Shown in pieces: positions 1-32,583 of a stretch of 32,583 nt of DNA (position 1 is its first letter; each line of letters begins with the position of its first letter). The position numbers and the translations under genes are program-made. This stretch comes from an uncultured Alphaproteobacteria bacterium. Its GTDB lineage: Bacteria; Pseudomonadota; Alphaproteobacteria; Geminicoccales; Geminicoccaceae. The notes beneath the pieces are model-generated. The model searched no databases and was not told where the DNA came from. It was given only the letters and a program-made list of their open reading frames with translations. The stretch is taken from positions 1 through 32,583 of the forward strand of contig CALBAK010000078.1 in NCBI GenBank assembly GCA_937926445.1, given 5' to 3'.

Positions 1-1662
<1,662 letters not shown>

Positions 1663-1881
1663 CGGGTGGATCCAACCGATCCGCGGCCGGTGCGCCCGAC
1701 CGCGCGACCGCTGCCCTTACGCGAGCGGGCCCCGCCCGGCAAGGACGCGCCGGCCTCGCCGGCACCGCGGGCGGGAGCGGCGGACGGTCTCGCCGAGGAG
1801 CGCGATACCGGCGCCACGGGTCCGCCGGACCTGGCCGCGGTGCCGGCGAGGCCGGGCGAAGGAGCCGGGAGCGGGGCGGCG

Positions 1882-3456
1882 TCAGCGGCGCTGCTCGCGC
1901 CAGCGCCGGACCGTCTCGCGGACGAGCTCGATGCCCGCCTCGTCGGCTCGCCAGGCCTCGCTGAAGGCCGGCGTGTGGCTCGCCGGCCGGGCCCCGGGCG
2001 GCAGGGGGTCGAGCCGGATGCGCATCGGTAGGGTCACCCCCTCGCCGATCACGATCGCCTCGCCGGTGGCGAGCGCCGGCAGTCCCGAGAGCAACCAGCC
2101 CGAACCCTCGGGCAGGGTGTTGCGGACGAAGGCCTGGTCGCGCTCGTTGCTCATGCGGAGCGCGATCACGGTACCGCATTGGGAAAGCGCCGAGGGCGAG
2201 AGCTCGGCCGGCCGCTGGGTGACGAGACCCAGCGAGACGCCGTATTTGCGGCCCTCCTTGGCGATCCGATCGATCGCCCGGCGGCTCGGCTCGAAGCCGC
2301 CCTCGGTCGAGGCGGGCACGTAACGGTGCGCCTCCTCGCAGACCAGAAGCAACGGCACGGCGCGGCCGCGCTCGCTCCAGAGGCCGAACTCGAACAGCAT
2401 CCGGCAGAAGAGCGAGACCACGACGTCGACGATCTCGCTCGGCACGCCCGAGAGATCGATCACCGTGACCGGCCGGTCGGCCACCGGGCAACGCAGGAGG
2501 CGGCCGAGTACGCTGTCCATGTTGTCGCGCAGATAGAGCGACTGGAAGAGGAAGGCGTAGCGGCGGTCGTTGCGGATGCTCTCGATGCGGGCGAGGAGCT
2601 GGCGGTAGGGGGCCGAGCCTTCCGGCTTGTTGAGGGCGCCCATCGCCTCGTCGATCAGCTTGACGAGGTCGGACAGCCGGTAGGGGACGGGCGTGTCGAC
2701 CGTGACCGGACCGCTCGTGCCGCCGTTGCCGGCGACCCACATCTGCCGGGCGGTGAGCAGTGCCTCTTTGAGAATCGCCGATTCGGCGTAGCCCCGGCCG
2801 TCGCGGGCCGGGGCCAGGATCGCCGCGGTCTCCTCGAAGTTCATGAGCCAATAGGGCAGCTCGAGGTCGGCCAGATCGAGCGCCTCGGCCCGCTCGCCGA
2901 AAGCCGGGGCGTACTCGCCGTGCGGGTCCAACAGGACGATGTGGGCCGCGGGGCAGGTCCGCAGCACGGCCTGGAGGATGCCGGCGACGGTCCAGGACTT
3001 GCCCGAGCCCGTGCTGCCGAGCACGGCGAAATGCTTGCCGAGCAGCGGATCGACCAGGAGATGGGCGGGCACGTCCGGAGCGTTGGAGAGTCGACCGACG
3101 CAGACGCTCGTGGCGGTCGGCGGGGCGTAGACCACGGCCGCGAGCTGGGGGCCGGCGCGGACCACCAGCGCATCGAGCGGGGGGAAGACCGAGACGCCGC
3201 GACGGAAGCGGGGCTCGCCGCCGGCGCTCACCACCTCGCCCAGGAGCTGGACGTCGGCGACCGCGCGATCGTCGACCCGGCGGCCATGGCGGAGCGCGTG
3301 GACCACGCCGATCGTGATCGTGGTCGCACCCGGCAAGGCGACGAGGTCGCCGAGCGTGGGCGGCCGCGCGCCCGTCCCCTCCGGGGCGAGGCCGACGACG
3401 AGGCTGCTGCCGTTGACCGCGAGCACCGAGCCGAGCACCGGTTCGGCAGACAGCAT
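1882..3456 (-). CDS. HerA-like / DUF87 P-loop ATPase
   Basis: A 524-residue FtsK/HerA-superfamily ATPase. The N-terminal 1-100 is a beta-rich HAS-barrel-like region. Walker A is GSTGSGKS (147-154), followed by LLDPHGEY (175-182), which is typical of HerA/DUF87. Walker B is LLLVCEEAH (369-377) with catalytic glutamates, then TQRP (413-416) and an arginine-finger candidate R434 in IALRMSNERDQ. HerA proteins form hexameric DNA translocases, often paired with the NurA nuclease. No NurA-like gene lies in this window, so the role (DNA processing or another translocase job) is inferred. The start is ATG with GGAGG about 7 nt upstream. It sits between popZ (106 bp) and valS (219 bp) on the same strand. 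Family membership is firm; the biological role is not. Confidence 0.88.
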   Translation of the reverse strand: MLSAEPVLGSVLAVNGSSLVVGLAPEGTGARPPTLGDLVALPGATTITIGVVHALRHGRRVDDRAVADVQLLGEVVSAGGEPRFRRGVSVFPPLDALVVRAGPQLAAVVYAPPTATSVCVGRLSNAPDVPAHLLVDPLLGKHFAVLGSTGSGKSWTVAGILQAVLRTCPAAHIVLLDPHGEYAPAFGERAEALDLADLELPYWLMNFEETAAILAPARDGRGYAESAILKEALLTARQMWVAGNGGTSGPVTVDTPVPYRLSDLVKLIDEAMGALNKPEGSAPYRQLLARIESIRNDRRYAFLFQSLYLRDNMDSVLGRLLRCPVADRPVTVIDLSGVPSEIVDVVVSLFCRMLFEFGLWSERGRAVPLLLVCEEAHRYVPASTEGGFEPSRRAIDRIAKEGRKYGVSLGLVTQRPAELSPSALSQCGTVIALRMSNERDQAFVRNTLPEGSGWLLSGLPALATGEAIVIGEGVTLPMRIRLDPLPPGARPASHTPAFSEAWRADEAGIELVRETVRRWREQRR

Positions 3457-3536
3457 CGACGGACCTCCGCAGCGTTCGCCCGGCGGAAGTCTGCCGTCGA
3501 TTCCTCAACGAACGGTGAAGAGGGGCTCCGCGGCCC

Positions 3537-3553
3537 GGCCGCGGCGCGCGGCC
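3537..3553 (-). terminator. GC hairpin just after popZ
   Basis: Perfect 7-bp inverted repeat GGCCGCG/CGCGGCC with a 3-nt loop, starting about 10 bp past the popZ stop codon on the minus strand. There is no T-run after it, so it may only pause polymerase or protect the 3' end. Confidence 0.3.
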
Positions 3554-3562
3554 GCGGCTCGT

Positions 3563-4099
3563 TCAGAGGAGCTCGGCGCGTCGGGCGAGTTTCTTGATCT
3601 CCTGCTCGACCACCCGTTCGACCAACGGGGCGAGGTTCTGGTCGAGCCACTCCTTGAGCTGCGGGCGCAAGAGCTCGATCACGAGCTCCTCGACCGAGCG
3701 GCCGGCGACGGCGGGCGGCTTCTCCTCGGGAGCGACCGCGCGGGTGAGGCGGGCGAGCGCGCTCGTGCTCGCCTGGGCGGTGGCGGGAGAGAGGAGGGAA
3801 TCCTCGGGCAGAGACATGCTCGGGCGCTCCGTGGGCTGGCTCTGACGGGCAAGAGGGGCCGCCGCCTGCGGCGGCGGGGCGGGCCGGGTCGGCGGCTCGG
3901 CGACCAGCTCGGTCAGCTCGAGCTCGTCCTCCTCGGGCTCGACCGGGGTCGCGGCCCGCCGCGGCTCGCTCGGCGCGGCGGCCCGGGCCGGCTCGGCCGG
4001 ACCCCGTGGCGGCTCGTCCTGTTCGTCGGCGATGATCCGGCGGATGGAGGTCAAGATCTCCTCCATCGACGGCTCCTGCGCGTCCTTGCGATCGGACAT
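3563..4099 (-). CDS. popZ: PopZ-like polar organizing protein (DUF2497)
   Basis: A 178-residue acidic, proline-rich protein with the two conserved ends of the PopZ/DUF2497 family. The N-terminal helix contains EPSMEEILTSIRRIIADEQ. The C-terminal helices contain EELVIELLRPQLKEWLDQN followed by LAPLVERVVEQEIKKLARR. The middle (about 25-125) is a low-complexity Pro/Ala/Glu linker. In Caulobacter, PopZ self-assembles at cell poles, anchors the ParB-parS centromere and recruits cell-cycle regulators. The start is MSDRKDAQ, because GGAGGT lies 7 nt upstream and the in-frame upstream extension is unlike the family. It lies between tolC and the HerA-like gene on the same strand, the usual alphaproteobacterial setting. 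Family assignment rests on both conserved ends; polar function is inferred. Confidence 0.9.
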   Translation of the reverse strand: MSDRKDAQEPSMEEILTSIRRIIADEQDEPPRGPAEPARAAAPSEPRRAATPVEPEEDELELTELVAEPPTRPAPPPQAAAPLARQSQPTERPSMSLPEDSLLSPATAQASTSALARLTRAVAPEEKPPAVAGRSVEELVIELLRPQLKEWLDQNLAPLVERVVEQEIKKLARRAELL

Positions 4100-4181
4100 C
4101 GTCCCAACCTCCGTCCCGGGTCCACCCGGCCGCTCTCCCGACGATCGGACCTCCGCCTTCTGACGCCGCGGCCGCCCGCGA

Positions 4182-5534
4182 TCAAGGCCGCCGCCGATCA
4201 TCGGCATCGCCGGTTCCGAACCATTTGCCGCGAACCGCCCGATAATGCGTCTCCGGATCGTGCGCCGCTACCGGCACACGCAGCCGCTCCGGCCCGAGCG
4301 TGCCGGTGGCGGCGAGGAGCGCGTGCGCCGCCAGGAGCTCCTCGTGCTGCGCCCGGGTGCGCTCGACCCGGGCGGTGAACAGCTCCTGCTCGGCGTCCAG
4401 GATGTCGAGCACGGTGCGGGCGCCGGTCAGCGCCTCGGCGCGGACGCCGTCGAGTGCGAGCTCGGCGGCGCGGATCTGGGTGGCGATCGAGGCCAGCCGG
4501 GCGCGCGCGGTCAGAAGGCCCTGCCAGGCGGCGGCGACGTCGCGGGCGACCGAGCGGCGCGCATCGTCCAGATCGTAGCGGCGCTGCAGCGCGGTCTGCC
4601 GGCTCTGGCGCACCCGGGCATATTCGCCCCCGCCCTGATAGAGCGGCACCTTGAGCGTGGCGCCGAGCGCGAGCTCGCCCTGCCGACTGTAGGTCGTGTC
4701 CGGGTCGGTCGCGTAGGACGCCTCGCCGTGCAACCAGAGCCGCGGCTTCAAAGCGGAGAACGCCAGGTCGGTGTCGTCGCGGGCGCCGTCGAGGGCGTAG
4801 CGGGCGGCGCGCACGATCGGGTGGGTCTCGACCGCCTCGAGGCCCTCCTCCAGGCTCGCCGGCAGAGGCCGGGGCAGGCCCACGGGCTCGAGCTCGCCGG
4901 GCGGCTCGCCCACGAGACGCAGGAAATCCGCTCCGCTCACCGCGAGCTCGCCTTCCGCCCGCAGCCGCTCGGCGATCGCCCGGGCGAGCCGGCTCTCGGC
5001 CTGGGCCACATCGGTGCGGGTGACCTCGCCGAAGCGGAAACGGTCGCGCGCCGCCTCGAGCTGCTTCTTGAGGCTCGCCTCGTTGGCCCGGGCGAGCTCG
5101 AGCACGGCCCGGTCGCGCAGCACCGCGCTGTAGACCGCCACCGTCTCGAGCAGCACGTCCTGCTCGACCGCCGCGAGCCGCGCCCGCTCCGCGCGCACCG
5201 CGTTCTCCGCACGGCTCACGAGCGCCGTGGTCTCGCCGCCGCCGTAGAGCTGCTGCTCGACCGCCAGGACCTGGCGGAAAGTGGAGAGATCGGCCCTGCC
5301 GCGGTTCGTGTCGCGGCGGCTCGCGATCGCGCTCGAGCTCGCGGCGATCCGTGGCCGGGCCGTGCCGAGGGCCAGCGGTACCTCCTCGTCGACCGCCCGC
5401 AGCCGGGCGCGCGCCGCGGCGAGCCGGGGGCTCGTCTCGTAGACCTTGGCGAGCGTTTCCTCGAGCGTCGCGGCCGAGCCCGGCGCCACGAAGAGCGTCG
5501 AGAGGAGGAAGCCGAGCGCGAGCGCACGCAGCAT
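4182..5534 (-). CDS. tolC: TolC-family outer membrane efflux protein
   Basis: A 450-residue outer-membrane channel of the OEP family, forming the exit duct for tripartite efflux pumps or type I secretion. A signal peptide is visible (MLRALALGFLLSTLFVAPGSAA, likely cut after AA at about 22). Two repeated helical-hairpin halves follow: TLEETLAKVYETSPRLAAARARL begins the first, and HPIVRAARYALDGARDDTDLA begins the second. They are rich in Ala, Arg, Glu and Leu, as in TolC coiled coils. Length matches the family. The start is chosen by the signal peptide; the ribosome-binding site is weak (GGAG almost abutting the ATG). It lies 109 bp after the pcm-like gene and 82 bp before popZ, all co-directional. 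No inner-membrane pump or adaptor gene lies nearby, so the partner is unknown. Confidence 0.93.
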   Translation of the reverse strand: MLRALALGFLLSTLFVAPGSAATLEETLAKVYETSPRLAAARARLRAVDEEVPLALGTARPRIAASSSAIASRRDTNRGRADLSTFRQVLAVEQQLYGGGETTALVSRAENAVRAERARLAAVEQDVLLETVAVYSAVLRDRAVLELARANEASLKKQLEAARDRFRFGEVTRTDVAQAESRLARAIAERLRAEGELAVSGADFLRLVGEPPGELEPVGLPRPLPASLEEGLEAVETHPIVRAARYALDGARDDTDLAFSALKPRLWLHGEASYATDPDTTYSRQGELALGATLKVPLYQGGGEYARVRQSRQTALQRRYDLDDARRSVARDVAAAWQGLLTARARLASIATQIRAAELALDGVRAEALTGARTVLDILDAEQELFTARVERTRAQHEELLAAHALLAATGTLGPERLRVPVAAHDPETHYRAVRGKWFGTGDADDRRRP

Positions 5535-5643
5535 GCTCCGCTTCTAGCATGGCCTCTCTCCAGGCGCTAGTCTGGCGGAGGTTTCAAAACCGTTGCGCGA
5601 GTTCTTCCTGGGCGGCGGAACCCCTGGGGCGGCCCGGCGGCCC

Positions 5644-6297
5644 TCAGAGGCTGAAGACCGGCGGCGGTCGCAGGGCGACGAGCTCCGGCACCCTGGCGTC
5701 GTCCACCACGCGCCGGCCGATCCCGTGGTCGGTGCGCTCGAACACCGTGACCTCGCCCGGCCGACCGTCGGCCAGCACGGTGACCAGCCGGCCGCCGGGC
5801 GCGAGCTGGTCGAGGAGGGAGCGGGGCACGGCCCGCACCGCGCCGAGCACGAGGATCACGTCGAACGGTGCCTGGCTCGCCAGGCCCTCGCGCGGATCGC
5901 CCACCTGGACCACGAGATTGTCGGCGCCGACCCGGGGGACGAGGCGATCGAGGGCACGGGCCTCCTCGGCATCGCCCGCGAGCAGGATGACGGTGGCGGC
6001 GAGCCGGGCCACGACCGCGCTGGCATAGCCCGTCGAATCGCCGATCACGAGCACGACGTCTTCGCTGCGGATGCGGGCGGCCTGAACGAGCTTGGCGAGC
6101 GCCAAGGGCTCGATCAGGAAGCGGCCGTCGCCGAGCGGCAGGTCCTCGTCGACATAAGCGACGTTTCTGAGCGTCGGCGGCACGAACAGCTCGCGCGGCA
6201 CCTCGGCCATGGCCGCGAGCAGACGGCGGTCGGTGATGCGGTTGGGCTTGAGCTGGTTCTGCACCATGCGGCGGCGGGCTTCGGCCGGCTCGTACAT
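5644..6297 (-). CDS. PCMT-like (L-isoaspartate O-methyltransferase family) protein
   Basis: A 217-residue SAM-dependent methyltransferase of the PCMT fold. The start MYEPAEARRRMVQNQLKPNRITD matches the family's conserved opening. RELFVPPTLRNVAYVDEDLPLGDGR follows, then the SAM-binding motif I as VLVIGDSTGYASAVVARLA (about 83-100) and a final core strand FDVILVLGAVRAVP. True PCMTs repair isoaspartyl residues and carry a TISQP-type segment with a catalytic Ser/Thr. Here the equivalent is RFLIEPLALAKL, with no Ser/Thr, so repair activity is doubtful. This divergent form is what alphaproteobacteria often carry upstream of tolC. The ATG at 6297 was chosen over a long in-frame upstream extension that crosses the tRNA genes in antisense. 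It is probably first in the tolC-popZ-herA-valS direction. Confidence 0.85.
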   Translation of the reverse strand: MYEPAEARRRMVQNQLKPNRITDRRLLAAMAEVPRELFVPPTLRNVAYVDEDLPLGDGRFLIEPLALAKLVQAARIRSEDVVLVIGDSTGYASAVVARLAATVILLAGDAEEARALDRLVPRVGADNLVVQVGDPREGLASQAPFDVILVLGAVRAVPRSLLDQLAPGGRLVTVLADGRPGEVTVFERTDHGIGRRVVDDARVPELVALRPPPVFSL

Positions 6298-6426
6298 CGA
6301 TCGCCCCGGGCTGTGCGCACGGCCGGGCTCATAGAGCCGGGCCGGCCCGGCCGGCAAGAAGCCGGGGCCCGGGCGATCGGCCGCGGCTCCGGCGGGCGTG
6401 CCGCGGCGCCGGCTACGGTCGGCCGG

Positions 6427-6455
6427 TTGACCGGTTGGGGTCGCCAACCTAAGAG
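6427..6455 (+). promoter_or_regulatory. Candidate sigma-70-type promoter for tRNA-Cys/tRNA-Asn
   Basis: TTGACC (6427-6432), a 17-bp spacer and TAAGAG (6450-6455) place transcription start near 6462, four bases before the mature tRNA-Cys 5' end. The spacer itself is a perfect inverted repeat GGTTGG/CCAACC (6433-6449) with loop GGTCG, and the -35 box lies within a second dyad CCGGT/ACCGG (6423-6434). Confidence 0.55.
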
Positions 6456-6465
6456 AGCGCGGAGC

Positions 6466-6539
6466 GGCCCGGTGGCAGAGTGGCCATGCAGCGGACTGCA
6501 AATCCGCGTACGTCGGTTCGATTCCGGCCCGGGCCTCCA
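6466..6539 (+). tRNA. tRNA-Cys (GCA)
   Basis: A 74-nt cloverleaf. The acceptor stem is GGCCCGG/CCGGGCC, the discriminator is U and CCA is encoded. The anticodon stem GCGGA/TCCGC closes loop CTGCAAA with anticodon GCA at 6498-6500. The T arm has the GGTTCGATTCC signature. It is directly downstream of a candidate promoter. Confidence 0.97.
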
Positions 6540-6553
6540 AATCGTCCGCCCCT

Positions 6554-6581
6554 TTGCGGGCCGCCGGGGCCCTGCTATAGG
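6554..6581 (+). promoter_or_regulatory. Possible second promoter before tRNA-Asn
   Basis: TTGCGG (6554-6559), a 16-bp spacer and TATAGG (6576-6581) would start RNA near 6588, four bases before tRNA-Asn. The boxes are weaker than those of the upstream promoter, and the 52-bp gap could equally be read through from tRNA-Cys. Confidence 0.35.
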
Positions 6582-6591
6582 CGGCCTCCGT

Positions 6592-6667
6592 TCCGGCGTA
6601 GCTCAGTCGGTAGAGCAAGCGGCTGTTAACCGCTGGGTCGTAGGTTCGAGTCCTACCGCCGGAGCCA
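6592..6667 (+). tRNA. tRNA-Asn (GTT)
   Basis: A 76-nt cloverleaf. The acceptor stem is TCCGGCG/CGCCGGA, the discriminator is G and CCA is encoded. The anticodon stem AGCGG/CCGCT closes loop CTGTTAA with anticodon GTT at 6625-6627. The T arm has the GGTTCGAGTCC signature. The sirtuin start codon follows 28 nt later with no terminator between. Confidence 0.97.
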
Positions 6668-6695
6668 TCCTTCCCCGCGCCGACGGGTTCCCGCG

Positions 6696-7400
6696 ATGGC
6701 CGACCGTCCCGCGCTCGTGATCCTGACCGGGGCCGGCATCTCGGCCGAATCGGGTGTTCCCACCTTCCGGGGCGGCGGCGGTCTCTGGGAAGGCCACCGC
6801 ATCGAGGACGTCGCGACACCGGGTGCCTTCGCCCGCGATCCCGAACGCGTGCTGCGCTTCTACGACGCCCGCAGGCGGCAGCTCGCCGGGGTCGAGCCCA
6901 ATGCGGCGCACCGTGCCCTGGCCCGCCTCGAGGCCGCTTGGGACGGGCCGTTTCTCCTGATCACCCAGAACGTCGACCACCTGCACGAGCAGGCCGGCTC
7001 GAGAAAGCTCCTGCACATGCACGGCGAGCTGTTGCGTGCCCGCTGCTCGCGCTGCGGCTGGTCCGATCGATGGACCGGCGATCTGGCGGGGGTAGCGTGT
7101 CCCGCGTGCGGCCGTCTGCCGGCCCTGCGGCCCGACGTGGTCTGGTTCGAGGAGATCCCGATCGGGCTCGACCGGATCGAAGCGGCGCTCGAGGCCTGCG
7201 GGCTCTTCGCGGCGATCGGCACCTCGGGCCAGGTCTGGCCGGCCGCCGGTTTCGTCGAGCTGGCGCGCCGGGCGGGTGCCCACACGATCGAGCTCAACCT
7301 CGAGCCTTCGGAGGGGAGCGACCGCTTCGCCGAGCGGCGGCTCGGCCCGGCGAGCCGGATCGTGCCGGCCTGGGTGGAGGAGCTCCTGGTCGCCGGCTGA
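6696..7400 (+). CDS. cobB: CobB-type NAD-dependent protein deacylase (class III sirtuin)
   Basis: A 234-residue Sir2-family enzyme that removes acyl groups from protein lysines, using NAD and yielding nicotinamide and O-acyl-ADP-ribose. It shows the NAD-binding GAGISAESGVPTFRG (12-26), TQNVDHLHEQAG (90-101), catalytic His109 in HMHGE, and a zinc site C117-x2-C120...C135-x2-C138. Y56 and R59 in FYDARR form the YxxR pair of class III sirtuins, which bind succinyl and malonyl groups, so desuccinylation is plausible besides deacetylation. The start is ATG 28 nt after tRNA-Asn; the ribosome-binding site is poor. With no promoter or terminator evident between them, the gene is probably transcribed with the tRNAs and its mRNA 5' end made by tRNA 3' processing. 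Confidence 0.93.
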   Translation: MADRPALVILTGAGISAESGVPTFRGGGGLWEGHRIEDVATPGAFARDPERVLRFYDARRRQLAGVEPNAAHRALARLEAAWDGPFLLITQNVDHLHEQAGSRKLLHMHGELLRARCSRCGWSDRWTGDLAGVACPACGRLPALRPDVVWFEEIPIGLDRIEAALEACGLFAAIGTSGQVWPAAGFVELARRAGAHTIELNLEPSEGSDRFAERRLGPASRIVPAWVEELLVAG

Positions 7401-7491
7401 GCCGGCGCCCGACCCGGCGGGCGGAGGCCCGTCGTCGCGCCTGCGGCAATGCGCCCCTGCGCGCCGCGGGGAGGGACGGCCGGGGCGTCGC

Positions 7492-7519
7492 TTGTCGGGT
7501 CCGGGGAAGCGTGTTAAGG
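7492..7519 (+). promoter_or_regulatory. Possible promoter of the atpHAGDC operon
   Basis: TTGTCG (7492-7497) and TTAAGG (7514-7519) with a 16-bp spacer lie about 85 bp before atpH, in the only fairly AT-containing part of the 202-bp gap after cobB. The boxes are imperfect; this is a placement guess. Confidence 0.33.
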
Positions 7520-7602
7520 CGCGGCCGCTTCTGGCGGAGCCGGAGCCGGGCCCTCGCCCCGTGCATGCTGGCTTCCTGCGAATCGATACGGGGACGCACC
7601 GG

Positions 7603-8162
7603 GTGGCAGCCAGTTCAGCCGCGTCGTCGGGTGTGGCGCAACGCTACGCGTCGGCCCTGTTCGAGCTCGCCCGCGAGCGCGAGGCTCTGGACGCGGTCGC
7701 CGCCGATCTCGAGCGGCTCGAGGCGTTGCTCGCCGAGAGTCGCGAACTCGGCCGGCTGTTCTCGAGCCCGGTGGTGAGCCGGGCGGAGCAGCGCCGCGCC
7801 GTGCTGGCGCTCGCCGAGCGGGTCGGGCTGGGCGAGCTCGTGCGCAGCACGCTTGGCGTGCTCGCCGACCATCGCCGGCTCGCGGCCCTGCCCGCGATCG
7901 CCCGTGCCTTCCGCGCGAAGCTCGCCGAGCTGCGGGGCGAGGTGACCGCCGAGATCGTCTCGGCGGCGCCGCTCGCGGGCGAGGATCTGGCCGCGCTCGA
8001 GGGGGCGGTCGCCCGCTTCGCCGGTCGCAAAGTGCGCCTCGAGACGAGCGTCGATCCGGCGCTCCTCGCGGGTCTCGTCGTTCGGGTCGGCTCGCGCATG
8101 GTCGACGCTTCGCTCAAGCGTCGCTTGCAGCAGCTCGAGCAGGTCATGAAGGGGATCGGCTG

Positions 8163-8163
<1 letters not shown>
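7603..8163 (+). CDS. atpH: ATP synthase F1 subunit delta
   Basis: A 186-residue delta subunit (OSCP family) that ties the F1 head to the peripheral stalk. The N-terminal part [17 protein letters not shown] is the family's opening. The C-terminus ends in [28 protein letters not shown], which matches the conserved delta ending. The start is GTG at 7603, chosen because it gives the standard family length and has GGGGA about 8 nt upstream; the longer in-frame extension runs back into cobB. The stop overlaps the atpA start by one base (TGATG), so translation is coupled. It is the first gene of an F1-only operon, an arrangement usual in alphaproteobacteria, where the Fo genes sit elsewhere. Confidence 0.95.
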
Positions 8164-9698
<1,535 letters not shown>

Positions 9699-9716
9699 TC
9701 CGGGGGGCGAGCGCCC

Positions 9717-12063
<2,347 letters not shown>

Positions 12064-12068
12064 GGCCG

Positions 12069-12488
12069 ATGGCCGAGACTCTCACCCTGGAGCTCGTCGA
12101 CCCCGAGCGGGTGCTCGCGAGCGAACCCGTCGAAATGGTCGTGCTGCCAGGTGTGGAGGGAGATTTCGGCGTCCTGCCGCACCACGCCCCACTCGTCTCG
12201 CTGCTCCGGCCCGGGGTGATCAGGCTCTACGAGGGCGCCAAAGTGACCCGGCGGATCTTCGTGGCAGGCGGCTTCGCCGAGGTCGGCGAGCAGGGCTGCA
12301 TCGTGCTCGCCGAGGGCGCCGAGCCGGTCGACCAGCTCGACCGTGCGGCGGTCGAGCAGGCCCTCAAGGACGCCGAGGAAGACCTCGCGGACGCCCGGGC
12401 GCCGAGCGAGGAGGAGCGGGCCCGGCTCGAGCGCGCGGTCGCGATCGCGCGTGCCCGACTGGAGGCCTTGACCGCACCCGTGGTCTAG
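12069..12488 (+). CDS. atpC: ATP synthase F1 subunit epsilon
   Basis: A 139-residue epsilon subunit, which couples gamma to the c-ring and can inhibit ATP hydrolysis. The N-terminal beta sandwich opens LTLELVDPERVLASEPVEMV and includes EGDFGVLPHHAPLVSLLRPG, the family hallmark. The C-terminal part (about 85-135) is two helices rich in Ala, Glu and Arg. It is the last gene of the operon; the next gene converges on it only about 14 bp away. Confidence 0.97.
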   Translation: MAETLTLELVDPERVLASEPVEMVVLPGVEGDFGVLPHHAPLVSLLRPGVIRLYEGAKVTRRIFVAGGFAEVGEQGCIVLAEGAEPVDQLDRAAVEQALKDAEEDLADARAPSEEERARLERAVAIARARLEALTAPVV

Positions 12489-12502
12489 GTTCCGCCCGGC
12501 GA

Positions 12503-13052
12503 CTAGTCGGCGCGGGCGACGGCTGGCGGGGTGGACAGCGAGGCCCGCTCGCGCAAGAGTTCGCAGAGATCGAGCGCCTCGAGCGCGAGCGTGGCCGGGC
12601 TCGGCGGTAGGAGCGGCAGGATCGCGCGCTTCCGGCGGGTCGCGCAGGATGCGCGCGGCGATCGGGCGGACCAGGGCGATGACGGCCGCGTTGTCCTCGG
12701 CGCAGAGCATGCGGACGTCGCGGAACAGGCGATTGCGGGCGTGGGCGAGCAGCCGATCGAGCAACCGGCGGCCGATCCCGAGGTTCTGGCAGGCGGGTTC
12801 GACGCTCAGGGCGAGCTCGGCCGCGTTGCGATCGGAAAGCACGTAGAGCTCGCCCAGACCCACCAGCGCGGCGCCGACAAAGGCCCCTACCGCGAGGCGG
12901 GGCTCGGGTAGGGGTACCGGTGGGCCGGTGCCCAGGAAACGCGTGCGCCGAGCCTCTGCGCCGAGGCGATCGATATGGGCGAGCCGGGCGGCCCGGTCCC
13001 GCGCGTCGAGACGGCGGAACCGGACCGTGCCGGCCCGGAGCGAGCACGGCAT
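12503..13052 (-). pseudogene. GNAT-family acetyltransferase, frameshifted near the C-terminus
   Basis: Minus-strand reading from MPCSLRAG (ATG at 13052; another in-frame ATG at 13100) gives a GNAT fold. VRFRRLDARDRAARLAHIDR comes first, then LALSVEPACQNLGIGRRLLD as the acetyl-CoA motif A, and CAEDNAAVIALV as motif B. After about ILRDPPEAR the frame stops looking like protein and runs on antisense through atpC and atpD. Shifting by one base restores a protein-like ending with high GC3 (AILPLLPPSPATLALEAL, then CELLRERASLS, stop at 12503-12505). The switch falls at or near the GCGCGC run at 12624-12629 and looks like one extra base or two missing. The substrate is unknown. It is co-directional with mrp. 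It could be a real lesion or a sequencing error. Confidence 0.6.
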
Positions 13053-13146
13053 CGCAGGTCCGACCCTTTGCGCCGCAACATCGATGCTGCAGCGCAGCAT
13101 GACGATGGGCCGGCGCGGGCGGCCCGTCAAGGGCGTCGGCGCTGTT

Positions 13147-14268
13147 TCAGCTCCAGACGATGCGCGGGAAGCGGCGGGCCTTGCCGCCCTCGAGCTCGGC
13201 GAGCTTGTCGCGCACGCTCATGGCGAGCTGCAGATAGGCCTGCGCCTGCGGGCTTTCGGGGCGGGCGAGGACGATCGGCCGGCCGGCGTCCGAGAGCTCG
13301 CGGATCTCGGCATCGAGCGGGATCTCGGCCAGGAAATCCACACCATACCTCCGGGCGCATTCGCGCGCCCCGCCATGGGCGAAGATCTCGGCCCGATGAC
13401 CACATTTCGGGCAGCAGTAATAGGACATGTTCTCGACGATGCCGAGGATCGGCACGTCCACCTTGCGGAACATGTTGATCGCCTTCCTGGCGTCGAGGAG
13501 GGCGATGTCTTGCGGGGTCGAGACGATGACGGCACCGCTCAAGGGCACCCGCTGGGCCATGGTGAGCTGGGCGTCGCCGGTGCCGGGCGGCAGGTCGACC
13601 ACGAGCACGTCGAGCTGGCCCCACTCCACGTCGCCCAGCATCTGTTGGATGGCGCTCTGCACCATGGGTCCGCGCCAGATCATCGGCGCGTCTTCTTCGA
13701 CCAAGAACCCCATCGACATGACCTTGACGCCGAAGGCTTCCATCGGCCGCAGCTTTCGCCCGTCGGGGCTGCTCGGGCGGCCGGTGGCGCCGGTCATGCG
13801 CGGCAGCGAGGGCCCGTAGATGTCGGCATCGAGCAGGCCGACCCGCTGGCCGAGCGCGGCGAGGCCCATGGCGAGGTTGACCGCGGTCGTCGATTTGCCG
13901 ACCCCGCCCTTGCCCGAGGCCACGGCGACGATCGCTCGCACGCCGGGCACGAGCGGCCGGGCCGGGGCGCGGTTCTCCCCGGGCAGGCTCGGCGGCGGGC
14001 CGGCCCGACCGGCGGGTGCGCGCTCGGCGGTCAGCACCGCGGTCACCGAAGTGACCCCGGGCAGGGCCTTGACGGCCGCCTCGCAGGCCCGGCGCAACGG
14101 TTCCAGATCCCGGGCCTCGCCCGGCTCGACCTCGATCGACAGGCCGACGTTCGTGCCCTTGATCACCACGCCCGTGATCATGCCGAGGCCGACCACGTCG
14201 CCCGCGCGGCGCGGATGGCGGACCGCGCGCAGCGCGTCGAGAACCTGTTCTTTTGTTAATCCGCTCAC
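13147..14268 (-). CDS. mrp: Mrp/ApbC-type Fe-S cluster carrier P-loop ATPase
   Basis: A 373-residue carrier that delivers iron-sulfur clusters to apoproteins. The N-terminal MIP18/DUF59 domain (about 1-85) begins SGLTKEQVLDALRAVRHP. The deviant Walker A is GKGGVGKST (119-127), followed by LLDADIYGPSLPRM. The later motifs VDLPPGTGDAQLT and YCCPKCGH are present, with the cluster-binding CxxC at C286/C289. The start is GTG at 14268 with AAGGGA upstream; an ATG 84 bp earlier is in frame, but its extension looks unlike the family. It is divergent from hflK across a 107-bp promoter region and co-directional with the damaged GNAT gene. Confidence 0.94.
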   Translation of the reverse strand: MSGLTKEQVLDALRAVRHPRRAGDVVGLGMITGVVIKGTNVGLSIEVEPGEARDLEPLRRACEAAVKALPGVTSVTAVLTAERAPAGRAGPPPSLPGENRAPARPLVPGVRAIVAVASGKGGVGKSTTAVNLAMGLAALGQRVGLLDADIYGPSLPRMTGATGRPSSPDGRKLRPMEAFGVKVMSMGFLVEEDAPMIWRGPMVQSAIQQMLGDVEWGQLDVLVVDLPPGTGDAQLTMAQRVPLSGAVIVSTPQDIALLDARKAINMFRKVDVPILGIVENMSYYCCPKCGHRAEIFAHGGARECARRYGVDFLAEIPLDAEIRELSDAGRPIVLARPESPQAQAYLQLAMSVRDKLAELEGGKARRFPRIVWS

Positions 14269-14270
14269 GG

Positions 14271-14301
14271 TTGATCCCTTTCCCCGCCCGGGCGATATAG
14301 T
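14271..14301 (+). promoter_or_regulatory. Shared promoter region between mrp and hflK
   Basis: TATAGT (14296-14301) is a good -10 box, but the best -35 match, TTGATC (14271-14276), is 19 bp away. On the other strand the same AT patch reads CTATAT and could serve mrp. It is the only AT-rich spot in the 107-bp divergent gap. Confidence 0.35.
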
Positions 14302-14307
14302 GGTCCC

Positions 14308-14333
14308 GTCGCGGGTGCGCGCAAGCACCCGAC
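14308..14333 (+). promoter_or_regulatory. Stem-loop in the hflK leader
   Basis: GGGTGC/GCACCC (14313-14318 and 14325-14330) with loop GCGCAA, extended by GTC/GAC after a 2-nt bulge. It lies about 43 nt before the hflK start, downstream of the candidate -10. It could act as an attenuator, protein site or RNA structure; nothing seen decides which. Confidence 0.35.
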
Positions 14334-14375
14334 GAAAATGTTTTCTCTCCAACCTCGCGAGCGACGGGAAGCAAG

Positions 14376-15500
14376 ATGCCCTGGAACACGCAAGGCGGTG
14401 GTGGCTGGCAGGGCGGGCAGGGGCCCTGGGGCGGACGGCCCGGTGGCGGCCAGCAGCCGCCCGATCTCGAGGAGGTCCTGCGGCGTGGCCAGGAGCAGCT
14501 CAAGCGCCTCTTCCCGGGTGGTGCCGGCGGGCCGGCGCGCTCCGGTCGGGCGGCGGCGATCGTGGCCCTCGCCGCCATCGGCCTCTGGCTCGCTTCCGGC
14601 TTCTACCGCGTCGGGCCCGAAGAGCAGGGCGTGGTTCTGCGCTTCGGCAAGCTCGACCGGCTCACCGGCCCCGGCCTCAACTATCGTCTGCCCTGGCCGA
14701 TCGAGGAGGTGCTCACTCCCCAGGTGGCCCGGGTCAACCGGATCGAGGTCGGCTTCAGCTCGGCGGGGCCCGGCATCGGCGGCCGGATCGGGCGGCGAGA
14801 GCTACCGGAAGAAGCCCTCATGCTCACCGGCGACGAGAACATCATCGATATCAACTTCGTCGTTCAGTGGAAAATCGCCGACGCCGCCCAGTATCTCTTC
14901 AACATCCGCGATCCCGAGGCGACAGTGAAGGCAGCGGCCGAGAGCGTGATGCGCGAGATCATCGGCCAGACGCCGATCGTTCAGGCGACCACCGAGGGAC
15001 GCCGCTCGATCGAGACCCGGGCTCGGCAGACCCTGCAGCAGCTCATGGCGGAATACGGCGCCGGGATCGAGATCCAGGAGGTCCAGCTGCAGAAGGCCGA
15101 CCCGCCGGCCGACGTGATCGACGCGTTCCGCGACGTCCAGCGCGCCCAGGCCGACCGCGAGCGCGAGCAGAACGTCGCCGAGGCCTTCGCCAACGACATC
15201 ATCCCGCGCGCCCGCGGCGAGGCCGAGCGGCTCCTGCAAGACGCCGAGGCCTACCGTCAGGAGGTCGTCGCCCGGGCGACCGGTGAGGCGCAGCGCTTCA
15301 AGAGCATCCTCGCCGAGTACAGCAAGGCCCGTGACGTGACGGTCCAGCGCCTCTACCTCGAGACCATGGAGGAGGTGCTCAAAGGCATGAGCAAGGTCAT
15401 CGTCGAGGCGCAGGCCGGGGTCGGCTCGGTGGTGCCCTACCTGCCGCTGCCCGAACTGCAGCAGCGCCGCAACCCGCAACCGCAGGGAGGCCAGCCGTGA
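14376..15500 (+). CDS. hflK: HflK, membrane protease modulator (SPFH protein)
   Basis: A 374-residue SPFH/prohibitin-family protein that with HflC forms the cage around FtsH and limits its proteolysis. The N-terminus is rich in Gly, Gln, Trp and Pro (about 1-30). A single membrane segment IVALAAIGLWLASGF (about 62-76) follows, then YRVGPEEQGVVLRFGKL opens the SPFH domain. A long helical part (about 240-330, rich in Arg, Ala and Glu) precedes the Gln/Pro-rich tail. The start is ATG with GGGAAG about 6 nt upstream. It overlaps hflC by four bases (GTGA), so the pair is translationally coupled. Confidence 0.96.
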   Translation: MPWNTQGGGGWQGGQGPWGGRPGGGQQPPDLEEVLRRGQEQLKRLFPGGAGGPARSGRAAAIVALAAIGLWLASGFYRVGPEEQGVVLRFGKLDRLTGPGLNYRLPWPIEEVLTPQVARVNRIEVGFSSAGPGIGGRIGRRELPEEALMLTGDENIIDINFVVQWKIADAAQYLFNIRDPEATVKAAAESVMREIIGQTPIVQATTEGRRSIETRARQTLQQLMAEYGAGIEIQEVQLQKADPPADVIDAFRDVQRAQADREREQNVAEAFANDIIPRARGEAERLLQDAEAYRQEVVARATGEAQRFKSILAEYSKARDVTVQRLYLETMEEVLKGMSKVIVEAQAGVGSVVPYLPLPELQQRRNPQPQGGQP

Positions 15501-16453
15501 ACCAGCGCCTCCTCGTCGCGGCCGCGACCGTCCTCGCGCTCGCGGTCGTCCTCTTGATGGGCTCGGTGTTCACCGTTCACCAGAGCCGCCAGGCGCTCAT
15601 CCTGCAGTTCGGCAACCCGATCCGGGTCGTCCAGCAGCCGGGCCTGGGCTTCAAGGTGCCGTTCATCCAACAGGTCGAGTTCTTCGAGCGGCGGGTGCTC
15701 GACTACGACGCGCCTTCGGTCGAGCTCATCCTGGGCGACCAGAAGCGCCTCGTGGTCGACGCCTTCACCCGCTATCGGATCGTCGATCCCCTGCGGTTCC
15801 GCCAGGCCGCCGGCAGCGAGGCCCTCTTCCGGCAAAGGCTCGAGCCCACGGTCTTCGCGGCGTTGCGGAGCGTGCTCGGCGAGACCTCGCTCATGGACGT
15901 GCTTTCCAAGGACCGGGCGACGCTCATGAACCGGATCCGCGACGAGGCCAACAAGGCGCTCGGCCGGTTCGGCGTGGAGATCGTCGACGTTCGGATCAAG
16001 CGGGCCGATCTGCCGGCCGAGAACAGCCAGGCGATCTTCCGGCGGATGCAGACCGAGCGCGAGCGCGAGGCCAAGGAGCTCAGAGCGCAGGGTGCCGAGA
16101 TCGCCCAGCGGATCCGCGCCCGGGCGGATCGCGAACGGCGCGTGCTGATCGCCGAAGCGCAGAAGCGCGCGGAGATCCTGCGCGGTGAGGGCGACGCCGA
16201 GGCCATCCGGATCTTCGCCGAGGCGTTCGGTCAGGACGTCGATTTCTTCAAGTTCTTCCGTACCATGCAGGCCTACCGGCAGGCGCTCGCCGACGGCAAC
16301 ACGAGCATCGTGATGTCGCCGGAGAGCGATTTCTTCCGCTTCTTCGGCAGCCCCGGGCTGGTCGACGGTACCCCCGGCCGACCGGGGGGGACCGATCTCG
16401 CCGCCCGACGGGCGGCCGCAGCCGCGGCCGAGCCGACGGAGCCGGCTCGCTGA
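15497..16453 (+). CDS. hflC: HflC, membrane protease modulator (SPFH protein)
   Basis: A 318-residue partner of HflK. The N-terminal anchor LLVAAATVLALAVVLLMGSVF (about 5-25) is followed by TVHQSRQALILQFGNPIRVV, the HflC signature at the start of the SPFH domain. A charged helical region holds QTEREREAKELRAQGAEIAQ. The conserved DFFKFFRTMQAYRQAL and MSPESDFFRFF end the core, and a low-complexity Pro/Gly/Ala tail follows. GTG start inside the hflK stop codon. It is followed 43 bp later by the DUF2065 gene. Confidence 0.96.
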   Translation: MNQRLLVAAATVLALAVVLLMGSVFTVHQSRQALILQFGNPIRVVQQPGLGFKVPFIQQVEFFERRVLDYDAPSVELILGDQKRLVVDAFTRYRIVDPLRFRQAAGSEALFRQRLEPTVFAALRSVLGETSLMDVLSKDRATLMNRIRDEANKALGRFGVEIVDVRIKRADLPAENSQAIFRRMQTEREREAKELRAQGAEIAQRIRARADRERRVLIAEAQKRAEILRGEGDAEAIRIFAEAFGQDVDFFKFFRTMQAYRQALADGNTSIVMSPESDFFRFFGSPGLVDGTPGRPGGTDLAARRAAAAAAEPTEPAR

Positions 16454-16496
16454 GCGCCGCTCGGGGAGTGCGCGGACCCGAGCCTCGCACCTGCGC

Positions 16497-16682
16497 ATGC
16501 GAGATCTCGCCACCGGCCTCGCCCTCGTGCTCGTGGTCGAGGGGTTGTCCTGGGCGATGGCGCCCACCGCCATGAAGCGGGTGGCCCGGCAGATGCTCGA
16601 GCTCGGCGAGGGACACCTGCGGGTGGCCGGCCTTCTGGCTGCCGCAGCCGGCGTGCTCGCGGTCTGGCTGATCCGCGGCTGA
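16497..16682 (+). CDS. DUF2065 small membrane protein
   Basis: A 61-residue protein with two membrane helices, LATGLALVLVVEGLSWAMAP (about 4-23) and LRVAGLLAAAAGVLAVWLI (about 41-59), joined by a short charged loop MKRVARQMLELGEGH. Length, WAMAP and the loop match DUF2065 (YjeT-like). The family is known to sit just after hflC in proteobacteria. Its function is unknown; the position suggests a link to the HflKC-FtsH complex. It lies between hflC (43 bp) and degP (133 bp) on the same strand. Confidence 0.85.
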   Translation: MRDLATGLALVLVVEGLSWAMAPTAMKRVARQMLELGEGHLRVAGLLAAAAGVLAVWLIRG

Positions 16683-16815
16683 GCGGAGCTTCGGCGCCGG
16701 CCGGTCTTTACGGAACCGCGCACGCGGTGACATCATCGCGCAACGGTAGGCGCCGGGGTGCGCGGACCGCACCCCGGGCGAAGCACGGTCCGGGGCGGGG
16801 GCAGGAGGTCACGGC

Positions 16816-18321
16816 ATGACGAGGAACCAGACGCGCCGCGAAGGCTTCGCGGTCCGCCGCCCCGGCGGCGCGCTGCGGGCCGCGGCACTCCTCCTGGCCC
16901 TCCTCCTGGTGCCGGTCGGCGCGCCGACCGCCGCACCGTCCGGGCCGCCCGGGTTCGCCGACCTCGTCGCCCGGGTCGCCCCCGCGGTCGTCAACATCGC
17001 CACCCGCAAGGTGGCGCCGGCCCGCTCCGAGGCGCCGAGCTTCCCGCAGGTGCCGCCCGGCTCGCCCTTCGAAGAGTTCTTCAAAGAATTCTTCGATCGC
17101 GACCGCGAGCAGCAGCAACAGCAGCAGCGACGCAGCTTCTCGCTCGGCTCGGGCTTCATCATCGATCCCGAGGGCTACGTCGTAACCAACAACCACGTGA
17201 TCGCCGATGCCGACGAGATCTCGGTCGTCTTCAACGACGACAAGGAGGTGCCGGCCAAGGTCGTGGGCCGCGACCAGAAGACCGACCTCGCGCTCTTGAA
17301 GATCGATGGCGACAAGCCGTTCCCCTATGTCGAATGGGCCGACAGCGACCAGGTCCGGGTGGGCGACTGGATGGTCGCGATCGGCAATCCCTTCGGCCTC
17401 GGCTCGACCGTCACCGCCGGCATCATCTCGGCCCGCGGCCGCGACATCCGAAGCGGTCCCTACGACGACTACATCCAGGTCGACGCGGCGATCAACCGCG
17501 GCAATTCGGGTGGTCCATCCTTCACGATGGAGGGCAAGGTGTTCGGCGTGAACACCGCCATCTTCTCGCCCTCGGGCGGCAATATCGGCATCGGCTTCGC
17601 GATCCCGGCCAACCTCGCCAAGCCCGTGATCGACAGTCTCAAGCGCACCGGGCGGGTGGCCCGCGGCTGGCTCGGCGTGCGCATCCAGACCGTCACGGAG
17701 GAGATCGCCGAATCGATCGGCCTCAAGGAGGTAACGGGCGCGCTCGTGGCGAGCGTCACACCCGGCGGGCCGGCGGCGAGCTCGGCGATCGAGCCCGGCG
17801 ACGTGGTCCTCGAGTTCGACGGCAAGAAGATCGACAAGATGCGGTCCTTGCCGCGGATCGTCGCCGAGACCCCGGTCGGCCGCGAGGTCGACGTGGTCAT
17901 CTGGCGCAAGGGCGAGCGCAAGACGGTGCGCGTCAAGCTCGGCGAACTGCCCGACGACGAGCGGGTGACCGAGCTCGGCAAACCGCAGGAGCCGGCCAAG
18001 CCGACACCGGGCGCCAGCGCCCGAATCGACGAGTTCGGGGTCGTGGTGGCGCCGATCACCCCCGAGCTCAAGAGCCGGTTCCAGCTCCCCGACAAGGCGA
18101 AGGGAGTGGTCGTGGTCGAGGTCGATCCGGACGGGCCGGCGGCCCAGGAGGGGATCCGCCCGGGCGATCTCATCGTCGAGGCCATGCAGGAGGAGATCAA
18201 CGCGCCGGCCGATCTCGCGGCCAAGATCAAGTCGGCCCGCCAGGCCGGCCGCAAGGCGGCGCTCCTCCTGGTCGAGCGGCAGGGCGACGTGCGCTTCGTG
18301 GCCCCGCGCTTCAAGGAGTGA
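16816..18321 (+). CDS. degP: DegP/Do-type periplasmic serine protease
   Basis: A 501-residue HtrA-family protease/chaperone acting in the periplasm. The hydrophobic signal region AAALLLALLLVPVGAPTAA (about 22-40) follows a long basic n-region. The trypsin-like domain carries His127 (NNHVIA), Asp157 (KTDLALLKI) and Ser231 (GNSGGPSF). PDZ1 starts near GWLGVRIQTV (about 283) and PDZ2 near GVVVVEVDPDGPAAQEGIRP (about 435). A six-glutamine run sits at about 99-104 in the flexible LA-loop region. The start is ATG with AGGAGG 7 nt upstream. Placing degP after hflKC is a usual proteobacterial grouping of envelope quality control. Confidence 0.97.
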   Translation: MTRNQTRREGFAVRRPGGALRAAALLLALLLVPVGAPTAAPSGPPGFADLVARVAPAVVNIATRKVAPARSEAPSFPQVPPGSPFEEFFKEFFDRDREQQQQQQRRSFSLGSGFIIDPEGYVVTNNHVIADADEISVVFNDDKEVPAKVVGRDQKTDLALLKIDGDKPFPYVEWADSDQVRVGDWMVAIGNPFGLGSTVTAGIISARGRDIRSGPYDDYIQVDAAINRGNSGGPSFTMEGKVFGVNTAIFSPSGGNIGIGFAIPANLAKPVIDSLKRTGRVARGWLGVRIQTVTEEIAESIGLKEVTGALVASVTPGGPAASSAIEPGDVVLEFDGKKIDKMRSLPRIVAETPVGREVDVVIWRKGERKTVRVKLGELPDDERVTELGKPQEPAKPTPGASARIDEFGVVVAPITPELKSRFQLPDKAKGVVVVEVDPDGPAAQEGIRPGDLIVEAMQEEINAPADLAAKIKSARQAGRKAALLLVERQGDVRFVAPRFKE

Positions 18322-18332
18322 GCCGGCCCGGA

Positions 18333-18361
18333 GCCGCCGGGCGGCGCGAGCCCGGGGCTCG
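18333..18361. terminator. Tandem dyads between convergent degP and serB
   Basis: Two GC dyads fill the 42-bp convergent gap: GCCGCC/GGCGGC (18333-18345) and CGAGCCC/GGGCTCG (18347-18361). Neither has a T-run. They are symmetric, so they could work in both directions. Confidence 0.35.
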
Positions 18362-18363
18362 GT

Positions 18364-19245
18364 TCAGACGGCGCGGTGCTCGCTGCGGGGATAGCCCTGC
18401 AGGTAGAGAAGTGCGGCGAGATCGCCGTGGGTGACGCTCACACGGGCCCGCTCGCGCACTCTGGGATGGGCGCGGAAGGCGACGCCGAGCCCGGCCCGCT
18501 CGAGCATCGGCAGATCGTTGGCGCCGTCGCCCACCGCGAGCGCCGCCTCGGCCGGCAGGCCGTAGCGCGCCAGGAGCTCCTCGAGCGTACCGAGCTTGGC
18601 CCCCGCATCGAGAATGGGCTCGGCGACCCGACCGGTGATCGTTCCGTGCTCGATCAGGAGCTCGTTGCCGCGCTCCTCGTCGAAGCCCAGGAGCTCGGCC
18701 ACGTGCCGGGTGAACTGGCGAAAGCCCGAGGAGACGAGCGCGCTCCTGGCACCCGCGGCGCGCATCGTCGCGACGAGCGTGCGGGCGCCCGGGGTCGTGC
18801 GCACCCGCTCGGCGATCACCTCGCGGATCACCCGCTCCGGCAGGCCCTCGAGCAACGCCACCCGCCGTCGCAGCGATTCGCGATACTCGATCTCGCCGTT
18901 CATGGCCGCCCGCGTGATCGCCGCCACCTCGGCCTTGCAGCCGACGAAATCGGCGAGCTCGTCGAGGCACTCGACGGTGATCATGGTGCTGTCCATGTCG
19001 GCCAAGAGGAGCCGCTTGCGGCGGCCGGCCACGGGCAGGACGGCGCGATCGAGCGGCCGCCCGGCGAGCAGCGGCGCGGCGCGGTCCGCGATCGCCTGCG
19101 GTGCGAGCGCGCTTTCGATCTCCGCCGCCTCGGCCTCGGCGAGCCAGCGGCTGCGGCCCTCGAGGGCCTTCTCGAGCGAGCGGACGAGCGCAGCCTCGAG
19201 GGGTGCTCGGGTCGGATCGGCGATCAGGACCAGGACGTGGCTCAT
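18364..19245 (-). CDS. serB: Phosphoserine phosphatase
   Basis: A 293-residue HAD-superfamily enzyme performing the last step of serine synthesis (phosphoserine to serine). The nucleophile motif is LLADMDSTMITVECLDELAD (D83 and D85). Motif II is LVSSGFRQFTRHVAELLGF. Motif III/IV is AVGDGANDLPMLERAGLGVAFRAHP. The N-terminal 80 residues form the regulatory-type region seen in alphaproteobacterial SerB. The length is standard. It starts about 12 bp after the restored stop of the upstream dehydrogenase, so the two are probably one operon. It converges with degP. SerB next to miaA is common in alphaproteobacteria; here a dehydrogenase lies between. Confidence 0.95.
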   Translation of the reverse strand: MSHVLVLIADPTRAPLEAALVRSLEKALEGRSRWLAEAEAAEIESALAPQAIADRAAPLLAGRPLDRAVLPVAGRRKRLLLADMDSTMITVECLDELADFVGCKAEVAAITRAAMNGEIEYRESLRRRVALLEGLPERVIREVIAERVRTTPGARTLVATMRAAGARSALVSSGFRQFTRHVAELLGFDEERGNELLIEHGTITGRVAEPILDAGAKLGTLEELLARYGLPAEAALAVGDGANDLPMLERAGLGVAFRAHPRVRERARVSVTHGDLAALLYLQGYPRSEHRAV

Positions 19246-19276
19246 GGGCTCCGCGTGCTAGGCTGCCGGACCGAGG

Positions 19277-20383
19277 CTAGCAGCCCCGGCGGCAGGCGGC
19301 GAGCGGCCGGGGACGGCGGCGCGGCGGCCGGTCGCGGCGGCGAGCCGCTCGCTCCGCAGCCGCGCCGCCACGGCCTCGGCCACGACGAGCGGTGGCAGGT
19401 CGCGCGGTTCGGCCTCGGGGAATCGCCCCGAGGCGCCGATCGATCACCGAAAGGCGCGCCCGCACCCGGTCCGGATCGTAGCCGCCCGGGTCGAGCTCGG
19501 CCGCGGCGGCGATCACGCCCATGGCATTGATCACATAGTCGGGTGCGTAGAGGATGGCGCGGCGATGCAACAGGGCGGCCGTGTCGGGTGTGGCGAGCGG
19601 GTTGTCGGCCGCTCCGGCCACGACTGCGCAGCCGAGCCGACCGACTTCGGCGGGGCCGACGACACCGCCGAGCGCAGAGGGGGCAAGGACCTCCGCCTCG
19701 ACCTCGAGGATTGCCTCGGGCGGTACCGGTGGGGCGCCGAGCCGATCGACGGCGTTCGCCACCTTGGCGGGGTCGGGGTCGCTCACGACGAGCCGTGCCC
19801 CGGCCTCGGCGACGAGGGTGGCGAGCGGCATGTCGACCGCGCCCAGCCCCTGCACCGCCACCCGCACACCCTCGAGCCGGTCCGTGCCGAATCGATGGCG
19901 CAGGGCGACGCGCAGGCCGCGCAACACACCGAGGGCGGTCATCGGGCCGAGATCGCCCGCCCCGGCGCTGCGTCCCAGCACGTAGCGGGTGCCGCGCACG
20001 ATCGCGTCCATGTCGGCGGGTGTGGTCCCAATGTCCTCGCCCGTCCAGTAGCGGCCGCCGAGCCGCTCGAGAGCGCGGGCGAAGGCCGCCCAGAGCGCCG
20101 GGCTCTCGTCCTTCCTTGGGTCGCCGCGGATCACCGCCTTGCCGCCCGCGAAGGGCAGGCCCGCGACCAGCTCCTCGCGGCTCGTCGCCCGGGCGAGCGC
20201 GCGGCCCTCCTCGACGGCCGCGGCCTCGTGCGGATAGGGCTGCATCCGGCAGCCACCGACCGCGGGACCGAGACTTGGCGAATCGAGCGCGATCACCGCC
20301 CGAAGCCCGCTCTCCCCGTTTCCCACCCGGTCGACCGTGACCTCGTCCCGTGCCGTGCCCCGCGCTCGCGGTTCCTCGCGCAT
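19277..20383 (-). CDS. Leu/Phe/Val-type amino-acid dehydrogenase, C-terminus frameshifted
   Basis: An NAD-dependent oxidative deaminase of the Glu/Leu/Phe/Val dehydrogenase family. The N-terminal domain shows GPAVGGCRMQPYPHEAAAVEEG and LPFAGGKAVIRGDPRKDE, with catalytic Lys82. The Rossmann domain shows VRVAVQGLGAVDMPLATL. The later AGAADNPLA and YAPDYVINAMGVI are family hallmarks, so leucine dehydrogenase is the best guess. After RLSVIDRRLGAI the frame degrades into Arg/Pro/Ala-rich sequence ending at 19277. Moving one base at a G-run (plus strand 19417-19420) restores IPEAEPRDLPPLVVAEAVAA with a stop at 19258-19260. Only the last roughly 50 residues are affected, so the protein might still fold. 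It is divergent from miaA (59 bp). Confidence 0.8.
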   Translation of the reverse strand: MREEPRARGTARDEVTVDRVGNGESGLRAVIALDSPSLGPAVGGCRMQPYPHEAAAVEEGRALARATSREELVAGLPFAGGKAVIRGDPRKDESPALWAAFARALERLGGRYWTGEDIGTTPADMDAIVRGTRYVLGRSAGAGDLGPMTALGVLRGLRVALRHRFGTDRLEGVRVAVQGLGAVDMPLATLVAEAGARLVVSDPDPAKVANAVDRLGAPPVPPEAILEVEAEVLAPSALGGVVGPAEVGRLGCAVVAGAADNPLATPDTAALLHRRAILYAPDYVINAMGVIAAAAELDPGGYDPDRVRARLSVIDRRLGAIPRGRTARPATARRGRGRGGAAAERAARRRDRPPRRRPRPLAACRRGC

Positions 20384-20442
20384 GGCGTCCTCCGTGCGGC
20401 GATAGCGGCGCCGAGCGCAACGGGGGCGGCGAGGCGGGCGCT

Positions 20443-21459
20443 GTGAGCTCCCCCACGCTCGAGGCGGCTGCGCCGGAGCCGGCAGCGGTCGGTCCGCTCC
20501 TCGTGCTGGGCGGCACCACGGCGAGCGGCAAGTCGGCGCTCGCGCTCGCGCTCGCCGAGCGGACGGGTGCCGTGATCGTGAACGCCGACAGCCAGCAGCT
20601 CTTCGCCGATCTGCCGATCCTCACCGCCCGGCCGACGGCGGCGGAGGAGGCACGGGTGCCGCACCGGCTCTACGCCGTCCTCGGTCCCCGCGAGCAGCCC
20701 TCGGCGGGCCGCTGGCTCGCCCTCGTGGTGCCGCTCCTGAGGGAGCTCGCCGCCGCCGGGCGGCCGGTGATCCTGGTCGGTGGCACGGGCCTCTATCTCG
20801 AGGCTCTGCTGCACGGCCTCTCACCCGTCCCCGAGGTGCCCGTTGCCCTGCGCGCGCGTCTCCTCGAGGAGAGCCGAGAGGTGCCGACCGTTGCGCTCCA
20901 CGCCAGGCTCGCCCGGCTCGACCCGCTGAGCGCCGCGCGCCTGCGCCCCTCCGACCGGCAGCGGATCCTGCGCGCCCTCGAGGTGCTCGAGGCGACCGGC
21001 CGCCCGCTCGCCTCCTGGCAAGCGGAGCCGCGCCGTCCGGCGGTCCGACCGCGGGCACTCTTGGGTGTGGCCCTGCTCCCACCCGCCGAATGCACCGCTC
21101 CGCGGATCGCCCGAAGGCTTCGGGCGCAACTCGAAGCGGGAGCACTCGACGAGGTCGCGGCGCTGGCCGCGACCGAGGCCGGTCTCGTCGAGGCGGCACG
21201 CAGCGGGCGGGTCGAGGGCTGGCCGATCGTCAAGGTGCACGGCTGCCGCGAGCTTCTGGCGGTGCTCGACGGGCGTCTCGAGCGGACCGTGGCCGAAGCC
21301 GAGATCGCCCGTCAGGTGCGGGCCTACGCCAAGCGGCAGCGCACCTGGTTCCGCCATCGGCTCGGCGAGCTCGAGCCCTTGCCGGTGACGGGCCAGCGCG
21401 AGGGCCTCGCCGAGGCACTCGCCGAACGCTTCGAGCGGAAGGTCGCGGCGACCGGCTGA
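20443..21459 (+). CDS. miaA: tRNA dimethylallyltransferase
   Basis: A 338-residue enzyme that adds an isopentenyl group to A37 of tRNAs reading UNN codons. P-loop GTTASGKS (24-31) is followed by NADSQQLFADLPILTARPTA, the substrate-binding loop. VGGTGLYLEALLHGL (about 112-126) is a MiaA hallmark, and KVHGCRELLAVLDG replaces the usual IGYRE segment. The ending QVRAYAKRQRTWFRH is typical. The start is GTG at 20443; an in-frame upstream ATG at 20350 would overlap the divergent dehydrogenase gene and adds non-conserved residues. Its stop codon is part of a hairpin shared with ilvD. Confidence 0.94.
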   Translation: MSSPTLEAAAPEPAAVGPLLVLGGTTASGKSALALALAERTGAVIVNADSQQLFADLPILTARPTAAEEARVPHRLYAVLGPREQPSAGRWLALVVPLLRELAAAGRPVILVGGTGLYLEALLHGLSPVPEVPVALRARLLEESREVPTVALHARLARLDPLSAARLRPSDRQRILRALEVLEATGRPLASWQAEPRRPAVRPRALLGVALLPPAECTAPRIARRLRAQLEAGALDEVAALAATEAGLVEAARSGRVEGWPIVKVHGCRELLAVLDGRLERTVAEAEIARQVRAYAKRQRTWFRHRLGELEPLPVTGQREGLAEALAERFERKVAATG

Positions 21460-21475
21460 GGCCTTTCGGCCTCAG
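21456..21475. terminator. Bidirectional hairpin containing both stop codons of miaA and ilvD
   Basis: A perfect 8-bp stem, CTGAGGCC against GGCCTCAG, with loop TTTC. The TGA of miaA lies in the left arm and the TGA of ilvD (TCA on the plus strand) in the right arm. The 12-bp gap between the genes is entirely hairpin. There is no T-run on either side. Confidence 0.6.
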
Positions 21476-23196
21476 AGATCGGCGTAGCAGACGACTTCGG
21501 CTGCGGCACCCGGATGGGTGACGGCGCCCTTGACCGCCGGGCCCACGAGCTGAGCGTATTTGTAGAGCGCACCGCTCGTATAGATCGTGGCCGGCGGCTG
21601 CCAGGCCGCCCGCCGCCGGGCGAGTTCCTCGGCGGACAGTTCGACGTCGAGCGTGCCTTTCTCGGCGTCGATCGCGACGATGTCACCGTCGCGCAGGAGC
21701 GCGATGGGGCCGCCGACCGCAGCCTCGGGGCCCACATGGCCGATGCAGAAGCCGCGCGTGCCGCCCGAGAAGCGGCCGTCGGTGACGAGCGCCACCTTCT
21801 GGCCCATGCCCTGGCCGTACAGGGCGGAAGTGACCGAGAGCATCTCGCGCATGCCGGGTCCGCCCTTGGGCCCCTCGTAGCGTATCACCAGGACCTCACC
21901 CTCCCGGTATTTGCGGGACTGGACCGCCTTCATGCAGTCCTCCTCGCAGTCGAACACGCGGGCGGGGCCGCGGAAGACGAGGCTCTCGAGCCCGGCGATC
22001 TTGACGATCGCACCCTCGGGCGCGAGCGAGCCCTTGAGCCCCACCACACCGCCATAGGGCGTGATCGGGTTCCCGATCGGCCGGACCACGTCCTGATCCG
22101 GATTCCAGCGGACATCGGCCAGGTTCTCGGCGATCGTCTTGCCGGTGACGGTGAGGCAGTCGCCGTGCAGATAGCCACCGTCCAACAGCGCCTTCATGAG
22201 GAGCGGCACCCCGCCAGCCTGGGCCAGGTCGGCCATGACGTAGCGGCCGCCCGGCTTGAGGTCGGCGATATAGGGGGTGGAACGGAAGATCTCGGCGACC
22301 GCGTGGAGATCGAAATCGATCCCCGCCTCGTGCGCGATCGCCGGTAGATGCAGCGCGGCATTGGTCGAACCACCCGAGCAGGCGACGATGCGAGCCGCGT
22401 TCTCGAGACTCTTCTTGGTGACGATGTCGCGCGGCCGGATGCCTTTGGCGAGCAGCTCCATGACCGCCTCGCCCGAGGCCTCGGCCCAGCGGTCGCGCGC
22501 CTCGAACGGTGCCGGGGTGCCGGCCGAGTAGGGAAGGGCGAGGCCGATCGCTTCGGAGACGCAGGCCATGGTGTTGGCGGTGAACTGGCCGCCGCAGGAG
22601 CCGGCCGAGGGGCAGGCGACCCGCTCGAGCTCCTCGAGCTCGGCATCGCTCATCGCTCCCACGGCGTGCTTGCCCACGGCCTCGAACACGTCGACCACGG
22701 TGACGTCCCGGCCCTTGTACTTCCCGGGCAGGATCGAGCCGCCGTACATGAAGACCGAGGGCACGTTGAGGCGGACCATGGCCATCATGACCCCGGGCAG
22801 GCTCTTGTCGCAGCCGGCGAGGCCCACGAGCGCGTCGTAACCGTGCCCGCGGACCGTTAGTTCGATCGAATCGGCGATCACCTCGCGCGAGACGAGCGAG
22901 CTCTTCATGCCCTGGTGGCCCATCGCGATTCCGTCGGTCACCGTGATGGTCGTGAACTCGCGCGGCGTGCCGCCGGCCCTGTGCACCCCGCGCTTGACCG
23001 CCTGGGCCTGGCGGCCGAGAGCGATGTTGCAGGGGGCGGCCTCGTTCCAGGTCGTCACCACACCGACGAAGGGCCGGGCGATGTCCTCCTTGGAGAGGCC
23101 CATGGCGTAGTAGTAGGAGCGGTGCGGTGCGCGCTCGGGGCCGACCGTGCTGTGCCGGCTCGGCAGCTTGGACTTGTCGAACAGGGTGATTGCCAT
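21472..23196 (-). CDS. ilvD: Dihydroxy-acid dehydratase
   Basis: A 574-residue IlvD/Edd-family iron-sulfur dehydratase, the third common step of valine, leucine and isoleucine synthesis. Cluster cysteines are visible at C56 (AAPCN), C129 ([11 protein letters not shown]) and C201 ([16 protein letters not shown]). [20 protein letters not shown] and the C-terminal [21 protein letters not shown] motif are intact. The start is [10 protein letters not shown] with GGAGGAAG 7 nt upstream; a longer in-frame reading upstream lacks conservation. It is convergent with miaA and divergent from the cation transporter. Together with the Leu-type dehydrogenase and RidA it gives the region a loose branched-chain amino-acid flavour, though they are not one operon. 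Confidence 0.97.
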
Positions 23197-23269
23197 GGCC
23201 CTTCCTCCTCCCGACCGCGCGGCGGCGCGGACCATAGCCAGGGGGTCGGCGGCTGACCAGTCCGCCGCG

Positions 23270-23968
23270 GTGGGGCAGCCGGCACCGTCCTGCACGGCCG
23301 GCGGCAGCGCTGCCTCGGCGGGCTGCGGCTGCCAGGCGGTTACCGCGACCTTCACGGGCGAGGATCCCCGCTACCGGGCAGCACTCCTCGCCGTGGTCGC
23401 GATCAACGCCGCGATGTTCCTCGTCGAGACCCTGGCGGGCCGGCTCGCCGGTTCGCGCGCCCTCGAGGCCGACGCGCTCGATTTCCTCGGGGACAGCCTC
23501 ACCTACGGCCTCACGCTCTGGGCGGTGGCTCGCTCGCCCCGAACCCGGGCCGAGGTCGCGCTCGTGAAGGGTGCGAGCCTCTCGCTGATGGGCTTCTGGG
23601 TGCTGGGTGCCACGCTCTGGAGCGTGCTCGTGCTCGGGGTGCCCCGCGCCGAGGTCATGGGCGGCATCGGGCTCGTGGCGCTCGCCGCGAACCTGGGCTC
23701 GGTCCTCCTCTTGATGCGCTGGCGAGAGGGGGATGCCAACGTCCGCTCGGTCTGGCTCTGCTCGCGCAACGACGCGATCGGCAATCTCGCGGTGATCGCC
23801 GCCGCCGGTGCCGTGGCGGCGAGCGGCAGCGCCTGGCCCGACCTCCTGGTCGCCACTGTCATGGCCGCCTTGTTCCTGCACAGTTCGACCCGCATCCTCT
23901 GGCAGGCACGAAGCGAGCTCCGCGCCGCTGCGATCGCAGCGCCCGGGTCCCGTGCGGTCCTCGACTGA
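23270..23968 (+). CDS. CDF-like cation efflux membrane protein
   Basis: An inner-membrane protein of about 232 residues with six helices, resembling the compact cation-diffusion-facilitator branch. Helix 1 is [19 protein letters not shown]. Helix 2 holds ALDFLGDS, a DxxxD metal pair. Helix 5 holds [11 protein letters not shown], a DxxxN pair. The last helix is [15 protein letters not shown]. The N-terminus is Cys-rich (SCTAGG, AGCGC) and might bind metal. There is no long His-rich loop or C-terminal cytoplasmic domain, so it is shorter than typical CDFs. The start is uncertain: GTG 23270 gives a normal length and leaves room for promoters, whereas ATG 23195 would overlap the ilvD start. It ends inside the next gene. 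Confidence 0.75.
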
Positions 23969-24866
23969 GCCCGAGCCGGTCGCGTCCGCGGCCGGCGGCA
24001 CGGGGCCGTCGCCGCGCGCCCTCGGGCGGGGTCTCGTCTGGCTTCGCGCACTCTGGCTCGCGCTCCGCCATCTGCTGCTCGAGGACGGGCTCGTGGTGGC
24101 GGGCTACGTCGCTTTCGCCGCGGTCTTCGCGCTCTTCCCGTTCGTCATCGTGCTCTTGGCGCTCGCGGGCTTCTTCGGCCAGGGCGAGGCCGCCCGGGAA
24201 TCGATCGCGCTCGCCCTCGACCTGGTTCCGCCCGAGGTCGCGGCCGTGCTGCGGCCGGTCATCGCCGAGATCCGCGGCGGTGCACCGCGCGGCCTCCTGG
24301 GTGTCGGGATCCTCGTCTCGCTCTGGTTCGCCTCCTCGGGCATGGAGGCGATCCGCCACGTCCTCGACCGAGCCTATGGCGGCCCGTCGCATCACAACGT
24401 CGTGCTCGCCCGGCTGCAGAGCCTCGTGCTCGTGGTCCTGGTGGCGGTGGCGATCCTGGTCGCCATGGTGGCTCTCGTCGCGGTACCGCTCGTCCGTCAG
24501 CTCGTCGAGTGGCTGAGCGAGCGCGACGTGGTCGCCCCCGGGGTCTATCTGGTCCTGCGCTACGGCCTCGGCCTCACCATGCTCTTCGCGCTCACCGTCA
24601 CGCTCCACCTCGTCCTGCCGGCGGTGCCCCTGCGCCTGGCCGAGGTTCTGCCCGGCACCGTCCTCTCGGTCCTGCTCTGGGCGCTCGCGGCCGAGCTCTA
24701 TTCGGCCTATCTGGCTTCCCTGCCGACCTCGTACTCGGTCACCTACGGCAGCCTAGCCGGCATCGTTGTGACGCTCTTCTTCTTCTACGTCTCGGCCGCG
24801 ATCTTCATCTTCGGCGCCCAGCTCAACGGTGCGCTGCGCGAGCTCCGCGGCAACCGCCGTCCCTGA
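23952..24866 (+). CDS. YihY/BrkB-family inner membrane protein
   Basis: A membrane protein of about 304 residues with six predicted helices (family formerly mis-called RNase BN). The core begins LLLEDGLVVAGYVAFAAVFALFPF, the family signature, and ends TYGSLAGIVVTLFFFYVSAAIFIFGAQLN, also a hallmark. GMEAIRHVLDRAYG is the conserved cytoplasmic stretch. The function is unsettled (a transporter is proposed). The start is GTG 23952, overlapping the upstream transporter by 17 bp; this keeps the pair co-translated. A perfect palindrome follows the stop codon directly. Confidence 0.88.
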   Translation: MRSSTEPEPVASAAGGTGPSPRALGRGLVWLRALWLALRHLLLEDGLVVAGYVAFAAVFALFPFVIVLLALAGFFGQGEAARESIALALDLVPPEVAAVLRPVIAEIRGGAPRGLLGVGILVSLWFASSGMEAIRHVLDRAYGGPSHHNVVLARLQSLVLVVLVAVAILVAMVALVAVPLVRQLVEWLSERDVVAPGVYLVLRYGLGLTMLFALTVTLHLVLPAVPLRLAEVLPGTVLSVLLWALAAELYSAYLASLPTSYSVTYGSLAGIVVTLFFFYVSAAIFIFGAQLNGALRELRGNRRP

Positions 24867-25846
24867 GCCCGCCCGGGCGGGCGGCCTCGGAAGGCGAGGC
24901 GCAGGCTCGTGAGCGCGAGCACGCGCTCCTCTTCGCGATCGCCCGGCCGGCCCTGGTCGAAGAAGGAGACCTCGAGCCCGAACGCGAGGCCGGGAAGGAC
25001 GCCGACGTCGGCGCCCAGGATCAGCGCCTCGGGCTCGGCCGCATCCGCGTCGTAGGCTTTGCCGTAGTTCACCGAGAGGGCGATCGGCCCGAGCGACGCG
25101 GAGGCACCGACATTGGCGAAACGTCGATCGCCGGTGAGCGGGCTGTCCTCGGTGCCCCAGCCGCCCGCGAACGCGATCCCGAACGCGGTGAGCTTGCCGC
25201 CGACGTAAACGCCTCTGTAGCTGTCGTTACCGGAGTCTTCGCGAGCATGGGCACAGACCACGCCCGCCTGCAGCCCGACCTCGCCGAACGTGCCGGTCCA
25301 TTGCAGCGCGCCCTCGATCACGTCCTCGAGGGCACCGGCATCGGTCACGGCGAGATTGGCGCCCTCGCTCGCCGGGCTCGGCGTGTAGCTACCACCCAAT
25401 TGGAAACCGGCGAGCGTCGGTGATTTGTACTTGATCTTGGTCGAGTCGTTGTCCGATGCCTTCAGATAGATCGTGTCCTTGTTCTCGATGCCGCCCTCGC
25501 CGTCGAGGCCGCCGGTCGCGACCGCCACCTCGTGCGCGCCGATCGCGAAGTCCTCGGCGATGCCGTCGTCGTCGCCGAACTGCACGTCGCCGACCCCGTC
25601 GCGCAGGCACACATGCGTCTCGTCCGCCTCGGGGTTCTTGTTGGTCTCCGCGTCGCTCTCGACGACCGCACCGTCGACGATGCCGGTGCCGGCATCTCGC
25701 CCCTGAACTCCGACGTGGACCTCGATGTCGTTGCGGAAATCCGAGCTCGATTGCCGTCCGCCGAAGCGGTCGGCGACGTCGCCCGCCACCCAGTAGAACT
25801 TGGCGAAGCCGCCGACCGCGAGGTCGAGCGCGCCGCCCGGCCGCAC
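24785..25846 (-). CDS. Gram-negative porin with damaged 5' and 3' ends
   Basis: A beta-barrel porin of the Porin_4 kind, seen in LDLAVGGFAKFYWVAGDVAD, SDAETNKNPEADETHV, QFGDDDGIAEDFAIGAHEVA and PTLAGFQLGGSYTPSP, with alternating hydrophobic strands throughout. Two oddities stand out. The reading opens only at GTG 25846, after the signal peptide: the hydrophobic core and cleavage region ALALSGLLLARDGPALA are encoded in the same frame at 25862-25912, but an in-frame TGA (25913-25915) sits just before and no start codon lies between. At the other end, the strand TSLRLAF should end in the terminal Phe plus stop, but the next codon is CGA (24887-24889), one change from TGA, and translation runs 34 codons on, into antisense of yihY. 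It is possibly a decaying gene or carries sequence errors. Confidence 0.7.
   Translation of the reverse strand: MRPGGALDLAVGGFAKFYWVAGDVADRFGGRQSSSDFRNDIEVHVGVQGRDAGTGIVDGAVVESDAETNKNPEADETHVCLRDGVGDVQFGDDDGIAEDFAIGAHEVAVATGGLDGEGGIENKDTIYLKASDNDSTKIKYKSPTLAGFQLGGSYTPSPASEGANLAVTDAGALEDVIEGALQWTGTFGEVGLQAGVVCAHAREDSGNDSYRGVYVGGKLTAFGIAFAGGWGTEDSPLTGDRRFANVGASASLGPIALSVNYGKAYDADAAEPEALILGADVGVLPGLAFGLEVSFFDQGRPGDREEERVLALTSLRLAFRGRPPGRAQGRRLPRSSRSAPLSWAPKMKIAAET
24867..24882. terminator. 16-bp perfect palindrome after yihY
   Basis: GCCCGCCCGGGCGGGC begins at the base after the YihY stop codon. It lies just outside the expected end of the converging porin, so it may end transcription from both sides. 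No T-run. Confidence 0.4.
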
Positions 25847-26195
25847 GGACGATCCCTCTCGGGCCAGGGCCGGACCGTCACGGGCGAGCAGGAGCCCGGA
25901 AAGGGCGAGCGCTCAATCCGAGAGCCGGACGCCCCGCGCCTCCCACGGCTCGACCAACACCTGGTCCTCCCGCACCGTGCCACCACGCTGTTGCTCTACC
26001 GGAGCCGCCGTGACGGTCACATCACGCGGCGGCCCGGTGCCGCTTTTCGCCGGCCGCCGTTGCCCGCGGGTCACGGGGACGCGACGGAGCCTCGCCGGCG
26101 CCATCCGCTGCGCGGCTCGGCGGTCCGGCCGCTCGCCGTCGTCAACCGTCGCGGTCCGTGCTATGCCGGAGCCGATCGGGATCGGGCGTGGCGGG

Positions 26196-27086
26196 ATGAT
26201 CGAGCTGGTCCTCTTGGGCGGCGCAGGCATGCTCGCGCTCGGCTCCTGGGCGGGGCTCGTGGAGCCGCGCCGGCTCAAGATCGCCCGCTACGAGATCGAA
26301 AGCGAGCGCTGGCCCGCCGGACGGACGCCGCTGCGGCTCGCCGTTCTGGGTGATCTGCACGCCGCCCGGCCGCACCTCGGGGAGAACAGGCTCGAGCGGC
26401 TGGTCGAGCGGATCCTCGCCGAACGGCCGGACCTCGTGCTTTTGCCCGGCGATTTCCTGGCCAACCGCACGGCCTTCGTGCGCCCCCTGCCGGCCGCGAC
26501 CGTTGCCCGGGCGCTCGCCCCGCTCGCCGCCGCGGCACCGACCCTCGCGGTACTCGGCAACCACGACTATGCCGAGGAAGGCGGGCGCGAGATCGCCCGG
26601 CGGCTCGAGGCGGCCGGCATCGCCGTGCTCGAGAACGAGGTGGTCGAGCTCGAGGCCGCGGGCGGCCCGCTCCTGATCGCGGGTCTGGCTTGTGCGGTGA
26701 GCCGGCGGGCCGATCTGCCGGCGGTCCTGGCCCGGCTCGACCCGGATCGGCCTTCGTTGATGTTGAGCCACGTGCCCGACGCCGTCGCCTACCTGCCCGA
26801 CCACGTCCTCTTGACCGTGTCGGGCCACACCCACGGCGGCCAGATCCGGCTCCCGGGAGTCGGGCCGCTTCTCACCCAGAGCGCGCTGCCTCGTCGGTTC
26901 GCCCGCGGCCTCCATCGGATCGGCCGTCGCCACTTGCTCGTCACCTCCGGAATAGGCACGAGCGCCCTGCCAGTCCGCCTGGGCGTGCCGCCCGAATTCG
27001 TTGTCGCGACCGTCCGCTCGGCGGTCGAGGAGCCGCGCGGGCTGCCCGCCCGCCGGCCGGCGCGGGTCCCGACCCGAGCGGGGTGA
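26196..27086 (+). CDS. Calcineurin-like metallophosphoesterase (YkuE/YaeI type)
   Basis: A phosphoesterase of about 296 residues with a membrane-proximal N-terminus (IELVLLGGAGMLALGSWAGL). All metal-binding blocks are intact: GDLHA (D-x-H), LLPGDFLAN, LGNHDY, LSHVPD and VSGHTHGGQI. The VEPRRLKIARYEIESERWPAG stretch before the catalytic domain is typical of YkuE/YaeI-like enzymes. The substrate is unknown; lipid A-related or other phosphoesters have been shown for relatives. The start is either ATG 26196 or ATG 26163, and neither has a clear ribosome-binding site. RidA follows 14 bp later. It is divergent from the porin. Confidence 0.88.
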   Translation: MIELVLLGGAGMLALGSWAGLVEPRRLKIARYEIESERWPAGRTPLRLAVLGDLHAARPHLGENRLERLVERILAERPDLVLLPGDFLANRTAFVRPLPAATVARALAPLAAAAPTLAVLGNHDYAEEGGREIARRLEAAGIAVLENEVVELEAAGGPLLIAGLACAVSRRADLPAVLARLDPDRPSLMLSHVPDAVAYLPDHVLLTVSGHTHGGQIRLPGVGPLLTQSALPRRFARGLHRIGRRHLLVTSGIGTSALPVRLGVPPEFVVATVRSAVEEPRGLPARRPARVPTRAG

Positions 27087-27100
27087 AGGGAGGAGTCGCC

Positions 27101-27484
27101 GTGCGTCGTCACTGGAACCCGTCGGGTATCGCCGCCCCCGTCGCCCGCTACAGCCACGCCGTGCTCGTGAGCGACCATCGCCGCCTGCTCGCGGTCTCGG
27201 GCCAGCTCGGCATCGCTCCCGACGGGACGATGCCCGAGGGCTGCGAGGCCCAGGCACGGCTGATCTTCGCGGCGCTCGACCGCTGCCTCGTCGAGGCGCG
27301 CATGAGCCGCCGCCACGTGATCCGGCTCAACACCTATCTGGTCGACGTCGCCGATCGGGCGGCCTTCATGGCGGTGCGCGACGCCTGGGTCGCCGACCCG
27401 CCGCCCGCCTCGACGCTGGTCGTGGTCAAGGAGCTGGTCCGCCCCGAGGCGCGAGTCGAGGTCGAGATCCTGGCCGCGGCCTGA
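27101..27484 (+). CDS. RidA-family enamine/imine deaminase
   Basis: A 127-residue RidA/YjgF/UK114 protein. The fold is clear: YSHAVLVSDHRRLLAVSGQL, then IFAALDRCLVEARMSRRHVI and RLNTYLVDVADRAAF, and the ending PASTLVVVKELVRPEARVEVE. R118 occupies the position of the catalytic arginine that hydrolyses 2-aminoacrylate and similar imines made by PLP enzymes. Sequence detail suits a RidA subgroup rather than the archetype, so the exact substrate is open. The start is GTG with an excellent GGGAGGAG 5 nt upstream, 14 bp after the phosphoesterase. The broken oxidoreductase starts 5 bp after its stop, so the three form an operon. Confidence 0.9.
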   Translation: MRRHWNPSGIAAPVARYSHAVLVSDHRRLLAVSGQLGIAPDGTMPEGCEAQARLIFAALDRCLVEARMSRRHVIRLNTYLVDVADRAAFMAVRDAWVADPPPASTLVVVKELVRPEARVEVEILAAA

Positions 27485-27489
27485 GCCGG

Positions 27490-28085
27490 GTGCGCGTCCT
27501 CCACCTCTACTGTACCTCTACTGTCACCCGCTCGAGGAGAGCTTCCACGCCGCGCTCCGCACCGCGGCCGGCGAGGGGCTAGCGCGGGCCGGTCACGCGG
27601 TCGATCTGCTCGACCTCTACGCCGAGGGCTTCGACCCCGTGCTCTCGGCCGAGGCACGTCGGCGCTATCACGACACGAGCCGCAACCGGCTCGGGCTCGA
27701 GGGCCCGATCGAGCGGCTCCTGTGGGCGGAGGCGTTGGTCGTCCAGTTCCCCACCTGGTGCTTCGGCCCGCCCGCCGCGCTCGACAGCTTCTTCGATCGC
27801 GTGCTGATGCCGGGGGTGGCCTTCGACCTCTCCGACCCGGCCCGGGTGCGGCCCTTGCTCTCCGACATTCGGAGCATCACCGGGATCGTGACCTACGGCC
27901 GCGACCGGCTCACCGCACTATGGATGGGCGATCCGCCGCGCAAGATCGTGACACGCTATCTGCGCTGGTTCGCGGCCCCCGGCGTCCGGGTGCGCTATCT
28001 GCCGCTCTACCACATGAACACCGCGGATGCGGCGCGGCGCCAGCCCTTTCTCGCCCGGGTCCGGGACGAGCTCGCCCGCCTCTGA
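27490..28085 (+). pseudogene. Flavodoxin-fold NAD(P)H oxidoreductase, broken by 11-bp tandem duplication
   Basis: Removing one copy of an 11-bp tandem repeat (27503-27524) gives a continuous protein of about 194 residues. It starts MRVLHLYCHPLEESFHAAL, continues AGHAVDLLDLYAEGFDPVLS, then QFPTWCFGPPAALDSFFDRV and ITGIVTYGRDRLTALWMGDP, and ends VRVRYLPLYHMNTADA. This is a Flavodoxin_2 (NAD(P)H:quinone oxidoreductase-like) protein of normal length binding FMN or FAD. As it stands, the GTG start (27490) is followed by a frameshift at codon 9 and an early stop (TAG at about 27579). An internal ATG at 27639 could make a 148-residue piece lacking the N-terminal flavin-phosphate loop. It starts 5 bp after ridA. 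Confidence 0.85.
27503..27524 (+). repeat. Perfect 11-bp tandem duplication
   Basis: ACCTCTACTGT occurs twice in a row (27503-27513 and 27514-27524). The unit length is not a multiple of three, so it shifts the frame of the oxidoreductase gene. One copy alone restores the expected N-terminus. Confidence 0.97.
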
Positions 28086-28238
28086 CCCCACCGCGGCGCA
28101 GCCCCGTCCGGTGGCCCCCGTCCGGCTGCGGCGATCCGGACCGTGGACCGATCCGGGGCACGCCCCCGTGCCCGGCCGACCGGCCCGGCCATCCGCCGGC
28201 TCGCGCCGTTCTCGTCCGACCCGGGCGCTGCGGCCGGC

Positions 28239-28745
28239 TCAGCGAACCGGCAGACAGTAGGAGGGCAGGGGATAGACCCGGCCGATCGGCGCGCCGCGGG
28301 CGGCCGCCGCCCGCTCGAGCGCGGCGTAGCGGCCACCCGAAAAACGCGGGCAGTCGCGGGCGAGACCGGCCGCGACGAGCGCCGCCCCGAGATCGCGGCC
28401 GTCGACCGTGCAGACCGCCACGATCCGCCCGCGCGTGCGGGTACCGTCCGGGGTGCAGGCGACCGATCGGCCGGCCACGAGCCGCACCAGAGCGTCGCGC
28501 GATTCGCGGCCGAGCGGCTCGCCGAGCTCGGGAGCGGCCACGCCCTGCAGGCGCACCGCGACACCCTCGACTTCGATCGTGTCGCCGTCGCGGATTTTTT
28601 CGACCGAGCCCGCGAAGACCGTCGCCGCGACCGGTCGCGGACGCGGTTCGGCCGTAACCCGACCGGCGGCCCCGAACAGACCCGCCGTCACTGCTGTGGC
28701 CAGCACCGCGACGATCGCGGGCCGGCGGATGTGCCGTACCGACAT
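28239..28745 (-). CDS. Secreted thermonuclease-family (SNase-like) nuclease
   Basis: A 168-residue staphylococcal-nuclease-fold protein. A signal peptide is visible (basic start, then IVAVLATAVTAGLFGAAGRVTA, about 11-32). The OB-fold carries VEKIRDGDTIEVEGVAVRLQG (D53 and D55 for calcium, R65) and APELGEPLGRESRDAL (E73), then TRTRGRIVAVC with a basic residue in the R87-equivalent area. LGAALVAAGLARDCPRFSGG and the final cysteines (C132, C164) could form a disulfide. It probably degrades nucleic acid outside the cytoplasm. The start is ATG with GGGAGA about 8 nt upstream. It converges with the oxidoreductase pseudogene. Confidence 0.88.
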   Translation of the reverse strand: MSVRHIRRPAIVAVLATAVTAGLFGAAGRVTAEPRPRPVAATVFAGSVEKIRDGDTIEVEGVAVRLQGVAAPELGEPLGRESRDALVRLVAGRSVACTPDGTRTRGRIVAVCTVDGRDLGAALVAAGLARDCPRFSGGRYAALERAAAARGAPIGRVYPLPSYCLPVR

Positions 28746-29115
28746 GGGCGTGATCTCCCTGTCGGTACCCTAACTGCTTGTCGGTCCCCTGTGTCGGCGA
28801 GCGCGCCCATCGGTATAACCGGGTATCGCTCCGCCTCGCGCGCAGCGTGCCCGGCTCGGGCTCCGCGATCGTCGGTCCTACCGATCAATACCCTCGTGGA
28901 CGCCGCGAGTGCCGAGCCGGCGCTCGAGGACGCGGATCCCTGCCGCGTCTTGCGGCGCTTTGTTCTGCCGGAGGCCAGTCCGGCACCGGAGCATCGATAG
29001 CCCGCTGCGCACGCGAGCCGCGGGTGTCCGGCTGGTCGCGCCGGCGCGAGAAGACTGGTCTCGCCGGATCGCCCGAGCCGCGTTCGGTTGTGACGGCGTC
29101 GAACTCGGCTCGGGA

Positions 29116-29168
29116 CCTGTCGGCTCTCGAACCGGGGCGACGACGTCCCGGGTTCGACCGTCGGCAGG
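29116..29168. other. Nested long hairpin in the gene-poor block
   Basis: Nested pairings CCTG/CAGG, CGG/CCG, CGAACC/GGTTCG and GGG/CCC all share one centre, giving a 53-nt imperfect hairpin. The function is unknown; in 74% GC sequence chance is possible. Confidence 0.35.
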
Positions 29169-29761
29169 GCGAGGAGAGGCTAGGCCCGCGCGGGGCGGGC
29201 GAGTGCGAGGTCGGCCGAAGCACCTCGAGGAGGACGCGCACCGCACGCGGCGGCCGGTCGACAGGTGGGCCAGCTGCGGCTCAACGGGCGCGGACGCCTT
29301 CCGCGCGCGGACCCGCGGTTCACGTGCGAGCGCAGGCGGCGCCTGTTCGAGGAGGCCTCTCCGTTCGGCCGGTCGTTCGCCCGATACTCGCCGACGACGC
29401 AGGACCGTGCCCGCTCGCGGGCGCCGGGCACGTGGGTCGATCGTCCGGCCACTCGCTCGCTGCGCCGCGGGGGAGTCCCGTGGCGTGGGGTGCCGTTCCG
29501 GTCGAACCGTTCGGATCGGCGAGCCCTTCCTCGCCCCCGCTGAAGCGGCTCGCCGTCGAGAGGGCTCGCCTTGTGACCCGCCTGCGTGCCGAGCGGCGGT
29601 ACGAGCGGACAAATCGCCCGCGATCACGGGGGCCGCGGGTCTCACACGGCGTGTCGGAGCTCGTGCTCCGATAGACCCCTTTCCGGCCGAGGTAGGACCC
29701 GGGGCCCGAGAGCACGGGGCACCGACGATCGGCGATCTCCGTGTAGGACCGGGGCAGCGAA

Positions 29762-29834
29762 GCGCGGCACGCTCCGGCACAGCGGAAGAGACCGATCCCT
29801 CCGGTCGCGGTGCGTCGCACGTAGCGTGCCGTGC
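29762..29834. other. Cloverleaf-like dyad cluster, not a recognisable tRNA
   Basis: A 12-bp outer stem with one G-U pair (29762-29773 with 29823-29834) encloses small stems CCG/CGG (29774-29785), GACCG/CGGTC with a 7-nt loop (29790-29806) and GTGC/GCAC (29810-29820). It lacks the tRNA T-loop and D-loop bases. Confidence 0.35.
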
Positions 29835-30994
29835 CGACACTCGCGTGCCCACGAAACGACCTTCGTGTGGGCGGGAGCACCCGTCCGCGGATCGCCGCCG
29901 CTGCGGTCGTCCATCGACCTCTCGGCAAACAGCCGCGGCTTCGCCCGGAGCCGAGCGAAGCGGCAGGAGAACGAGCCCCTACCGCACGAAAGCCTCATCG
30001 TCGATCGGGCGGTTCGCGTTGCGTTCCGCGCGAAGTACCTCCTCGCTCGCGAGTCGACCCTCGGTTGCCGCGCCGCGAGGGAAGACCTCGGGGGTTGCCG
30101 GTGCAGAGCGCAGGTTCCCGCGCCGCGGCCAAAGGCGTCCGCGATCGGTCGGGCCGTGGGCCCGGTGGGTCGAACGCGGGCCCCGGGGCGCGAGGGAGTC
30201 CCGCCCGGACCAGCGCGGCCCGTTTTCGCCCTGGCCGTTCGTCACCGAGGCTCGCGGGGGAGCCCCGACGAGGCCTCGTATCCGAGCCCGAAGCGAGCGA
30301 TATGGGCCTCCACCCGGGCGACCCGAGCCCCGCGGGTACGGCGGGTTTCTGCCGGAGCCGCTCCTTGGTGCGGTGGGCGGTCCCGGACCGCAATCTTCTC
30401 GGACCGACCGGCCCGTGACGATCAGAAGCGCTCGTCGCGCCGCGGAGCGAACGGGTCCCGGCGTGGCGTTACCGGCTCGCTTCGAGCTTCCACGACGATC
30501 GCGCCGTCCGCCCGAGGCGGCGCGACCGCCCTCGCTACGCCTCGGAGCCGCCGACGAGCCGGCAGCGGACCATCGCAGGCGATCGCGGGGCGATTCCCGG
30601 GGCGCGATCGCGGAGCTCGCCGGTCCCGGCATCGCAACGAGCGCGGCTCGCGCACGGACGTCGGGCCGTACCGTGCACCGGGTCGCGGCGGCCGTCCCGC
30701 CGGGCGAGCCGGACACGGAGCGACGACGCGGCTCGCCGGCCCGTGTTCGACCGCTCCGGGTGCCAGCCGGGGCGAACCCAGTACGCACCGTCGCCCCGAC
30801 GGCAGCGAAGGGACGGCGGGGGCCGCTCGCGAGCGAGCGGAGCCGCACTCTTCTCGACCGCCGGGGTTTCGCCACGCGCCGCGACCTCGGCCGATGAGCC
30901 GGCCGACCGCACCTTTCCCCAGACGGCGGCGCTCGCACCCCGCCACGGGGAGGTCCGGCCCCGAGCCGAGCGCGGCGACGGGGCCCGGGCACGC

Positions 30995-32272
30995 TCAGGC
31001 CGCCATCGCGCCGGTCGCCGGGCCCGGCGCGGCGAGGGCCGGCAGGCAGCCGTCGCCCGCCATGTAGTCGAAGCCGGCGCGCCGCGCGGCCTCGGCGAGC
31101 CCGACCCGGTTGACCCGCACGAGGAGACTGCGGAGCCCGGCCTCGCTGCAGGCCCGAGCCGTGGCGGCGAGCCGTTCGCTTTGCCCGCGAGCGGCCTCGT
31201 CGAGCCCCGAGGCTTCGAAAGAGACGACCTTCACACCCGCCCGGGCGAATGTCCGCAAAGGCCCGGGCTCCGCCGCGGCCTCGAGCGGCAGGCGCAGGAT
31301 CGGCACCGCGGCGAGCTCGGCAAGGAGATCGAGCGTGCTCTCGAGGGCCGTCCCGTGCTGCCGCGGATCGTGGTCGACGAGCTCGATGCCGAGCCGGCGC
31401 AGGGGCGCGGGCCCCAGCGCCTCGAGCCGCGCGCGCCAAGGCCGCCGCCAGGCCGGTGTGCCGAGCGTCGCATGATGCACCGGCAGGACGAGGAGCGCAC
31501 GCGCCGAGCGCAGCCCCGGCCCCCCGAGCTCGCTCGCCACCCGCTCCGCGAGCCAGCGGTCGAGCGCCGCCGCGAACGCGCCGGTCGACGCTTCCGGGCA
31601 GACGATCTCGGGCGGCGCCCAACCACCCCCCGGCAACGGCAGCCGGGCGAAGACGCGATAGGCCACGATCGCGGCGAGCTTCAGGCTCAGGATCGGCCGG
31701 TAGCGGGCCACGAGCTCGCTCGCCCGGGCGGCGAAGGCATCTGCCTCGACCGCCTCGAGGCGACCGCGCGCGCGCTCCATCCGCTCGCGCAGCGCACCGA
31801 GCCCGACGATGCCGCGCAATCCCTCCTCGAGGTCGAAGGGCAGGACCCGCACGCCGACCGCGGCCGAGGCCGACGCGCTGCCGAAGAGCCGCTCGCCCGC
31901 GAGGGCTGCGAGCTCCTCGCCGCGCAGCCGCAGCGCCGCCGGCTCGCCCTCCAGGACGAAGACCCACACGGTGGTCTCGTCGGCCACGAGATAGAGCTCC
32001 TCCTCGTCGAGCTCGTGGGCGAGGGCACCTTCGACGATCGCCAGCACCTTGCCGCGCCGCTCCGGCCAGCGGCCGGCGAAGCGCGCGCGAACCGGCCGCA
32101 GATCGAGCAGGATCAGCCCGCCGGCGCGGGAGCCGATCTCCCGCAGGAACACGCGCCGGAACCGCTCGAGCCGGTCGGCGAGCTCGCCCGGCCGGCGCGG
32201 ATCCAGGCCCGCGCGCGTGCGCGGTGGCCAGAGCCCGAGTGCGGTGCCCTCCTCGATCGCCACGAAATCCAT
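30995..32272 (-). CDS. Degenerate EAL-like protein (probably no phosphodiesterase activity)
   Basis: A 425-residue cytoplasmic protein without membrane helices. The C-terminal half resembles an EAL domain: YRPILSLKLAAIVAYRVFARL (191-211) mirrors the usual FQPIVDLxTGxIxGYEALLR, with the EAL glutamate replaced by Arg206. FARAGVKVVSFEASGLDEAA and AGFDYMAGDGCLPAL (about 399-413) match the end of the barrel. The metal-binding E, N and D residues of active cyclic-di-GMP phosphodiesterases are not evident, so it may only bind a ligand or partner. Residues 30-150 (VLAIVEGALAHELDEEELYL) might be a decayed GGDEF-like or other sensory domain. The start is ATG with GAGGA about 6 nt upstream. A possible CtrA box lies about 86 bp before it. 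The family call is moderate. Confidence 0.6.
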   Translation of the reverse strand: MDFVAIEEGTALGLWPPRTRAGLDPRRPGELADRLERFRRVFLREIGSRAGGLILLDLRPVRARFAGRWPERRGKVLAIVEGALAHELDEEELYLVADETTVWVFVLEGEPAALRLRGEELAALAGERLFGSASASAAVGVRVLPFDLEEGLRGIVGLGALRERMERARGRLEAVEADAFAARASELVARYRPILSLKLAAIVAYRVFARLPLPGGGWAPPEIVCPEASTGAFAAALDRWLAERVASELGGPGLRSARALLVLPVHHATLGTPAWRRPWRARLEALGPAPLRRLGIELVDHDPRQHGTALESTLDLLAELAAVPILRLPLEAAAEPGPLRTFARAGVKVVSFEASGLDEAARGQSERLAATARACSEAGLRSLLVRVNRVGLAEAARRAGFDYMAGDGCLPALAAPGPATGAMAA

Positions 32273-32357
32273 GACCCGTCCTCGCCCGCTCGCCGGCCGG
32301 AAGCGCCTCCGGCGTACCCCGGCCGCGCGACGACGAGACGCAGCCTACCGCGCGAGG

Positions 32358-32373
32358 GTTGACGAAGGGTTAA
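32358..32373 (-). promoter_or_regulatory. Candidate CtrA-binding box
   Basis: On the minus strand the sequence reads TTAA-CCCTTCG-TCAAC, one mismatch from the alphaproteobacterial CtrA consensus TTAA-N7-TTAAC. It lies about 86 bp upstream of the EAL-like gene, between it and the divergent cysQ-like gene. TTAA is rare in this GC-rich window. Confidence 0.35.
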
Positions 32374-32471
32374 CGCCGCACGCTCGGCTCGGCGTCTTCC
32401 GCTCCGGGCGGCGATGCGGCATCTAGCGCTGCGACGCCGCGCCGAGCGGCGCCTCGGCCGTGAGCCCGCCC

Positions 32472-32583
32472 ATGCCCGATCCCGACCGGCTGCTGCCCGA
32501 GCTCCTGCGGCTCGTCGAGCGCACCGCCGCTCTCGTCCGCGAGCACTATGCCGGGCCGATCGAGGCCGCGGCCAAGGCCGACC
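32472..32583 (+). CDS. cysQ: Probable 3'(2'),5'-bisphosphate nucleotidase CysQ (N-terminal fragment)
   Basis: Only the first 37 codons are visible before the right edge. MPDPDRLLPELLRLVERTAA followed by LVREHYAGPIEAAAKAD resembles the first helix of inositol-monophosphatase-fold CysQ proteins, where a lysine and Asp/Asn lead into the SPVTEAD segment (outside the window). CysQ removes the 3'-phosphate from PAP, a by-product of sulfate assimilation. An in-frame GTG at 32460 is an alternative start; no good ribosome-binding site is seen for either. Because the diagnostic metal-binding motifs are missing, another family member such as an inositol monophosphatase is possible. Confidence 0.55.
   Translation, partial: MPDPDRLLPELLRLVERTAALVREHYAGPIEAAAKAD

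Follow-up and report, generated by a model that had tools for sequence, protein, structure and literature searches.

A 2.2-kb gene-free block in a hot-spring Geminicoccaceae genome is probably weakly constrained, GC-rich spacer DNA

The window analyzed here, a stretch of 32,583 nt that makes up one whole contig of a 3.71-Mb assembly, contains a block of 2249 bp (28746–30994, GC 0.745) that extends from the start codon of an SNase-fold gene to the stop codon of an EAL-domain gene. What kind of DNA occupies this interval is the question addressed below. The original prediction had placed the block between a nuclease and an EAL protein, and Pfam confirmed both neighbors: the gene at 28239–28745 on the minus strand matched PF00565 (SNase fold, E 8.1e-7), and that at 30995–32272, also on the minus strand, matched PF00563 (E 9.7e-10). 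A long structured RNA, a nucleoid-protein or segregation site, a decayed island and an unknown gene type had been offered as explanations. The genome is closely related to MAGs of hot-spring Geminicoccaceae, with an ATP synthase gamma subunit 87–94% identical to those of five records including the complete genome KatS3mg117.

A gene-free block and its site in congeners

A 7-state codon-periodicity HMM, trained on strongly GC3-biased ORFs from the sampled part of the genome, called 28772–30997 as a single non-coding segment, and across 28800–30899 the best coding frame scored 10–22 nats per 300 bp below the non-coding model. GC was flat over the three codon phases of 28746–30994 (0.723/0.752/0.760), in contrast to the EAL gene, where the plus-strand phases had values of 0.911/0.559/0.822. 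The codon-phase GC of 29041–29700 (0.759/0.773/0.695) reproduced the earlier A+T phase figures for this interval exactly. A Pfam search with the 17 stop-to-stop six-frame pieces of at least 60 residues returned nothing at E<=1 apart from one match of 11.9 bits, below the cut-off, and the longest open frame had no relative at E<=0.001 among 39 other genomes. Neither codon periodicity nor homology in one frame was thus detected, and the expectation that the block holds no recognizable gene was borne out. No tRNA was found in the block, a promoter scan revealed no promoter-like site there, and repeat finders returned two- and three-copy matches only.

In all five congeners (G001–G005), the best matches of the EAL gene (42–46% identical) and the SNase gene were adjacent and in the same relative order. 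The gaps between the match edges were 157, 213, 147, 259 and 242 bp in G001 to G005, respectively. Since the flanking genes lie 147–259 bp apart in every one of them, the additional 2 kb is peculiar to the lineage studied here. Neither the DNA of the block nor a block of similar size at this site was found in any of the five, and across 39 related genomes its DNA matched only as pieces of 33–73 bp scoring 42.8–46.4 bits. The comparison with close relatives proposed at the outset therefore spoke against a conserved function at the site, as neither sequence nor position was kept. When the intergenic sequences were placed side by side and compared by eye, unscored, a string near 28815–28832 resembled one upstream of the SNase gene in G004 and G005. 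On this basis, 28746–28832 (minus strand) is the probable SNase upstream region. The apparently shared string would place the extra DNA between this region and the EAL stop codon, with the lineage-specific part probably beginning at about 28833.

Long spacers in this genome and its relatives

Spacers were called by the periodicity HMM in a sample of 649 kb of the genome, a procedure by which genes of odd composition could be included among them. As a result, 11 non-coding segments of at least 800 bp were identified, with a total of 20.2 kb (3.1%); they belong to the 101 interior spacers that measure 150 bp or more, and the block at 28746–30994 ranks fourth in length. The mean GC of the 11 was 0.741, compared with 0.703–0.723 in three shorter classes (MWU p = 0.06 for long versus shorter spacers) and 0.713 in the coding DNA of the sample. 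The proposal that the block is GC-richer than typical intergenic DNA is consequently weakened to a slight excess. A GC of 0.72–0.76 was shared by 10 of the 11 long spacers, and in 10 of 11 the dinucleotides CA/TG occurred at 0.56–0.70 of the expected frequency; the ratio was 0.75 for short spacers and 0.81 for coding DNA. The 10-block set referred to below omits L072:10628–12234 (1607 bp, GC 0.67), in which stops are not depleted (48 v 53.7). These 10 blocks did not appear to be copies of one element, given that their best mutual match of 38.3 bits fell within the range of 20 shuffled sets (35.6–45.5 bits), and no widely shared enriched word was present among the k-mers listed.

Spacers of comparable length were also found in the congeners. 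G005 had five segments of at least 800 bp in 334 kb, of which one had a GC of 0.762 and the other four did not exceed 0.713. Spacers of at least 600 bp numbered three in G001 (113 kb; longest 1334 bp), nine in G003 (104 kb; longest 1866 bp, GC 0.66; called with an HMM borrowed from G005 and hence less reliable), two in G004 (41 kb) and one in G002 (17 kb, picked for its sites). Long spacers are accordingly not peculiar to this species, whereas the block at 28746–30994 is. Separately, a 9.6-kb stretch of G005 (L087:1–9623, positions 2900001–2909623) with a GC of 0.59 lacked native codon periodicity and is perhaps a foreign island.

Four gene boundaries that carry a long spacer in this genome were compared between congeners; the sites had been picked for that length, so that the genome's having the longest gap is partly a matter of selection. 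The first lies between a gene that we take from its peptide to be rpmF (L054:10337–10540) and a Glu/Leu-type dehydrogenase gene. With the block taken from 10541 so that rpmF stays out, the gene-free, GC-rich gap measured 3.07 kb (L054:10541–13605, contig C73), compared with 2.29 kb in G005 and 2.33 kb in G002; G001 and G003 have about 0.11 kb there, and the G004 site is cut off by a contig end. The match of this block to the G005 region reached 54.0 bits, where 10 shuffles reached up to 69.7. No case for non-coding homology with G002 is made, as the match of 69.7 bits (at most 68.3 in 10 shuffles) spans the end of the dehydrogenase gene. The block also contains a diverged 146-bp duplication (74% identity, E 6e-15) that includes the dehydrogenase 3' end and scored 77.9 bits versus at most 50 in 40 shuffles, which points to duplication as a way in which the spacer may have grown at this one site. 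The same own-genome search found no comparable duplication in 28746–30994.

At the second boundary, a gene identified by Pfam as encoding D-3-phosphoglycerate dehydrogenase (serA-like; L100:2626–4263) is followed on its 3' side by 3.0 kb in this genome (L100:4263–7268, contig C16), by 1.78 kb in G002 (L214:2194–3977) and by 0.37 kb in G004; no spacer was called in G003 or G005, and the contig ends in G001. Comparison of the own block with G002 and G004 yielded 34.6 bits, within the shuffles (29.2–41.9). Paired matches within the G002 spacer gave the appearance of a direct repeat inside it, roughly 100 bp long, with the copies spaced by 423 bp. Gaps at the third boundary, 3' of a DsbA-like gene, measured 2.17 kb (this genome), 0.95 kb (G003), 0.47 kb (G002) and 0.12 kb (G005); a search at E<=1e-20 did not detect the gene itself in G001 and G004. 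The fourth, a 2.3-kb spacer beside an amidohydrolase gene, had no counterpart in G004 and G005, some convergent coding call lying directly next to the gene; the amidohydrolase relatives in G001–G003 were only 36–37% identical. Gap length thus differs greatly between congeners at four sites, the EAL–SNase site included, and no spacer similarity was detectable at the three of these where sequences were compared. That long blocks recur at the same boundaries while their sequences are not conserved is a loose end.

Competing readings of the block

The absence of the block from congeners, the variable lengths at sister sites and the lack of a coding or RNA signal together favor weakly constrained spacer DNA that is held at about 75% GC by a lineage-wide force and whose open frames are a by-product, a reading to which we assign a probability of roughly two in three. 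Like junk DNA, the block shows no coding signal and, in the cross-species comparison, no sequence conservation and a variable length in relatives. It would be one of a set of kilobase-scale, length-variable spacers at certain boundaries in hot-spring Geminicoccaceae. In this lineage, the interval that separates the SNase upstream region from the EAL stop codon would have grown from about 0.2 to 2.2 kb, growth here being preferred to loss in all congeners because all five gaps are short. Duplication, as suggested by the rpmF-side copy, is a candidate mode of growth; insertion and decay of foreign DNA would be equally possible for this block. A genome-wide force, whether GC-biased gene conversion, selection for GC or GC-biased mutation, would outweigh AT-biased mutation, and the scarcity of CA/TG, above all of TCA/TGA, would leave few stops in any frame and hence long meaningless open frames.

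Several observations count against weakly constrained spacer DNA. The blocks are if anything GC-richer than functional spacers, whereas AT-biased mutation would be expected to leave unconstrained DNA with more A+T than these; their stop depletion exceeds that in 160–800 bp spacers overall; one boundary carries blocks in up to three species; and no gene remnant was found in the block at 28746–30994. Moreover, two of its segments, of 63 bp (51.8 bits) and 44 bp (48.2 bits), match the inside of coding genes of the same genome. In shuffle comparisons against a 308-kb sample, the best of 10 Markov shuffles of the block reached 43.7 bits and the best of 40 shuffles of four blocks 50.0 bits, so that both matches beat the block's own shuffles and the stronger one beats all 40. 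These matches are tentatively attributed to composition.

A decayed island, that is, foreign or duplicated gene(s) that landed in this lineage and mutated past recognition, is a more specific origin of the same functionless DNA. Consistent with it are the lineage specificity of the extra 2 kb, all five congeners being short, the diverged copy of a neighboring gene end in the sister block and the two weak own-gene matches above the block's 10 shuffles. Against it stand the 17 six-frame pieces, which at E<=1 contained no Pfam remnant beyond the single 11.9-bit match, and the phage and plasmid comparison, as blastn with 11-base words at E<=1e-5 returned no match to the block among 50,697 records of phages and 72,556 of plasmids. 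Interrupted genes likewise showed no clear excess: in-frame interruptions occurred at 0.179 per kb, near the 0.155 of G005, so no wave of gene decay is shown. Neither Pfam nor the comparison of the longest frame with 39 other genomes uncovered a recognizable gene remnant of the kind that marks a pseudogene. We regard this origin as unlikely. Among the options originally listed, decayed or unconstrained DNA nevertheless fits best, with decay as its conjectural part. A gradient of pseudogenes around the blocks, suggested by frame changes, was not upheld by in-frame stop counts. As an observation in its own right, a gene-free block in L055:1324–5795 (contig C76, 9 kb) gives way to coding signal that switches frame repeatedly, possibly representing decaying genes.

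The scarcity of stops, which the original prediction had pointed out along with the long open frames, proved to be real. The six frames of the block contain 28 stops versus 48.2 +/- 5.9 in 300 dinucleotide-preserving shuffles, and its longest open frame spans 692 codons, compared with a shuffle median of 346 and a 95th percentile of 517. In the 10 blocks of this genome, 181 stop trinucleotides were counted where 317 are expected from dinucleotide frequencies, a ratio of 0.57, with values of 0.33–0.77 in each block, for example in L115:13955–16253 and 28746–30994; the ratio was 0.69 (114 v 165) in six blocks from relatives and 0.79 when all frames of coding DNA were counted. Gene-end stop codons inflate the counts in short spacers, and after spacer ends were trimmed by 50 bp the 10 blocks had a ratio of 0.53 (bootstrap 0.45–0.61), or 0.59 (0.47–0.71) with the eleventh spacer L072 added. 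The corresponding value was 0.84 (0.77–0.93) for 85 spacers of 160–800 bp from this genome and 0.71 (0.58–0.87) for the 37 of them with a GC above 0.73. The depletion in the blocks therefore goes beyond that of spacers as a whole, but not clearly beyond that of GC-matched spacers, and a near-equal depletion in the latter is as expected of a by-product. TGA/TCA was the lowest of the 32 trinucleotide classes (0.49 of expectation), TAA/TTA the second most depleted (0.59) and TAG/CTA the fifth (0.74), with the non-stop classes ACT/AGT (0.63) and AAT/ATT (0.68) ranking between them. As a partial explanation, we read the stop scarcity as an effect of sequence context that becomes stronger as GC rises. 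Published work reportedly deals with the depletion of stops in lincRNA (PMC7086181) and with the usage of stop codons (PMC8789281, PMC9129041).

The same data bear on whether the block is a functional element defined by composition, such as nucleoid, segregation or spacing DNA maintained because it is GC-rich and poor in stops, whatever its sequence, so that only its position would recur. The 10 blocks are alike in composition without being similar in sequence, their stop depletion exceeds that of spacers in general, and one boundary carries blocks in three species, all of which would suit such an element. It is, on the other hand, missing at the EAL–SNase site in all five congeners, varies from about 0.1 to 3 kb at a single site, shows a stop depletion that overlaps that of GC-matched shorter spacers and has no widely shared enriched word in the k-mer lists. 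Taken together, these points make this role very unlikely for the block. The broader version, in which the blocks of hot-spring Geminicoccaceae form a class of composition-defined elements that return at particular boundaries in different species while sequence and length turn over, kept GC-rich and poor in stops of all six frames by selection, is given just as little credence; such selection could act, for example, through pervasive transcription and translation or through a composition-sensing nucleoid protein.

A structured non-coding RNA from part or all of the block was a further option, and the block had been described as dense in dyads. Relative to 300 shuffles, perfect arms of 7, 8 and 9 bp were mildly in excess (19 v 13.8, 8 v 4.6 and 4 v 1.4 expected, with as many in 25, 28 and 20 of the 300 shuffles, respectively), while those of 6 bp (39 v 40.1) and 10 bp (0 v 0.5) were not, and the best hairpin was equalled in 6 of 100 shuffles. 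The description is thus borne out at most as a mild excess at the intermediate arm lengths. The only locally well-folding part found consists of two adjacent long hairpins at 29015–29185 on the plus strand (z -2.5), where the MFE of -98.1 kcal/mol was matched by one of 200 shuffles (-87.1 +/- 4.4) and where the lowest z among 72 block windows (-3.6) falls. Besides this segment, whose folding beats 199 of 200 shuffles, a terminator-like site at 28941–28958, the sole such site in the block (two overlapping matches, 0.4 expected), may be cited in favor of an RNA. The case against it comprises the mean folding z of the whole block (-0.66 on the plus and -0.52 on the minus strand), which resembles that of four coding controls on both strands (-0.61 to 0.02), the lack of an Rfam match even at E<=1, the 6 in 100 shuffles that attain the best hairpin, the absence of the block from all five congeners, and the lack of a homologue from which covariation could be scored. 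No structured-RNA family was recognized with Rfam, and a structured RNA from part or all of the block is highly improbable. A strong hairpin is not a general feature of the blocks either, as only two of 14 came near the tail (the block of the window at 6/100 and C4 at 4/100 shuffles).

An unrecognized protein gene with unusual codon use, for instance the 692-codon open frame at 28819–30894 on the plus strand, draws on the length of that frame, which exceeds the shuffle 95th percentile of 517. Phase-flat GC, stops that are similarly few in each of the six frames (5, 3, 6, 5, 6, 3) and not in one alone, and the lack both of a Pfam match and of a relative in the 39 other genomes render the unknown gene type scarcely credible. 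Equally implausible is a non-autonomous mobile element with short terminal inverted repeats: the block ends carry an 11-bp exact inverted match (left copy at 28844–28854, plus strand; right copy at 30985–30995, minus strand) whose 11-mer occurs nowhere else in 649 kb, but this weak match is probably due to chance, its p of about 0.011 versus random same-block pairs being the lowest among 16 blocks tested, direct matches at the ends are no longer than 6 bp, no second genome copy was seen beyond the 44- and 63-bp matches, and the inverted repeats, target-site duplication and multiple copies typical of a transposable element or MITE were not found.

Parallels and implications

Long intergenic regions that retain no trace of earlier genes have been described, mainly in host-dependent bacteria undergoing genome degradation (PMC3899985). 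The bacterial junk DNA of that account resembles the present case in consisting of kilobase-scale, gene-free spacers with no trace of genes. The present case differs in that it concerns a 3.7-Mb hot-spring MAG with no demonstrated excess of interrupted genes and with long spacers that average 74% GC. Young pseudogenes in Salmonella are quickly removed (PMC2916853), which makes lasting long spacers here mildly unexpected. Non-coding DNA likewise remains GC-rich despite AT-biased mutation in the lineages treated in two further sources: such a mutation bias is described in clonal pathogens (PMC2936535), and intergenic GC above the mutational expectation was attributed perhaps to GC-biased gene conversion (PMC4450053). 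The intergenes considered there were alignable or flanking ones (at most 400 bp on each side in PMC4450053), whereas the spacers here are kilobases long, with a GC at least that of coding DNA (0.713). If the AT-biased mutation reported for those lineages is set beside a spacer at 75% GC, a GC-favoring force in this lineage is suggested.

A limited literature search met no report of such blocks in Geminicoccaceae. The observation is real and of an ordinary kind, and its loose ends are the recurrence at boundaries and the shortage of stops in all six frames. Provided that the blocks are free of constraint, they would be kilobase-scale reporters of the forces acting on base composition away from genes, where the usual material for such questions is mostly short functional spacers, and GC-biased conversion, selection for GC and mutation bias would become separately testable. 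Should the six-frame stop scarcity prove to be selected, it would represent an unfamiliar type of constraint on bacterial non-coding DNA.
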